Assembly (NCBI GenBank): GCA_903914955.1
Contig: CAIWRB010000069.1
Coordinates: forward strand, 1 to 58,304
Origin: an uncultured Chloroflexota bacterium
Lineage (GTDB): Bacteria; Chloroflexota; Anaerolineae; Anaerolineales; Villigracilaceae
Direction of reading: 5' to 3'
Length of the DNA: 58,304 nt
The position numbers were made by a program, and so were the translations under genes. The number at the start of each line of letters is the position of its first letter. Positions within the stretch are counted from its first letter, which is position 1. The notes below the pieces were generated by a model that saw only the letters and a list, made by a program, of their open reading frames with translations, was not told the origin of the DNA and made no database searches. Positions 1 to 58,304 of this stretch are shown piece after piece.

Positions 1-646
1 GTTCAATGGCTTTCAAAACATTATCCGTGATATCTTCCTGCTTGATAAGTTTTAATCCCATCGCTTTTAATTGCGCGTGCCAGATCTCAACTTTTTCTTC
101 ATAGCGCAGATCGGTATAGAGGAAGTAGCCTTTCGGTCTCAACACGCGCGTGACGTGCTCAAGAAATTTAGTGATATTTGGATAGTAAAGAGACGCCTCC
201 ACATTCATAACTACATCAAAGGAATTATCAGGAAAATTCAGCGCTTCTGCATTTCCGTGATGGAATTTGAGTCCATCGTGTTTGTATTGACTGCGGCAGA
301 AGTCAATGGCGCGCGATGAGAAATCCACGCCAGTGTAGGACTTGGGTTTGAAGTGACGCATGACAAAATTCGCTCCGCCGCCGCGTCCCGAACTGACTTC
401 TAGCGCATCGCGACCAGTCCACTCAATAGATTCGGCTACATGGTGATAGAGCTGGAGGGGATAACGATGTTTTTCATCCTCAACTTCAAGAGGTAAAGAT
501 TCGTTTCCCGTTTGGTGGGATGAGTAGCCAAAGTTCATAAAGATGGCATTCCTATCCTTGTCCAACATGGATATTAATTCGTATTGCAGGCGCGTGAGCC
601 AGCTTTTGATATGTGGAAAATTGTGAAATAAAAGCTTGTTAAGCAT
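1..646 (-). CDS. SAM-dependent methyltransferase (3' end outside window)
   Basis: The minus-strand frame is open from an ATG at 646 to the window edge, about 215 codons with no stop, so the C-terminus is missing. An AGGAGAGAG ribosome site sits just before the ATG. The product carries a class I methyltransferase glycine loop, EVSSGRGGGA, near residues 87-96. The acidic strand-2 motif (GVDFSS) and a strand-4 motif (FDVVMNVEAS) follow, as expected for SAM binding. The EVSSGRGGG form resembles methyltransferases acting on polyketide or lipid substrates, but the substrate cannot be read from the sequence. The preceding N-terminal region (about 85 residues) is typical of that subgroup. The fold is clear; the specific role is unknown. 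Confidence 0.8.
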   Translation of the reverse strand, partial: MLNKLLFHNFPHIKSWLTRLQYELISMLDKDRNAIFMNFGYSSHQTGNESLPLEVEDEKHRYPLQLYHHVAESIEWTGRDALEVSSGRGGGANFVMRHFKPKSYTGVDFSSRAIDFCRSQYKHDGLKFHHGNAEALNFPDNSFDVVMNVEASLYYPNITKFLEHVTRVLRPKGYFLYTDLRYEEKVEIWHAQLKAMGLKLIKQEDITDNVLKAIE

Positions 647-767
647 CTCTCTCCTTTGGATTAGTTTGTAAAGTGTAAAGAACACCCAATTAATAGGATG
701 TTCTTGAAGAAGGGTTGAGTGTTATAACCCTGCGATTACAGCGAAGTTATCATGAAACGATTAAACA

Positions 768-806
768 GAAACAGGCCACAGGTATATTTCCTGTGACCTG
801 TTTTCT
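768..806 (-). terminator. Rho-independent terminator after gcvPB
   Basis: An inverted repeat with arms AAACAGGCCACAGG and CCTGTGACCTGTTT (one G/A mismatch) encloses a 7-nt AT-rich loop. It lies about 15 nt past the gcvPB stop. On the minus strand the hairpin runs into GTTTCTGTTTAAT. T-rich sequence on both sides means it may also act in the other direction. Confidence 0.7.
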
Positions 807-821
807 TGAAAATTATAGTTT

Positions 822-2309
822 TTACTTCATTGTCTCGTAATTCTCGGGCAGCCAACAGCACAGAACCAACTCGCGCGCGGCTTTGACCTCATCCATTCTG
901 CCAAATGGAGTAATATGCGGAGCGTTGTGCAGTAACTCAGGCTGGGACTTGGCTTCCTCTGCGATCTTGATCAGCGCATCGGCAAAACGATCCAAGGTAT
1001 CTTTGTTTTCGGTCTCGGTCGGCTCGATCATCAAGGCTTCGTGCACGATGAGCGGGAAGTAGTTTGTGGGTGGGTGGAAGTTGTAGTCCATCAGGCGTTT
1101 GGCAATATCCAAAGCGCGCACATCGCTGCCTTCAAAACTTCCTTCTGCTACGAATTCATGCATACAGATGCGATCATAAGGAATTTTGTAGGTGCTTCGT
1201 AAACGGGCTTGCAGATAGTTCGCGTTGAGCACTGCGAACTGCGAAATGGCTTTGAGACCATCAGGCCCGTGCATGGAAATGTAAGTATACGCGCGGACAA
1301 GTCCGCCGCCAAAATGACCGTGGAAGGCTTTCATGCGTCCGATAGATTGTTTGGGAGTGACGAAGCCATACAACGGAGGAATATCGTCATCACCGCCTTC
1401 TACGATGCCTACCAATGGGGATGGCAGGAAATCCAACAAGCGGTCACTTACGCCGACGGGACCAGAGCCAGGCCCGCCGCCGCCGTGTGGGACGGCAAAG
1501 GTCTTATGCAGATTGAAGTGCATCACATCAAAGCCGAGATCTCCGGGGCGGACGATGCCGAGTAGCGCGTTCAAGTTTGCGCCATCGCCATACATCAAGC
1601 CGCCGCAATCTTTGACCATCTTGATGACTTCTTCAATGTTCTCGTCAAACATGCCGAGTGTGTTGGGGTTGGTGAGCATCATGCCGACGACGGTATCGTC
1701 ACAGGCGGCGGCGAGCGCTTTCAGGTCAACATTGCCACGCGCATCTGATGGGATGGTGACGACGCTCATGCCCAACATGCCGGCCGAGGCGGGGTTGGTC
1801 CCATGTGCTGCATCGGGGATGAGCATTTTGGTGCGTTTGCTGTCTCCACGTGATTTGTGATAGGCAGCCATCATCAGCACGCCGGTAAATTCTCCGTGTG
1901 CGCCAGCGGCGGGTTGAAGAGTCACGCCAGTAAATCCGCTGATCTCTTTCAGCCATTCCTGTAAATCAAACATCAAGACTAAATTGCCTTGCACGGTTTC
2001 AATCGGCTGTAATGGATGTGTGTATAAGAAGCCCGGCAAGCGGCAGGTATCTTCGTTGATCTTTGGATTATATTTCATGGTGCATGAACCCAAAGGATAA
2101 AAGCCATCATCCACGCTGTAGTTGAATTTGCTGAGGCGCATGTAGTGACGCACAACGTCCACTTCGGCGAGCTCGGGCAGGGGCAGTTCAGAGCGTAATA
2201 AATTCCTGGGAGGCAGAGCAGTTTCGGGTACGTCTGATGCGGGCATGGTCACGCCGAGTCGACCGGGTGAGGAAAGTTCAAAGATGGTAGGTTCAACAAT
2301 GGTAGCCAT
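822..2309 (-). CDS. gcvPB: Glycine dehydrogenase (decarboxylating) subunit 2
   Basis: This is the PLP-binding half of the two-subunit P-protein of the glycine cleavage system. P-protein decarboxylates glycine and passes the aminomethyl group to lipoyl-GcvH. At 495 residues it has the usual length for the split subunit. The motif NLHKTFAVPHGGGGPGSGP contains the expected PLP lysine (K269). The glycine-rich loop and the GSCTMKYNP motif (residues 74-82) are also typical. Its ATG overlaps the gcvPA stop by one base (TAATG), so the two are probably translationally coupled. It is the last gene of the riboswitch-controlled operon and is followed by a terminator. Confidence 0.97.
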   Translation of the reverse strand: MATIVEPTIFELSSPGRLGVTMPASDVPETALPPRNLLRSELPLPELAEVDVVRHYMRLSKFNYSVDDGFYPLGSCTMKYNPKINEDTCRLPGFLYTHPLQPIETVQGNLVLMFDLQEWLKEISGFTGVTLQPAAGAHGEFTGVLMMAAYHKSRGDSKRTKMLIPDAAHGTNPASAGMLGMSVVTIPSDARGNVDLKALAAACDDTVVGMMLTNPNTLGMFDENIEEVIKMVKDCGGLMYGDGANLNALLGIVRPGDLGFDVMHFNLHKTFAVPHGGGGPGSGPVGVSDRLLDFLPSPLVGIVEGGDDDIPPLYGFVTPKQSIGRMKAFHGHFGGGLVRAYTYISMHGPDGLKAISQFAVLNANYLQARLRSTYKIPYDRICMHEFVAEGSFEGSDVRALDIAKRLMDYNFHPPTNYFPLIVHEALMIEPTETENKDTLDRFADALIKIAEEAKSQPELLHNAPHITPFGRMDEVKAARELVLCCWLPENYETMK

Positions 2310-3658
2310 TATTCCATCTCCTTTAAGACTTCGATGAGCGTATCAATTTCCTGCTTGCTGTTCATTTCAGTGAATGCCATCAGGATGTGATTTTTTAGCG
2401 CAGGATAATCGTTGCCGAGATCGTATCCGCCGAGGATGCCGTGGTCGAGTAAATAATCATTGACCTCGCTGGCAGGTTTCGGACAGCACAACACAAACTC
2501 GTGGAAGAAAGGCTCAGTGAAACATAAACCGAAGCCGTCAATTTTGCTGAGTTCGCTGGCTGCATAATGCGCTTTTTGATAACAAAGATTCGCAACTTGT
2601 TGAAGACCAGTCTTGCCAAGCGTAGACATATATACGGCAGAGGCGAGCGCGAGCAAACCTTGATTGCTGCAAATGTTGGATGTGGCGCGTTCACGTTTGA
2701 TATGTTGTTCTCGCGAAGTGAGGGTTAAAACATACGCACGTTGTCCGCGGTTATCAACGGTTTCACCGATGAGACGCCCGGCCATTTTGTGAACGTAAGA
2801 TTTTTTCGTGGTAAAGAAACCGAGATATGGTCCGCCGTACCATAATGGAATTCCAAAAGGCTGAGCTTCGCCGACAACAATATCCGCGCCCATGTCGGCG
2901 GGAGTCTTGAGCATGAGCAGCGCGGTTGGATTCGCAACGACGCAAACTAGCGCACCTTTTGTATGAGCATCTTCGATGAGTTTTGTGTAATCGTGGATAC
3001 GTCCAAAGAAATCGGGATATTGCACGACAACCAACATGGTGCTTTCATCGACGAGCGACATCAACGCTTCGGGGCCGACTTCGAGATCTGCTGTTGCGTC
3101 ATCCCCGGCTTCTTCCAATCCCATGCCTTGCGAGTATGTGCGAACGACTTCGCGATACTGCGGGTGGACAGTGGGTGACATGACGATCTTTTTCCGCTTG
3201 CCACGGAATTGCGCAAAGGCAAGATTCACCGCTTCGGCTGTGGCTGTCGCGCCGTCATAGTGCGAGGCGTTGGAAACATCCATGCCGGTCAGGTTGGTCA
3301 TTAGCGATTGATATTCAAAGATGGCCTGCAATGTGCCTTGAGAAATTTCCGGCTGATAAGGTGTGTAGGCTGAATAAAATTCGCCGCGCCGCAGCATGTG
3401 ATCTACTACCGCTGGGATATAGTGGTTGTACGCGCCAGCACCGAGAAATGAGATCAAATGCTCGCGCACATTTTCATTTGTGGTCGCCATATCATTTAAC
3501 AATGCGGCGGCTTCCATTTCAGTTAACGCTGGAGGCAGATCTAATTCGGGGAAACGATGTTTTTGCGGAATGGCATCGAAAAGATCATCGAGTGATTTGA
3601 CGCCGACCGTGTTGAGCATCGCATCCCGTTCATTGGGGGAAATTGGTATATAAGTCAT
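2309..3658 (-). CDS. gcvPA: Glycine dehydrogenase (decarboxylating) subunit 1
   Basis: Partner subunit of the P-protein; 449 residues matches the family. It opens with the typical short helical N-terminus (YIPISPNERDAML) and contains family signatures such as SFLGAGAYNHYIPAVVD and YTPYQPEISQGTLQ. It lacks the PLP lysine, which the other subunit supplies. It lies between gcvH and gcvPB on the same strand, separated from gcvH by about 100 nt that hold a palindromic repeat. No gcvT is found in this window, so the T-protein must be encoded elsewhere. Confidence 0.97.
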   Translation of the reverse strand: MTYIPISPNERDAMLNTVGVKSLDDLFDAIPQKHRFPELDLPPALTEMEAAALLNDMATTNENVREHLISFLGAGAYNHYIPAVVDHMLRRGEFYSAYTPYQPEISQGTLQAIFEYQSLMTNLTGMDVSNASHYDGATATAEAVNLAFAQFRGKRKKIVMSPTVHPQYREVVRTYSQGMGLEEAGDDATADLEVGPEALMSLVDESTMLVVVQYPDFFGRIHDYTKLIEDAHTKGALVCVVANPTALLMLKTPADMGADIVVGEAQPFGIPLWYGGPYLGFFTTKKSYVHKMAGRLIGETVDNRGQRAYVLTLTSREQHIKRERATSNICSNQGLLALASAVYMSTLGKTGLQQVANLCYQKAHYAASELSKIDGFGLCFTEPFFHEFVLCCPKPASEVNDYLLDHGILGGYDLGNDYPALKNHILMAFTEMNSKQEIDTLIEVLKEME

Positions 3659-3671
3659 TGTTTCTCCATTT

Positions 3672-3755
3672 CATTGCGAGGGGCTCTTCCCAAAGCAATC
3701 TCTTCGTAAATTGGGGATTGTTTCATCGGGACGCTCACGCACCTTCTTTGCAATG
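3672..3755. repeat. Palindromic (REP/MITE-like) repeat in gcvH-gcvPA spacer
   Basis: The ends are complementary (CATTGC at 3672, GCAATG ending at 3755). The inside has further pieces of the same kind (AAGCAATC, ATTGGGGATTG). It fills nearly all of the 102-nt spacer between gcvH and gcvPA. I judge it a short non-coding dispersed repeat; its copy number cannot be checked from one window. Confidence 0.5.
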
Positions 3756-3760
3756 ATGTA

Positions 3761-4138
3761 TTAATGTGCTCTTCCTTCGCAATCTTTTTCGTACGTGGAG
3801 GAGTCCATCATGTCGCCAGTAGAGCCGCCTTCGATCTTGATCATCCAGCCTTCACCGAATGGGTCAGAGTTTAGGGTTTCAGGTTTGTCGGAAAGTCCTT
3901 TGTTAACAGCGCTGACTTTGCCTGCAACAGGTGAGTAAATTTCTGCGGAAGCCTTAACTGATTCAACAGAGGCGATGGCTTTGCCTGCTGAAACTTCTTC
4001 GCCTTCCTCGACGAGAAGCTCAACGAAGACGATATCCGAAAGCTGGCTCTGTGCAAAATCACTGATGCCAACTGCGCCAGTGGAAGGATCGAACCATTCA
4101 TCAGATTTTGTATACTTAAGGTTGGACGGAATGTTCAT
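3761..4138 (-). CDS. gcvH: Glycine cleavage system H protein
   Basis: Lipoyl carrier protein of the glycine cleavage complex; 125 residues, standard length. The lipoylation motif ESVKASAE places the modified lysine at K62, within the usual beta hairpin. The N-terminal YTKSDEWF and the GWMIKIE motif near residue 97 are typical. It is the first gene of the operon, about 50 nt downstream of a tandem glycine aptamer, with an AGGAGAAATAAAAA leader before the ATG. The C-terminus ends in a short tail (STYEKDCEGRAH). Confidence 0.97.
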   Translation of the reverse strand: MNIPSNLKYTKSDEWFDPSTGAVGISDFAQSQLSDIVFVELLVEEGEEVSAGKAIASVESVKASAEIYSPVAGKVSAVNKGLSDKPETLNSDPFGEGWMIKIEGGSTGDMMDSSTYEKDCEGRAH

Positions 4139-4189
4139 TTTTTATTTCTCCTATTGTGAGTTTTGACGAATCAAAAGAGGACGTGCAAT

Positions 4190-4396
4190 TATAGAATCGC
4201 GCGTCCTCTGTAATGGAACCTGAGAGATTATCCCTTGTGGGGATTTACACCGTCGGTGTCTCGTTATCAATAGAGACTTTCCAGAGTCTTCTGCGGATGC
4301 AGGGTCCTTTTGCCTGAGAGATTCGTCTGGTTTCGCCTGTATCCAGATTTGCACCTTCGGCGCTCGTGTTTGAACTACGAGTCTCTTCCCTGTAAC
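4190..4396 (-). promoter_or_regulatory. Tandem glycine riboswitch
   Basis: Read on the minus strand, two consecutive glycine aptamers are visible. The first (about 4396-4300) contains GAAGAGACTCG, CGCCGAAGGTGCAAAT and TCTCAGGCAAAAGGACCCTG. The second (about 4295-4195) contains GACTCTGGAAAGTCTC, ACCGACGGTGTAAA and TCTCTCAGGTTCCATTACAG. These are the conserved core and the closing segment of the class. It precedes gcvH directly. In known cases glycine binding turns the operon on; no obvious terminator is visible between the second aptamer and gcvH, so control may be at translation. Confidence 0.93.
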
Positions 4397-4413
4397 CCGT
4401 TCAATTGTTTTTT

Positions 4414-4442
4414 ATTCTACGGTTGAGCGGTGAGAGAGTCAA
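4414..4442 (-). promoter_or_regulatory. Promoter of the gcv operon
   Basis: On the minus strand TTGACT and TAGAAT are separated by exactly 17 nt. The -10 box ends about 18 nt upstream of the first aptamer, so transcription would begin just ahead of the riboswitch. Confidence 0.75.
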
Positions 4443-4499
4443 GGGACAAACATCCTGATTTTTAAAACTAAGTTACCTAATGTGCGACTCTGTTTTTTT

Positions 4500-4997
4500 C
4501 TACTTGCCTGCGATCTTGCGAACACGTTTTGGCTTGGCTGGTTCTTCCACAGGCTCAGATGTTGCTGGTTCTACGGGCGCAGTCAATGCCTCGGGGTCTG
4601 ATTCTACTGGAACTGGGCTGATCGTGACGTTTCCATTAATTTGCGCGAAATATTCCTTTACACTTATATCGTTATAAAAAATAAGCGTGAGAATGCCAAC
4701 AACCATCGAGAAAATATTGCCCATTAAAAATGTGAGGATTTGAAACACCGCCAGGGATTGGGATGGTTTAACAGGTTCGGGTTGCGCGCTTAAAAGTTTT
4801 GCGGCATAGATGATCTCAAAGATACCGAGAATGGTCGGCAGGATTGTGATCGGCAGACAAATGATGCCGATGAACGTGCCAAGCGCTGTGGCCGAGGCGA
4901 TAAATCCCCAAAAAAGATTAATGGCGCCACTGGTGAGAGTCATCACGGCGATGGCTGTAAATAAGCCGGGTTTTTGATTTGGATAAGTTGTATTCAT
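4500..4997 (-). CDS. Small multi-pass membrane protein with Pro/Glu-rich tail
   Basis: A 165-residue protein of unknown function. Three or four hydrophobic segments are visible (roughly residues 11-33, 38-64 and 83-110). A hydrophilic tail rich in Pro, Glu and Val follows and ends in a basic KPKRVRKIAGK. An AGGAGC ribosome site lies before the ATG. The layout resembles small DUF4064-like membrane proteins, but I cannot assign a family with confidence. It is transcribed in the same direction as its neighbours but about 60 nt downstream of the next gene. Confidence 0.7.
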   Translation of the reverse strand: MNTTYPNQKPGLFTAIAVMTLTSGAINLFWGFIASATALGTFIGIICLPITILPTILGIFEIIYAAKLLSAQPEPVKPSQSLAVFQILTFLMGNIFSMVVGILTLIFYNDISVKEYFAQINGNVTISPVPVESDPEALTAPVEPATSEPVEEPAKPKRVRKIAGK

Positions 4998-5056
4998 TCG
5001 TTGCTCCTTGTTTTGTATGCCAGATATAACGAATGAAAAAGGGATTGGTTGCAGGT

Positions 5057-5956
5057 TTACGGTTGTTGAAAAGTAAGCAGCCAGCCGCCGATATAGCTGA
5101 CTCCCTTCGGGTCTTTGCAGGTTGGAGCAGAAATATTTGAAATCGACGTACCGCCTTCAACAACGCGTACACTGTAAATGGTATCTGCCTGCATGACGAA
5201 GTCTGCGTATCCATTTCCAAGCTCGGGTTTGAATCCGCTAAAGGAGTAATCCTCTCCCAGATTCGAAGTGACGATTATCTCGATTCCCGCAATTTGCTTG
5301 CTTCGCTTATCCATAAGGATGAATTGCATTAAGCCGTTTTGCATGCCCGGCTCGCAGACCGCATCCTGGCTGACGAGTGCAAACGGTGCACCAGGCGCAG
5401 GGATCGCTGTAAATGTTGGGCGCGGAGCAAAAGTGGAAGAAGCCACTGGCGCAAGAGCGGTTTGTGCAAATGATGTGGTCGGAGTAATTGCGTCACTTGT
5501 GGATTGTGTTTCGGTTGAAATAGACTCTTCAGTTGGAGTAACCGTGGCGGGAGTATTGATCACTTTTGAAGTTGGTATGCTCACAAATGGTGTGCTCAAG
5601 AAGGGGAGGCTCGTAGATTGAATACTTGCAACCCCTTGTTGCAGATCAGTAGCGAGGAGCGTGAGCGGCTGTACATGTTCAAAGGATTCGCTAGCGCCAA
5701 CCATGCGTTGAGCCTGCGCGTTGAGTTCAACAATGGGATCTGAATTGCCGAGTAATTCAAGCCGCGCACGGGCCCGCGCCAGATCATGCGTGGAGGCATA
5801 AGACACAGCAATCACGAGCCGATATTGATCTTTGAAATCGGAGCGCAGTATGGCGGGATTCGCATCCACATAGGTTACAGGGGCGAGTCCCCATGAGTAT
5901 GCCAGACCAAGCCCAAGGCCGACCAGAAGCGCAAGCAAGATGTGGATTATTTTCAT
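5057..5956 (-). CDS. Membrane-anchored extracytoplasmic protein, paralogue of its upstream neighbour
   Basis: The 299-residue product has one N-terminal hydrophobic segment (residues 3-21). It then has the motif APVTYVDANPAILRSDF, which matches the neighbour's DPIEYTDITPNILREDY. A Ser/Thr/Pro-rich linker (about residues 115-190) follows, then a C-terminal globular part with two cysteines that could pair. It is likely anchored by the N-terminal helix with the rest outside. The ATG overlaps the stop of the upstream gene by 4 nt. No known function recognised. Confidence 0.7.
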   Translation of the reverse strand: MKIIHILLALLVGLGLGLAYSWGLAPVTYVDANPAILRSDFKDQYRLVIAVSYASTHDLARARARLELLGNSDPIVELNAQAQRMVGASESFEHVQPLTLLATDLQQGVASIQSTSLPFLSTPFVSIPTSKVINTPATVTPTEESISTETQSTSDAITPTTSFAQTALAPVASSTFAPRPTFTAIPAPGAPFALVSQDAVCEPGMQNGLMQFILMDKRSKQIAGIEIIVTSNLGEDYSFSGFKPELGNGYADFVMQADTIYSVRVVEGGTSISNISAPTCKDPKGVSYIGGWLLTFQQP

Positions 5957-6312
5957 GGAGCGGCCACTGCCTGCGGTTGATAAGTCTGCATGGCGGTCAG
6001 TAATCTTTGCAGAAGGATGATCTCGTTTTGGCTGAATCCGTTTTTGTTTGCGTACTCTAAAGTGGATGCAACGATCTGCGCAGGGGAGTCGCTCCCGAAG
6101 ATTGCCAGGCGGCGCGCGGCGCTTTCAGCATCCTGTTCGTTTTGATCCGCCTCTGCAACCATCAACACATAATCGGCGCGGTAATCTTCTCTTAGAATAT
6201 TCGGCGTGATGTCGGTGTATTCAATTGGGTCTATCACCCAGCCATACAGCAGGCCGAGTGAGACGCCAATCATCACGACGATTATGATCTTGATCCAGTT
6301 TGATGAGGTCAT
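5953..6312 (-). CDS. Short membrane-anchored protein, paralogue of downstream gene
   Basis: A longer frame starts at 6366, but that start would lie inside the SRP RNA gene. The ATG at 6312 follows a consensus TATAAT by 6 nt and gives a normal start, MTSSNWIKII, leading into one membrane helix. The result is about 119 residues. The soluble part is helical with the DPIEYTDITPNILREDY motif shared with the next gene. The gene pair overlaps by 4 nt, so they are probably cotranslated, and a common structural role is likely. Function unknown. Confidence 0.65.
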   Translation of the reverse strand: MTSSNWIKIIIVVMIGVSLGLLYGWVIDPIEYTDITPNILREDYRADYVLMVAEADQNEQDAESAARRLAIFGSDSPAQIVASTLEYANKNGFSQNEIILLQRLLTAMQTYQPQAVAAP

Positions 6313-6318
6313 GTGGAG

Positions 6319-6324
6319 ATTATA
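6319..6324 (-). promoter_or_regulatory. -10 box of leaderless gene at 6312
   Basis: TATAAT on the minus strand lies exactly 6 nt before the ATG at 6312, so the mRNA would begin at or next to the start codon. No ribosome binding site can fit. No good -35 is seen; that position falls in the 3' end of the SRP RNA gene. Confidence 0.55.
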
Positions 6325-6342
6325 AACACAAAAGGTGGAAAT

Positions 6343-6447
6343 ATCCGGACAGGCGACCGGCGGCACCCGGAGACACTTCCTTACCGTTGCTATCTTTCGA
6401 TCCTGGCGGGATTCGAAAGGCTACGCCGCGCCGGGCCTGCCCGGACG
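6343..6447 (-). ncRNA. ffs: Signal recognition particle RNA, small bacterial type
   Basis: On the minus strand the domain IV signature is clear: CCAGG, a 3-bp stem (ATC), the GAAA tetraloop, GAT, then AGCA. This is the Ffh-binding asymmetric loop arrangement. The outer ends CCGGGCAGGC and GCCTGTCCGG pair over 10 bp, and an inner CCGGCG/CGCCGG stem follows. The length of about 100 nt fits the 4.5S class. A consensus promoter sits immediately upstream. Exact ends are estimated from the base-paired termini. Confidence 0.88.
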
Positions 6448-6453
6448 ATTGCA

Positions 6454-6482
6454 AGGATACCCGATGTGAGAGGGAGTGTCAA
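6454..6482 (-). promoter_or_regulatory. Promoter of the SRP RNA gene
   Basis: TTGACA and TATCCT are 17 nt apart on the minus strand. The -10 ends about 7-8 nt before the first paired base of the RNA. The same TTGACA-N17-TATCCT form occurs before the S49 peptidase and, as TTGACG, before the leader peptide at 45508. Confidence 0.8.
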
Positions 6483-6602
6483 CTTTGGCTTTTGAATTGT
6501 TGAAATTTTCAAGATGGCACAGGTTGAGGATTTTTTAATGTGGTAACTGCGTAACATTGCCTTTGAAGTCTATCAAAAAAATAAAAAACCACCTGAGAGA
6601 CG

Positions 6603-6611
6603 TGATATAAT
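6603..6611 (+). promoter_or_regulatory. Extended -10 promoter of the STAS gene
   Basis: TGATATAAT forms a perfect extended -10 box about 47 nt before the STAS start. The -35 region is not conserved, which is usual for this class. The intergenic stretch 6483-6602 shows nothing else that I can name. Confidence 0.6.
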
Positions 6612-6657
6612 TTCGCAATTCAGGACCAAAAATTTATCTAGTTGATGGAGGAGTACC

Positions 6658-6993
6658 ATGGAAATTACGACTCAAGAATTCAAGCACTGTGATTTGATCA
6701 AAGTAAAAGGTCGCGTAGATAGCGCGACTGCCCCCGATTTCTCCAAGGCGCTTGAGAAAGCCAACAACGACGGACATTTTAATATCGCAGTAGAAATGAG
6801 TGAACTGGAATATATGTCCAGCGCTGGTTTTCGCGCCTTGCTCGCCACCCAGAGAAATTGCAAAAAATTTAATCGTGGCGAACTGGTGCTGGTGAGTGTC
6901 TCTGATCGAATTCGGGAAGCTCTTGAACTTGCGGGGTTTACTGAATTATTCAAGACTTTCGATAATACAGTTGACGCAGTTGGCAGTTTCTAA
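6658..6993 (+). CDS. STAS-domain anti-sigma factor antagonist
   Basis: A single STAS domain of 111 residues (RsbV/SpoIIAA type). Such proteins bind and sequester an anti-sigma kinase when unphosphorylated. The phosphorylation loop EYMSSAGFRALL at residues 51-62 holds the conserved serine region. A GGAGGAG ribosome site precedes the ATG. The next two genes encode the matching kinase-like ATPase and a PP2C phosphatase, so this is the switch protein of a complete partner-switching module. No sigma factor gene is adjacent, so the final target is not evident. Confidence 0.93.
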   Translation: MEITTQEFKHCDLIKVKGRVDSATAPDFSKALEKANNDGHFNIAVEMSELEYMSSAGFRALLATQRNCKKFNRGELVLVSVSDRIREALELAGFTELFKTFDNTVDAVGSF

Positions 6994-7029
6994 CAAGAGT
7001 TAACCTTCCTGAACAGTTCAAACATGAAA

Positions 7030-7060
7030 TGTCGCCTCCAATAAGCAGAGGCGGCATTTA
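7030..7060 (+). terminator. Hairpin terminator or attenuator after STAS gene
   Basis: TGTCGCCTC pairs with GAGGCGGCA (one G:T pair) around an AATAAGC-containing loop and is followed by TTTATTATTT. It lies between the STAS gene and the kinase gene, only 11 nt before the latter's start. It would lower expression of the kinase and phosphatase relative to the antagonist. Confidence 0.6.
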
Positions 7061-7066
7061 TTATTT

Positions 7067-7474
7067 ATGTCTAAAATTACTTTTCCAGCCAGGTTTGAGT
7101 TCTTGGATGATATCCGTGATCTTGTGGCGCACACAGCGCGCGAGGGCGGTTTTACCGAGAAAGATATCTATTCCCTTCAACTTGCCGCGGACGAAGCCGC
7201 CTCAAATATTATTGAGCACGCCTACCTGGGCGTTTCTGACGCATCCATAGACATTGGCTGCGATATGCAGAGCGATCTAATTGTGATCACGATGCATGAT
7301 ACGGGTCAATCGTTCGATCCAGCTAAAGTCAAAAAACCAAATTTAGAGGCAGATCTATCAGATCGTCAGATTGGGGGCCTTGGTATTTACCTCATGCGAA
7401 AACTGATGGATGAGGTTTCCTACGAATCCAATTTAACAGGAAATCTACTCACCATGACCAAGCGCAGGCGATAA
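7067..7474 (+). CDS. Serine-protein kinase-like anti-sigma factor (RsbW/SpoIIAB type)
   Basis: A compact HATPase domain of 135 residues. The N box is visible in LAADEAASNIIEHAY (residues 43-57). The G1/G2 region lies in GGLGIYLMRKLMDEVSYE. Family members bind a sigma factor or another target and phosphorylate the STAS antagonist. The gene sits between the antagonist and the phosphatase; the phosphatase starts 5 nt after its stop. The preceding terminator-like hairpin and lack of a clear ribosome site suggest low expression. Confidence 0.9.
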   Translation: MSKITFPARFEFLDDIRDLVAHTAREGGFTEKDIYSLQLAADEAASNIIEHAYLGVSDASIDIGCDMQSDLIVITMHDTGQSFDPAKVKKPNLEADLSDRQIGGLGIYLMRKLMDEVSYESNLTGNLLTMTKRRR

Positions 7475-7479
7475 ACCGC

Positions 7480-10400
7480 ATGACTGTTATAACACGCACG
7501 GAGCACCCAGAATCATGGGACTGGAATCAACTCGCCAGCCTTGGAGAACAACTTCGCAACGAAGATTCTCTCAGCGCGCAGCGTGATCGCATTGTGGCGA
7601 TGACCAGCCGTCTTATCCATGGCACGGTGGATGTCTGGTTGAACGAGAATTTTTTCCGTCTGCCAGATTGGGAGGAAGGAAAAGTCTTTCCTGTTCAACC
7701 AACATTCGATGGAATGAAACGCGCCATCAAAGCGGGCAAACTCTACACTCAAAAATCCACCCTTCGAAAAGGCCAGAACAGCGCTTTGGCAGGGATCCCG
7801 CTCGAAGATCATGGGATTACGCTGGGGGCGCTCCAGATCACACGTCCCAACGGACCTGCTTTTTCCACCGAGGAGTTGAACCTGCTTCAAGGCATTGAGC
7901 AGATCGTGGCGATGAGTCTATTTGCATCGCACCGCGCCGAAGTGGAGCAGTTTCGTTTGCGGCAGCTAAACCTTGTGCGCGAGGTCAGCACACAGATCGC
8001 GAATGTTCTGGATGTGGATGAACTCTCTGCGCGTGTGACAGAGTTGATTCAAAAGACATTTAATTATTATTATGTCGCCATCTTTACCTTGGAGCAAAAT
8101 ACCAACGCGTTGCGTTTTCGTTCGAGCGCAGTCGCGTCGCGCAAAGGGAAGAAGAAATCCTCCATCGCGCTGGAAGTGGAAACAGGTCAGGGCTTGATCG
8201 GCGGAGCGGCTCTGCATGGACAGCAGATCATCTGCGACGATGTCCGCGCCGACTCGCGTTACCGTTTCATTGACAGCTTGCCCGAAACAAAATCCGAAGT
8301 TGTCATCCCCCTAAAAATTGAAGACCGCGTACTCGGCATTTTGGACGTGCAAAGCAATCATCTAAAGGCTTTTCACCCAAACGATATTTTGGTACTCCAC
8401 GCGCTGGCGGATAATATTGCGCGTGCGGTGGATGGCGCGCGATTATACAGCCGCCTGCGCCGCCGCGCTGACCAACTCACATTGGTATCTGAGATCAGCA
8501 AGAGCGTTACATCCACGCTTGATCTTTCCACGATCATGCGCGAAGCGGCGAATCTCATTCACGACAAATTCGGGTATCCGCATGTTTCGTTGTTCACAGT
8601 TCACCCAAATAGAAGGATCATCGTTTATGAAGCGGGCAGCGGCAAGCGCAGCAAAAAACTCGAAGGATTCACCATTTCATTGGATGACCTTGAAGGCATT
8701 ATGCCGTGGGTTGCGCGTAATGGAAAAACTGTGTTGGCCAACGATGTTTCAAAAAATGATCGTTATTTGCATTCACCTTTGCCTCCAAAGAATACACAAT
8801 CTGAACTTTGTGTTCCCCTGACCTTCAACGACAATGTAACGGGCTTGTTGGATATTCAATCTGACAAAATAAACGCGTTCACTCAAGATGACCAGATGAT
8901 GTTTGAAGCGGTGGCGGATACGATGGCCGCCGCCATCCGTAACGCGGATTTGTTTCGCTCAGAGCAGTGGCGGCGGCAAGTGTCGGATAGTTTGCACGAA
9001 GTGGCAGGATTGGTCTCTGACAATGTCGGCGTGGATGAAGTGCTTGAGACAATTCTCTCTGAATTGGATCGCAATCTGCCGATTGATATTTCCGCTGTCT
9101 GGCTTTTGCAGGATGGCGATCTTTGCCTTTCTGCTGTGCATGGCGCAGATGCGAGTCAGCTTGAAAATATTTGTGTTTCGAATCCAGATTCGATCTATGC
9201 CATGGCTGACGCACTGATGTCTGATGCCCCTGTAATTCGCCGCGCCGACGAACCACTTTGGCCTTCGGGTTTGAGCGCTGGTTATGACAACAATTATTCA
9301 TCAATTGCCGCGCCGTTGCGCGTGGGTGATCGCCCGCTGGGTGTGTTGACTCTTGCGCATCACACCTCTGGCCGCTATGGGCACGAAGCGCAAGCCATCA
9401 CCACCACGTTTGCCAGTTATGCAGCAGTCGCAATTGAGAACGCGCGCTTGTATGATTCCGCGCAGGAGCAGGCGTATGCATCTGCGGCATTGTTGCAGGT
9501 GGCGCAGGCGGTTGTCAGTTTGAATGATGTCGATGAAATCCTTGGCTCGATCACACGTATCATGCCTATCCTCGTAGGTGTGCATCGTGTTGCGTTGTAT
9601 CGCTGGGACGTGGAACGCAATGTCTTTACCGCATCGCAGCGCTTCGCGTATGGATTTTCTGAAGATGAAGAATCACAGTTGACCGAAAAGGAATTCAAGT
9701 TGGGAGAGTTCACACTGCTTGATGTTGCTTATGATCAAAACCGAATGCTGATCTATCCGCTCAAACTAAAAGCCACACCAAAATCATGGCTGAAGATTCA
9801 GCCCGAGGCGCAGGAGGAAGCGGATGCTATCAATGCTGATCGCCTGCTGATGGCTGTCCCACTTTCCATCAAGAATGATTTTTTTGGCGTCATGTTGATC
9901 GAAGAAGCGGAGAACGGGCGCCGCTTCCGCTCGCGCCGCATTGAAATCATCACTGGAATTGCGCAGCAAGCCGCGCTCGCAATTCAGAATGATTTGTTAC
10001 AACAGGAGATGGTAGTGCGTGAACGCCTTCAGACCGAGGTTCAGTTGGCTCGCCAAATTCAGCAGACGTTCATCCCGCAATTTTTGCCGACTCATCCCGC
10101 GTGGCAGTTTGCCGCGCGCTGGCGGACTGCGCGTCAGGTGGGCGGTGACTTTTATGATGTGATCGAATTGCCGAACGGGAATTTCGGCCTCTTCATCGCG
10201 GATGTGGCTGATAAGGGAATGCCTGCCGCGTTATTTATGGCGCTCACTCGCACTCTGGTGCGGGCGGCGGTCAACGAGATGAATTCTCCCGCTGATGTAG
10301 TGCGGCGCGTCAACGATCAGCTTCTGCCTGATACACAGCAGGGCATGTTTGTGACCGCGGTTTATGGCGTGTTGGATACTACGCTTGGGACTTTTACTTA

Positions 10401-10749
10401 TGTCAATGCGGGACATAACCCGCCATTCTGGGTGAAGGGAAATGGGACTATCGAAAAACTAACTCGCACCGCCGTCGCGTTGGGAGTGATCGAACAACCG
10501 TCCATGCAGGAACGCACGATCTCACTCGCTGTAGGTGACAACTTATTGCTTTACACCGACGGCCTAACCGAAGCCTTCTCGCCCGATGGAAAGCTATTCG
10601 GCGACTCGCGTTTGATGGATGCGCTGATCTCCATCCAAGAGCATACCGCTGATGAAGTTCTCATCGTGGTCGAAGAACGCTTAAATGAATTTATTGAGAG
10701 CATTCCTCTTGGCGATGATCTGACCATGCTTTTGGTGAAGAGGATGTGA
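7480..10749 (+). CDS. Multi-GAF SpoIIE-type PP2C phosphatase
   Basis: A 1089-residue cytosolic protein without membrane helices. Repeated GAF-like units occupy roughly residues 30-150, 175-320, 345-490, 510-650 and 670-835; several are bounded by helical linkers. The C-terminal PP2C domain (about 850-1089) starts with the LARQIQQTFIPQ helix. It contains the metal-binding RQVGGDFYDV, IADVADKGMPAALFMA and LLLYTDGLTEAF motifs. RsbU-like phosphatases dephosphorylate the STAS antagonist in response to signals sensed by their N-terminal domains; here the sensors are GAF domains whose ligands are unknown. It is the output-setting member of the three-gene module. Confidence 0.93.
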   Translation: MTVITRTEHPESWDWNQLASLGEQLRNEDSLSAQRDRIVAMTSRLIHGTVDVWLNENFFRLPDWEEGKVFPVQPTFDGMKRAIKAGKLYTQKSTLRKGQNSALAGIPLEDHGITLGALQITRPNGPAFSTEELNLLQGIEQIVAMSLFASHRAEVEQFRLRQLNLVREVSTQIANVLDVDELSARVTELIQKTFNYYYVAIFTLEQNTNALRFRSSAVASRKGKKKSSIALEVETGQGLIGGAALHGQQIICDDVRADSRYRFIDSLPETKSEVVIPLKIEDRVLGILDVQSNHLKAFHPNDILVLHALADNIARAVDGARLYSRLRRRADQLTLVSEISKSVTSTLDLSTIMREAANLIHDKFGYPHVSLFTVHPNRRIIVYEAGSGKRSKKLEGFTISLDDLEGIMPWVARNGKTVLANDVSKNDRYLHSPLPPKNTQSELCVPLTFNDNVTGLLDIQSDKINAFTQDDQMMFEAVADTMAAAIRNADLFRSEQWRRQVSDSLHEVAGLVSDNVGVDEVLETILSELDRNLPIDISAVWLLQDGDLCLSAVHGADASQLENICVSNPDSIYAMADALMSDAPVIRRADEPLWPSGLSAGYDNNYSSIAAPLRVGDRPLGVLTLAHHTSGRYGHEAQAITTTFASYAAVAIENARLYDSAQEQAYASAALLQVAQAVVSLNDVDEILGSITRIMPILVGVHRVALYRWDVERNVFTASQRFAYGFSEDEESQLTEKEFKLGEFTLLDVAYDQNRMLIYPLKLKATPKSWLKIQPEAQEEADAINADRLLMAVPLSIKNDFFGVMLIEEAENGRRFRSRRIEIITGIAQQAALAIQNDLLQQEMVVRERLQTEVQLARQIQQTFIPQFLPTHPAWQFAARWRTARQVGGDFYDVIELPNGNFGLFIADVADKGMPAALFMALTRTLVRAAVNEMNSPADVVRRVNDQLLPDTQQGMFVTAVYGVLDTTLGTFTYVNAGHNPPFWVKGNGTIEKLTRTAVALGVIEQPSMQERTISLAVGDNLLLYTDGLTEAFSPDGKLFGDSRLMDALISIQEHTADEVLIVVEERLNEFIESIPLGDDLTMLLVKRM

Positions 10750-10845
10750 TTCATGATTTACAACTATTTTACATCTCCGCCATACCCCAATAACCTTACG
10801 CATCTAAAATCACATCGTAACCTAAACCTAAAAAGGAGACTTACG

Positions 10846-11358
10846 ATGAAAAATAATTTCAAGAAAATGATTTTTGTAGTTTTGACCGCCGCTATGGTCT
10901 TTGCGGCATTTCCTGTAACCAGTGTATTTGCCCAGGGTGAAAATCCGCCTGCAAAAAGTGAGCGGACCAATGAAAAACTGGAGAAGGTCTGGGCGCGTCA
11001 GTTGAATTTCTATAATCGCATTGGCAAGGGCTTTGGCGATATTGACGTGCAGACTGCAAAATTCCAGGAAAAAATTGACAAAGCCTCATCCAATGGCAGG
11101 GATGTCACTGCCGCACAAGCCGCGTTGGATGCTTTCGAATCCGCGTTAAAAAGCACCAAGCCGATCTATGACGGCATGGAAAATATTGTCAACGTGCATG
11201 CCGGGTTTGATGCGGACGGCAAAGTAACCGATGCAGTGCAAGCCAAATCCACGGTGCGGGAAGTGGGCGGGAAGTTGAAGGAAGTCAAATCTTCAATGAA
11301 CGGAACTGGCAAGGCCTTGCTTGAAGCGTTGAAAGCTTTCCGCGTAGCAAACAAGTAG
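10846..11358 (+). CDS. Secreted alpha-helical protein of unknown function
   Basis: The frame is open from 10753, but an AAAAAGGAG ribosome site and a typical signal peptide place the start at 10846. The signal peptide has a KNNFKK basic end, a hydrophobic core and a probable cleavage site in SVFA-QGE, near residues 25-26. The mature part, about 145 residues, is charged and predicted helical, with heptad-like spacing (for example LEKVWARQLNFYNRIGKGF). It has no cysteines. It is followed by a strong terminator. No family recognised. Confidence 0.75.
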   Translation: MKNNFKKMIFVVLTAAMVFAAFPVTSVFAQGENPPAKSERTNEKLEKVWARQLNFYNRIGKGFGDIDVQTAKFQEKIDKASSNGRDVTAAQAALDAFESALKSTKPIYDGMENIVNVHAGFDADGKVTDAVQAKSTVREVGGKLKEVKSSMNGTGKALLEALKAFRVANK

Positions 11359-11377
11359 GGATCAAACATTTGAAATT

Positions 11378-11412
11378 CAGCGCGGGTCAAGAGACCCGCG
11401 CTGTTAATTTTT
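11378..11412 (+). terminator. Strong Rho-independent terminator
   Basis: CAGCGCGGGTC and GACCCGCGCTG pair perfectly over 11 bp around an AAGA loop, followed by TTAATTTTT. It ends the transcript of the secreted protein gene. Confidence 0.9.
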
Positions 11413-11494
11413 AAAACAAGCGGTAAAATGAATAAATTTCATCGCGGAATCAATTGGATCGATTCTGCGAAATAATTCATCAGAAGAGGTAATC

Positions 11495-11878
11495 ATGAAA
11501 AAGAATGTTGTTCACACAGATAAAGCTCCAAAAGCCATCGGCCCGTACTCGCAAGCTATCCGCACCGACTCCCTGATCTATACTGCTGGGCAGATTGGCC
11601 TTGTTCCCGCTACAGGTGAATTGGCGGCAGGCGGAGTTGAAGAGCAGACACATCAAGCGCTCTCGAATTTGCAGAATGTGCTCGAAGCGGCCGGCTCCAC
11701 TCTTGGACATGTGGTCAAGACAACGGTTTTCCTCAAAGATATGAATGACTTCTCCAAGATGAACGCCATTTATGCCGAATTCTTTGGCGATAATCCCCCC
11801 GCGCGCAGTACGATCGCAGTGGCCGGGTTGCCCAAAGGCGGATTGGTCGAGATTGAAGCGGTTGCGTTGATTGCGTAA
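11495..11878 (+). CDS. ridA: RidA family reactive-intermediate deaminase
   Basis: A 127-residue Rid/YjgF protein. RidA hydrolyses 2-aminoacrylate and other reactive enamines or imines made by PLP enzymes. Signatures are present: IGPYSQAI near the N-terminus, YTAGQIGL, and the C-terminal PPARSTIAVAGLPKGGLVEIE. The last contains the arginine that binds the substrate carboxylate (R104) and the conserved glutamate (about E119). An AGAAGAGG ribosome site precedes the ATG. It is a single gene between a terminator and a two-component system. Confidence 0.95.
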   Translation: MKKNVVHTDKAPKAIGPYSQAIRTDSLIYTAGQIGLVPATGELAAGGVEEQTHQALSNLQNVLEAAGSTLGHVVKTTVFLKDMNDFSKMNAIYAEFFGDNPPARSTIAVAGLPKGGLVEIEAVALIA

Positions 11879-11891
11879 TGTTATTAATTGC

Positions 11892-11916
11892 TCTCGGAGG
11901 CGAAACGCCCCCGAGA
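11892..11916 (+). terminator. GC-rich hairpin between ridA and the response regulator
   Basis: CTCGGAGGCG and CGCCCCCGAG pair with one A/C mismatch around an AAA loop. No T-run follows, so termination is doubtful. Its CTCGGAGG core also occurs in the palindrome inside hemW (44155-44194), which suggests a dispersed repeat instead. Confidence 0.4.
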
Positions 11917-11932
11917 ACGGCGTCTGAAAATT

Positions 11933-12613
11933 ATGACCTCCGAGTTGATCCTGCTTGTTGACGATGAATCATCCATCCTTCAACTCGCGCGTATGTATTT
12001 TGAGCGTGATGGTTTTCGCGTTCAAGAAGCCATGGATGGTGAAGCCGCCTTGGAAGCAATTGCGAAACATCACCCCGCCTTGATCGTATTGGATGTGATG
12101 CTTCCCAAACTCGCTGGGTTCGATGTTTGCCGAAAACTCCGCGCCAGTGGGGACCAAACGCCGATCATTATGCTCACCGCCCGCGATGAAGATATCGACA
12201 AGATACTCGGCCTCGAACTCGGCGCGGATGATTACCTGACGAAGCCATTCAATCCGCGTGAATTGATCGCGCGCACAAAAGCCATTCTTAGAAGAAGCGA
12301 TAATAAAAAACAAGCGGATACGAATCCAATTCATCGCGGCGACTTGACGATCATTCCCTTCTCCCGAGAAGTTCGCCTCGCTTCGCAGACCCTTGAGCTT
12401 CGTGCCCAGGAGTTTGATCTGTTACTTACTTTGGCAGAGCAGCCTGGCCGAGTCTTTTCCCGCGAGCAATTGCTTCAGCTCGCCTGGGGCTTTGACTTCT
12501 ATGGCCAAACCCGCACCGTGGATGTTCATATTGCGCATCTCCGAAAAAAATTGGAAGGTTCCACTGTAAAGATAGAAACTGTCACAGGAGTTGGGTATAA
12601 ATTGGTAGCCTAA
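11933..12613 (+). CDS. OmpR/PhoB-type response regulator
   Basis: I start at the ATG at 11933 because the upstream in-frame extension runs through a hairpin and has no homology-like character. The receiver domain (residues 1-118) has the acidic pocket LVDDE, the phosphoacceptor D54 in IVLDVMLPK, and KPF at the end. A winged-helix DNA-binding domain follows, with RTVDVHIAHLRKKLE and VTGVGYKL at the C-terminus. It is paired with the histidine kinase 28 nt downstream. The target genes cannot be inferred. Confidence 0.95.
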   Translation: MTSELILLVDDESSILQLARMYFERDGFRVQEAMDGEAALEAIAKHHPALIVLDVMLPKLAGFDVCRKLRASGDQTPIIMLTARDEDIDKILGLELGADDYLTKPFNPRELIARTKAILRRSDNKKQADTNPIHRGDLTIIPFSREVRLASQTLELRAQEFDLLLTLAEQPGRVFSREQLLQLAWGFDFYGQTRTVDVHIAHLRKKLEGSTVKIETVTGVGYKLVA

Positions 12614-12641
12614 TGTCATTGCATTGACATAATCATTTCCT

Positions 12642-14006
12642 ATGTTCTCCTCCCTTCGTTCCCGTCTTTGGTTAAGTTATGCCCTGCTGGTAGCCACAGC
12701 TTTAAGCGTTGTGGCAATGATTCTATTTATATATTTAATTCGCAATCCATTTTTATATCGTCAAACTTTGGAACGCTTGCAGGCGGTTCAAACCGTTGTC
12801 ATGGAGCGTGATGGGCAGACCCTTTCTTTTGTTGCGGAACGGGTTTCAAAAAACTTTAACGTCCGCATTCTTTTGTTCTCGGCAGATCAACAGGTTCTTT
12901 TGGATACGTATGCCAAAAAGATGCCGCCGCTTAAATTCCCCCAACAAAAAATATTGCCGCGCAGTATGCCGATTGTCCGTGATGAGAAAAAAATTGCATG
13001 GTTGTATTCCATTGAAAAACTTCCTGATAATTCCTATATCATGGTTGCCGCGCCGCGTCCACGCGTTTCGTTGACGAATGTGTTCGCCGATGATTTCCTG
13101 CCACTCATCATGCAAAGCGGAGTTTTCGCATTACTGCTTTCACTCGTGGTCGCTTTCTTTTTTGCTCGCTGGATCGCAGACCCTTTGCAGAAAGTTGTTG
13201 CCGCTGCTCGCCAAATGCCATCAGCGGAGATAAAACCAGTAGAACCGCAAGGCCCGCACGAAGTTCAAGAGTTGACGCGCGCCTTTAACTCCATGATCTC
13301 GCGCACGCAGGCGAGTCAAAAATCACAACGTGAATTCGTTGCCAACGTCTCGCATGAATTGAAAACGCCATTGACATCTGTTCAAGGATTTGCGCAAGCG
13401 CTGCTCGATGGTACTGCGGATTCATCTGAATCCCGTCAACAAGCGGCGCAAGTGATCTACGATGAGTCCGCACGCATGCATCGCATGGTTTTGGATTTGC
13501 TCGATCTTGCGCGGTTGGATGCTGGCACGGCGGATATTACAATGGCGCCAGTTAACATGTCGACTTTGTTGAATGCCATTGCTGAAAAATTCACGCCGCA
13601 ATTACAGCAGGCAGGTGTGACTGTCAAAGTGGATGTTCCAGCGACTCTGTCCACCGTCACCGCAGATGGAGACCGACTCGCGCAAGTCTTTACAAATCTT
13701 ATGGATAATGCACTTAAGTTTACGCCGCGAGACGGTTTGATCTCTTTAAGAGCTTCGGTTGCAAATAAAGAAATGTTGATCTCTGTTTCTGATACAGGCA
13801 CAGGAATTCCCGCTGAGGCATTGGCTCATATATTTGACCGTTTCTATCAAGCCGACCCTGCGCGAAGAGGCGGCGAGAGGCATGGCGTGGGGCTGGGATT
13901 GGCGATCGCACATGAGATCGTGCAGGCGCATGGTGGTAGAATAGGCGTCCGCAGTCGGTTGGGAGAGGGGACGACCTTTGATGTTTATTTGCCGCTGAAT
14001 ATTTAA
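12642..14006 (+). CDS. Sensor histidine kinase
   Basis: A 454-residue membrane kinase. Membrane helices lie at about residues 8-31 and 152-174, enclosing a ~120-residue extracytoplasmic sensor. A HAMP linker follows (ARWIADPLQKVVAAAR), then HisKA with H238 in VSHELKTPLTSVQGF. The HATPase has its N box (TNLMDNALKFTP) and G boxes (DTGTGIP, GVGLGLAIAHEIV). It is cognate to the regulator just upstream. The exopolysaccharide genes begin 48 nt after its stop, so control of that cluster is possible but unproven. Confidence 0.95.
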   Translation: MFSSLRSRLWLSYALLVATALSVVAMILFIYLIRNPFLYRQTLERLQAVQTVVMERDGQTLSFVAERVSKNFNVRILLFSADQQVLLDTYAKKMPPLKFPQQKILPRSMPIVRDEKKIAWLYSIEKLPDNSYIMVAAPRPRVSLTNVFADDFLPLIMQSGVFALLLSLVVAFFFARWIADPLQKVVAAARQMPSAEIKPVEPQGPHEVQELTRAFNSMISRTQASQKSQREFVANVSHELKTPLTSVQGFAQALLDGTADSSESRQQAAQVIYDESARMHRMVLDLLDLARLDAGTADITMAPVNMSTLLNAIAEKFTPQLQQAGVTVKVDVPATLSTVTADGDRLAQVFTNLMDNALKFTPRDGLISLRASVANKEMLISVSDTGTGIPAEALAHIFDRFYQADPARRGGERHGVGLGLAIAHEIVQAHGGRIGVRSRLGEGTTFDVYLPLNI

Positions 14007-14053
14007 CAGGCACATAAGTAGAAAGCCAATTACACAATACTTGTCGACATCTC

Positions 14054-15064
14054 ATGAATACTTTTGTTTCCATCATCGTCCCATGCTATAACGAAGAGAC
14101 CACCATTCGTCACTTGCTTGATTCTATTCTCGCGCAAACTTACCCGCGCGGGAAAATGGAGTTGATCGTTTCCGATGGTATGTCTGCAGATCGCACACGC
14201 GCGGTCATCGCTGAGTTTCAAGTGGAGCATGCAGATATGGCAGTGCGTGTGGTGCAAAATTCAGTGCGGACAATTCCTTCGGGACTGAATCAGGCTATTC
14301 GTGAGTCGCGAGGAGAGATCATTATCCGCCTGGATGCGCACTCGATGCCCATTCCAGAATATGTAGAGCGCTGTGTTGCCGCGCATGAATCTGGTAAAGG
14401 CGATAACGTGGGTGGTGTGTGGGAGATCCGCCCGGGCGCAGAAACCTGGATCGCGGAATCAATTTCTTATGCGGCGGCGCATCCGTTGGGTGTGGGCGAT
14501 GCAATGTATCGTCTCAATGCGAAAGCGGGCGCTGTGGATACAGTGCCGTTTGGTTCGTTCCGACGGACTTTGATCGACAGGATCGGTGCGTTTGATGAAA
14601 CGCTTTTGGCAAATGAAGATTATGAATTCAATACACGGGTGCGCGAATCAGGCGGGACGGTTTGGCTTGATCCTGCCATTCGTTCGGTTTATTTTTCACG
14701 AAGCACATTAAAGAAACTTGCCAGTCAATACTGGCGTTATGGGTTTTGGAAATTGAAAATGCTCAAACGCTATCCGTATACTTTGCGCTGGCGTCAGGGG
14801 TTGCCGCCGTTGTTTGTATCAAGCCTGATTTTTTTTCTTGTGTTATCCTTGTTCGTTGGGATTGCGCGCGTCCTACTTGCCGCGCAGTTATTGATCTACT
14901 TTTTTGCGCTTGGACTGGTTGGTTTAAAGATGGCAATTGAAAAAAGAAAAGGATTTCTTTTTATCGGATTGCCGCTTGCGATCCTGACTATGCATATTTC
15001 CTGGGGCGCAGGTTTTTTGTGGAGTTTCATTACAAGTCCGTTCACAGATCGTAAACATGGCTGA
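14054..15064 (+). CDS. Family 2 glycosyltransferase with membrane segment
   Basis: A 336-residue GT-A fold enzyme. Nucleotide-sugar binding motifs are visible: SIIVPCYNEETTIRHLLDSI at the N-terminus, SDGMSADRTR, and RLDAHSMP as the metal-binding equivalent. The acceptor-side motif NEDYEFNTRVRESGG follows. Two or three hydrophobic segments occur after about residue 250, and a predicted membrane-proximal helix (SQYWRYGFWKLKMLKRYP) precedes them. It resembles exopolysaccharide glycosyltransferases of the succinoglycan type. The last 8 nt overlap the next gene, so the two are cotranslated. Confidence 0.9.
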   Translation: MNTFVSIIVPCYNEETTIRHLLDSILAQTYPRGKMELIVSDGMSADRTRAVIAEFQVEHADMAVRVVQNSVRTIPSGLNQAIRESRGEIIIRLDAHSMPIPEYVERCVAAHESGKGDNVGGVWEIRPGAETWIAESISYAAAHPLGVGDAMYRLNAKAGAVDTVPFGSFRRTLIDRIGAFDETLLANEDYEFNTRVRESGGTVWLDPAIRSVYFSRSTLKKLASQYWRYGFWKLKMLKRYPYTLRWRQGLPPLFVSSLIFFLVLSLFVGIARVLLAAQLLIYFFALGLVGLKMAIEKRKGFLFIGLPLAILTMHISWGAGFLWSFITSPFTDRKHG

Positions 15065-16499
15065 TATCACAAGACCTTCACTACGATTAAGACCCAGCGA
15101 GCAGCGCGCAATTCTGTTAATAGGCGATTTGATCGCTTCGGCAGGCGCGATGTTTTTGGCGTTGTACTTCTGGTATGAATATTCTTTATATATAATGGTC
15201 AAGAGTGGGCTGTCCGCTGCCAGGGCGGAACGCTTGATCGATGTAAAAGTTCCTTATTGGTTTTATTTGCTTCCCCTGATTTGGCTTTTGTTAATGGTGG
15301 ATTCGTATGAGACGCATATCGCCTCGAACTGGAAAAAAACTTTGCGGGGAATTGCTGTGGCACCGATCGCAGGATTATTCGGATATTCCCTGCTCTTCAC
15401 GTTCAATCAGGATCCGAACTCATTACCGCGCATTGGAATAGGCGCATTTCTTGTTTTCGCATACATCTTAACTTTGGTCTGGCGCGGCATCTATATTCGA
15501 CTCTACACTTCATCAGGACTTATGCGCCGTGTGTTGATCGTCGGTGCAGGCAAGGCAGGTCATTCACTCGCGAATATTTATTCGAAAATTAGCCCGCCGC
15601 CATTTCTCCTGGTTGGATTTGTTGACGATGATGTTAAGAAACAACGCAAGGCTTATCATGGGTTTGCGGTGATGGGAACAAGTGAACATCTGCTTGAGAT
15701 CGTTGAAAGTTATCGTGTCTCAGATATTGTTATTGCAATCAATGGTGTAATCAAAGGCGGGACCTTTCAAACGATCTTAGATGCGCAAGAGAAGGGTGTT
15801 GAAGTGATCCGTATGCCGATTATGTATGAGGAATTGACCCAGCGGGTACCTGTCGAACACTTGGAATCAGACTGGGTCATTCGTTCATTCGTTGATCAAG
15901 TACGCGTGAGCGGTGTTTATGAGCTGTTCAAACGTTTGATGGATATTGCAGGCGGCATGCTTGGCGTATTGTTCTTCGTTCTATCTTTTCCATTGGTTGC
16001 GATTTCTATCATTCTGGAAAGTGGCTTCCCAATTTTTTATAGACAGGAAAGATTAGGGAAAGGTGGACGAATCTTCAGAATTTTAAAATATCGTTCCATG
16101 TTTCAAGACGCCGAATCAGACGGCGAAGCTAAAATGACGGCGGAAAATGATCCGCGTGTGACGCGTGTGGGAAATTTCCTAAGAAGTACGCGCGTTGACG
16201 AAATGCCGCAATTTTTGAGCGTGCTTACCGGCGAGATAAGCCTCGTCGGTCCGCGTGCTGAGCGTCCTCTACTTGTAGCTGAATTCCAAAAACAGATCCC
16301 CTTTTACCGGGCGCGTTTGTTGGTGAAACCTGGCCTTACGGGTTGGGCACAAATTAACTATGGTTATGTTTCCAGTGTCAGAGAAACAGTTGTCAAGTTG
16401 GAATACGATCTTTATTACATTAAACATCGCACTCTTAGCATGGACATTAATATTATTCTGCGAACCATTGGCACAGTATTACGAAGGACGGGTAGATAA
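15057..16499 (+). CDS. Undecaprenyl-phosphate sugar phosphotransferase (exopolysaccharide priming enzyme)
   Basis: A 480-residue polyprenyl glycosylphosphotransferase. Four N-terminal membrane helices (up to about residue 140) come first. A CoA-binding-like Rossmann domain follows (VLIVGAGKAGHSLANIY). A fifth helix then leads into the catalytic bacterial sugar transferase domain. The latter shows FKRLMDIAGG, FYRQERLGKGG, the DEMPQFLSVLTGEISLVGPR block and KPGLTGWAQINYGY. It would load the first sugar phosphate onto the lipid carrier. Coding overlaps the glycosyltransferase upstream, and the next gene starts at the base after its stop. Confidence 0.93.
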   Translation: MADITRPSLRLRPSEQRAILLIGDLIASAGAMFLALYFWYEYSLYIMVKSGLSAARAERLIDVKVPYWFYLLPLIWLLLMVDSYETHIASNWKKTLRGIAVAPIAGLFGYSLLFTFNQDPNSLPRIGIGAFLVFAYILTLVWRGIYIRLYTSSGLMRRVLIVGAGKAGHSLANIYSKISPPPFLLVGFVDDDVKKQRKAYHGFAVMGTSEHLLEIVESYRVSDIVIAINGVIKGGTFQTILDAQEKGVEVIRMPIMYEELTQRVPVEHLESDWVIRSFVDQVRVSGVYELFKRLMDIAGGMLGVLFFVLSFPLVAISIILESGFPIFYRQERLGKGGRIFRILKYRSMFQDAESDGEAKMTAENDPRVTRVGNFLRSTRVDEMPQFLSVLTGEISLVGPRAERPLLVAEFQKQIPFYRARLLVKPGLTGWAQINYGYVSSVRETVVKLEYDLYYIKHRTLSMDINIILRTIGTVLRRTGR

Positions 16500-17423
16500 A
16501 TGAAATATTTAATTACAGGCGGCGCAGGGTTTATCGGCTCACATATTGCGCGCGCATTGTTGGAGCTCGGCTCGGACGTACGTGTACTGGATAATTTCTC
16601 CTCGGGTAAACGTGAAAACCTGCAGGGTCTCGATGTTGATGTGATCGATGGGGATTTGCGCGATGCTGCCAGCGTTTCCGAATCTGTGCGCGGCGTAAAT
16701 GTCATTTTCCACGAAGCAGCTTTTGTCTCCGTTCCTGAATCAATGGAAAAGCCGCAGGAATGTTTTGATGTGAATATCACCGGCACATCCATGTTATTTG
16801 AGGCGGCATGCAAAGCGGGTGTGCAGCGTGTCGTGATTGCCTCCAGCGCGGCGGTGTATGGTGACTCGACTGCCATGCCTTTAGTGGAAGATACTCCACT
16901 TAGGCAGTTGTCTCCGTATGCCGTTTCCAAACGTGTAGATGAAATGTATGCCGAATTATTCACCTCCCAGTTCGGTTTGGAAGTTGCCGCCCTGCGTTAT
17001 TTCAACGTATACGGTCCTCGTCAGAGGCCTGACTCAATGTACGCCGCGGCTGTACCGATCTTTATCCGCCGGATGTTGGATAATAAACCGATTACTGTAT
17101 ACGGTGATGGAGGCCAGAGCCGTGACCTGATCAACGTACACGATGTGGTCCAGGCCAATTTGCTTGCATCTCAGCATCCCGCCGCACCTGGGCAGATATT
17201 CAACGTCTGCACAGGCATCGAAACACGCCTGCTTGACCTGCTCGATATTCTTTACGAGATATTCCCAAACGCCCCCAAACATTTCCATGCCGAACCGCGC
17301 GCAGGCGACATCTACCGCTCCATTGGAACACCCTGGAAAGCCATAAGTACTCTTGGCTTCAACCCACAAGTCACTCTTTCTGAAGGTGTAAAAGAAGCTG
17401 TTGAAGAAATGCGTGGAGCATAG
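16500..17423 (+). CDS. NAD-dependent sugar-nucleotide epimerase/dehydratase (extended SDR)
   Basis: A 307-residue extended SDR enzyme resembling UDP-glucose 4-epimerases. The NAD loop GGAGFIGSHIARAL is at residues 7-20. A serine-rich strand (IASSAAVYGD) and the catalytic YAVSK follow. The substrate-side motifs RYFNVYGPRQRP and YGDGGQSRDLINVHDV are typical. Epimerase and dehydratase cannot be separated here. It starts immediately after the stop of the priming transferase. It would supply a sugar nucleotide to the glycan pathway. Confidence 0.92.
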   Translation: MKYLITGGAGFIGSHIARALLELGSDVRVLDNFSSGKRENLQGLDVDVIDGDLRDAASVSESVRGVNVIFHEAAFVSVPESMEKPQECFDVNITGTSMLFEAACKAGVQRVVIASSAAVYGDSTAMPLVEDTPLRQLSPYAVSKRVDEMYAELFTSQFGLEVAALRYFNVYGPRQRPDSMYAAAVPIFIRRMLDNKPITVYGDGGQSRDLINVHDVVQANLLASQHPAAPGQIFNVCTGIETRLLDLLDILYEIFPNAPKHFHAEPRAGDIYRSIGTPWKAISTLGFNPQVTLSEGVKEAVEEMRGA

Positions 17424-17508
17424 AAAAGCCAAAAGGTAAATAATACTTCCGACTTCCTTTCCTCTCTTCATTAGCGATAATTTTTTCATCCATCCTCCTG
17501 GTAAGATA

Positions 17509-19389
17509 ATGTCCTCCTCCCGCCCTACCGTCCGCAATCGTTTCGTCTTAATTGGCGATATGGCCCTCATCATCATCTCGGTACTGGGCAGTTTTGCGTT
17601 GCGTCTCGATGTGAGTGAGCTTTCATTTTATTTTCCTGCTGCTCTGGTCATGTGTGTCTTGGCTTTGATTATCAAGATCCCCGTTTATTTTTATTTCGGT
17701 TTATATCGCCGTTTGTGGATCTATGCCAGCACAAGTGAATTGCGACTCATCACGGTGGCAGTAACGACTGCGTCTGTATTGACTTCAGGTGTCATGGTTT
17801 TGTTCAATTTTATTGGTTGGATTCAGGCCATGCCGCGTTCTGCGCTTGGGATTGACTGGCTCTTCTCGCTAGTCCTGATCGGTGGTTCGCGCTTTGCATT
17901 GCGGATTCTTTTAGAGCAATCTGGCTCGCCGCGTGAGGGAAAGGCTAGACGCGTGATCGTCATCGGTGCAGGGGACGCAGGCGCGCTGGTTGTGCGCGAA
18001 CTGCAAAAATCATCGCAACTAAATCTCATCCCGATCGGATTTCTTGATGATGATCCTGAAAAACAAAAACATCAAATTTACGGCATCTCAGTCATCGGCA
18101 AAGTAAATACACTTGCTGATGTTTTAGACAATCACCGTGTGGATGAAGTTATCCTTGCCATTCCCTCGGCACCTGGGCGAATTGTCCGCATGGTTAATGA
18201 TATTTGCAGGCTGAAAGGAATTTCTTCGCGTACCATGCCTGGACTGTACGAGCTAATTGGCGGCACGGTTAACGTCAATCGGCTGCGTGAAGTGGATATC
18301 ACAGATCTTCTGCGACGCGAACCCGTAGTAATAGATGATCGTTTGATCGGCACCAGTTTTAGCGGGAAACGCGTATTGGTAACTGGGGCGGGCGGTTCCA
18401 TCGGGCGTGAGATCTGCCGTCAGGTTGCGCGTTGGAGTCCGAGTGAACTTGTTTTATTGGGTCATGGCGAGAACAGCATTTTTGAGTCGTTGCTTGAACT
18501 GGGTGGAAACTTTCCTTCGTTATCCATTCATCCCGTCATCGCTGATGTGCGTGATGCGGAGCGTATCCAGGAAATGTTCAGAGTGCATCGGCCGCAAGTG
18601 GTCTTTCATGCTGCGGCGCATAAACATGTCCCGTTGATGGAGGCGAATGTCGAAGACGCGGTCACGAATAATATCCTCGGCACGCGCAATGTCGTCGACG
18701 CGGCGAACAGGCACGGGGTCGAAAGACTCGTTCTTATTTCCACAGATAAAGCCGTTCGCCCGGTCAGCATCATGGGTGCAACAAAGCGTTTGGCTGAGAT
18801 GATCGTTCTTGATGCTGCGCATCGCAGTAGAAGAATTTATTCTGTTGTACGGTTTGGTAATGTGTTGGGCAGCCGTGGAAGTGTTGTGCCGCTTTTCAAA
18901 AATCAAATTGCGCGTGGCGGACCCGTTACCGTGACTCATCCTGAAATGCATCGCTATTTTATGACCATCCCTGAGGCTGTCCATCTTGTTTTGCAGGCTG
19001 CCGCGATGGGCGCGGGTGGTGAAGTCTTTATGCTAAATATGGGACAGCAGGTGCGCATCCTTGATCTCGCGGAAGACCTGATTCGACTTTCGGGTTTGGA
19101 ACCATATCGTGATATCGAAATTACATTTACTGGAATTCGTCCTGGCGAAAAATTGCGTGAAGATCTTTGGGAGGATGGAGTGCAATTCGAGCCAACGCCG
19201 CATTCTGAAATTTACCGCGCCGCGGATGAAGAAAAAGTGGACGGTGCACATCTTGCAAGCGTGATCGAAAATCTCGCACATCTCGCGCATCAATCTGAGA
19301 CCGAGAGCTTGATTCGCCTGCTTGACGAATCTATCCCGTCTGCATCGGTCCGCTCGACACCGCCGCCAGATATGACCTCGTTGGTTTAG
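17509..19389 (+). CDS. Membrane UDP-sugar 4,6-dehydratase (PglF/CapD type)
   Basis: A 626-residue protein. Four membrane helices (about residues 12-115) are followed by a CoA-binding-like Rossmann region (VIVIGAGDAGALVVRELQ) and a C-terminal SDR domain. The SDR shows VLVTGAGGSIGREICRQ, FHAAAHKHVPLME and STDKAVRPVSIMGATKR. The last motif uses the Met-centred active-site form typical of this family instead of YxxxK. Such enzymes make UDP-4-keto-6-deoxy sugars for glycan synthesis. It belongs to the exopolysaccharide block, 85 nt after the epimerase. Confidence 0.92.
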   Translation: MSSSRPTVRNRFVLIGDMALIIISVLGSFALRLDVSELSFYFPAALVMCVLALIIKIPVYFYFGLYRRLWIYASTSELRLITVAVTTASVLTSGVMVLFNFIGWIQAMPRSALGIDWLFSLVLIGGSRFALRILLEQSGSPREGKARRVIVIGAGDAGALVVRELQKSSQLNLIPIGFLDDDPEKQKHQIYGISVIGKVNTLADVLDNHRVDEVILAIPSAPGRIVRMVNDICRLKGISSRTMPGLYELIGGTVNVNRLREVDITDLLRREPVVIDDRLIGTSFSGKRVLVTGAGGSIGREICRQVARWSPSELVLLGHGENSIFESLLELGGNFPSLSIHPVIADVRDAERIQEMFRVHRPQVVFHAAAHKHVPLMEANVEDAVTNNILGTRNVVDAANRHGVERLVLISTDKAVRPVSIMGATKRLAEMIVLDAAHRSRRIYSVVRFGNVLGSRGSVVPLFKNQIARGGPVTVTHPEMHRYFMTIPEAVHLVLQAAAMGAGGEVFMLNMGQQVRILDLAEDLIRLSGLEPYRDIEITFTGIRPGEKLREDLWEDGVQFEPTPHSEIYRAADEEKVDGAHLASVIENLAHLAHQSETESLIRLLDESIPSASVRSTPPPDMTSLV

Positions 19390-19418
19390 CTTGTTAAGCA
19401 GCGGATCGTAACGATATC

Positions 19419-20405
19419 ATGCCCATCGTACCCCTTTCTGATTGGAATATTTTTTTAAAGAATTATCCGAGCGCTCATTTACTTCAAATGGGTGAGTGGG
19501 GAGAGCTTAAAAAAGATTTTGGATGGAAACCAATCCGCATCATTCTTAACAATGAAGTTGGCTGCCAAATCCTCTTGCGCCGTCTGCCTTTGGGTTTGAC
19601 TCTCGGCTACATGCCGAAACCCGTGACCAGTAATCAGTTATCAGGGATTAGTGGTCAGTTTTGGCAGGAAGTTGATTCCATTTGCAAAAACAATCACGCT
19701 ATCTTTCTAAAAATTGAGCCTGATGAATGGAGCGATCATCCTGTTTTTTATCCTTCATCTTTTATCCTTTCCCCTCATAACATCCAACCACCCCGCACCA
19801 TCGTAATCTCCATCAAAGAAGATGAAGATAAAATCCTGGAGCGCATGAAACCAAAATGCCGCTACAACATTCGACTTGCCGAAAAAAAAGGCGTGACCAT
19901 CCGCGCATGGGATGACATCTCTGCCTTTCATGAAATGATGACTGTCACAGGCGGTCGCGATAATTTTGGGGTGCATTCAAAGGAATATTATCAACGCGCT
20001 TATGAATTGTTTCATTCAAGTGGAACTTGCGAATTATTGGTCGCTGAATACGAAGGCAAACCACTTGCTTCATTAATGGTCTTTGCCAACGCAACACGCG
20101 CCTGGTATGTATACGGCGCGTCCAACGATCAGGAACGCAATCGCATGCCAACTTATCTTCTGCAATGGGAAGCCATCCGCTGGGCAAAAGCGCGCGGCTG
20201 TGATGAGTATGATCTGTGGGGTGTGCCTGATGAAAATGAAGAAACACTCGAATCTAATTTCGAATCCCGCCAGGCTGGACTCTGGGGTGTGTATCGCTTC
20301 AAGCGCGGATTTGGCGGTGAGGTGAAACGCGCCGCGCAGGCATTGGATAAAATATACAATCCGTTATTGTATTGGGCGTACTTGAAATTTATTGGGAATA
20401 GATAA
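19419..20405 (+). CDS. FemABX-type peptidyltransferase, copy 1
   Basis: A 328-residue FemABX protein with two GNAT-like subdomains. Family motifs include HLLQMGEWGELKKDFGW, MKPKCRYNIRLAEKKGVTIR, the AWYVYGASN strand and EYDLWGVPDENE. GVYRFKRGFGGEVKR closes the fold. These enzymes add amino acids from aminoacyl-tRNA to lipid II or a similar precursor. No long coiled-coil (tRNA-binding) insertion is seen, so another aminoacyl donor is possible. An extra segment at about residues 68-82 is encoded by a palindromic repeat. A paralogue starts 2 nt after the stop. Confidence 0.9.
   Translation: MPIVPLSDWNIFLKNYPSAHLLQMGEWGELKKDFGWKPIRIILNNEVGCQILLRRLPLGLTLGYMPKPVTSNQLSGISGQFWQEVDSICKNNHAIFLKIEPDEWSDHPVFYPSSFILSPHNIQPPRTIVISIKEDEDKILERMKPKCRYNIRLAEKKGVTIRAWDDISAFHEMMTVTGGRDNFGVHSKEYYQRAYELFHSSGTCELLVAEYEGKPLASLMVFANATRAWYVYGASNDQERNRMPTYLLQWEAIRWAKARGCDEYDLWGVPDENEETLESNFESRQAGLWGVYRFKRGFGGEVKRAAQALDKIYNPLLYWAYLKFIGNR
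19624..19657. repeat. Imperfect palindrome inside femX-like gene 1
   Basis: TGACCAGTAATC and GATTAGTGGTCA are inverted with one mismatch and a 10-nt loop. The segment reads in frame as part of SNQLSGISGQF. Its 10-mer ACTGACCACT (as reverse complement at 19651-19660) recurs in the paralogue at 20575-20584. Confidence 0.6.
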
Positions 20406-20407
20406 TA

Positions 20408-21565
20408 GTGGCTATCAACATTTGGAATCAAATCATCTTAAAATTCCCAGCCCCGCATTTCCTTCAATGCTATGAATGGGGACAGGTGAAGGCGCAATAT
20501 GGCTGGATTCCATATTACGCCGTCTGGACGGATGACGGGAAATTTCAAGTTTTCCAAACCATGGATAAGTGCTCACTGACCACTGACCACTATGTCGCCG
20601 CGGCCATGATATTAAAGAAGCAAATCCTCGGTAGTGGATTTGCCGCGCGTTTATCCATTCTCTATGCACCGAAAGGTCCGCTATTAGATTGGAGCAACTC
20701 AGCCCTGCGGACTCGTGTACTGACTGATTTACAATCTTACGCGCGAAAACAAGGCGCGGTCTTTTTGAAAATTGATCCGGATGTTGTCCTCGGCCGCGGA
20801 GTGCCTAACAGCGAGGGCGATGTCATAGAAAACAGCGGTCAAATCATCCTGTCAGATTTGACGCGCAGAGAATGGACCTATTCGTCGGACCAGATCCAAT
20901 TCCAAAATACAGTCCTCGTTGATCTATCTGTAAATGAAGAAGAAATGCTCGCGGGTATGAAACCAAAGACGCGTTACAACATCCGCCTCGCTGAGAAAAA
21001 AGGTGTCACTGTCCGCGTTGGAACTTTATCTGATCTCACCATGCTTTATAAAATGTATGCCGAGACAAGCATCCGCGATGGTTTTGTGATTCGCGATGAA
21101 AACTACTATAAGAATGTTTGGAAAACTTTCATGCAGAATATTTCATCTTTCATCGATCCTTTATGCTTTCCTTTAATCGCTGAAGTGGATGGTCAACCTG
21201 TTGCTGCGATTATCCTGTTCATGTTCGCGGGGCGCGCATATTATGTCTATGGCATGTCGCGCAACCTTCATCGTGAAAAAATGCCAACTTATCTTTTGCA
21301 ATGGGAAGCCATGAAGCGCGCAAAAATAAATGGATGTGCTGAGTACGATCTATGGGGCGCACCTGATATTTTTGACGAAAGTGATTCGATGTGGGGTGTG
21401 TTCCGCTTCAAGGAAGGCTTGGGCGGAGAAGTGACCCGTACGCTGGGTGCGTATGATTTTGCGCCAAGTAAATTTTGGTATAAGCTATATGCCGAGGTCA
21501 TGCCGCGCGTGTTAGGTGTGATGCGGTCGAGGGGAAAAGAGAAGACGCAGCAGGCTCTGGAATAG
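20408..21565 (+). CDS. FemABX-type peptidyltransferase, copy 2 (GTG start)
   Basis: A 385-residue paralogue of the preceding gene, sharing MKPKTRYNIRLAEKKGVTVR, AYYVYGMSRNLHREKMPTYL and EYDLWGAPDI. It starts at GTG two bases after the previous stop. It is longer because of an extra segment between the two subdomains (about residues 130-165). The pair could act in sequence on the same precursor, as FemA and FemB do. That role in the neighbouring glycan block is inference. It carries its own short repeat near residues 55-61. Confidence 0.9.
   Translation: MAINIWNQIILKFPAPHFLQCYEWGQVKAQYGWIPYYAVWTDDGKFQVFQTMDKCSLTTDHYVAAAMILKKQILGSGFAARLSILYAPKGPLLDWSNSALRTRVLTDLQSYARKQGAVFLKIDPDVVLGRGVPNSEGDVIENSGQIILSDLTRREWTYSSDQIQFQNTVLVDLSVNEEEMLAGMKPKTRYNIRLAEKKGVTVRVGTLSDLTMLYKMYAETSIRDGFVIRDENYYKNVWKTFMQNISSFIDPLCFPLIAEVDGQPVAAIILFMFAGRAYYVYGMSRNLHREKMPTYLLQWEAMKRAKINGCAEYDLWGAPDIFDESDSMWGVFRFKEGLGGEVTRTLGAYDFAPSKFWYKLYAEVMPRVLGVMRSRGKEKTQQALE
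20574..20590. repeat. Short tandem repeat inside femX-like gene 2
   Basis: CACTGACCACTGACCAC is a two-fold repeat of ACTGACC read in frame as SLTTDHY. It shares the sequence ACTGACCACT with the palindrome of the paralogue, at a different position in the protein, so the two were probably acquired separately. Confidence 0.5.
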
Positions 21566-21642
21566 AATCCACTTGAATGGAAACGCTTTATCAATTAATC
21601 TTTGTGCTTTTTGCGACCCTCGCAGATAACTAAAGGAGTCAA

Positions 21643-22611
21643 ATGAAAACCATCCCTCGCCTCAACTTCGCCCACCTCCCAACTTTAATCGAAGAACTCC
21701 CGCGCCTGACCGAAGTCCTCGGTGGTCCCCGTATTCTCATCAAACGTGATGATCAAACGGGGCTTGCATTTGGTGGGAACAAGACTCGCAAGTTGGAATT
21801 TCTCGTTGCGGAAGCACGTGAGCAAGGCGCGAAAATGCTGATCTCTGCGGGGGCGATCCAATCGAATCATTGCCGTCAGACCGTTGCAGCAGCTGCGCGT
21901 TTTGGTTTTGACTGTACGCTCGTGTTGACAGGTGAGAGACCAAAACAGCCAACCGCTAATTTTCTCCTTGACCAACTTTTCGGCGCGGAAATTATCATTG
22001 TCTCGGATCGTAACGACCGTGACCGTATTTTGCAGGAAACTTTTGACAATGCCGTTGCTGCAGGGAAGAAACCCTATCTCGTACCGTACGGCGGATCAAG
22101 CCCGACGGGTGCAATGGGCTACACATTCGCGATGGAAGAATTTATAAATCAAAAAATGAACGTGGATTGGATCGTCTTCGGTACATCATCAGGCGGTACA
22201 CACGCGGGACTTGTCCTCGGTCAACGGTTATTTAATTTCAGGGGCAAAATATTGGGCATCAGCATTGACGAGCCAGAGATGGAACTTAAGGCGCACGTCT
22301 CGAAGCTTGCTTCACAAGCCAGTGAGAAATTTGGAGAGCGGATTATTTTTTCTCCTGATGATGTGCTTGCAAATGATGAGTATTGTCAGGCAGGCTACGG
22401 AGTATTTGGAGCAGGGGAGCGCGAAGCGATCAAATTATTTGCCAGCAATGAAGGCTTGTTACTTGACCCTGTCTACACTGGCCGCGCCGCCGCTGGAATG
22501 ATCGATCTCGTCCGCAAGGGATTTTTCAAGAAGGATGAAACTGTTTTATTCTGGCACACAGGCGGTCAGCCCGCGCTGTTTGCGGATAAGTATTCAATGG
22601 ATATTGTTTAA
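21643..22611 (+). CDS. D-cysteine desulfhydrase / ACC deaminase family PLP enzyme
   Basis: A 322-residue fold-type II PLP enzyme. The PLP lysine is K47 in the motif FGGNKTRKLE. The IQSNHCRQTVAAAA segment, which grips the substrate carboxylate, is present. GTSSGGTHAGLV forms the phosphate-binding loop. The family includes D-cysteine desulfhydrase, L-cysteate sulfo-lyase and ACC deaminase; sequence alone does not decide between them here. An AAGGAG ribosome site precedes the ATG. It lies alone between the FemX pair and a convergent membrane gene. Confidence 0.88.
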   Translation: MKTIPRLNFAHLPTLIEELPRLTEVLGGPRILIKRDDQTGLAFGGNKTRKLEFLVAEAREQGAKMLISAGAIQSNHCRQTVAAAARFGFDCTLVLTGERPKQPTANFLLDQLFGAEIIIVSDRNDRDRILQETFDNAVAAGKKPYLVPYGGSSPTGAMGYTFAMEEFINQKMNVDWIVFGTSSGGTHAGLVLGQRLFNFRGKILGISIDEPEMELKAHVSKLASQASEKFGERIIFSPDDVLANDEYCQAGYGVFGAGEREAIKLFASNEGLLLDPVYTGRAAAGMIDLVRKGFFKKDETVLFWHTGGQPALFADKYSMDIV

Positions 22612-22635
22612 CCTCGAAAAAAAATCCAATAATTT

Positions 22636-22671
22636 GAACGCTGATGAACGTAGAAAAAGCAAAATCAGCGT
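22636..22671. repeat. Intergenic inverted repeat between convergent genes
   Basis: AACGCTGAT and ATCAGCGTT form a perfect inverted repeat spaced by 18 nt, with further AACGT/ACGTT pieces around it. It lies between two convergent genes. It may help terminate transcription or be a dispersed repeat; it has no T-run. Confidence 0.5.
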
Positions 22672-22701
22672 TTTCCACGTTTATCTGCGTCTCGCTTGTT
22701 T

Positions 22702-22947
22702 TTACTTTTTCCAAACTTTACGGCCTAAGGTGAGAAACGCAATTCCAACCCAGGCGATGTTTAATCCTGCGGATGGGTAGGCGCGCAGATAAATTGTGTT
22801 GATGATCAAAAATATACCCGCTATGAAGTTCATGCCTTGATACAGCCATGAATCGCTCTCCACTTTTTTTGAGGATACCAATCCATATGCGATCAGAAAA
22901 AGTATTGCGCCGCTCCAGCCAAGAATGTCAATAATGATTTGTTCCAT
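22702..22947 (-). CDS. Small membrane protein (CBU_0592-like)
   Basis: An 81-residue protein with three hydrophobic stretches (about residues 5-24, 37-53 and 60-75). The start MEQIIIDILGWSGAILFLIAYG and the middle LYQGMNFIAGIFLIINTIYL resemble the small CBU_0592 membrane family. Function is not known. It begins 2 nt after the end of the MOSC gene, so it is probably the last gene of that operon. Confidence 0.75.
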   Translation of the reverse strand: MEQIIIDILGWSGAILFLIAYGLVSSKKVESDSWLYQGMNFIAGIFLIINTIYLRAYPSAGLNIAWVGIAFLTLGRKVWKK

Positions 22948-22949
22948 GT

Positions 22950-23765
22950 CTACTCCAAAATTTCCACATGCATACCAGTTTTGATTTCGCCTTCATTCAA
23001 TGGAATGATGTGCATTCCAAACATCACGCCGCCTTTTTGTTTGCGGTAGGTGCTCAAGGTCTTAAGCGGTTCCTTGCTTTTCTCAAGCGTTTCCTTGTCG
23101 ATCGTTGTCACCACGCAGCGCGGAGCTGGATTGATGAGCGCCATTTCCACATCCCCGATCTTGATTCGCTTCCATGTGTCTTCTGCAAACGGCTCACAAT
23201 TTTGCACAACAATGTTCGGGCGAAACCGATTCATCGGGAGCGCGGGCACAGCCCCCTGTGGGGAATTCAACTTCGAGTTTAAGTCCCGAAGTGATGCTTC
23301 AGAGATGAGCAGGATCGGGTAGTCGTCTGCAAATCCGATGTGGTCTTCTGCGCTGACAGCGAAATCTGAATTCACCTTGCGCTTAAATCCATTTGCAATA
23401 CGCACGAGTCGCACAGAAGCACCAATCCAATCGGAAAGCCATTGCGCGGTTTCGTCGCCCTGATCAATGGCTTGTACATTTTTGCTTTCCCAAATACTTA
23501 CATGAGAAATCGCGCCCATTTTTTGAATCGTAAAACGGAGTGGATCAAAATTTGGCGCTGATAGGGTGACCGTATCATTTATCATTGCAGGTGTGACGAG
23601 CGCGAGTTTCGGATATTCAGCCTGTGTGAGAAACTTACCTTCGGGCGTGACCAACATCATGCGGCGGTCGTTGGCCAGCCCCATGCGTTCAATGTGCGCT
23701 TCAGCAAGATCAAATCCGCGGCAGGATTTGATGGGATAGTAAGTGAGATTGGATAACTTGATCAT
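22950..23765 (-). CDS. MOSC domain-containing protein
   Basis: A 271-residue protein with an N-terminal beta-barrel domain (LSNLTYYPIKSCRGFDL) and a C-terminal MOSC domain, as in YcbX and mARC proteins. The conserved cysteine lies in PAPRCVVTTID, and the PMNRFRPNIVV motif precedes it. Relatives bind molybdenum cofactor and reduce N-hydroxylated compounds, so it is probably a Moco enzyme. Its start overlaps the end of the beta-lactamase-fold gene by 4 nt. A small CCCC/GGGG hairpin at 23252-23263 lies in a segment extended relative to family expectation. Confidence 0.9.
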   Translation of the reverse strand: MIKLSNLTYYPIKSCRGFDLAEAHIERMGLANDRRMMLVTPEGKFLTQAEYPKLALVTPAMINDTVTLSAPNFDPLRFTIQKMGAISHVSIWESKNVQAIDQGDETAQWLSDWIGASVRLVRIANGFKRKVNSDFAVSAEDHIGFADDYPILLISEASLRDLNSKLNSPQGAVPALPMNRFRPNIVVQNCEPFAEDTWKRIKIGDVEMALINPAPRCVVTTIDKETLEKSKEPLKTLSTYRKQKGGVMFGMHIIPLNEGEIKTGMHVEILE

Positions 23766-24574
23766 GTAATCTCATCGTAAATGATTTTTGAGATTTGCGC
23801 CATACATGTGTGCGCTTCATTTTCAGCCTCTTCGGGAAACCCATGTGTGAAAATGGAAATGGCATATGGTTTGCGGTTGGGTGGAAAGACAATGCCCGTA
23901 TCGTGAAAGAAAGAACCCGACCAGCCGGTTTTGTGTGCCACCTTAGCCGATCCTGGTAGGAAAGCGGGAATACTTTCGTTGAATTCCTGCCCCAGCATGA
24001 TCTGGATCATTTCATGGCAAATATCATTCGAAATTATTTTTTCCTCTGCGATCAAACTCATCATGCTCGTTGAACTGCGTGCGCTGGCTGAATTGTTAAT
24101 GTTCAAGCGATAGGCTTTCTTATCTTCCAACCCGCGGATGACCTCCATATTCAAAATTCCCAATTCTTTGATAAACGCATTCACATGTGCCGTTCCAACT
24201 TTTTCCATCAACAGGTTGGATGCGAGATTACTGCTGAGTACGATCATCAACCGGGTTAACTCACGAACGCTCTCTGTCTCTCCAATGCGTTGATAAAGTG
24301 TGTATTCAGAATCATCATCATTGTCAAGAGAGAATTCACTTTCATCCACGATGCTTTTGAATGAATTGTGGATTGTCAAACGTTCATCCATAGAAAGCAG
24401 ATTTTCGTGAACCTGATGGAAAACTTCCATCATTACGGGTACTTTCATTGTGCTGGCGGGATGCATGATTTCATCGGCGTTTATGAGAATTTCTTTTTGC
24501 GTTTGCAGATCATGGACCGCAACCCCAATGGATTTATCGATAAATTGCGAGATGAAAGTTTCAAGTTCGGTCAT
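23762..24574 (-). CDS. Class A beta-lactamase-fold serine hydrolase without signal peptide
   Basis: A 270-residue protein. The catalytic SxxK is S41-T-M-K44 in HPASTMKVPV. The second motif is SSN (in LSSNLASNLL) and the third KTG (in VAHKTGWSGS), a normal arrangement. No signal peptide or membrane helix is visible, so a cytoplasmic or non-classical location is implied. Antibiotic hydrolysis is therefore unlikely; a peptidase or esterase role is possible. The gene overlaps the MOSC gene by 4 nt. Confidence 0.85.
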   Translation of the reverse strand: MTELETFISQFIDKSIGVAVHDLQTQKEILINADEIMHPASTMKVPVMMEVFHQVHENLLSMDERLTIHNSFKSIVDESEFSLDNDDDSEYTLYQRIGETESVRELTRLMIVLSSNLASNLLMEKVGTAHVNAFIKELGILNMEVIRGLEDKKAYRLNINNSASARSSTSMMSLIAEEKIISNDICHEMIQIMLGQEFNESIPAFLPGSAKVAHKTGWSGSFFHDTGIVFPPNRKPYAISIFTHGFPEEAENEAHTCMAQISKIIYDEIT

Positions 24575-24590
24575 GGCGCGATTGAATCGT

Positions 24591-24878
24591 TTATATTCCT
24601 TCGATTACGATCATGTTGGACTTCGCTGTTGTATGGCGCATTTTTCGGGCTTGACTGTACTCGTCAGAATTAAGCCATTCTTTTGCCTGTTCAACACTCT
24701 CAAATTGCAGGATCACCAATCGGCTCGGTGACCAATCACCTTCGAGCGTTTCGGTTTGCCCACCGCGCGCGATATATTTGCCGCCGAATAAAGCCACTGT
24801 GGCAGGCGCAAGTTTTTTATATTCATCATAACCAACAGGGTCGTGCACATCAATATCAACGATCACATAAGCGGTCAT
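24591..24878 (-). CDS. DUF1330 family protein
   Basis: A 95-residue ferredoxin-like protein. It has the family pattern AYVIVDIDVHDPVGYDEY, then GGKYIARGG and LVILQFESVEQAKEW. The function of the family is not established. An AGGAGAATAAC ribosome site is within the end of the upstream acyl-CoA synthetase gene, so it is probably cotranscribed with it. Confidence 0.88.
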   Translation of the reverse strand: MTAYVIVDIDVHDPVGYDEYKKLAPATVALFGGKYIARGGQTETLEGDWSPSRLVILQFESVEQAKEWLNSDEYSQARKMRHTTAKSNMIVIEGI

Positions 24879-24879
24879 G

Positions 24880-26943
24880 TTATTCTCCTATGATTTTCAT
24901 TCTCACATCCACAGCCACCGCGCCTTTTTGTAAAACGCGCAATGGATTGATCTCGATCTCTGCCACTTCAGGATGTTCGTAAGCGAGAAAAGATAATTTG
25001 ATCAAAGCATCGATGACAGCTTCTTCATCCACGGGATTGATACTGCGGAAGCCTTTGAGTTTTCTCCCTGCCCACGTTTTACGGATCATTTCCTGCGCCT
25101 CCGCCTGATTCAGTGGCGCGAGGGCAAATGCTACATCCTTGAGACCCTCCACCTCAATGCCGCCTGAGCCAAACATAATAAGCGGACCAAACGACGGATC
25201 CCGTACCGCACCGATGATGACTTCCTGCCCTTCAGGAATTTGACACTGCACATGCACACCCTCGATCTTCGCGTTCGGCATAGACTTGTTTGCACGTTCC
25301 ATCAGCAGGGCGTAACCGTTCTGAACTTCTTCCTCGGTCTTGATGTTCAGCAACACGCCGCCAATATCTGACTTATGAAAAATATCGGGTGACGCGATCT
25401 TCATCACAACAGGGAAACCGAGTTCAATTGCAATTGCGACTGCTTCGTTTTCATTTCGCGTGAGTTTGATGGAAGTCGTTTGAATTCCATACGTAGCGAC
25501 TAATTCTTCAGGTAAAAGATCAACCGCCGAGTTACCGTGACTCGGATTTTTTAATTCCCCGGTACTTCGTGCCTCAGTGGCTAAAAATTCTGCTCGTTTG
25601 GCAAGTGCCCCCAGAGCAGATGCCGCTCTTTCAGGAAATGGATACGTGGGAATTTGTGAACGTTGAAATGTTTTTCTGGCTTCTTCAACTAACGTGGAAC
25701 CCATCAACGCGATGACAACAGGTTTATCAGAATTACTAGATACCTCAATTATTTTTTCCGCCACATCTTCTGTTTTGAACATCGGCGGCGGCGGGAGAAT
25801 CACCAGCACGCCATTCACATGTTCATCCTGCAATAAAAATTTCAAGCAGGTTGCGTAAGCTTCGGGTGATGCTGAGGCAAGCATATCTACTGGGTTGTGG
25901 ACACTGGCCGAGGAGGGGAGGTAGGTCGTCAATTCTCTCAGAGTAGATTCTGTCAATTGAGACAGGAACAGGCCATTCATTTCGAGTGAGTCGGCGGCGA
26001 TGACGCCAGGTCCGCCAGCGTTGGTTAATATCGCTATGCCGCGCCCACGCGGTAGCGGACAATCTTCCAATGCCCGCGCCCAATCAAACAACTGCTCGGC
26101 GGTATCGGCGCGTAAAACGCCTGCTTTCGAAAAAGCCGCGTCGAATGCTGCTTCTGAGCCAGCCAACGCGCCAGTGTGAGATGCCGCGGCTTTTTGTCCA
26201 GATTCAAAACGACCTACCTTTAACGCTATGACAGGTTTATGTTTTGTGACTTCGCTTGCTGCTTGTACAAATTTTTTTCCATTCGAAACACTTTCCAAGT
26301 AAAGCACAATGACACGCGTATGCTCATCCTTTGCAACTTCAGGAAGCACATCAGTCTCGTTGACATCGGCTTGATTGCCAAGGCTGACGATCTGCGAAAA
26401 ACCGAATCCTTGCTCGCGTGCCCAATCAATGATGGCGGCGGCAAATGCGCCCGAATGTGAAATAAAACTGATTCCTCCCTGCGCGGGCATTGGCGGTTGT
26501 AGAAAAGTTGTATCAAGCGGGAGGTGTGTATCGAGTGTGCCGATGCAATTAGGGCCAAGCAAACGGATGCCGTATTTGCGCGCAGCTTCAATGCATCGCT
26601 GTTCGAGCGCCACGCCTTCTGCGCCTACTTCACGAAACCCGCCAGTCACGATGGTTGCGGCTCGGATCCCACACAGTCCGCAGGCTTCGATGGCTGAGGG
26701 TGTTGCATTTGGCGGGACGATCAGGATAGCCAAGTCAACAGGATCGGGTACGTCGCTCAAGGTTGTATATAATGGACGCTCAAACAACTCGCCGCTTTTT
26801 TGGCTGACAAAATGGATCGCGCCGCGATATCCGCTGGCGATAAGATTGCGAGCCACACCATATCCTAATTTTTCTGGCGATGAGGAAGCGCCGATCACAA
26901 CGACGCCGAGCGGGCGGAAGAAGGGAGTGAGAGAAGAATCCAT
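24880..26943 (-). CDS. NDP-forming acyl/acetyl-CoA synthetase, fused alpha and beta subunits
   Basis: I take the ATG at 26943 (687 residues) because a consensus -10 box lies 6 nt before it; the longer frame adds only 7 residues. The N-terminal CoA-binding domain (VVVIGASSSPEKLGYG) is followed by two succinyl-CoA-ligase-like domains and a C-terminal ATP-grasp domain. The phosphorylated histidine is expected at H256 in AAASHTGALAGS. The enzyme makes ATP from acetyl-CoA or another acyl-CoA. The linker before the ATP-grasp domain is lengthened by a repeat (25520-25592). Confidence 0.92.
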   Translation of the reverse strand: MDSSLTPFFRPLGVVVIGASSSPEKLGYGVARNLIASGYRGAIHFVSQKSGELFERPLYTTLSDVPDPVDLAILIVPPNATPSAIEACGLCGIRAATIVTGGFREVGAEGVALEQRCIEAARKYGIRLLGPNCIGTLDTHLPLDTTFLQPPMPAQGGISFISHSGAFAAAIIDWAREQGFGFSQIVSLGNQADVNETDVLPEVAKDEHTRVIVLYLESVSNGKKFVQAASEVTKHKPVIALKVGRFESGQKAAASHTGALAGSEAAFDAAFSKAGVLRADTAEQLFDWARALEDCPLPRGRGIAILTNAGGPGVIAADSLEMNGLFLSQLTESTLRELTTYLPSSASVHNPVDMLASASPEAYATCLKFLLQDEHVNGVLVILPPPPMFKTEDVAEKIIEVSSNSDKPVVIALMGSTLVEEARKTFQRSQIPTYPFPERAASALGALAKRAEFLATEARSTGELKNPSHGNSAVDLLPEELVATYGIQTTSIKLTRNENEAVAIAIELGFPVVMKIASPDIFHKSDIGGVLLNIKTEEEVQNGYALLMERANKSMPNAKIEGVHVQCQIPEGQEVIIGAVRDPSFGPLIMFGSGGIEVEGLKDVAFALAPLNQAEAQEMIRKTWAGRKLKGFRSINPVDEEAVIDALIKLSFLAYEHPEVAEIEINPLRVLQKGAVAVDVRMKIIGE
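25520..25592. repeat. Repeat within the linker of the acyl-CoA synthetase gene
   Basis: CCGAGT and ACTCGG (25527-25545) form a small palindrome, and the adjoining TACTTCGTGCCTCAGTGGCTAA looks like a second repeat fragment. Both lie in the domain linker, where the protein reads ATEARSTGELKNPSHGNSAV, a low-complexity run. Confidence 0.4.
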
Positions 26944-26949
26944 TTGGTG

Positions 26950-26979
26950 ATTATAACCACACAAACACGTCTATCCCAA
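26950..26979 (-). promoter_or_regulatory. Promoter of the acyl-CoA synthetase (leaderless)
   Basis: TATAAT (26950-26955) lies exactly 6 nt before the ATG. TTGGGA is 18 nt upstream on the minus strand. The transcript would begin at the start codon. Confidence 0.55.
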
Positions 26980-27213
26980 AGATTTTTGATGGACGCTTTT
27001 CAGGAAGACCCGCGAATTGATTCTACTGTATCGGGCAGAATCAGCGCCGGGTTAATAATTTGTGGATCGATGTGGATTCCGTCGAGACTGGTTGGCGGGT
27101 TTCTGTATATACTGAATCGTTGACGTACTTTCTATTTTGGATTTGGGAAGAGCGCCCAAATGGCGGGTGGGGCCGTGAATATTACGCCCGAGACCGTTTT
27201 TCATTTTGCAACA
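26980..27213. other. Intergenic stretch with no recognised feature
   Basis: About 230 nt between the start of the acyl-CoA synthetase and the end of a helicase gene. Open frames here show no protein-like composition. I see no RNA fold or terminator. Confidence 0.4.
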
Positions 27214-29496
27214 TTACCGTCCCTCCCACCATCCTATCAACTCACTCAGCGCTAGACTCGGTGTCGCTTCTCCTTGCCTTCCTGAATTCCAGGTCACGAT
27301 CAAATCTTTCTTCGCTCGTGTAATCCCCACGTACAACAAACGCAGACGTTCCTTCACATATCCGAGCCGCGACTGCATCGTTGCCACACCCTCCTCGTAG
27401 CCATCATATTCACTGTTTGACTCCAACGCGGTCAATTGCGCCAGCGCCTCCGCTTCGAGATTCAATCCACTCCGCACGAACCACTTCTCCGAAATGAATC
27501 TATCACTCGGCATGTTCGACGGAAAGTCATAACTATTGACCGACATTATATACACGAGATCCCACTCCATACCCTTCGCTTTGTGCATCGTCGTCACCAC
27601 CACTTTGCCGCGGTGCCGTTCAGGATCAAAGCCCGAATCGTCGGATGAAAAGCCGATAAACTTCCGCTCATTCTTCGCGATCACCGCCAGTTCCGACGTC
27701 AACTCCGGCAGGCGCCAATCCGTGTGGTCGTTCGCGACCTGCCTGAGCACCAGCGCCAGTTTATGTGCCAGCGCCAGGTCTGCCGATTCGCTGAACACAT
27801 CCTGCGCCAGTGTTAGCACCAATTGATCGATGGGGAGCGTCACTGCATTCAACCATCTCTGGACATTGACTCGAAATTCTTTTAATTCTTCGATGACACT
27901 CTCTGCTTCGCTCTCACCGATAGTTGACAGCCAGTCATCGGTTTGACTCGGCGCGATGAATTTTTCCACATGAACCAGTCGCTGCACAATATCTGTTACA
28001 GTTTTCATCAATTCGGGGTTGTTCTCTCCACTCTCTAATTCACCATTTCCTACTCCTCGATATCTCCAATCTCTTCTAAAAACTTCATACGCCTTTGACA
28101 ACTTTCGCGTCGATTGTGGGTCTGCCAGATACGATAATAAATGATTCAACGATCCTGCCGCCGCGCGCGTGTTTGTTGTACTCTTGAGCATTTCGACAAC
28201 TTCGATATTGTTTTTTCGTAGTTCTTCAACCACCCTTACCGCATGATCATTCCGATACGAAAGAACAGCTACAGTTGAATTAAGATTTTCGGGCAGCCAA
28301 TTTTTCAAAGATTTAACAACGGCAATAATTTCTTCTTCGGGCGTGAACTTTTTGCTGACGAGTTTGATTCCATCAGGGTTATCAAGCGGGTTGAGAGGTT
28401 CATATCCCGTGGGCACAGGCTCAATGTGGGGGAGAGATAACGCCGTGCGCACGTTTGGGTCGGGGTGCGCGGTCATCACCCAATCAATCAAATGATTCGC
28501 GAGCGCAATTACCGCAGGCTGTGACCGCCCCGATTCAGGCATGTCAGCATTTGGATTTGTACGGATAAATTCACGCAACAAGTCAGGGTCCGCGGTTGTG
28601 AATGTTTCAAAGATGGCCTGGTTTGGGTCACCAACTCGCACCCAATTACCGCCCTCACCCTGCCCTCTCCCGACGGGAGAGGATGAAGAGCCACCGCTTA
28701 ATAATCCCAAAATCTTCTGTTGTGTTGCGCTTGAATCCTGCGCTTCATCTTCTAAAATGAACGGATAGCGAAAACGTAATCGCTCCAGATATTCCTCGTC
28801 ATTTTGAAGCAGTGTCAACGCCAAACGGATCAGATCGTCAAAGTCAACTGCGCCGCGATAGGCAAGTGCGCGCTGATAGTCTGCGTAAATGCTCCAGCCT
28901 AGTTCGGCGAGTGGCAGCGGGGCGAAAAAGGTATCCAGTTTGGCTCGCAGGCTATCGGGAGTCAGGAGGCGATCTTTCGATGAGCGGATAAATGCCGAAG
29001 CCAGCGCGTCCACTAAAATAGGCAACTGCTGACGTTTCACCCAATCTCGTTTGGAAGTATCCAACACGGGGTCGAGATAATCATCAAGCGAGTGGGAGGC
29101 CAGCCATGCAATAACAACTTCGTGGCGAATAGAGTCTGCTTCGCGCTCATCTATGATACCGAACTGATTTTCAAGCCCCACGCTCGCAGGCTTTTCGCGC
29201 ACGATGTCATGAGCCAGCCCGTGCAATGTGCGCACGCGATATTTATAAAGCGCCTGAATTTTATTGTCAAAAAAACTTTTGATGCGGTTCTCGAAATTAT
29301 CCACCGCAGAATTAACCAAAGTAACTATAAGCACTTCTTGATCATCTTGAAGCACGCCGCTGTGAATGATCTGCGCCGCGAGGGCTGAGAGAATGTGGGT
29401 CTTGCCCGCGCCAGGAACAGCGGCAATACCCAACCGCCCGCCTGTGTAGCGGAGGATGTTTTGTTGGGAGGGTCGCGGGGTAAAGGTAGGTGTCAT
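27214..29496 (-). CDS. UvrD/Rep-family superfamily I DNA helicase
   Basis: A 760-residue SF1A helicase. The Walker A motif AVPGAGKTH is at residues 25-34. Motif II is FILEDEAQDSS, motif III VGDPNQAIFETF, motif V TTMHKAKGMEWDLVY, and motif VI LLYVGITRAKKDLIV. No nuclease domain follows; the protein ends soon after motif VI. Between motifs II and III a run of Ser, Gly and Pro is encoded by a palindromic repeat. It would act in DNA repair or replication-fork processing. A second, degenerate UvrD-like protein lies 1.4 kb upstream on the same strand. Confidence 0.93.
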   Translation of the reverse strand: MTPTFTPRPSQQNILRYTGGRLGIAAVPGAGKTHILSALAAQIIHSGVLQDDQEVLIVTLVNSAVDNFENRIKSFFDNKIQALYKYRVRTLHGLAHDIVREKPASVGLENQFGIIDEREADSIRHEVVIAWLASHSLDDYLDPVLDTSKRDWVKRQQLPILVDALASAFIRSSKDRLLTPDSLRAKLDTFFAPLPLAELGWSIYADYQRALAYRGAVDFDDLIRLALTLLQNDEEYLERLRFRYPFILEDEAQDSSATQQKILGLLSGGSSSSPVGRGQGEGGNWVRVGDPNQAIFETFTTADPDLLREFIRTNPNADMPESGRSQPAVIALANHLIDWVMTAHPDPNVRTALSLPHIEPVPTGYEPLNPLDNPDGIKLVSKKFTPEEEIIAVVKSLKNWLPENLNSTVAVLSYRNDHAVRVVEELRKNNIEVVEMLKSTTNTRAAAGSLNHLLSYLADPQSTRKLSKAYEVFRRDWRYRGVGNGELESGENNPELMKTVTDIVQRLVHVEKFIAPSQTDDWLSTIGESEAESVIEELKEFRVNVQRWLNAVTLPIDQLVLTLAQDVFSESADLALAHKLALVLRQVANDHTDWRLPELTSELAVIAKNERKFIGFSSDDSGFDPERHRGKVVVTTMHKAKGMEWDLVYIMSVNSYDFPSNMPSDRFISEKWFVRSGLNLEAEALAQLTALESNSEYDGYEEGVATMQSRLGYVKERLRLLYVGITRAKKDLIVTWNSGRQGEATPSLALSELIGWWEGR
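28650..28690. repeat. Palindromic repeat inside the helicase gene
   Basis: CCTCTCCC and GGGAGAGG pair over 8 bp around GAC (28664-28682) and follow GCCCTCACCCTG. This combination looks like a widely dispersed intergenic repeat. Here it is read in frame as SSSSPVGRGQGEGG, between motifs II and III, and no such run is expected there in UvrD helicases. Confidence 0.75.
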
Positions 29497-29580
29497 TTGT
29501 TTTAGTGTCAGATTAGTTTTCGCGGAAAAGTTAATCGTACCATCCTATTACAAAATCCTTTGTGTCCATTGAGATAAAAA

Positions 29581-29664
29581 CTAAATATGCAGAATTGCCC
29601 CAGTGAAAATAAAAACAGTTGCGAGAAAAAAGAAGAAGCTTTTTGAGCATATATCTATCCTCAT
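29581..29664 (-). CDS. Possible 27-residue hydrophobic peptide
   Basis: An ATG at 29664 preceded by AAGAGAG opens a 27-codon frame. It has a charged N-terminus (MRIDICSKS) and then one hydrophobic helix (FFFFLATVFIFTGAIL). It lies 65 nt beyond the glycosyltransferase gene in the same direction. The composition suits a small membrane peptide, but the frame is short and could be chance. Nothing else is seen in 29497-29728. Confidence 0.25.
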   Translation of the reverse strand: MRIDICSKSFFFFLATVFIFTGAILHI

Positions 29665-29728
29665 GACTCTCTTTTCAAAAGTTTTCCGTATTGGCTGGCA
29701 TGGCAAGCAGGACGAGTGTCATGGCTTT

Positions 29729-30859
29729 TTATTCGTCATTTGTCATTACCCATTGTTTCCATAAAAGAAAGAGCACAGTGATGGTATTGACTGCAATTGC
29801 AAAAGGAATGATGGTTTCGCCGCGAATATTGAACAAATAAGGCATATATGATATTAGAGAAATAAACTGATAAGCCATAGGGATAAACCAGAATTTAGGG
29901 AAGAAAAATGCCATGGCGATCGAAAATACATCAGCAGGATAAAAATAGCGATCGTGCATTTTAGGCAAAATAAAAGGGACAAGGGAAACTGAAACTAGCG
30001 CACTAAAGATCAGATTAGATTTGTTGATCTCGTATTTTTTTAATCCGTAAGTTAATACCCATGCGAGGAGAATGATGATGGCTAAGGGAATTCCCACATA
30101 TAAAGCGGTCTCGTAGTTGCGTCGTCCAATAAGGAAATATAAGTTGGCGGCATTCATGGATGCTTTAGAAAATGTTTCACTCTGCGTTCCATAGGTCGTG
30201 AAAAGTGAGTAAATCGGCCTGCCTGCGAGAATGGTTGGAATGAATGCGGCGGTATATATAAAAGGTATGATAAAGAAGGAATAAAAGGGAATACGTTTCT
30301 TAAAGAAAAGTATTCCTAGCAGAGGGGTGATAAAAACGCCTTGCGCTTTTATCGCGATGGATAATGCAAACGCAATGAGCGCAAACGTTGGTTTTTCTTT
30401 GATAAGGAGAAAAACAGTAAACAATAGAAAACAGGTATAAAGCGAGTCTGTCTGCCCCCACAAGGAACTGTTTACTATAACAGTAGGCGCAGCCCAAAAG
30501 ATGAGTGCGCCCAGTATGGGTTTCAACCCATACTGATATTGTGTCCTTACAATTTGATAAACAAGAATCGAGTTAATAATGTCAAAGATAATTGGTATGA
30601 GTTTGATGGCTATCACTGGTTGTAAAAACGAACGGGTAAGTGTCGAGACAGCAAGTAGGTATATAAACGGAGGGTTGTAGCCGAAGATTTGAGTTCCGAG
30701 AGATTGTGCGATCCCGTTGCGCGCGATGAAGGAATACCATTCAAGATATGCTCCCATATCCAGAGTTTTTGCGGAGATAAATAATAATCTCAGGAATAAT
30801 CCGATGGCAAACAATAAAGCTAGGAAGATAAATTTTCTAGTTTTTACTGGTTTATGCAT
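29729..30859 (-). CDS. Polytopic membrane glycosyltransferase (GT87/DUF2029-like)
   Basis: A 376-residue protein with about ten hydrophobic helices. The first extracytoplasmic loop carries DMGAYLEWYSFIARNG, the acidic motif typical of GT-C transferases (KTLDMGAYLEW near residue 31). Later SLWGQTDSLYTCFLLF and LPKMHDRYFYPADVF match GT87-like mannosyltransferases, which use a lipid-linked sugar donor. The acceptor is unknown. It lies between two UvrD-like genes on the same strand. Confidence 0.82.
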   Translation of the reverse strand: MHKPVKTRKFIFLALLFAIGLFLRLLFISAKTLDMGAYLEWYSFIARNGIAQSLGTQIFGYNPPFIYLLAVSTLTRSFLQPVIAIKLIPIIFDIINSILVYQIVRTQYQYGLKPILGALIFWAAPTVIVNSSLWGQTDSLYTCFLLFTVFLLIKEKPTFALIAFALSIAIKAQGVFITPLLGILFFKKRIPFYSFFIIPFIYTAAFIPTILAGRPIYSLFTTYGTQSETFSKASMNAANLYFLIGRRNYETALYVGIPLAIIILLAWVLTYGLKKYEINKSNLIFSALVSVSLVPFILPKMHDRYFYPADVFSIAMAFFFPKFWFIPMAYQFISLISYMPYLFNIRGETIIPFAIAVNTITVLFLLWKQWVMTNDE

Positions 30860-30924
30860 GGAAACCTTGAATGAAAGTGGCGGTTCGCTAGAATTGTAAC
30901 GAGAAGTTGAAGACTAATGTTAGT

Positions 30925-33006
30925 TTAGCTTTCATGCTCTTGTATAACTTTTTGAAATGCCCGCAGTAATGTTCCACGCTGTTCAAAGCCTGTTTCGCCC
31001 AGATCTGCCAGCGCCAAAAATAATTTTTCGCGGCAGCGACTCAGCAATCCACTTGCCAGCCGCGCAAGTGATTCAGTCTCAGCTTCCACTTCATCCGTGT
31101 CCATCCACATGCGGCCTGATTCCCAGTGGCGGGATAATACATAAGGATGTGTCAGCGGCTGTGAGAGGCGTTGCACCCATCCGCTCGAACCTGGGTCAAG
31201 CCAGAATTGCACTGTAACGGGATGGTTCATCAACAGGAAGGTGTGCGCAGGCGCGACCAGAACCGTATCTTTATTTTCAGTGCGCCAAGATTCTAAATAT
31301 TGCGCGGCGATCACGCCGTCTTCCAACATGGCAATGTATTCCTTGCCGAGATCGAAGGCTGGGTTGCTTATGAATGAAGACTCTGTCGAATAGCGAAATT
31401 TCTTGATCGATTCGATCAAGCTGGCTGCAACTCGGATCGCATCCGCATTCCGATGAAATCCATGATCGGGCTGCGAGAGTACTTCTCCAAATAATTTCCG
31501 CATAAAGAAATCCAGCGGCAGGGGAGTTTGTTCACGATAATCATTCAGCCAGTTGCGCAGGTTTGTATATTTTTGGCCGAGCAGGTATGTGATACGCTCC
31601 TGAATTTCGGGTTTGATTTCGTCGAAACTTGAAAGCCGCAGATCTTTTTGACGATAAACAATTTCTGTCAACAACTGTGCCCGGATCAGATCCGTGTTCA
31701 ATGCAAACATGAAGGCATGGGTCACGTCAAATTTTGTGGGGTGAACCTTCCAGTGCGGATGTGCCAGCGCCGACAAAATTAGCAGGGACTGGCTGCCAGC
31801 CTCGTCGCGTAATGAGCGCGATGGGCGGTGCGTGCGTGATGGAATTCCAGCCTGATCCAGACGGTGTGTGATCGAGAATCGCAGTGCATCCGAAAGATAT
31901 GGCGCAAGTATGACAATCTCGGCTGGAGGAACGCCCTCCTGCTCAATCAACAATTTTATTCTCGCAATAATTTTATCAAGCATTTCAGGATAATAATGCG
32001 CGAGGATAAATTCCAATGTGTTATTTGGGTTTCCGTTTTCAGATTCCTGATGTGTGATTGCAGAAACAAGTGTATCGGAAAGCTGGATGATATTTTCAGA
32101 GGAGACAAAACTTTCCGCGAATTCGATTTTTTTATCACAAGCCTCTCTCAGAGCGTGACCTGTAACTGCATCGCCTCCGAGGAAGTAGCGATACCCTGCA
32201 TCATTGTCGTAGATCAACAACGCCGAGTCGAAATCTGCCAGCCACTCGCCAATGATGTCATGCGCGCGCGGCGCATCTTCTTCCACGTTATCGTAAATGA
32301 GGTGGCGATAGGTTTGTTTAAGGAAATTTTGGACTTGTTCCAGGGGCCAAAGGATGTTCGAAAAGATCTCAAGTTGCAGCGAAAAATCAAGCAGGTTATG
32401 GTCAAGACAAAATTCACGAAATAAAGTTGCACATTCCTGCGCATCTTGATAGATGCGGCGTTGACCAGGGTCGCCGAACCAGGCCGCATCCATGCGAGAA
32501 CCGATCTCTGTATATGAAAAGCCGACGACTGCAGCTTTGTTCAAATTATCAAGGATCTGCGAATACAAACGATTGCGGTCAATGGTTAGTGATTGAAAAT
32601 ATCCCTGTTCCAATAATGGACGCACAAGATATGCCATGTAATATTGCGCGGTTTCGAGTGTTAGGAAAACTGGTGGCTGATCTCGATTCTTGAAACCCGC
32701 TGCTTCCACGGCCATTGGCCAAAACAGGTCAGACATGCGTTTGGCGAGGCCGCCAATGGTCGCGGAAGTGACTTCTCCACCCGCGTGCCGCTCTGGGCTG
32801 AATAACAGCTCAAGATATGGCTCCTGCATAGTCCGCTGTGGAGTGAGCATGAGGATCGAGTCGGCGGGGACGCCTTGTTCGAGCAAATAGCGCAGGCGCT
32901 CGATGCCCGTAGTCGTTTTCCCTGTCCCTGCGGAACCAGAGACGAAGAGTCTAGTGTTGAGGGGCGATTCAATTACTTGACGCTGAATCAGGCTGAGGTT
33001 TGTCAT
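30925..33006 (-). CDS. UvrD/AddB-like ATPase with degenerate helicase motifs
   Basis: A 693-residue protein. Walker A is clear (SGSAGTGKTTTGIERLRY, residues 23-40), and the fold order of a UvrD helicase is recognisable. The Walker B position reads IYDNVEEDAPRAHDII instead of DEAQD. Motif VI is not recognisable near the C-terminus (SRCREKLFLALADLGETGF). The middle (VILAPYLSDALRFSITHRLDQ) resembles AddB-like proteins. It may be a regulatory or non-translocating partner of another helicase. It starts 18 nt after the dienelactone hydrolase gene ends. Confidence 0.75.
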   Translation of the reverse strand: MTNLSLIQRQVIESPLNTRLFVSGSAGTGKTTTGIERLRYLLEQGVPADSILMLTPQRTMQEPYLELLFSPERHAGGEVTSATIGGLAKRMSDLFWPMAVEAAGFKNRDQPPVFLTLETAQYYMAYLVRPLLEQGYFQSLTIDRNRLYSQILDNLNKAAVVGFSYTEIGSRMDAAWFGDPGQRRIYQDAQECATLFREFCLDHNLLDFSLQLEIFSNILWPLEQVQNFLKQTYRHLIYDNVEEDAPRAHDIIGEWLADFDSALLIYDNDAGYRYFLGGDAVTGHALREACDKKIEFAESFVSSENIIQLSDTLVSAITHQESENGNPNNTLEFILAHYYPEMLDKIIARIKLLIEQEGVPPAEIVILAPYLSDALRFSITHRLDQAGIPSRTHRPSRSLRDEAGSQSLLILSALAHPHWKVHPTKFDVTHAFMFALNTDLIRAQLLTEIVYRQKDLRLSSFDEIKPEIQERITYLLGQKYTNLRNWLNDYREQTPLPLDFFMRKLFGEVLSQPDHGFHRNADAIRVAASLIESIKKFRYSTESSFISNPAFDLGKEYIAMLEDGVIAAQYLESWRTENKDTVLVAPAHTFLLMNHPVTVQFWLDPGSSGWVQRLSQPLTHPYVLSRHWESGRMWMDTDEVEAETESLARLASGLLSRCREKLFLALADLGETGFEQRGTLLRAFQKVIQEHES

Positions 33007-33024
33007 GAAGCGAGGGTAAAGGGC

Positions 33025-33696
33025 TTAATTCAAATGTTTTGCAAAGAACTTTTTCGTTCGCATCCAGGCATCTTCTGATGCTTCTGGAATATAAACATTT
33101 GGATCGCTGTCGCGGAAGAAAGCGTGGCCTGAATTTGGATACATAATGACTTCATGTTCAACGCCAATATCATTCAGCAGTTTTTCAAATTCTTCCACTG
33201 TGCCGGCGGGAATGGAAACATCCACATCACCGAAAAAACCGAGGATAGGTGCTTTGAGGTTTGCACGCAGTTGATCAAAGATGGTTTGCATTCCACCACC
33301 GTAAAATGTGCAGATGGCGTTTACGGGTCGGCTTGTGCCAAGAGCGAGTGACATGCGTCCACCGAAACAAAAACCAACACTTCCAATCTTGCCATTGCAA
33401 TCGGGATGTGATTGAAGTGCATCAAAAAGAGATTGCAAGTCAAGATTTGCGTGAGGGCCGTATTTTTGCACAAGTTTCATCGCTGTATCGCCATCTCCAA
33501 GTTGCGCGAGTTCGCCGTGATATAGATCTGGCGCGAAAGCGAGATAGCCTTCCTGTGCAAAACGATCTGCGATGGATTTTGTTTGCGAGTCAAGTCCCCA
33601 CCACTCCTGAATGACGATCATGGCGGGGAAAGGTCCATCGCCTGCGGGTTTGGCGAGATAGCCGGGCGTGGAACCGAGTTGAGTTAATTCGCTCAT
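33025..33696 (-). CDS. Dienelactone hydrolase family protein
   Basis: A 223-residue alpha/beta hydrolase. The nucleophile is C110 in GFCFGGRM, the acid is probably D157 (in FFGDVDVSIPA), and the histidine is H191 in NSGHAF. The conserved EWWGLD near residue 31 is typical. The natural substrate is likely an ester or lactone; the chlorocatechol pathway itself is not present here. It lies between the DUF4350-like and AddB-like genes, with 4-nt and 18-nt spacers. Confidence 0.92.
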   Translation of the reverse strand: MSELTQLGSTPGYLAKPAGDGPFPAMIVIQEWWGLDSQTKSIADRFAQEGYLAFAPDLYHGELAQLGDGDTAMKLVQKYGPHANLDLQSLFDALQSHPDCNGKIGSVGFCFGGRMSLALGTSRPVNAICTFYGGGMQTIFDQLRANLKAPILGFFGDVDVSIPAGTVEEFEKLLNDIGVEHEVIMYPNSGHAFFRDSDPNVYIPEASEDAWMRTKKFFAKHLN

Positions 33697-33700
33697 TTAC

Positions 33701-35158
33701 TTATCCTCCGGGTGTGGGTGTGGCTTCGCTGTCTGGTTTCGGCGTGGCATCACCGTTGATGGGTTCTTGAGTTGCTGCCCCTGCGTCTTCTGAAAAACTT
33801 CCGCCAAAACCAACACTGCAAACTCCGATATCATTCTGCAATACACAGTTCGATAATGAGCCGCTTGTTATAGTATTGAGAAGAGAGAGAACGTCTTCAG
33901 GGTTGTTCGCGAGCAAGGTCAGTCTGTTGCCTTTTTTGCTTTTTTCAAACAACACCAATCCATTTCCGGCACGGCCGATCTTGCCAAAGTTTTTCACGGT
34001 GATGGTTTCGCTGGCCTCGTTCAACTCAATATGAAATGTATCTGTGAATTTCAATAGCTCATCGATGGTAGTGAATGTGCCGAGGATAAGAGTGTCGCCT
34101 TCGCGCGGAGCTTCGTCCACGATCTGGATGGCCATACCCACTTTGATCAGCGAGGATTGTAAATCGCTGATCGCGGCGATCGTCTCTGCGGTCAATTGTA
34201 CTTCGGTTGATGGATAAATCTGTACGATCGATTGCGTGAAGATATATGGGAAATTTTCAAGAGAGATGGTTTGGTTTCCGCCCAGCGCAAAGTCTGCGAT
34301 GTTGGCGATAAGTGTGGCGTTGTCGGCCACGTTGTGATAAGGGAATGTCAGGAATGTGAAATCGCCGAATGCGAGAACATTTCCATTCATACTGAGCACC
34401 GCGCCACCTTCGGCTGGATCATGCGCATCGTTGATCGACGAAAGGGTGGATTCTGTTCCTCGAAGCAGTGTCAACCCTGAGGGCGATTTGACCGAGTGTG
34501 TCCCGTAGAGGGCTACCTGTTTGAGTCCAAAAGTCAATTCGTTTTTGCCGAAATCCTCAAAGAATACATTGCGGAAGTTGCCTTCGTTCTTTTCCACGTT
34601 ATAGAGATAATCGTTGTTGACGGTGATCCCAAACAGCGAGAGCAATGGGTTGACTGAGGATGCGTCAGAATAGTTGACAGCGGAACCGCTGAAGGAATCA
34701 AAATAAACCACACCGCGTGTGGCATCGGCGAATACGAGCAGTCTTCCGCCGCGATTCACGAAATCCTGCACAATTTTCGATTCTTCCCCGGAAAATGTAT
34801 TTGCTGGCGAAATGACAACATACGTACTCGCGTATTTCAACTTGTACGATAATGATGGGATGTCTGTGATTGACTCCACCTTTCCGCCGCGTTTTTCAAT
34901 TTCTTCTTTAAGGAATTGAATTTCAGAAGCTTGATACTGATTACTATGGGCCAAGTCAAATAATACAACTCCGCTGGTTTGTTTAATATTTTCATCCACT
35001 GATTGGGTTTCCAATGGTGGTTGTGATATGGTGAGCGATTGGTAATCTGGTGTGGATATCTTGGGCTGGTTGGGAATGCCGCGATAGAACCATAATCCGC
35101 GCGCAAATGCGGGGATTATCAAGGCGGCCAATGCGATCCAGAGCATATTCTTCTTCAT
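33701..35158 (-). CDS. Membrane-anchored DUF4350-like protein
   Basis: A 485-residue protein. One N-terminal hydrophobic helix (about residues 4-20) is followed by an extracytoplasmic region. That region has a strand-helix pattern resembling DUF4350/GldG-type domains: GVVLFDLAHSNQYQASEI, YVVISPANTFSGEESKIV, and FVNRGGRLLVFADATRG. The end is rich in Pro and Thr. No enzyme motif is visible. It lies between the S49 peptidase and the dienelactone hydrolase on the same strand, so it may be a partner of the peptidase. Confidence 0.7.
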   Translation of the reverse strand: MKKNMLWIALAALIIPAFARGLWFYRGIPNQPKISTPDYQSLTISQPPLETQSVDENIKQTSGVVLFDLAHSNQYQASEIQFLKEEIEKRGGKVESITDIPSLSYKLKYASTYVVISPANTFSGEESKIVQDFVNRGGRLLVFADATRGVVYFDSFSGSAVNYSDASSVNPLLSLFGITVNNDYLYNVEKNEGNFRNVFFEDFGKNELTFGLKQVALYGTHSVKSPSGLTLLRGTESTLSSINDAHDPAEGGAVLSMNGNVLAFGDFTFLTFPYHNVADNATLIANIADFALGGNQTISLENFPYIFTQSIVQIYPSTEVQLTAETIAAISDLQSSLIKVGMAIQIVDEAPREGDTLILGTFTTIDELLKFTDTFHIELNEASETITVKNFGKIGRAGNGLVLFEKSKKGNRLTLLANNPEDVLSLLNTITSGSLSNCVLQNDIGVCSVGFGGSFSEDAGAATQEPINGDATPKPDSEATPTPGG

Positions 35159-35167
35159 GGCTGCCTC

Positions 35168-36016
35168 CTATTGTTTTATGGGTAATTGTGGGATGAAAAG
35201 CATATACATGCCAGACTCGGTTGGGTAAGGCAGGTTGACTCCATCCGGGCTTTGAAGGAAAAAGGGATAGGGCGAAATGCTGGTTTCTGCGAGATTTCGC
35301 AGGTCAATTGTTTTAAAGTGCGCGACCCGTGCCAACTCAGCGGCTTTGTTAAAGGCGTCAGTTTCAGTGCCGAGTTCATCTGCGATCCCGATGCGAACCG
35401 CTTCGGTTCCGATCCAAATTTGTCCGCTCAAGATTTCTTCAAGGCCGATTTTAATCCGGTCACCCCGGCCGAGTTTGACGGCCTGAAAGAATCCTTCCTT
35501 GATCATGTCGATCTGGCGCATATCTGAATCACGTGGTGCGCCAAAGAGTTTATAAGGCCCGGTGGAAATAATCTCTTCATAAATAAATGGAGTGGGAGGC
35601 AGGTAGCCGATTACACCGATATTGCCGACCAGGGATGTGGGTTTGGCGTAGATATAATCTGTGTTCGCTGAAAGATAATACGCGCCACTGGCGGCCATAC
35701 CGTTTACTGCAGTGACAACCGGTTTCTTCGCGCGAAGCCGTGAGAGTTCCATGTACACGGCTTCGGTGTCGACCACGGTTCCGCCGGGGCTGTCAAATGC
35801 CAGAACCACTGCGCGAATTTCAGGATGGTCAATTGCATAATTGATCTGCGCGATCATACTTCGCGCTGTAGATGAGTAAATGGCGTCATCTAGGCGTATG
35901 ATTCCTACCACAGGCTGCGGGATTACAGCTGCGGCCAATATTCCGATCACCAGCGGAAGCGTGAGCCATAATAACCAGGTACGAACATGTTCCCATTTCC
36001 AATAAGCTTGGTTCAT
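35168..36016 (-). CDS. S49 (SppA-type) membrane serine peptidase
   Basis: A 282-residue protease. One N-terminal membrane helix (about residues 13-34) precedes a ClpP-like crotonase fold. The nucleophile is S110 in GMAASGAYYLS. The preceding AFDSPGGTV and the SLVGNIGVIGY region are signal-peptide-peptidase motifs. Unlike long SppA forms it has one catalytic domain. A TTGACA-N17-TATCCT promoter and AAGGAGTT site precede it. It is the first gene of the leftward operon running to the helicases. Confidence 0.9.
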   Translation of the reverse strand: MNQAYWKWEHVRTWLLWLTLPLVIGILAAAVIPQPVVGIIRLDDAIYSSTARSMIAQINYAIDHPEIRAVVLAFDSPGGTVVDTEAVYMELSRLRAKKPVVTAVNGMAASGAYYLSANTDYIYAKPTSLVGNIGVIGYLPPTPFIYEEIISTGPYKLFGAPRDSDMRQIDMIKEGFFQAVKLGRGDRIKIGLEEILSGQIWIGTEAVRIGIADELGTETDAFNKAAELARVAHFKTIDLRNLAETSISPYPFFLQSPDGVNLPYPTESGMYMLFIPQLPIKQ

Positions 36017-36049
36017 TGCAACTCCTTTGTTTTTGGGGTCGATTCGTTC

Positions 36050-36078
36050 AGGATATACGAGATGGAGATGTTTGTCAA
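36050..36078 (-). promoter_or_regulatory. Promoter of the S49 peptidase operon
   Basis: TTGACA and TATCCT are 17 nt apart on the minus strand, about 34 nt before the ATG. This promoter is divergent from that of rplU. Confidence 0.8.
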
Positions 36079-36204
36079 TAAGGTTGAATTACAGATGGAA
36101 AGTATCATCTTTATCTGAAACCTGCGGAGCCATCTTTGACATTTTCAACCAGTTTCCCGTCCAATATAGGGCAGGTTGTGTTTAAATTTTGTACCAGAAA
36201 ATCG

Positions 36205-36234
36205 TTGACAGGTGTACCAACCCGCATGTATAAT
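36205..36234 (+). promoter_or_regulatory. Promoter of rplU-rpmA-rpmE
   Basis: TTGACA and TATAAT, both perfect consensus, are 18 nt apart. The leader to the rplU start is about 85 nt long (36241-36326). It contains a CCGC/GCGG pair and a GGAGAAAATA ribosome site, and could hold a regulatory fold, but I do not recognise a known class. Confidence 0.85.
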
Positions 36235-36326
36235 ACCGTCCGCTAATTAACCCAGCTTCCCCGTGACCAGGCGTAGAGTGTAAGTTCTCCGCAGGGTACG
36301 CGGCGAAGTGATGACTGGAGAAAATA

Positions 36327-36692
36327 ATGAGAATTGCAATCGTTGAAAGCGGCGGCAAGCAATACCGCGTCGTCGAAGGGTCTACTATTGATGTGGACCG
36401 CCTCGCCTATGAAATAGGTAAAAAGTTTGACTTTGAACGCGTTCTGCTCATGGCAGACGGAGAAGTCATAATGGTCGGTACCCCCACAGTTGGTGAGATT
36501 ATTGTTTCTGCCACAGTGGTTGACCATGTAAAAGGCCCCAAGGTTACCTCCTTCAAATATCGTCCCAAGAAGCGCATCCGTGTGAAGGGTGGCCATCGCC
36601 ATTTCTACACTCGTTTGATGATCGATTTCATCGGCCAAACTGGTGAAGAGCGCAAGGTCGAATCTAAAGAAGAAATCGTTCTCGAGGTTTGA
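36327..36692 (+). CDS. rplU: Ribosomal protein bL21
   Basis: A 121-residue L21 protein of the large subunit. It begins MRIAIVESGGKQYRV, and the C-terminal basic cluster KYRPKKRIRVKGGHRH is typical; this part binds 23S rRNA. It has a short acidic tail. It is the first gene of a three-gene ribosomal operon with rpmA, the usual pairing. Confidence 0.97.
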   Translation: MRIAIVESGGKQYRVVEGSTIDVDRLAYEIGKKFDFERVLLMADGEVIMVGTPTVGEIIVSATVVDHVKGPKVTSFKYRPKKRIRVKGGHRHFYTRLMIDFIGQTGEERKVESKEEIVLEV

Positions 36693-36754
36693 CACGAATC
36701 GTTTCGAGGCGATGGAAGAGCCAAAGGTTTAGTACCAGGTAACGGTTTAGACAA

Positions 36755-36781
36755 TGGAAGCGGGTAAGAAATCCGCTTCCA
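36755..36781 (+). repeat. Hairpin between rplU and rpmA
   Basis: TGGAAGCGG and CCGCTTCCA form a perfect 9-bp stem with a 9-nt loop. No T-run follows, so it is probably not a terminator. It could be an mRNA processing or regulatory hairpin. Confidence 0.5.
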
Positions 36782-36813
36782 GGAAGATCGATGAAATATA
36801 GTGAGAGGTAGAA

Positions 36814-37074
36814 ATGGCACATAAAACAGGTGGCGGATCAACCCGCAACGGTCGTGACAGCAACTCCCAGCGTTTGGGTGTAAAGCGTTACGCCGGTCAA
36901 TTTGTCCTTTCTGGTAATATTCTTGTTCGCCAACGCGGCACCAAGATCAAACCAGGCATTAATGTATTGGTTGGTAAAGACGATACCTTGTTCGCGATCG
37001 CGGACGGGATCGTAATGTTCGACATAGTGCATGGACGTAAGCGCGTAAACATCGTCCCAGCTGAGGTAGTGTAA
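36814..37074 (+). CDS. rpmA: Ribosomal protein bL27
   Basis: An 86-residue L27 with the standard [16 protein letters not shown] start, whose N-terminal tail reaches the peptidyl transferase centre. No cleavable leader (as in Firmicutes) is present. The body matches the family ([20 protein letters not shown]). The next gene starts 2 nt after its stop. Confidence 0.98.
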
Positions 37075-37075
37075 C

Positions 37076-37633
37076 ATGCAAGCAGAAATTCATCCTGTAG
37101 TTTACGACGCCAAGGTAACTTGCGCTTCCTGTGGAAAAACATGGGTAACCACATCCACCAAGAAAGAATTACGCATTGACGTATGCTCCAACTGTCATCC
37201 GTTCTTCACTGGTGAATCTGCCCGTATTATGGATATCGAAGGTCAAGTGGATCGCTTCTATAAGAAGCTTTCAGCGCGCCAGACTTATGTTGAACAGCAG
37301 AAAGCCAAGGAAGAGACTTTGAACTCACCTGATCGCTCAATTGACGATCTTGAGCTTTCTCCCCGCGCAACTGACGCTCTTAAGAAGGCCGGTATTTTGA
37401 GCATTGGTCAAATCCTCGCAAAACTTGGCGAAGGCAATGCCTCCATGTTGGAGATTGCTGGCTTCGGTCAATCTTCACTCACGGCTGTCAAGAAGAAGTT
37501 GCGTTCGTTGGACTTTGAAGTTCCTGAAGTTCCCGATCCTCCTAAAGCGGTTAAGGCTCCTAAAGTTGTAGCACCCGAAGTCACTACCGATGCTCCTGAA
37601 GCCGACGCTCCCGCAGCTGAAGCAAGCGAATAG
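37076..37633 (+). CDS. rpmE: Ribosomal protein bL31 fused to an RNA-polymerase-alpha CTD-like domain
   Basis: The protein is 185 residues, more than twice the usual 66-75 for L31. Residues 1-70 are a zinc-ribbon L31 with C16, C19, C37 and C40 (CASC and CSNC). After a hydrophilic linker, residues 84-146 match the alpha C-terminal domain of RNA polymerase. The [17 protein letters not shown] segment aligns with LELTVRSANCLKA; the DNA-contacting arginine (R265 in E. coli) corresponds to R97. The [13 protein letters not shown] segment aligns with LGKKSLTEIK. A Pro/Ala/Glu-rich tail ends the protein. It follows rpmA in the operon. Confidence 0.9.
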
Positions 37634-37683
37634 GATTTGTTTTCCCAATACTTTGTCAGGCAGCGATTTCTCAGGTAAACTAG

Positions 37684-37714
37684 ACAGGCAGATGCGTAAG
37701 CGTCTGCCTGTTTT
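37684..37714 (+). terminator. Terminator of the ribosomal protein operon
   Basis: ACAGGCAGATGC and GCGTCTGCCTGT pair over 12 bp (one G:T) around a GTAA loop, followed by TTTT. It lies 50 nt after the rpmE stop. Confidence 0.85.
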
Positions 37715-37756
37715 CATAATCCCAATATAACCCTTTCCAATTTAGGGAGAGTTTGA

Positions 37757-38326
37757 ATGAGACACACACACGGTTCCATTGAAGTTGTCTGCGGGTCCAT
37801 GTTCAGCGGAAAGACCGATGAACTCATCCGCCGACTTGTACGCGCTACGATCGCAAAACAAAAAGTTCAAGTGTTCAAGCCCGCCATAGATATTCGTTAC
37901 GCGGTCGAGAAAGTGGCTTCGCATACCGGCTCGACCTTTGATGCGACCCCGGTTGAGAAAGCTGCAGAGATCCGCGCGAAGTTGGATGCAGATACTACCG
38001 TCGTCGGCATTGACGAGGCTCAATTCTTCGACGCTGAAGTTGTATCTGTTGCGCAGGAATTGGCGTCACGCGGCGTGCGTGTACTCGTTGCCGGACTTGA
38101 TACAGATTTTCGCGGCGAGCCTTTTGGCTCAATGCCCATCCTCATGGCAGAAGCGGAGAATGTTACAAAACTTCACGCGATCTGTATGGTCTGTGGCGAC
38201 GATGCCTCGCGCACTCAAAGATTAGTCAATGGCAACCCCGCTCATTATGACGATCCAGTCGTCATCGTGGGCGCGTCAGAAATGTACGAAGCGCGCTGCA
38301 GACAACATCACGAAGTGCCGCGTTAA
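37757..38326 (+). CDS. tdk: Thymidine kinase
   Basis: A 189-residue type II thymidine kinase. The P-loop [14 protein letters not shown] lies near residue 12. The DEAQFFD motif carries the catalytic glutamate, and the C-terminal lasso region contains the CMVCGDDA half of the zinc site with YEARCRQHH. It phosphorylates thymidine for dTMP salvage. An AGGGAGAG ribosome site precedes the ATG. It sits with hpt, another nucleotide salvage gene. Confidence 0.95.
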
Positions 38327-38360
38327 AACCCGCTGCGGATAAAAAACTCATTGGTGAATT

Positions 38361-38918
38361 ATGCAAAACTATAAAGAGCTTCTCTCCGAAATATTGATCG
38401 ACTCAGACTCCTTGCAGGCGCGTATAAAGGTACTTGGCGCGCAGATCAGCCTGGATTATCCCGATGGCGACCTTTTGCTGATCTGCATCTTACGCGGAGG
38501 CGTGCCTTTCATGGTCGATCTCAGCCGAAGCATCACTTCGCCGCATATGATGGATTTTATGGCTGTCTCTTCTTATGGTGTAGGCAAACGTGAATCGACT
38601 GGTTCTGCGCGTGTGACGCTTGATCTGCAAACCGATATTCGCGGCAAGCACGTTCTTCTTATCGAAGATATTGTGGATAGCGGCCACACGATTTCGTCTG
38701 TCCTTCAAATGCTAGAAACGCGCCAACCTAAAAGTCTAAAAGTCTGCGCGTTACTTGATAAACCCGAACGCCGCGAAGCGCAGGTACTCATTCATTATCT
38801 TGGTTTTACCATTCCCAATAAATTTGTGTTTGGCTACGGTCTTGACCTTGATGAATATTATCGCAACTTAACATTTGTAGGCGTTGTTGATCTGGATAAA
38901 TATAAACCGTCCGCTTGA
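38361..38918 (+). CDS. hpt: Hypoxanthine phosphoribosyltransferase
   Basis: A 185-residue type I phosphoribosyltransferase. The PRPP loop is VLLIEDIVDSGHTISSVL, with the two acidic residues E and D. The flexible SSYGVGKRESTGSARV and the purine-side VGVVDLDKY motifs are typical of HPRT. It salvages hypoxanthine (and perhaps guanine). The next gene starts 4 nt after its stop. Confidence 0.95.
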   Translation: MQNYKELLSEILIDSDSLQARIKVLGAQISLDYPDGDLLLICILRGGVPFMVDLSRSITSPHMMDFMAVSSYGVGKRESTGSARVTLDLQTDIRGKHVLLIEDIVDSGHTISSVLQMLETRQPKSLKVCALLDKPERREAQVLIHYLGFTIPNKFVFGYGLDLDEYYRNLTFVGVVDLDKYKPSA

Positions 38919-38921
38919 TCT

Positions 38922-40595
38922 GTGATCGAAATGAATGACGAATTACCCCACCAGAATTCGCCTTACGCGGGTCGTTGGGTTGCCCTTGTTAATGGAAAAG
39001 TAGTCGCGCAGGATGGCACGCTCGATCAGGTTTTGCGCGCTTCACAGCATAGCCGTCATAAAGAAAAACCAGAGATCGTTTTCATGCCAGCTTCTTTTAT
39101 GCTTCCCCCTTTAGTGGAAAAAATACTTGATGTTCTGCCTGCTGACCAGGAAATTTATCTGGTCGGTGGTGCGGTGCGTGATCTATTAATTTCCCGCATC
39201 TCACCCGACCTGGATTTTGCCGTGCCAGCGGCAGGCATTTCCCTCGCTCGAAAAGTTGCCAACGCCCTTAACGCTCACTTCGTCTTATTAGATGATGAAC
39301 GGGATACGGGTCGAGTTGTTGCAACCAACGAAGATGGTTCACGCATCTTTCTAGATTTTGCAGTTTATCGCGGCACAAATCTGGAGGAAGATTTGCGCGC
39401 GCGTGATTTCACGATCAACGCGCTTGCATATAATATGCGTGATGGAACAATCTTTGATCCACTTGAAGGCGGTAATGATCTGCGCCAAAAAATAATCCGC
39501 GCATGTTCACCAACTTCGTTATCAGACGACCCCGTCCGCATTTTGCGAGCCATCCGTCAGGCTGCGGCATTTGGATTTCGAATTGAGAAAAATACTCGAG
39601 AATTGCTGAAGCAGGCCGCAGATCAGCTAGGGCGTATTTCTCCCGAACGTGTGCGTGATGAAATCTTCAAGATTCTCAGCGGTCCAAAACCTGATGCGTC
39701 CATGCGCGCGCTTGAAATGCTTGGCGTGTTGCCGCACATCCTGCCGGAACTGGTTGCCATGAAGGGTGTGGAGCAATCTGAGCCGCACATGTACGAAGTT
39801 TGGACGCACACCTTGGCTGTGCTCGATTATCTTAACCAGGTCATATCTGCTTTGCGTGTAGGATATGATGCCGAGAAAACAAATGACATGTTCACAGGTT
39901 TGCTAGGTTTACAACTCGGTCGTTATCGTGAACAAATTGCAAAACATTTTACTGAGTTACTCAATGTGGACCGCTCCTTGCGTTCCCTGCTTTTCTTCGC
40001 TGCGTTATATCACGATGTAAGCAAATCCGAAACAAAGACCGTGGAAGCATCAGGGCGCATTCGTTTTTTTGATCATGATATTAAAGGCGCAGAAGTTGCC
40101 ATGGAGCGCGCGCATGGATTTAATTTAAGCAATAATGAAATTGAACGTTTGCAAACTATTATCAAGAATCACATGCGCATTCATTTCTTTGCAGATCGTG
40201 TGATAAAGGAAAAACAAGCGCCATCACGCAAAGCCATTTATCGTTTCTTCCGCGATAGTGGAGAAGCAGGCGTTGATCTTGTTCTTCTGGGGCTGGCTGA
40301 TGTGCGCGCCACACGTGCTCATGCGTTGACAATTGAAACCTGGAATGGTTATCTCGAGGTTGCCCGTACCCTGCTTGAGAGTTATTGGGAACGGTCACGC
40401 GAGATCATTGCTCCGCCTCGTTTGCTAAACGGGGATGAGTTGATAAAAGAATTGGGCCTCAAGCCAGGCCCTGTTATTGGTCAACTTTTGGAATCTATCC
40501 GCGAGAATCAAGCCGCGGGAAAAATTGACGATCGAGAGCAAGCTTTAGCTTTTGCGCGTGATGAACTTATAAATGAAATGAATGGCGAATCATAA
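38922..40595 (+). CDS. CCA-adding enzyme/poly(A) polymerase family nucleotidyltransferase with HD domain
   Basis: A 557-residue class II nucleotidyltransferase. The head domain shows YLVGGAVRDLLI and SPDLDFAV (the DxD metal site), then RARDFTINALAYN. The neck is RIEKNTRELL. The C-terminal HD domain (LYHDVSKSETK) could give phosphodiesterase activity. It likely adds or repairs the CCA end of tRNA, but poly(A) activity is possible. The start is GTG at 38922; an ATG 9 nt later is an alternative. An N-terminal extension of about 80 residues precedes the head domain. Confidence 0.9.
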   Translation: MIEMNDELPHQNSPYAGRWVALVNGKVVAQDGTLDQVLRASQHSRHKEKPEIVFMPASFMLPPLVEKILDVLPADQEIYLVGGAVRDLLISRISPDLDFAVPAAGISLARKVANALNAHFVLLDDERDTGRVVATNEDGSRIFLDFAVYRGTNLEEDLRARDFTINALAYNMRDGTIFDPLEGGNDLRQKIIRACSPTSLSDDPVRILRAIRQAAAFGFRIEKNTRELLKQAADQLGRISPERVRDEIFKILSGPKPDASMRALEMLGVLPHILPELVAMKGVEQSEPHMYEVWTHTLAVLDYLNQVISALRVGYDAEKTNDMFTGLLGLQLGRYREQIAKHFTELLNVDRSLRSLLFFAALYHDVSKSETKTVEASGRIRFFDHDIKGAEVAMERAHGFNLSNNEIERLQTIIKNHMRIHFFADRVIKEKQAPSRKAIYRFFRDSGEAGVDLVLLGLADVRATRAHALTIETWNGYLEVARTLLESYWERSREIIAPPRLLNGDELIKELGLKPGPVIGQLLESIRENQAAGKIDDREQALAFARDELINEMNGES

Positions 40596-40620
40596 AATTT
40601 ATTAAGCCTTTAGAAAAAGA

Positions 40621-40655
40621 AAAAAACCCGTCACCTTCGTGAAACGGGTTTTTTG
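40621..40655. terminator. Bidirectional terminator between convergent genes
   Basis: ACCCGTCAC and GTGAAACGGGT pair (with a two-A bulge) around a CTTC loop, flanked by A-run on the left and T-run on the right. It serves the polymerase gene and the convergent receiver gene. Confidence 0.85.
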
Positions 40656-40675
40656 TTAATTATACTGAAATGGAT

Positions 40676-41113
40676 TTACGGTCGGAATGGAAGCGGTTGA
40701 GTATTACTTCTGAAAGGGACTATTTTTTTCTTCGGTTCATTTTCAAATACATCAGTTTGTCTGACCATCTTTCTGATATGCGCGACGAGCACACTGCTTG
40801 GTACTGGTTTGACGAGATAATCGTCTGCCCCGGCATCCAATATGCTGGCAATTATGGTCGGGTTGTTGATGGCTGAAAGGATCAGGATGGGAATATTACT
40901 GAACGTACGGATTGCTGAACAAACCTGCCATCCATCCATATCAGGCATCATAAGATCAAGCAGAACGACGTTGGGGTAGATTTTTTGCGCCAGTTCGACA
41001 CCCTCTGTACTGACGTTTGAAGTGACCACATCAAAGCCGTGCGTTTTGAGCAACATGCTCATTAATTCTGTAATGGCAATATCATCATCTATAACAAGTA
41101 TTTTTGTGGGCAT
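40676..41113 (-). CDS. Single-domain response regulator
   Basis: The ATG at 41113 has an ACAGGA site upstream, so I use it in place of the longer frame. The receiver domain shows VIDDDIAIT, the phosphoacceptor in VVLLDLMMPDMDGWQ and the KPV switch lysine. No output domain follows, only a short basic tail (EPKKKIVPFRSN). It probably acts by protein binding, like CheY. No kinase gene is adjacent. Confidence 0.9.
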   Translation of the reverse strand: MPTKILVIDDDIAITELMSMLLKTHGFDVVTSNVSTEGVELAQKIYPNVVLLDLMMPDMDGWQVCSAIRTFSNIPILILSAINNPTIIASILDAGADDYLVKPVPSSVLVAHIRKMVRQTDVFENEPKKKIVPFRSNTQPLPFRP

Positions 41114-41205
41114 ATTTTTTCCTGTCCCTATTATCCTTGATTTAGGCTGCGTGCTACTTTGCAATAAGTTTACAGATTAGCCATTACATTCGTGATGTTT
41201 GTCAG

Positions 41206-41233
41206 TTGCCAATTTCGCCTTTTTTGGTAGAAT
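41206..41233 (+). promoter_or_regulatory. Promoter of ppdK
   Basis: TTGCCA and TAGAAT are 16 nt apart, about 43 nt before the ppdK start. Confidence 0.65.
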
Positions 41234-41244
41234 ATTTCAGCGTT

Positions 41245-41268
41245 ATGCGTGAAAATCAATACATATAG
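41245..41268 (+). CDS. Possible 7-codon upstream ORF before ppdK
   Basis: ATG CGT GAA AAT CAA TAC ATA TAG begins 11 nt after the -10 box. Its TAG stop overlaps the TAGGAG ribosome site of ppdK. It might tune ppdK translation, or be chance. Confidence 0.3.
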   Translation: MRENQYI

Positions 41269-41276
41269 GAGTTACT

Positions 41277-44090
41277 ATGAATAAGTGGGTTTTTCTCTTT
41301 AATGAAGTTAAAGAAGTTGAGAAGGTTGCCGGTGGTTCGTGGGATAACGTAAAAGGTCTCGTAGGCGGCAAGGGTTCGGGTTTGTTGGATATGACGCGCG
41401 CTGGTGTGCCAGTTCCGCCGTTTTTTACGGTGACAACTGCCGCCTGTAACGCATATCAAAAGCTGGGAAAGTTCCCAGCCGGTTTGTGGGACCAGGAATT
41501 AAAAGCGTTGAAACAGGTGGAAAAGAAAGCGGGCAAGAAGTTTGGCGACCCAAAGAATCCATTGCTGGTTTCATGCCGTTCAGGCGCGAAGTTTTCGATG
41601 CCCGGAATGATGGACACTGTTTTGAACCTTGGTATGACAGATCAGACCGCTGCAGGCATGGTCGCATTGACAGGCAATGCGCGCTTTGTCTACGATTCAT
41701 ATCGCCGTCTTGTTGAAATGTTTGGCTCGGTCGTGTTGGGAATTCCTGACGAAGCCTTTGAACAACCTCTCGAAGAATACAAACATAAGAATGGCTATAA
41801 GCTTGATACCGAGATGACCGCCGACGACTGGAAGGAAATGGTCGAGATGTTCAAGGCAGTAGTTAGAAGAGAAAAGGGATTTGATTTTCCCCAGGATCCA
41901 TACAAGCAGCTGGAGTTGGCCACAGAAGCAGTTTTCAAATCATGGAATGGAAAACGCGCGATCGACTATCGAAACGCGACTGGTATCTCCCACGATCTGG
42001 GAACTGCGGTCAATATTCAAACGATGGCTTTCGGCAACATGGGCGATGACTCAGCTACCGGCGTAGCATTCACCCGCAATCCATCCACTGGCGACAAAAA
42101 AATGATGGGCGATTTCCTGTTCAACGCGCAGGGCGAAGATGTAGTGGCAGGTATCCGCAATGCAAATCCGATTGAATCGATGAAAGAACGCATGCCCGCC
42201 GCCTATGACGAATTCATGAAGATCACTGCGCGCCTAGAAAAACATTACAAGGATATGCAGGATGTTGAGTTCACCATCGAGCGCGGAAAATTGTGGATGC
42301 TGCAAACTCGCAATGGCAAGCGCACCGCGCAATCTGCTGTGAAGCTTGCGGTGGATATGGCGAACGAAGGCTTGATCACAAAAGATGAAGCTGTGGAACG
42401 CATCACCCCAGAAAATGTGGATACGCTTTTGCACCCGCAGTTCAATAACGAAGCGAAGAAAGTAGCAGAGCAGGAAGGGAAGTTCATCGCAAAAGGCGTG
42501 AATGCTTCTCCAGGCGCGGCAGTTGGTCAAATTTATTTTGATGCGGACATGGCCGAGAAGATGGCGAAGGAAGGCAAGCAGGATACCATTATGGTGCGTC
42601 CGTTTACCAAGCCTGATGATGTGCACGGCATGATCGCCTCCAAAGGTGTGTTGACCAGCGAAGGCGGCGCTACGTCTCATGCAGCAGTCGTTGCCCGCCA
42701 GTTCGGTATTCCCTGCGTGGTAGGCGCGTCCATGATCAAGATCGATCTTGAGAGACGCGTCATGAATATCGGTGATCTGGTAGTAAAAGAAGGTGAGTGG
42801 ATCTCTGTAGATGGCGCAACGGGACAGGTATTCCTGGGCAAGATCGCAATGACCACTCCTTCACTTGAAGAACAGACCGAGCTGTTGGTCCTGCTCAAAT
42901 GGGCTGATGAAATTTGCGCCCGCAAAAATATGCGCGTTGCAGCGAAAGGCGCGCCGACACGCGGCCTGCAAGTGTGGGCCAATGCGGATTATCCGAAAGA
43001 TGCGCAGCGCGCTCGCACATACGGCGCTGTGGGTATTGGACTTTGCCGCACCGAGCACATGTTCTTTGAACCCGAGCGTTTGCCCATCGTTCAAGATATG
43101 ATCCTCTCTGGGACCAGCGACGGTCGCACTGCGGCCCTCAATAAATTACTGCCTTATCAGCGCAAGGATTTTGACGGTCTCTTTGAAGCAATGGACGGCT
43201 ATCCAGTCATCATCCGCTTGATTGACCCGCCGTTGCATGAATTCATGCCAGACGAAGAAAAACTACTTGAAGAAGTCATCACCATGCGCGTCAAGGGTGA
43301 GACCGATGGTTTGCCAGCCAAGGAAAATTTGCTTGAGTCCATTAAGGGCATGCACGAATCAAATCCAATGATGGGTTTGCGCGGTGTGCGTTTGAGCATT
43401 GTCATGCCTGAGATCGTTGAGATGCAAGTCCGCGCCATCTTTGAAGCCGCTGCCGATTGCACAAAGCGCGGCATTGTCGTGAAGCCCGAAGTGATGATCC
43501 CGCTCACAGGCACAGTTAAGGAATTGGAATGGATCCAACCGCGCCTGTTACGCATCGCATCCGCCGTGATGGAAGAAAAAGGCATCAAGTTCGAATACAA
43601 GTTCGGCACGATGATCGAAATTCCACGCGCGGCAGTGACTGCCAAGGAAGTGGCGACGCATGCCGAGTTCTTCTCCTTCGGCACGAACGATCTCACGCAA
43701 ATGACTTACGGATATTCACGAGATGATGCCGAACGCAATTTTCTCATAACGTATCAGGAGCAGGGCATCCTCGAGAAGAATCCGTTCCAGACCATTGACC
43801 GCGACGGCGTTGGCAAACTCATGCAATGGGCAATTGAAGAAGGCCGCAAGACCCGCCCGAATTTGGAAGTTGGCATTTGCGGCGAACACGGCGGCGACCC
43901 CGACTCGATCGAATGGTGTCACATGATCGGTAATAACTACGTTTCCTGCTCTCCCTTCCGCGTGCCGATCGCGCGTTTGGCGGCAGCTCATGCGGCTTTG
44001 AAATATTGCCCGAAAGCTGTCAAGAAAGTTGTTGTAAAAAAAGTTGTTGCTAAAAAAGCTGTTGCAAAGAAAGCAGTGAAGAAGAAATAA
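41277..44090 (+). CDS. ppdK: Pyruvate, phosphate dikinase with a lysine-rich C-terminal tail
   Basis: A 937-residue PPDK interconverting pyruvate, ATP and phosphate with PEP, AMP and PPi. The ATP-binding domain (GGKGSGLLDMTRAGVPVP) leads; the phosphohistidine is H468 in GGATSHAAVVARQFGIPC. The PEP-binding barrel contains GIGLCRTEHMFFE and GTNDLTQMTYGYSRDD. The normal enzyme ends near YCPKA; here about 23 extra residues of Lys, Val and Ala repeats follow (KKVVAKKAVAKKAVKKK), like basic DNA- or RNA-binding tails. It ends one base before the convergent hemW. Confidence 0.97.
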   Translation: MNKWVFLFNEVKEVEKVAGGSWDNVKGLVGGKGSGLLDMTRAGVPVPPFFTVTTAACNAYQKLGKFPAGLWDQELKALKQVEKKAGKKFGDPKNPLLVSCRSGAKFSMPGMMDTVLNLGMTDQTAAGMVALTGNARFVYDSYRRLVEMFGSVVLGIPDEAFEQPLEEYKHKNGYKLDTEMTADDWKEMVEMFKAVVRREKGFDFPQDPYKQLELATEAVFKSWNGKRAIDYRNATGISHDLGTAVNIQTMAFGNMGDDSATGVAFTRNPSTGDKKMMGDFLFNAQGEDVVAGIRNANPIESMKERMPAAYDEFMKITARLEKHYKDMQDVEFTIERGKLWMLQTRNGKRTAQSAVKLAVDMANEGLITKDEAVERITPENVDTLLHPQFNNEAKKVAEQEGKFIAKGVNASPGAAVGQIYFDADMAEKMAKEGKQDTIMVRPFTKPDDVHGMIASKGVLTSEGGATSHAAVVARQFGIPCVVGASMIKIDLERRVMNIGDLVVKEGEWISVDGATGQVFLGKIAMTTPSLEEQTELLVLLKWADEICARKNMRVAAKGAPTRGLQVWANADYPKDAQRARTYGAVGIGLCRTEHMFFEPERLPIVQDMILSGTSDGRTAALNKLLPYQRKDFDGLFEAMDGYPVIIRLIDPPLHEFMPDEEKLLEEVITMRVKGETDGLPAKENLLESIKGMHESNPMMGLRGVRLSIVMPEIVEMQVRAIFEAAADCTKRGIVVKPEVMIPLTGTVKELEWIQPRLLRIASAVMEEKGIKFEYKFGTMIEIPRAAVTAKEVATHAEFFSFGTNDLTQMTYGYSRDDAERNFLITYQEQGILEKNPFQTIDRDGVGKLMQWAIEEGRKTRPNLEVGICGEHGGDPDSIEWCHMIGNNYVSCSPFRVPIARLAAAHAALKYCPKAVKKVVVKKVVAKKAVAKKAVKKK

Positions 44091-44091
44091 A

Positions 44092-45360
44092 TTAAATAAA
44101 ACGCATGAAGACTTGATTCCCCAATAGTCTTCCGCGTTTGGTAAGCCGCAAGCAGACCTCCGAGGTTTCGCCGGTTTTTGGCGCCTCGGAGGTCTTTGTA
44201 AATTCTAGCAGACCAATGTGGATTAATTCCTCGATCTCTTTTGGATAGATATCTAAAAGCCCGCTTCCGAATCTTAATTTGAAAGCTGATTCTATGACCC
44301 CGGCCTTCGTCAGCCTGAGATTGGTCATCATATATTCTGACAGTTCATCCTGCGGGATTTGCTTGTGCTGGTTGACAGTGGCGGAAGATAAAGGAAAAGG
44401 CAGAAAACGGGCGGCTGAAGGCAGAGAGAGCCGCTCGATGTAAGTTTTGATTCTTAATACATTTGAATAGCGATAGCCATTGGCGTATCCATGGGCGCCT
44501 GCGCCGAAAGCCAGGTAGGGAAGTCCGCGCCAATATTGCAGGTTGTGACGGCAAGCGAATAAAGGAGCCGCAGATTGAAGGTCAAAGGTCTGACCTGCGA
44601 CTTTCGGCTTTCGGCTTTCGACATCTATCGCCCAATTTGATATTTCATAATTCACATAGCCATTCGCCGCTAAAAACTCTTCAGCATATTCGTACATTTC
44701 GGCGGCGAGGTCGGGGTCGGGGAGTGGTAGCAGTCCTTTCGATGACCAGCGCCCGAAGGGAGTGCCGTGTTCGAGAGTAAGTGCGTAGGCGGATATATGT
44801 TCAGGATGCAACTCAACGATGCGTTGAAGTGTGGTCTGCCATGTGGATAAAGTTTGCTGAGGCAAGCCATAAATAAGATCCAGATTTAAATTGTCGAAGC
44901 CCGCTTTTCTCGCAGTGGATACGGCTTCGATGACCGTGAAGAAATCGTGAATACGTTCAAGCATCCGCAATTCTTCAGTGTTCGCAGACTGCACGCCAAA
45001 GCTGATGCGATTAATGCCTGACTTGCGGATCGCGTTTAACTTTTCAGGTGAGATCGTGCCGGGGTTGGCTTCGATACTGATTTCGGCGTCAGCGCTGAAT
45101 GTAAAGGCGGTGCGCAATGCTTTTAGTACAGAATCAAATTGAGGCGCGGAAAGAAGCGAGGGCGTCCCACCTCCAAAGAAAACCGTATGCACATTAATTG
45201 GATTCGGCTTAAGCGTGGCAACTGCTTCAATCTCATTAATTAAAGCACTAACATAAGCAGGGATCGAATCTTCCTGGCCTGCGTAGGTGTTGAAGTCGCA
45301 ATAGGCGCAGCGATGTTTGCAAAATGGAATGTGGATGTAGATGGAGGTTTCAGGTTTCAT
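44092..45360 (-). CDS. hemW: HemW-type radical SAM heme chaperone
   Basis: A 422-residue radical SAM protein. C14, C18 and C21 in IPFCKHRCAYCDF ligate the 4Fe-4S cluster. The following FGGGTPSLL binds SAM. EANPGT and the HemW-type DLIYGLPQQTL are present. It lacks the arginine typical of true oxygen-independent coproporphyrinogen oxidases, as far as I can judge, so HemW is preferred. Two in-frame repeat insertions are visible: one within 44579-44621 (DVESRKPKVAGQTFDLQSAA), one near the C-terminus (SEAPKTGETSEV). Confidence 0.88.
   Translation of the reverse strand: MKPETSIYIHIPFCKHRCAYCDFNTYAGQEDSIPAYVSALINEIEAVATLKPNPINVHTVFFGGGTPSLLSAPQFDSVLKALRTAFTFSADAEISIEANPGTISPEKLNAIRKSGINRISFGVQSANTEELRMLERIHDFFTVIEAVSTARKAGFDNLNLDLIYGLPQQTLSTWQTTLQRIVELHPEHISAYALTLEHGTPFGRWSSKGLLPLPDPDLAAEMYEYAEEFLAANGYVNYEISNWAIDVESRKPKVAGQTFDLQSAAPLFACRHNLQYWRGLPYLAFGAGAHGYANGYRYSNVLRIKTYIERLSLPSAARFLPFPLSSATVNQHKQIPQDELSEYMMTNLRLTKAGVIESAFKLRFGSGLLDIYPKEIEELIHIGLLEFTKTSEAPKTGETSEVCLRLTKRGRLLGNQVFMRFI
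44155..44194. repeat. Palindromic element inside the hemW C-terminus
   Basis: GACCTCCGAGG and CCTCGGAGGTC are perfect 11-bp arms with CGCC/GGCG (4 bp) inside and a 7-nt loop. It is read in frame as roughly TSEAPKTGETSEV. On the + strand it is followed by TTTG and lies 65 nt past the ppdK stop, so it may also act as that gene's terminator. Confidence 0.8.
44579..44621. repeat. Composite repeat inside hemW
   Basis: AGGTCA and TGACCT form a small inverted repeat (44579-44596). It adjoins a three-fold tandem CTTTCGG (44601-44621). The protein here has an insertion of about 20 residues between SNWA and ACRHNLQYW, where HemW is normally compact. Confidence 0.65.
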
Positions 45361-45470
45361 GGGCAGTCGAAAAAAAAGAGTAAGGCATGGGAGGTATGGA
45401 CTGGAAATGAGCGTATGGGAATATACGGCTGGCGTGGAGACTCAATTTGATTAATTATCCTTTCACTTGC

Positions 45471-45499
45471 TTGACGCATGTATATCACAGTGGTATCCT
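45471..45499 (+). promoter_or_regulatory. Promoter of the leader peptide-aminotransferase unit
   Basis: TTGACG and TATCCT are 17 nt apart. The -10 ends 8 nt before the ATG at 45508, so the transcript would begin at the leader peptide start codon. Confidence 0.8.
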
Positions 45500-45507
45500 T
45501 GCGCGCA

Positions 45508-45618
45508 ATGTTCAACCGAGTCATTGTTGATACCAATAATACCAATCGTACTACTCGCACTATTAACTTAGTGACGGGGCGTTGGTATTTATCAGGTGAG
45601 CACGCTCACACTGGATGA
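45508..45618 (+). CDS. 36-residue leader peptide (putative attenuator)
   Basis: ATG at 45508 to TGA at 45616. The peptide begins MFNRVIVDTNNTNRTTRT and contains 7 Thr, 5 Asn and 4 Arg in 36 residues, mostly in residues 9-23. Part of its coding sequence (45574-45586) is complementary to the terminator's left arm. Translation would therefore decide which hairpin forms. It looks leaderless. It was too short for standard gene calls. The regulated gene is an aminotransferase 61 nt downstream. Limitation for Asn, Thr or Arg charging is the likely signal. Confidence 0.65.
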   Translation: MFNRVIVDTNNTNRTTRTINLVTGRWYLSGEHAHTG

Positions 45619-45655
45619 GGAAACCAAACGCCCCGAGGTTCGGGGCGTTTTTCTT
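45574..45655 (+). terminator. Antiterminator/terminator attenuator
   Basis: Terminator: AACGCCCCG (45627-45635) pairs with CGGGGCGTT (45641-45649) around AGGTT and runs into T5. Antiterminator: CGGGGCGTTGGT (45575-45586) pairs with ACCAAACGCCCCG (45623-45635), with one bulged A. The two structures share the segment 45627-45635, so only one can form. A further GTGAG/CTCAC hairpin (45596-45609) surrounds the end of the peptide. The ribosome site AAAGGAG follows at 45664. Confidence 0.8.
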
Positions 45656-45678
45656 AATACATTAAAGGAGAAACCATC

Positions 45679-46983
45679 ATGTCTATTTCAAATACCACCC
45701 CCGTCTTTGCCGTTGACGAAAAAAATCTCGTCCCAGTCAGCGAGCACTTAAAGCAAATGGCGGATATTCCACCTTCACGCATGTTTCTCATCAATAAGTC
45801 TTTGAAGGTTTATGTGGAGAAGAACGCGGGCGCGAAAATATTTGATGCATCTCAGGGTGATGGCGGAGCATCATTGCCTGGCGTGCCAAAGGCGATTTTG
45901 GAACGCGCACTTCAACTTCAACTTGAGCATGGCACTGCCTACGATATGCCATTCGGCACTGATGCGTATCGCAAAGCGGTCATTGAGCAATATTGGAAAT
46001 TGGATTCATCTTCCGGCTGGGGACCTGCAAATGTGCTCGGCACCGCGGGCGGGCGCGACGCGCTGATCAAAGTTTATCAAGCCATGTTGACTTTGGGGCA
46101 TGGTCGCCAGGGTGATCTGATTATGGTTTCCCGCGTTCCGTGGATTTCATACAACTGGGGCCCGTATGGAGTCGGTGCGAATGTGCTTTGGGCGCCCGGT
46201 GACCCTGCTCAAGGTTGGGCATATTCCGAAGATGCGATCCGCGAGAGCGTGAAGTTCGCGGAATCAAAAGGAAGAAAGATTGCGGGTATTATCATCACCA
46301 ATCCTGATAACCCAACTGGTTTGACAATTGCAGTAGAGAAGCAAGTCTCACTCGCTAAAGCTGCGTTGGAAGCGGGTGTGGCCTTTGTATTGTTCGACTG
46401 GATGTATCACTACGTCACCGACGAATCCCCAATGGATTTGAATTCCTTCCTGAAATTCTTCACACCCGAAGAACGCAAGCGCTTAATGTTCCTTGACGGG
46501 TTGACCAAATCGCTTGGAGCGTCGAACATCCGCAACTGTCATTTGATCGCGGATGAGAATGTTATCAAGTTCATTGTGGCGCGCGCTTCGCATGGAGTCA
46601 TTCCGCCGTTTTTTTCTTTGGCTGTGGCGATGGCTGCCTATGAAATGGGATATTCTGAAGCTGCAAAAACGATCATCGAGCCAACCAACGCCAGCCGAGT
46701 GGTCTTGAAGAAGCTGTTGGCTGAAAGTGGAATGCAGCACATCATCGGCAAAGGCTATTACGCCTTTATGAATGTCGGTGAATTTGTCAAAGCGGGGGGC
46801 TTGGCAGATAGTGAACCGCTCGGACAATATCTCGCCGAAAATCATGGCATTGCGATCGTCCCTGGCGCATTCTTCTCTCCCTTCGGCAATGACTGGATCC
46901 GCTTCTCGTATGCCACCCCCGCCGAAAGAACTGAAGGCGCATTCAAGAGGTTGGTAGAAGGACTGAATTCCCTTAAAGGTTAA
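45679..46983 (+). CDS. Class I/II PLP aminotransferase
   Basis: A 434-residue fold-type I enzyme. The PLP lysine is in DGLTKSLGASN, with the family motif GIIITNPDNPTG and DWMYHYVTDES between. RFSYATPAE provides the substrate-carboxylate region. It is close to aspartate/alanine aminotransferase-like proteins, but the substrate cannot be fixed. The leader peptide is rich in Thr and Asn codons. A role in aspartate-family metabolism would suit that, which is a hint and not proof. It is followed by an inverted repeat. Confidence 0.85.
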   Translation: MSISNTTPVFAVDEKNLVPVSEHLKQMADIPPSRMFLINKSLKVYVEKNAGAKIFDASQGDGGASLPGVPKAILERALQLQLEHGTAYDMPFGTDAYRKAVIEQYWKLDSSSGWGPANVLGTAGGRDALIKVYQAMLTLGHGRQGDLIMVSRVPWISYNWGPYGVGANVLWAPGDPAQGWAYSEDAIRESVKFAESKGRKIAGIIITNPDNPTGLTIAVEKQVSLAKAALEAGVAFVLFDWMYHYVTDESPMDLNSFLKFFTPEERKRLMFLDGLTKSLGASNIRNCHLIADENVIKFIVARASHGVIPPFFSLAVAMAAYEMGYSEAAKTIIEPTNASRVVLKKLLAESGMQHIIGKGYYAFMNVGEFVKAGGLADSEPLGQYLAENHGIAIVPGAFFSPFGNDWIRFSYATPAERTEGAFKRLVEGLNSLKG

Positions 46984-46998
46984 ATTTTTAAAAAGTAC

Positions 46999-47052
46999 GC
47001 AAAGAGCACGAAGAAAACCATTTAGAAACTTGACGGCATTCGTGCTCTTTGC
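46999..47052. repeat. 14-bp inverted repeat after the aminotransferase
   Basis: GCAAAGAGCACGAA and TTCGTGCTCTTTGC are perfect arms spaced by 26 nt. It lacks a T-run; it is probably a dispersed repeat and may also end transcription. Confidence 0.7.
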
Positions 47053-47103
47053 AGTTCATTGCTCTTATCTTCGTTCATCTATGTATTATTCTGGTAAAAA
47101 CTT

Positions 47104-49941
47104 ATGCCCTCACAAAAATTCGCTGATAAATATCACCTCGCAGTAGAACAGGCCGCCAAGGAAAAACCTCAAGGTGGACTCAATGGTTTCGAACAGGAAT
47201 GGAATCTACTGGATGAAGAACTGCGCCCGCTGCTCACTGTAGGCGCAGGTCCCAGTCAACAATCGTTTGTAGATTATCTGCGCGCCGAGTGCATTCCGCC
47301 GTGGCTCGCGCAGTTCAGTCAATTGGAAGTATTTCACTGGATGGTTGAGTGGGCCACGCGCCCATATTACATCCCGCGCGGCGCGATCTATGAAGCCCGT
47401 CTGATGGAAGCTTCACTCATCAACTCGCTTCACCGCGCGGGTGTCAACTTCGGCGAGCGTTTGCATTACTGGCATGGCAACCTTTTATTCCTGACCGACA
47501 TCAGCCATGACTCCATTCCAGGAAACTGGTCAATTGCAAAAAGACGTTATCTCGAAAAATGCGTTGATCTATATGGTGATACCCTCGCCACTGCGGGAAT
47601 TCACACAAACCTTTCATTGCCTGACCCGCTCTTTGCATGGGACTTTATGCACCTTTCTGCAAGCGAACGCGGTGATAAACATCTTGATGATTTCAAGTCT
47701 GAGTTTTATATTACAGCCACACGTCTCTTGCGCGCGTTTGCCAGCCTCTTTATTGCCACCGCTGCGTCCACGCCGATGCAGGCTCAAGTTAAGGATGGAC
47801 GCGCTGCCGTGATCCTTACCGAGCACGATTCGATTCGCAACCTTACCTTCCCGAATCCGCGCGAGATCGATCTCCCCGACCTCTATCATTCCTACAATGA
47901 TTATCTGCAAAACTCCTATGATCTCGTGCGGCGCGGAGTGCGCTTTGGAAACAACAACTGGACTCCTGTCCGCGCCCGTTCTTTTGCGGATCCTGTTGAG
48001 CGGATCATTTCAACCACCAGCGACGAACTGACGCATCTTTACACCCGCGGCTTGTTCGCTGTGGGACAGGCGACTCCTGCCGAGGAGATGGCGCTGCAAA
48101 TCGAAAAGCAGAATCTCATGGCGCGCATCAATCTGCCGATGGGGCGCGTCGAGGTCCGCGTGGACGATGGCGGCCATAGTCTCGATATAGACATTGCGAA
48201 TCTGACTCTCAAAAACCTCCTTCTTCTTCGCATCTATTCTGACCCGCAGTTCGCGCGTGCTTTCAGATATGACCGCGAGGATATTTCCCGCGCTCGCGTT
48301 AATGAAAACCTTGCCGCCAAGTTTAGTTTGCGAGCTGAGATCGCGAATCCATTTACATCCAAGCCGATAAGCATGCGTGACTTCCTCAAATGGACTCTCA
48401 GCGAAGTTAAACCATTAGCGGAAGCATTGGATTTATGGAATGATTTGACCCCGCTAGTTGAAATGTCTGAAGGCGGGCGCAACACTGCTGAAAAATTCCG
48501 TGCGCGATTGCAAGGCGAGTTGGCAGACGGTAATGAAGTCCCGTTGGAAGTTTTAAAGGAATTACATTTTGAGCGCGAAGCGCAAGTCAAAAGTGACGTG
48601 GAAAGAATTGCTTCTGAATATGGCGGGCTTGGTGAAGAATCCTCCAAGATCGCTGAATTCCTGCAACGCGGGCGTGATGCGGCAAGGCAAATACAAAACG
48701 CACCCATTCAATTCAGGTCGAGATCCCAGGCCGTAGTTGAAGTATCGTATCCTGACAAGACCTCTGAAATTTTGGATCTTGCACAGCAGTTGATCCGTAT
48801 CCCCGGAGTAACAGCCTGCCCCGATGAACGTTTGGATGAAGTCCATCGCACTGGTTCGCTGGTTGATGATTATTTGCGTAATGCTGGTCTGAATGTGAAA
48901 TACTTCGATGGAAAATATCCCGCAGTATATGCAACCTTCCCAAAAATAGGCGACCAGGAATCAGGGAAAAAGCCTGATTCCCCAATCACAAATAACTCAG
49001 CCTCTATCCTTTTGACGGGTCATTTCGATGTTGTCGAACCTGAACCTGACGACTCGCAATTCATTCCGCGCATTGAAGGGGATTACCTGTGGGGACGCGG
49101 CGCAGCGGATATGAAGACGGTTGTTGCGACATACATGGTGTGGATGAAAGACACCATGAAGTCTGGCACGCCATATCCGAACATCGCGTTGATGTTGGTT
49201 GGAAATGAAGAGAATGGAGAATCTGAAGCTTGGGGCACTCCGCATCTTTTGAAAGAATTAGATCTGACGCCTTCTTTATTTATCGCAGGTGAGCGTACTG
49301 GAGAAAAAGGTAATGAACTCTTTGGAGAGATCTGTGTCGAGAATCGCGGCGTGATGCGTTTCGATGTGATCGCGCGCGGTGCGAAAGGTCATTCAGGCGT
49401 GGCAGGGACAGGCGATTTGAGCGAGAAACTTATCAATGCTCGCATGGCTTTGAATGAGATCTTTGCAAAACATCTCACGCTCAAAGCGGCGGATGGTTGG
49501 CAGTCCCAAGCGAAATTCCCATTCATCAATGTTGGAACAGTGGGTGTGTATAATGTCACAGCAGCGGAAGGAATTCTTGGAGTAGAAATTCGTCCCATTC
49601 CGCAGGATGATACATCCGCATTACGAAGTGAAGTGGATGCTTATTGTGTAGAAAATGGATTGGAAGCGAAGTTCACCGTAATGGAAAATGGTGTGGCCTG
49701 CGACAGGAATAATCCAGCGTTGCTCGCGCTCATTGAAGCAGTCAAACAGGCGTCAGGTGGGCAGGAAGCGCGTATTGGCAGAAAGCTGCCAGGTACCAGC
49801 GCAAGATTTGCTCCGGGCGGGCAGGCTGTCGTTTGGGGGCAATCTGGCGTTGGTCCACATGCGAAGAACGAGGCGCATTACATTCCCAGCATTGAGCCGT
49901 ATTACAGATCGCTGAATGAGTTGGCGAAGTTGTGGAAGTAA
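47104..49941 (+). CDS. Glutamate-cysteine-ligase-like domain fused to an M20 metallopeptidase
   Basis: A 945-residue fusion. Residues 1-540 resemble GCS2-type carboxylate-amine ligases: GGLNGFEQEWNLLD at the N-terminus, ARLMEASLINSLHRAG, TAGIHTNLSLP and the RVEVRVDDGGHSLDIDI strand. Residues 550-945 are an M20 peptidase: LLTGHFDVVEPEPDDSQF (first metal ligands), WGRGAADMKTV, GNEENGESEAWGT, and the GVGPHAKNEAHYI end. An insertion at about residues 616-632 comes from a palindrome. A product of the ligase could be the substrate of the peptidase. It stops within a terminator shared with the next gene. Confidence 0.85.
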   Translation: MPSQKFADKYHLAVEQAAKEKPQGGLNGFEQEWNLLDEELRPLLTVGAGPSQQSFVDYLRAECIPPWLAQFSQLEVFHWMVEWATRPYYIPRGAIYEARLMEASLINSLHRAGVNFGERLHYWHGNLLFLTDISHDSIPGNWSIAKRRYLEKCVDLYGDTLATAGIHTNLSLPDPLFAWDFMHLSASERGDKHLDDFKSEFYITATRLLRAFASLFIATAASTPMQAQVKDGRAAVILTEHDSIRNLTFPNPREIDLPDLYHSYNDYLQNSYDLVRRGVRFGNNNWTPVRARSFADPVERIISTTSDELTHLYTRGLFAVGQATPAEEMALQIEKQNLMARINLPMGRVEVRVDDGGHSLDIDIANLTLKNLLLLRIYSDPQFARAFRYDREDISRARVNENLAAKFSLRAEIANPFTSKPISMRDFLKWTLSEVKPLAEALDLWNDLTPLVEMSEGGRNTAEKFRARLQGELADGNEVPLEVLKELHFEREAQVKSDVERIASEYGGLGEESSKIAEFLQRGRDAARQIQNAPIQFRSRSQAVVEVSYPDKTSEILDLAQQLIRIPGVTACPDERLDEVHRTGSLVDDYLRNAGLNVKYFDGKYPAVYATFPKIGDQESGKKPDSPITNNSASILLTGHFDVVEPEPDDSQFIPRIEGDYLWGRGAADMKTVVATYMVWMKDTMKSGTPYPNIALMLVGNEENGESEAWGTPHLLKELDLTPSLFIAGERTGEKGNELFGEICVENRGVMRFDVIARGAKGHSGVAGTGDLSEKLINARMALNEIFAKHLTLKAADGWQSQAKFPFINVGTVGVYNVTAAEGILGVEIRPIPQDDTSALRSEVDAYCVENGLEAKFTVMENGVACDRNNPALLALIEAVKQASGGQEARIGRKLPGTSARFAPGGQAVVWGQSGVGPHAKNEAHYIPSIEPYYRSLNELAKLWK
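48957..48981. repeat. Palindrome inside the M20 domain coding region
   Basis: GGAATCAGG and CCTGATTCC pair over 9 bp around GAAAAAG. It is read in frame as QESGKKPDSP between ATFPK and SASILLTGHFD. That region is normally a short strand connection in M20 enzymes. Confidence 0.7.
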
Positions 49942-49977
49942 AAAAAATAGGTCACGCCAAGGCGTGACCTATTTTTT
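49942..49977. terminator. Bidirectional terminator holding a stop codon
   Basis: AAAAAATAGGTCACGCC and GGCGTGACCTATTTTTT pair over 17 bp around AA. It separates the convergent fusion gene and the histidine phosphatase. The latter's TAG stop (49969-49971) lies inside the stem. Confidence 0.92.
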
Positions 49978-50589
49978 TAAGAATTCAAATGGCGGGCGTT
50001 GATTCAATTTAATTAAATTCGCGCCTGAGTCACCGGCGTAGATTGCAGTCAATGACCCTGTATCACAACTTAATCGTTGAAAATTGTCGAGCGGCAAACC
50101 AAGAAAATGCGACACCGCCAGTTTGATCGGGTCGGCATGAAAGACAACCGCGATAATATCCTGCGGCTTGTTATGTTTTTTGATAATATTTTCAAGTACG
50201 TTTGAAATGCGGGTTTGAATTTCTGGAAAGGACTCACCATCAGGAAAACGAAAACGGGAGGGGGCATGCTGCACGATCTTCCAAACTTTTGTCAGGCTCA
50301 AAACCTTCCATGACTTGCCCTGCCATTTGCCGATATCCGCATCCATCAGATCAGGTTCCTGAATGATCTCTAATTTGCGCGCGGATGCTATTGGCGCCGC
50401 GGTCTCCATCGCCCTCTCAAGTGGACTCGAATAAATGGCTTTGACCGGAACATCTTTCAACGCTTCACCCAACGCCTCAGCCTGCTTTTGCCCCTTTTCG
50501 TTTAAGTGAACCCCGGGAGTTCGTCCTGCCATTTTGCCTGTTTTGACAAAATCATTTTCACCGTGACGGATCAACAATAATAGAGTCAT
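49969..50589 (-). CDS. Histidine phosphatase (phosphoglycerate mutase-like)
   Basis: A 206-residue histidine acid phosphatase-fold protein. The catalytic H9 lies in LIRHGEND, the second histidine in VFHADPIKLAVSHF, and SSPLERAMETAAPIA is the conserved arginine region. It may act on phosphomonoesters; the substrate is not known. It starts at the rarA stop (1-nt overlap), so it is coupled to rarA. Confidence 0.9.
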   Translation of the reverse strand: MTLLLLIRHGENDFVKTGKMAGRTPGVHLNEKGQKQAEALGEALKDVPVKAIYSSPLERAMETAAPIASARKLEIIQEPDLMDADIGKWQGKSWKVLSLTKVWKIVQHAPSRFRFPDGESFPEIQTRISNVLENIIKKHNKPQDIIAVVFHADPIKLAVSHFLGLPLDNFQRLSCDTGSLTAIYAGDSGANLIKLNQRPPFEFLKK

Positions 50590-51998
50590 TATTTGATTTT
50601 CCTCTTCATATCTTTAATTTCATCTTCGCTCATATCAGGAATATTTTCAATCTTGGAAATTCCCAATGCTTTACGCTGAGCTGTGCGCCACATTTCCAGG
50701 CGCGCTGTTACTTGCGACTCGTAGCCTTCCTGCGAAGGCATATAGAAATAAGTGCCGAGTAATCTCTTTGGCAAATATTGCTGCGGTGTAAAGTGACCTT
50801 CTTCATCATGCGGATAAATATAATCCTTGCCCTGACCTGTCGCGGCGGCATCGCGATTCCCATCCTGAAGATGACGCGGCACAGAGACTTGTCCTTCCTC
50901 TTCGATCTTTTTCATCGCTTTGAAATAAGCGCCCGCGCTATTAGATTTGGGCGCGGTGGCGAGATACAGTGTCGCTTCCGCTATCGGATAAATCCCTTCG
51001 GGCAAACCGATGTAATCAAAGGCCTGCGCCGCAGAATTGGCGACGATGAGTCCCATGGGGTCTGCCAGTCCGATATCTTCACCTGCCAGAATAATTAATC
51101 TGCGGATGATGAATTTTGGGTCTTCGCCCGCGTAGATCATTTTTGCAAGCCAATACAAAGCCGCATCTGGGTCACTTCCGCGCACAGATTTGATAAAGGC
51201 GGAGATGGTGTCGTAATGTGCGTCGCCATCTTTGTCATATAAAACTGCGCGGCGTTGAATGGATTCTTGTGCAACGTCGAGTGTAATGTTAATGATGCCC
51301 TCTTTATCTGGCGCAGTGGATTCAACCGCAAGCTCAATTGCATTCAGCGCATTGCGTGCGTCGCCTGAGGAAACTTCAACTAAATGGGAGCGGGCATTCA
51401 AGTCAAATGTGATGCGTTTATTTCCGTAGCCGCGTTCTTTGTCGGCCAGTGCGCGGTCAATTAATATGCCAGTCTCAGTTTGATTCAAATTGCGTAGTTG
51501 AAAAACACGCGAACGTGAGATGAGAGCTTTGATGACTTCAAAGTATGGATTCTCAGTTGTCGCGCCGATCAATGTGAACGTTCCGTTTTCGACGTGCGGC
51601 AGGAGTGCATCCTGTTGGGCTTTGTTCCATCTGTGGACTTCATCCACAAAGAGAATCGTGCGGATATTATGTAATCGTCTGCGTTCGAGAGACTCATCGA
51701 TCACCACACGCAAATCCGCTTTGCCAGCGAGAATGGCAGAGATGGTAGTGAAGTGGCTTTTGGTTGTATTCGCAATGACTTGTGCAAGCGTGGTCTTGCC
51801 TGTGCCAGGAGGTCCCCACAAAATGATGGACGAGAAAAGTTTGTCCGCTTCGATGGCGCGGCGCAGGAGTTTGCCTTCCCCCACGATATGCTCCTGCCCA
51901 ATGTATTCATTCAAAGTGCGCGGACGCATCCGCGCGGCAAGCGGGGCTTCACTTTTCAGGCGGTCTTGCATGGCATAGTCAAAAAGGTCGTTGGACAT
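50589..51998 (-). CDS. rarA: RarA (MgsA/WRNIP1-like) replication-associated AAA ATPase
   Basis: I take the ATG at 51998 (469 residues); the longer frame begins inside the SWIM gene. The Walker A motif is GPPGTGKTTLAQVIA near residue 62, and the Walker B reads TILFVDEVHRW. The arginine finger region and the C-terminal MgsA tetramerisation domain (AATGQGKDYIYPHDEEGHF) are complete. It acts at stalled replication forks. A consensus -10 box lies 6 nt before the ATG. The first 118 residues recur, with four changes, in the truncated copy at 57640. Confidence 0.95.
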   Translation of the reverse strand: MSNDLFDYAMQDRLKSEAPLAARMRPRTLNEYIGQEHIVGEGKLLRRAIEADKLFSSIILWGPPGTGKTTLAQVIANTTKSHFTTISAILAGKADLRVVIDESLERRRLHNIRTILFVDEVHRWNKAQQDALLPHVENGTFTLIGATTENPYFEVIKALISRSRVFQLRNLNQTETGILIDRALADKERGYGNKRITFDLNARSHLVEVSSGDARNALNAIELAVESTAPDKEGIINITLDVAQESIQRRAVLYDKDGDAHYDTISAFIKSVRGSDPDAALYWLAKMIYAGEDPKFIIRRLIILAGEDIGLADPMGLIVANSAAQAFDYIGLPEGIYPIAEATLYLATAPKSNSAGAYFKAMKKIEEEGQVSVPRHLQDGNRDAAATGQGKDYIYPHDEEGHFTPQQYLPKRLLGTYFYMPSQEGYESQVTARLEMWRTAQRKALGISKIENIPDMSEDEIKDMKRKIK

Positions 51999-52004
51999 GG
52001 GGAG

Positions 52005-52010
52005 ATTATA
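52005..52010 (-). promoter_or_regulatory. -10 box of rarA (leaderless)
   Basis: TATAAT ends 6 nt before the rarA ATG. The site lies in the short gap after the SWIM gene, so rarA has its own promoter. The -35 is weak. Confidence 0.55.
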
Positions 52011-52020
52011 ATGTACGCCG

Positions 52021-52896
52021 TTAAGCTGATTTGCTATTCTCTTCCTGCTCTTGGAATGCAATTTGAAGCGCCTTGCGCCCAATGGTTTGATACGTCTCTC
52101 GCAGCAGTGACGCAATTCCAGGGTCGGGAACAAATGACGCGGCGCCGAGCCGTTTGAGCAGAGGCATCTCAATCGTCGGCGGGTGGATTGAGACGGAGAA
52201 TCCTTCCAGCGGCGCACCCATCTCCCAATAATTGGCAATGCAATTTTCCAGCGGAACGATCGTTTCGGCTTTTTCAACTTCCTCTTCGATAATCTCATCA
52301 GCGCCCGCGCGACGTTTGCGAAGTTCCTGCATCACCTGTTCCTGAGTGCGTCCGCGCAGACGGAAGATCAAAAACGGGTCTTCATCAAATCGTTCACCCA
52401 GAATATAATGCGCCGCCGCGATGTGCTTGCACGGATTGGAATAATCGGGGCAGGAACAATCGGTCTTCAGGTCGTTGCGATGGGATGGGAACAAGCTTAC
52501 CTTCGCGGATTCAAATGCCTGCTCGATCTCCTGCGGCATTTCACCAGCCAGTAATTGTGCACTGAAAATCGCCTGCTCGGCGAGCGCATCAATCACCTTG
52601 TCCCACTGTGCGTTGGTTAGCGGCTCGATCTGAATCTTGATTTTATACGGCGAACGCTGTGACCCCTGCACGCGCGCGGCGATTCCATCTTTGATTTCTT
52701 CGATGGAAAGCACCTGACCCTGTCGCGCATAACTTCGTCCGCGCGAGAGGCGACCTGAATCCACGAGCCGTTCCAATGCCGCGATCCACCTTTGTGCCCA
52801 CCAGTTTTTTGCAAACGTCCCGCGCTGACTCTGCGCCTTGATTCCATCTTTTGTCTTGATTGCTTTTGTTGGTTTGAACCAATAATCGAATGGCAT
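52021..52896 (-). CDS. SWIM zinc-finger protein
   Basis: A 291-residue protein. A SWIM motif lies at CSCPDYSNPCKH (C147, C149, C156, H158), a zinc-binding element known to bind DNA or proteins. The N-terminal part (about 1-130) is helical with NWWAQRWIAALERL. The stop is followed 22 nt later by rarA. Such proteins commonly accompany SNF2 helicases; here the SNF2 gene ends 1 nt before this gene starts, so they are one operon. Confidence 0.88.
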   Translation of the reverse strand: MPFDYWFKPTKAIKTKDGIKAQSQRGTFAKNWWAQRWIAALERLVDSGRLSRGRSYARQGQVLSIEEIKDGIAARVQGSQRSPYKIKIQIEPLTNAQWDKVIDALAEQAIFSAQLLAGEMPQEIEQAFESAKVSLFPSHRNDLKTDCSCPDYSNPCKHIAAAHYILGERFDEDPFLIFRLRGRTQEQVMQELRKRRAGADEIIEEEVEKAETIVPLENCIANYWEMGAPLEGFSVSIHPPTIEMPLLKRLGAASFVPDPGIASLLRETYQTIGRKALQIAFQEQEENSKSA

Positions 52897-52897
52897 G

Positions 52898-55800
52898 TTA
52901 TTCTCTCCTCAAAGAAACTACGCGTCTCAATTCATCCGTGCTCATCTCGGTGATCCAATTCTCGCCACTGCCGACCACCGCCTGTGCCAGTCCCTTTTTG
53001 GATTCGATCATGTCGTCGATCATCTCTTCCAGCGTGCCTGTTGTGACGAATTTATGCACCTGTACGTTGCGCTTCTGCCCGATGCGGAAGGCGCGGTCTG
53101 TGGCTTGATCTTCCACGGCGGGATTCCACCAGCGGTCAAAGTGGAAGACATGATTGGCGCGCGTTAGGTTCAAGCCTGTGCCGCCCGCCTTCAAGGACAG
53201 AATAAAAATGGACGGCGCGTGTTCATCTTCCTGAAAACGTTTCACCATTTGATCGCGCATCTTCGTAGATGTGCCGCCGTGTAAAAATTGAGTCGCCACG
53301 CCAAACTCTGTTGGCAGATAATTTGTCAGCATTTCGCCCATCTCTGCAAACTGCGTGAAGATCAGGGCGCGGTCACCCTCCGCGGATATTTCCTCCAGCA
53401 ATTCGCCGAGACGTTCCAGTTTTCCGCTGCGCCCCGTCAAATCTACATTTTGACTTACCTCGCCTTTTTTGCCCTTGCGAGTCTGATGAAGATACTGCAC
53501 GGGGTGATTGCAAATCTGCTTCAACTGCATCAACATGCTCAACACCAGTCCGCGCCGTTGAATGCCCTCTTCCTCTTCAATGCGTTTCATCGCATCCTGC
53601 ACCACCGCTTCGTACAAAGTGGCTTGTTCTTCGGTCAGGTTGCAATAGACTTTGGTCTCCACTTTGTTGGGCAGGTCGGTAATTACACGCGGATCAGTTT
53701 TGACGCGCCGCAAAATAAATGGCGTGGTTAACTGTTTTAGTTTTTTCAAAGCATCTTCATCGTGATAGCGTTCGATGGGCAAAGCAAAATTCGCGCGGAA
53801 CTGCGTGTGTCCGCCGAGATAGCCTGGGTTCAAAAAGTGCATGATCGACCACAACTCGGAGAGTCTGTTTTCGACGGGTGTGCCCGTCAGCGCAATGCGA
53901 AACTCCGCGTTGAACTTGCGGATCGCCTGGGTCTGTTTTGCGGCTGGATTTTTGATGTTCTGCGCTTCGTCCAAAATGACCGCCAGCCAGTTGACCGATT
54001 GGATGGATTCTGCGTCCAATCGCGCGACGGGATAACTGGTCAGCATCACGTCCTTGCCTTTGATTGCCTTGCGCATCTCTCCGCCCCTCAGCCTGTCCGC
54101 TCCCCGATGGATATAAGTTTGCAGCCCTGGCGCGAACTTGCCAATCTCGCGCTCCCAGTTAGTGACCACCGACGTGGGCGCAATCAACAAAACGGGCGCG
54201 GAAAATTTTCCCAGCCTTTCCTTTTCGCGCAGCAACAGCGAAATCGTTTGGATGGTTTTGCCCAATCCCATGTCATCGGCGAGGCACGCGCCCAAGCCCC
54301 ACTTGCGCAGAAACGCCAGCCACGAATATCCAAATTGTTGATACGGGCGCAGTTGACCGAGCAATCCGACGGGTTGATCCAACTGCTCCAATTTATCCGA
54401 CTGTTTGAATAGTTCCATCCATTCGGCGAGCCAGCCTTCGTATATGACTTCTTCCACGGGCAAACCGCTTGCGGATGATTCTCCGCCCAAGCTTATCTTT
54501 GCCGCCTCGAGTAGACTCATCTCGCCTTGAACCTGACCCTGCTCCCAAAACTTGATCGCCGCCTCGATCTGTTCCGCATCCAGCGCCACCCATTGCCCGC
54601 GAATTTGCACCAGCGGCGACTTCAACTTTGCCAGCGCTTTGAATTCGTTTTCCGTCAGTTCCGTCTCGCCGATGGATAACTGCCATTGATAGCTGACCAG
54701 ATTCTCCATCGTCATTTTGCCTGGCGCGCCTTTTTCCTGTTTGGACTTCATCTTGACTTTTACGCCAAACCGCGAGCCTTTCTTATTCCACCACGGCGGG
54801 ACGAGTACGCCAAAGCCCGCGCCTTCGAGCAATGGCGCAGTCTCGCGTAGAAAGGTGTACGCGCCGCCTGTATCTACTGATAATTTGGTGGGACGCTTCC
54901 CTTTCAGGCTTTCGGTGATGGGCGGGAACAAACGCGCCGCGTAGCCCAAGCCTGTAAGTAATTTTTCCTGCGGTTGTTCAAAGCGATGACCGAGATGGGT
55001 GAGCACGCCTTTGGTCTTTTTCCAGACTTCATCGGCGGGGATTAACAAACTGGGGTCATCCTTCGCTTGAATCAGATAATGCAGTTGCCAGTCCTCTTTT
55101 TGCGAAGCAGGCGCTTGCAAGCGGAAGGCAATACGGAACGCGGCATCGCCCGCGACATGCAGGTTGCGCATCCATGCTTTGTAACTGACTGCAAGATTTT
55201 GCAGTTGCGCGGGCGAGGCTTTGACGGTTGGGTCTTCGCGGAACAAGGCTTCAATCCAGCGCGCGGCAGTTGTATCTTCTCCAACATAAAATCGCGGCGC
55301 AGACTTTTTTCCAAAATTACGCGCCAGCGAATCGCAGAAGGTGTTGAGGAAATTGGTTAATAATTTTTTGGGAGAAATATCAGAATCGAGGTCCGCGCGG
55401 CAAACGGCAGGCATGGCGGATTCCAGTTGGGCGAGGCGTGTTGCATCTTTTGCTGCATCCAACACAGGCAGCCAGCGCGCTTCATAATTTCCTTCCACAG
55501 CCACAAGCGTGGGAATCAATTTGTGTGAGGCGAGAGTTTCCAATGCCAAGGCGGCGACCATGCTCCAGTACCGCAGATCAGGCGCGGGCGGAGAATCTGT
55601 CACCGAGGCGTGATCCAGTAAAACGGAGATCGCATCGGCAGGCTTCATCCAAATCCCGTTGATGAGAAATGAATCCAGCGCTGGGCTTTGAGTGTCCAAA
55701 TCCCAGTTGTGAATGAGTTGGGGAGATGGCGAGGGCACGCCGCGCACGGTGGGTAGTCGCAGGGTGATGGCTTTAGACGCGCCATCAAGATTGAAAATGT

Positions 55801-55957
55801 TTTTGAGAGTATTTGTATCCGCACAGAATGGATGCAGGCGTGATTTTGTTTTCTTCTTCGCGCGTGATTGTTTCGGCGTGAGCACATCGGATGTTTCCGC
55901 CCAGAATAAAATACCGCCTAAATTTTCAGGTTGATAGTGCGCGTGGAGAATGTGCAT
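52898..55957 (-). CDS. SNF2-family DNA-dependent ATPase
   Basis: A 1019-residue SNF2/HepA-like protein. The N-terminal half (about 1-550) has a low-similarity region typical of bacterial SNF2. The ATPase shows motif I in LADDMGLGKTIQTISLL, motif II VILDEAQNIKN, the GTPVENRLSELWSIMHFLNPG block and motif VI QATDRAFRIGQ. It remodels or displaces proteins on DNA in the family. It forms an operon with the SWIM gene and lies beside an AbiE pair, which suggests a defence context; this is not proved. It is separated from AbiEii by 40 nt. Confidence 0.92.
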   Translation of the reverse strand: MHILHAHYQPENLGGILFWAETSDVLTPKQSRAKKKTKSRLHPFCADTNTLKNIFNLDGASKAITLRLPTVRGVPSPSPQLIHNWDLDTQSPALDSFLINGIWMKPADAISVLLDHASVTDSPPAPDLRYWSMVAALALETLASHKLIPTLVAVEGNYEARWLPVLDAAKDATRLAQLESAMPAVCRADLDSDISPKKLLTNFLNTFCDSLARNFGKKSAPRFYVGEDTTAARWIEALFREDPTVKASPAQLQNLAVSYKAWMRNLHVAGDAAFRIAFRLQAPASQKEDWQLHYLIQAKDDPSLLIPADEVWKKTKGVLTHLGHRFEQPQEKLLTGLGYAARLFPPITESLKGKRPTKLSVDTGGAYTFLRETAPLLEGAGFGVLVPPWWNKKGSRFGVKVKMKSKQEKGAPGKMTMENLVSYQWQLSIGETELTENEFKALAKLKSPLVQIRGQWVALDAEQIEAAIKFWEQGQVQGEMSLLEAAKISLGGESSASGLPVEEVIYEGWLAEWMELFKQSDKLEQLDQPVGLLGQLRPYQQFGYSWLAFLRKWGLGACLADDMGLGKTIQTISLLLREKERLGKFSAPVLLIAPTSVVTNWEREIGKFAPGLQTYIHRGADRLRGGEMRKAIKGKDVMLTSYPVARLDAESIQSVNWLAVILDEAQNIKNPAAKQTQAIRKFNAEFRIALTGTPVENRLSELWSIMHFLNPGYLGGHTQFRANFALPIERYHDEDALKKLKQLTTPFILRRVKTDPRVITDLPNKVETKVYCNLTEEQATLYEAVVQDAMKRIEEEEGIQRRGLVLSMLMQLKQICNHPVQYLHQTRKGKKGEVSQNVDLTGRSGKLERLGELLEEISAEGDRALIFTQFAEMGEMLTNYLPTEFGVATQFLHGGTSTKMRDQMVKRFQEDEHAPSIFILSLKAGGTGLNLTRANHVFHFDRWWNPAVEDQATDRAFRIGQKRNVQVHKFVTTGTLEEMIDDMIESKKGLAQAVVGSGENWITEMSTDELRRVVSLRRE

Positions 55958-55997
55958 GTTTTTTCGCTCTCGGTAGGATTTTTGATAAGAAAGGCGC

Positions 55998-56807
55998 TCA
56001 GGATTTTTTCAACAAGCGCAAGAGATTATCTTTTGTCAGCAGGGCTAGATCCTCTGGCGAACTGAGAAATGGGCGCACATCATCAATCGCTTGTTCAAAT
56101 GAAATGGTTTCGATTTTTGAATAAATAGTTTCACGCCAGTTTTCAATTGTCATAACATGCCCTGCCCAATCTGTCTGGGACAAGGCATGATTTAGCAAGT
56201 TTAGATTTGGCTCCGCCCAAGTTCTGTCACCCAAATACCAGACCAAGTCATACAGGTCGCGTCCTTTCAAATGGGGACGATGCAAGATTGCGTGAAGTTT
56301 TCCTGCCAGCAATGAGGATTTATCGTGGTGTTGAAGGTTGAGAAGTACGTGGCGGCGAATCAAGGATGTTTCGAGTGTGGCGCCTGTGGGCGGGCGGGTA
56401 TCCACTTCAATTTTTACCGCCAATGATTCATCTTGATGCGGCGATAGATTCAGTTCATGCAATAATCCTGAAAAACGGACAAAGGCGCTATGAACTGTTT
56501 TCTGGTCGTTTAATTTGAGCGTAACAACGTAGCCCTGCGCTCCCATATCTTTTTGGATGGATTGAAGATATGCGCGGAAATTGTATGAAACGGAATTCCC
56601 TTCAAGGGCAAAGTCCAAGTCTTCAGAGTAACGCGGGAGGGAGTATAAAAATCTCAGCGCGGTTCCGCCGTGAAAAGCGAGCGCGGTCATTGCGCCAGCG
56701 CGTTGCAAACTTTGCAGGATTAATGCCTGTAAATATTCACGTGCCAGGTTTTTCTTTTCGATGGGCGATGTCACGGCTGATACAAGCGTAAGGAGGTATT
56801 CTTTCAT
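55998..56807 (-). CDS. abiEii: AbiEii/AbiGii-type nucleotidyltransferase toxin
   Basis: A 269-residue nucleotidyltransferase-like toxin of a type IV TA system. Motif 1 is HGGTALRFLYSLPRYSEDLD, with the DLD metal site. The conserved KGRDLYDLVWYL near residue 178 is also typical. Family toxins add nucleotides to tRNA or otherwise arrest growth, protecting against phage. It overlaps the antitoxin by 4 nt. Confidence 0.93.
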   Translation of the reverse strand: MKEYLLTLVSAVTSPIEKKNLAREYLQALILQSLQRAGAMTALAFHGGTALRFLYSLPRYSEDLDFALEGNSVSYNFRAYLQSIQKDMGAQGYVVTLKLNDQKTVHSAFVRFSGLLHELNLSPHQDESLAVKIEVDTRPPTGATLETSLIRRHVLLNLQHHDKSSLLAGKLHAILHRPHLKGRDLYDLVWYLGDRTWAEPNLNLLNHALSQTDWAGHVMTIENWRETIYSKIETISFEQAIDDVRPFLSSPEDLALLTKDNLLRLLKKS

Positions 56808-57439
56808 ATGAGTTCCTCGTATTCAGCTTTTTCCTGCTCAACCAAAGATTGAATTTTTTGGGCAATGCGCTTCCATTTTGGTTTCCCTGCGCGGGAGGCA
56901 AATTCGTGCAGGCGATTCATGTCCAGCCGTTCTAGGTTTTGCAAGCGAAGCCCTTGAAGGTAGTTGGATGAATCAGAAGCAGGGATGAGGTGCGCCAGAT
57001 CAAGAAGCGCTTTTTCGGGCGTCGCGATGAATGCCTGTTGTCCCTGGGAAACTTCCAAAAGTTGGTATCCAAAAAAGAGATGTGAGGCAAGATGATGAAA
57101 ATGAAATCCGTCGTCCCACTGTGCGGGGCGTTTTGTGGTGATGCTGATGGTGCGCGGAACATATTCTGGGATGAGTCCGTAGAACGCGAGCGCAGACTGC
57201 GTGCTGACATAGGAGCCAGTTACCAGCGCATTTGCAATTAGGAATGGGTGGGGGATGATATTCTGATAAGGTGGCGCGAGAGTGTACAAGCCACGGCGCA
57301 GTTGGTGGATTCGCCCGCTTCGCTCCCATCGGGAGAGTTGCCTCCGCACATCGTTGGGACCTACATCCCCAGTGAGAAGAAGTCCAGTTTCGAAGACGGG
57401 CTGGTTATGAACCAAGGATAAAAGTTCTTCAAATTTCAC
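56804..57439 (-). CDS. abiEi: AbiEi-type antitoxin (GTG start)
   Basis: A 211-residue antitoxin with an N-terminal winged helix (PNDVRRQLSRWERSGRIHQL and RGLYTLAPP) and a C-terminal domain typical of AbiEi. The start codon is GTG (57439), preceded by CATAAT six bases upstream. AbiEi proteins repress their own promoter by binding inverted repeats; one, TGCCAT-AA-ATGGCA, overlaps the -10 box. It is the first gene of the pair. Confidence 0.92.
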   Translation of the reverse strand: MKFEELLSLVHNQPVFETGLLLTGDVGPNDVRRQLSRWERSGRIHQLRRGLYTLAPPYQNIIPHPFLIANALVTGSYVSTQSALAFYGLIPEYVPRTISITTKRPAQWDDGFHFHHLASHLFFGYQLLEVSQGQQAFIATPEKALLDLAHLIPASDSSNYLQGLRLQNLERLDMNRLHEFASRAGKPKWKRIAQKIQSLVEQEKAEYEELI

Positions 57440-57445
57440 GTATTT

Positions 57446-57474
57446 ATTATGCCATAAATGGCAAATTAATGCAA
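57446..57474 (-). promoter_or_regulatory. AbiE promoter with overlapping operator
   Basis: TTGCAT and CATAAT are 17 nt apart on the minus strand. The -10 ends 6 nt before the GTG start, so the mRNA is probably leaderless. The palindrome TGCCATAAATGGCA (57450-57463) overlaps the -10 and is a good candidate AbiEi operator. Confidence 0.75.
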
Positions 57475-57639
57475 TAAAACTTTGAAATAAGTTTATTGGA
57501 ATGTCGGGCTTGGTTTTTTTTCATCCAATCTGTGTGGGCAAACGGCATTAATGAGCTTTGCTTTGCGCAAATCTGCAACTGCTGCCAAAAACTGGGGAAT
57601 TCAATCCAAAACCTACGTAGGTGTTACAAGAACTCCATT
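57475..57639. other. Junction between AbiE promoter and truncated rarA
   Basis: This stretch has no convincing gene. It contains a perfect palindrome ACCTACGTAGGT (57611-57622). The palindrome lies about 18 nt from the end of the rarA homology. Confidence 0.5.
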
Positions 57640-57993
57640 CACAAAAAGAATCGTGCGGATGTTATGTAAGCGTCTGCGTTCAAGTGACTCATCAATGACC
57701 ACCCGCAAATCGGCTTTGCCTGCGAGAATTGCTGAGATTGTAGTGAAATGACTCTTGGTGGTGTTGGCGATGACTTGCGCGAGCGTGGTCTTGCCAGTGC
57801 CTGGAGGTCCCCACAAAATGATGGAGGAGAAAAGTTTATCCGCTTCGATGGCGCGCCGCAGAAGTTTGCCTTCGCCCACGATATGTTCCTGCCCGATATA
57901 TTCATCCAAAGTGCGCGGACGCATTCGCGCGGCGAGCGGAGCTTCACTTTTCAGGCGTTCGTGCATGGCATGGTCAAAGAGGTCGTTGGACAT
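57640..57993 (-). pseudogene. Truncated second copy of rarA
   Basis: The ATG at 57993 opens a frame whose first 118 residues match rarA (50589-51998) at all but four positions (Y8H, Q11H, D12E, N30D). Homology stops after RTILFV, and the frame then ends as NGVLVTPT, stop at 57613. The Walker B motif and everything after it are missing. About 40 nucleotides differ over some 355 by hand count, nearly all at silent positions, so both copies evolved as working genes before this one was cut. A TATAAT box lies 6 nt before the ATG. Confidence 0.88.
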
Positions 57994-57999
57994 GGTGTG

Positions 58000-58005
58000 A
58001 TTATA
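58000..58005 (-). promoter_or_regulatory. -10 box of the truncated rarA
   Basis: TATAAT is placed 6 nt before the ATG, as in the intact rarA. Similarity to the intact copy ends at this box. Confidence 0.5.
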
Positions 58006-58219
58006 ACAACAAGAAATAAAATGGGCCGCTTCTTCCGCGGGTAGCACGTCAATAAAGAGTGGAGGAAGGAAAAGAAACAAGAAGGAGTCACGCGAAGTGG
58101 CTACTTCTTATGTGTTAAGTGTTAAAGGGTTGAAAAAAGTTGAGCTCAAGGGCAAACTTAGATACTGTTTAATAACTCGATAAAAGCTTGGTAAAAGCGA
58201 GAAAATCGGGCAAAATTGG

Positions 58220-58304
58220 ATGATGATCAAATCAAACCAAACTTACCCGACTGACTTGAATGATACCGAATGGAAGCAAATTGCGCCATACCTACCAGAA
58301 CCAA
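58220..58304 (+). mobile_element. Start of an IS5-family-like transposase (cut by window edge)
   Basis: An ATG at 58220 opens a frame to the window end. The product begins MMIKSNQTYPTDLNDTEW and continues as KQIAPYLPEP, which matches the N-terminus of IS5-type transposases (YPTDLTDAEW..IxPxLP). The left end of the element may lie near 58160 (GATACTGTTTAATAACTCG), but no inverted repeat can be confirmed. It lies beside the truncated rarA, so a transposition event may have shaped this junction. Confidence 0.75.

Follow-up and report, generated by a model that had tools for sequence, protein, structure and literature searches.

Can a short reading frame that begins at, or within a few nucleotides of, the 5' end of its own RNA act as the sensor of a transcription attenuator? 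The question is raised by the stretch ahead of an aminotransferase gene on contig C69 of the 4.4-Mb draft genome of an uncultured Chloroflexota bacterium of the order Anaerolineales (the window genome, G000); the 58,304 nucleotides of this contig are the window analyzed here. An earlier interpretation made from the letters alone (hereafter the sequence-only reading) had proposed a leaderless leader peptide with an overlapping antiterminator and terminator at this place.

Layout and folding of the leader

All features of the element lie on the forward strand. The promoter (45471-45499) comprises a -35 hexamer TTGACG (45471-45476), a 17-nt spacer with TGG ahead of the -10, and a -10 hexamer TATCCT (45494-45499). 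It scores 9/12 in a simple scan, and a shuffled region yields 0.9 such sites per shuffle; because the hexamers alone would not stand out against shuffles, the promoter call rests on the conservation described below. From the position of the -10, transcription is predicted to start at 45505-45508, i.e. 0-3 nt ahead of the ATG (45508) of a leader peptide of 36 aa, MFNRVIVDTNNTNRTTRTINLVTGRWYLSGEHAHTG, encoded at 45508-45618 and closed by TGA at 45616-45618. The -10 ends 8 nt upstream of the ATG, leaving no room for a Shine-Dalgarno site, and the 36-codon frame that the sequence-only reading had placed 8 nt after a -10 box is thus confirmed to the base. So is its richness in Thr, Asn and Arg (7, 5 and 4 codons, respectively, among the 36), and the predicted control codons lie at positions 9-20 (TNNTNRTTRTIN; 45532-45567), where Thr and Asn cluster across relatives.

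Downstream of the frame lies an intrinsic terminator with a T run (45626-45655; stem 45626-45650 in a scan, supported by the folds), a GC-rich hairpin, the stem of which ends 28 nt upstream of the aminotransferase start at 45679. Since this terminator lies ahead of both the start codon and the gene's own Shine-Dalgarno-like AAAGGAG (45664-45670, by eye), the plan that had been called translational attenuation is better read as transcription attenuation.

When the transcript is folded to 45637, 45575-45583 pairs with 45627-45635 and 45584-45586 with 45623-45625, with A45626 bulged, exactly the pairing of 45575-45586 with 45623-45635 proposed earlier. The 5' strand of this antiterminator, arm 2 (45575-45586), lies within the leader frame and codes for TGRW; its 3' strand, arm 3 (45623-45635), also provides the left arm of the terminator. 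This overlap had been foreseen, and the stem, given as 9 bp, is 10-11 bp. Folded through the T run, the leader forms the terminator and a 5' hairpin (arm 1:arm 2, ACCAA...TTGGT, 45539-45588), the counterpart of an anti-antiterminator. The minimum free energy (MFE) of the full leader transcript has a z-score of -4.64, and none of 200 shuffles folds as well. Both the folds and the alignment described below show antiterminator and terminator to share one arm and hence to be mutually exclusive, with limited support from covariation.

The sequence-only reading had suggested masking the 5' part. With the 5' part blocked in the manner of a ribosome stalled at codon 9, 12, 14 or 18, the nascent RNA has the antiterminator as its MFE structure for every block, as it likewise does without any ribosome. 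In the finished RNA, the probability of the terminator for these blocks is 1.0, 0.88, 0.56 and 0.38, respectively, so that it is favored for codons 9, 12 and 14 and disfavored only at 18. As final stability favors the terminator for most blocks, the outcome must depend on the order of folding; in known attenuators, too, it is folding order, not final stability, that decides.

Conservation upstream of orthologous aminotransferases

We collected 121 loci, from the window genome, 60 relatives and 80 of the 293 encoding places in a named genome collection. Three matches did not extend to the gene start and were skipped, and a further, short one could not be recovered; the remaining 117 loci reduce to 92 distinct regions, 91 of which have at least 240 nt and constitute the tested set, all from Anaerolineales and with protein identities of 61-100%. 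In the loose test, a -10-like hexamer had to be followed 5-11 nt on by ATG or GTG opening a frame of 10-50 codons, with a terminator shortly before the gene; the strict test additionally required a good -35. A leaderless frame with a terminator was recovered in 77/91 regions by the loose and 70/91 by the strict test, as against 1/36 and 0/36 for other genes of the window and 9/182 and 0/182 for dinucleotide shuffles. Two of the 77 (L092 and L098) are by our judgement unconvincing and were left out of the codon-content and duplex tests, which leaves 75 leaders before thinning. That the short frame between promoter and terminator is translated is suggested by its reading frame and the synonymous signal reported below.

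The geometry of the promoter is nearly invariant: in the 27 of 29 regions that could be parsed, the spacer is always 17 nt, and the -10 and the ATG are separated by 8 nt in all but one, where the gap is 7 nt. The remaining two regions (L009 and L011) have a spacer of 17 and a gap of 8 in the wider test, among the matches of which the gap is mostly 7-10 nt. Among the 14 regions failing the automatic test, inspection by eye found no leader in eight (L099, L103, L108, L110, L113, L117, L121 and L035), a leader with a longer gap in L093 and L095, and a leaderless MSNRTRTTTFRPN with an imperfect terminator in L120. Natural variants were also seen by eye: L075 has lost the leader, its retained promoter running straight into the terminator; L102 has kept the promoter and lost both leader and terminator; and in L105 the aminotransferase itself is apparently transcribed leaderless.

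Codon content and reading frame

Relative to the window background, 56 leaders thinned from the 75 are enriched in Thr (3.1-fold), Asn (2.8-fold), Arg (1.7-fold), Trp (2.8-fold) and Cys (2.7-fold). Of these signals, those of Thr and Asn are the strongest, and Lys falls outside the top seven; the enrichment in Trp arises because Trp falls in arm 2. Cys is enriched in all three leader sets for which codons were counted (aminotransferase 2.7-fold, aspartate kinase 3.8-fold and AspRS 4.6-fold; 30, 13 and 13 residues, respectively). In the 56 leaders, Thr and Asn together make up 27.0% of residues in frame, compared with 9.3% and 6.5% in the two alternative frames. Among the 58 of 60 aligned leaders that could be scored, their excess falls 4-13 codons ahead of arm 2, and from -15 upwards there is none, with Arg at positions -5 and -8 relative to arm 2.

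Arm 2 keeps the frame of the ORF in 54 of the 56 leaders in which it could be located (the exceptions being L052 and L090), and, across the 26 nearest pairs, 52 of 134 single-base codon differences are synonymous where 26.7% would be expected; the signal is moderate (p = 0.0023). At protein identities of 61-72% the peptides are dissimilar yet Thr/Asn-rich, as in L111, L112, L032 and L038. The outcome that the sequence-only reading had named as speaking against it, a lack of peptide conservation among relatives, therefore did not occur, in the sense that Thr/Asn-richness in frame persists though the sequence diverges. Individual leaders vary: L036 and L104 have few or no Thr, and in L112 and L061 Thr far exceeds Asn. 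The ACC-AAT (Thr-Asn) codons partly serve the pairing of arm 1 with ATTGGT.

Pairing and covariation of the arms

In an alignment of 60 leaders, 99.6% of cells are paired in the terminator and 91.1% in the antiterminator, compared with 31-62% and 29-51%, respectively, when the arms are slid against each other. The covariation scores lie above all 500 shuffles, but the counts of double-change pairs and of pair types are unremarkable: 104 and 107 of the 500 shuffles reach those of the antiterminator, and 84 and 490 reach those of the terminator. The position common to arms 2, 3 and 4 reads G-C-G in 40 of the 60 sequences, A-U-A in nine and mixed in 11, and nine of these mixed forms mismatch at the key antiterminator pair. 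One terminator pair changes from C-G to U-A in 14/60 sequences and is matched in 60/60. On the protein tree, arms 3 and 4 changed four times, always in a matched manner; arm 2 changed six times and follows in most cases, not all. With so few independent events, a sign test restricted to independent pairs is too small to yield a significant result. Hence, of the compensatory pairing that the sequence-only reading had expected among relatives, the conservation of the alternative pairings stands, and the compensatory support for the antiterminator in these sequences is thin. Set against 200 shuffles, the 2:3 duplex ranks in the best 5% for 65/78 leaders overall and for 16/22 of those below 80% protein identity, the six distant leaders that fail being L031, L034, L036, L091, L116 and L120.

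Sister elements before other amino-acid genes

A covariance model of the aminotransferase leaders, searched in 61 genomes, gave further full-length matches. Of 20 such secondary matches that were read, 14 lie before aspartate kinase genes and are Met/Thr-rich, five lie before aspartyl-tRNA synthetase (AspRS) genes and are Asn/Asp-rich, and one (L134) was judged false. We accordingly surveyed these two families and, after the scan described below, hisG, in each case by a leader test that did not require a terminator. Upstream of AspRS, an Asn/Asp-rich leader frame is present in 24/30 loci chosen by protein rank (L151-L180) and in 33/39 distinct regions when loci picked for other reasons are included; leaders of this kind were also noted at L227-L230. 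In 17 thinned AspRS leaders, Asn is enriched 6.6-fold and Asp 1.9-fold, and the two together account for 35.7% of residues in frame as against 1.6% and 2.0%. Upstream of aspartate kinase, 32/41 distinct regions gave a candidate; four (L212, L221, L225 and L226) were rejected before codons were counted, leaving 28/41 with a Thr/Met-rich leader. In 20 thinned kinase leaders, Thr is enriched 3.9-fold and Met 2.6-fold. Four further kinase regions (L213, L219, L220 and L224) gave no usable start and were left out, and L191 has only 67 nt.

By eye, the kinase regions L197, L200 and L202 are leaderless or nearly so, and a longer 5' UTR precedes the leader frame in the AspRS regions L163, L170 and L171 and the kinase regions L221, L223 and L225. 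That some sister leaders have a longer 5' UTR indicates a common attenuator, leaderless in one of its variants. The window genome has the AspRS leader (L211, contig C332). Its aspartate kinase (L206/L233, contig C363) lacks the Thr/Met leader that most relatives have, and by eye a transposase-like remnant stands in its place directly upstream; downstream of the same kinase gene lies a SAM riboswitch (Rfam RF00162, 81.6 bits; L206:109-233, minus strand).

An unaimed scan of 400 kb of the relative G025 returned only two candidates, neither with an exact 8-base match between the ORF and the terminator arm. One is a His-rich leaderless leader before hisG; the other (L247) has no gene of at least 120 aa behind it. 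Of 25 hisG loci then looked at (L295-L319), 24 could be placed, and in 22 of these 24 a leaderless ORF containing three or more His codons is present. They span many families of the order and include the window genome (L317, contig C296); terminators are seen in all five sequences displayed, and the gap from the -10 to the ATG is mostly 10 nt. With His codons ahead of hisG the mechanism is hardly in doubt, and these leaders serve as a positive control for leaderless attenuation in this lineage. In all three sister elements the control codons clearly fit the downstream gene, and two-state folding of the same type is obtained for the AspRS and hisG leaders of the window genome and for the G007 kinase leader.

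No leader of this type was found upstream of leuA (20 loci) or, by eye, of ilvB in the window genome. The trpE gene of the window genome (L123) has, by eye, a T-box-like leader rather than a leader peptide, and T-box-like leaders precede thrS in 16/20 loci (L255-L274) by a regular expression.

In 284 mechanically called genes in the 400 kb of G025, the distance from -10-like hexamers to the first ATG has its peak at 6-8 nt (23 counted), with 27 hexamers at 6-11 nt as against 7.3 expected; an SD-like site is present in 129/284. Leaderless transcripts are thus probably common in this lineage, in line with the prediction of Zheng et al. of a mean leaderless share of 4.7% in the four of 12 Chloroflexi with any detected, as that survey reports it (PMC3160421). 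On these sequence signals, leaderless attenuation seems to be routine in Anaerolineales.

The aminotransferase and its downstream neighbor

The regulated gene (45679-46983) encodes a class I/II aminotransferase (Pfam PF00155) of 434 aa that resembles aspartate aminotransferases. None of the 25 NCBIfam models listed for it reaches its cut-off; GntC and DapC are among those with matches far below it. Its best PDB sequence match is the aspartate aminotransferase 1j32, and a structural model (pLDDT 77) retrieves as top folds prephenate and aspartate aminotransferases that share 18-24% identity with it. The nearest named relatives, the best of them 98% identical, come from metagenome-assembled genomes of Chloroflexi/Anaerolineales.

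The next gene (47104-49941, plus strand), possibly in the same transcription unit, combines, by its domain matches, an N-terminal part weakly similar to glutamate-cysteine ligases with a C-terminal M20 peptidase, the latter matching DapE/ArgE models far below cut-off. In 93/100 loci, duplicates included, its N-terminal part recurs on the strand of the aminotransferase no more than 4.5 kb downstream, and the fusion could hint at a gamma-glutamyl-protected step. Elsewhere in the window, the minus strand carries a glycine riboswitch (4292-4400) and a small SRP RNA (6344-6442).

A probable ribosome-mediated attenuator and its alternatives

Its anatomy, conservation, reading frame, control-codon enrichment, mutually exclusive arms and sister elements, all read directly from sequence, make it very probable that the element attenuates transcription by means of a ribosome reading a leaderless leader ORF. 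We infer the following course of events. RNA polymerase would start at, or at most about 3 nt from, the ATG, and the ribosome would load on the 5' end itself. By default, arm 1 would pair with arm 2 and the terminator (arms 3:4) could form, stopping transcription before the aminotransferase. Were charged tRNA-Thr and/or tRNA-Asn, perhaps also tRNA-Arg, to run short, the ribosome would stall in codons 9-20 and open the 1:2 hairpin, upon which arm 2 would take arm 3 and polymerase would read through into the aminotransferase. With all tRNAs charged, the ribosome would cross arm 2, which lies inside the ORF, and stop just before arm 3, so that the terminator would win; the stop codon is only 7 nt ahead of the terminator stem, and a ribosome positioned on it would cover part of arm 3.

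Could the conserved structure act by itself, as a ligand riboswitch or a T-box-like tRNA sensor in which the ORF is incidental? The strong two-state fold would fit such a switch, arm 2 itself explains some of the coding conservation (GRW), and T-box-like leaders do exist in the order, as before thrS. Against this, neither T-boxes nor the known ligand riboswitches of Rfam 15 give a covariance-model match at the leader at gathering thresholds, nor does any model at E <= 1 in L001 and L032; further, the Thr/Asn excess is confined to frame 0, arm 2 stays in frame in nearly all leaders, synonymous differences are in excess, distant leaders retain Thr/Asn runs in otherwise dissimilar peptides, and the codon content of the sister elements varies with the gene. 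We therefore consider an untranslated switch extremely improbable. It is also improbable that the attenuator is real and its leader not leaderless, with a main start lying farther upstream and translation beginning at the in-frame ATG at 45478 or by another signal. Initiation at 45478 would lengthen the frame to 46 codons, some sister leaders in the order do have longer 5' UTRs, and the start site assigned here is itself a prediction. However, this ATG falls in the promoter spacer and is by eye missing from many relatives, whereas the -35, the 17-nt spacer and the 7-8-nt gap are constant in the 27 of 29 regions that could be parsed; the peak of -10-like hexamers before the ATGs of G025 genes and the similarly short gap of the hisG leaders also argue for a leaderless start.

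A different kind of doubt concerns what the attenuator senses: the residue might be Arg, or just one of Asn and Thr, with the enzyme serving another pathway, such as that to diaminopimelate and lysine. The enrichment of Arg and its placement at -5 and -8, the leaders with few or no Thr (L036, L104) or with Thr far above Asn (L112, L061), and the sub-cut-off matches of the enzyme (GntC, DapC) and its M20 neighbor (DapE/ArgE) all lend this some substance. We nevertheless regard it as unlikely, as no residue gives a stronger signal than Thr and Asn in the 56 thinned leaders, Lys is outside the top seven, and aspartate aminotransferases predominate among the best matches by sequence and fold, though at only about 20% identity. 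Very improbable, finally, is a role for the short terminated transcript or the peptide in trans, with attenuation merely as its source. Such a role has a precedent in rnTrpL/peTrpL, the trans-acting RNA and peptide from the leaderless trpL attenuator of Sinorhizobium meliloti (PMC7298713); but the features conserved in the present leaders are those that attenuation needs, and a C-terminal LSGEQ-like motif of the peptide is limited to closer relatives.

A possible aspartate-family regulon

Thr and Asn are both made from aspartate. With aspartate products as the control residues and an enzyme resembling aspartate aminotransferases, we favor control by aspartate supply, with less confidence than attenuation itself: the likely job of the element would be to raise the supply of aspartate when its products run short. 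On its codons and sister elements, it probably belongs to an aspartate-family regulon. In keeping with such a grouping, in G041 the aspartate kinase follows the aminotransferase at a distance of 1.6 kb, in the same orientation on one contig, and G020 has an aspartate kinase (472 aa) followed by an asd-like gene (named by eye). A fuller version can be sketched, to which we give slightly less than an even chance. In it, Anaerolineales would run their aspartate-family regulon through leaderless attenuators before the aspartate aminotransferase-like gene (Thr/Asn), aspartate kinase with the asd-like gene (Thr/Met) and AspRS (Asn/Asp); Asn codons would serve as a read-out of aspartate; the AspRS leader would sense both Asp-tRNA(Asp) and Asn-tRNA(Asn); and loading on the 5' end would replace the polymerase pause. 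If this is so, the AspRS leader would also sense the tRNA-dependent route to asparagine: in G025, gatA, gatB and asnS lie within 8 kb downstream of AspRS, the presence of the AsnRS gene meaning that Asn-tRNA can also be made directly. Moreover, ribosomes loading on a bare 5' end would then stand in for the pausing of RNA polymerase that synchronizes classical attenuators.

By comparative genomics, these leaders indicate that leaderless leader peptides serve an order of Chloroflexota in the sensing of several amino acids. They also offer a large natural series, leaderless and leadered on the same genes, in which to ask how a ribosome loading at the 5' end keeps step with RNA polymerase, and they supply a regulatory clue to the role of an aminotransferase family without an assigned function.

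Relationship to known attenuators

The thr attenuator of Escherichia coli has a Thr-rich leader peptide with a Shine-Dalgarno site, follows the 1-2-3-4 logic, precedes aspartate-family genes and senses Thr and Ile. The element described here shares with it the Thr-rich peptide, the classical logic and, probably, the aspartate-family context; it differs in its Thr/Asn codons, and it departs from the classical scheme in having no room for a Shine-Dalgarno site and in placing arm 2 inside the ORF. In Seliverstov et al. (2005), who cataloged the actinobacterial attenuators of trp, cys, ilv, leu, trpS and leuS, complementary triples common to antiterminator and terminator are found as they are here; none of these six, unlike our set, is of the aspartate family (PMC1262725).

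Closer in form is the trpL RNA of S. meliloti, which begins at the ATG of the leader ORF and likewise works by attenuation; it is a Trp attenuator with a 14-aa peptide for which trans-acting roles are known (PMC7298713). In Streptomyces lividans, leaderless leader peptides are reported before seven genes or operons (leuS, leuA, trpE, trpS, ilvB, metN and thrS), which share with the present leaders an ORF without a 5' UTR, codons matched to the gene and, in several cases, a terminator (PMC8079986). They belong to another phylum, the seven named there include no aminotransferase, AspRS or aspartate kinase, and several are described without a clear terminator, whereas in Anaerolineales terminator and antiterminator are both conserved (PMC8079986). 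The remark in the sequence-only reading that such attenuators are not a standard textbook form is thus fair, and the form is not new, leaderless leader peptides having been reported in S. lividans and for S. meliloti trpL.

Related pieces have been noted in other lineages, as far as the accounts used here go: leaderless initiation is discussed for ilvBNC of Corynebacterium glutamicum (PMC11857589), an RNA leader with no peptide named is predicted for aspS in Shewanella (PMC2659441), and His-leader attenuators are described in some Firmicutes (PMC9413887). In searches of the open-access literature we found, among the papers listed, no description of such leaderless attenuators or of an aspartate-family regulon for Chloroflexota, nor of control peptides rich in Asn/Asp before AspRS or in Thr/Asn before an aminotransferase. 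Leaderless attenuation as a kind was already known, and what the Anaerolineales add to it is a set of sister elements of the same design, mostly leaderless, before hisG, AspRS and aspartate kinase.
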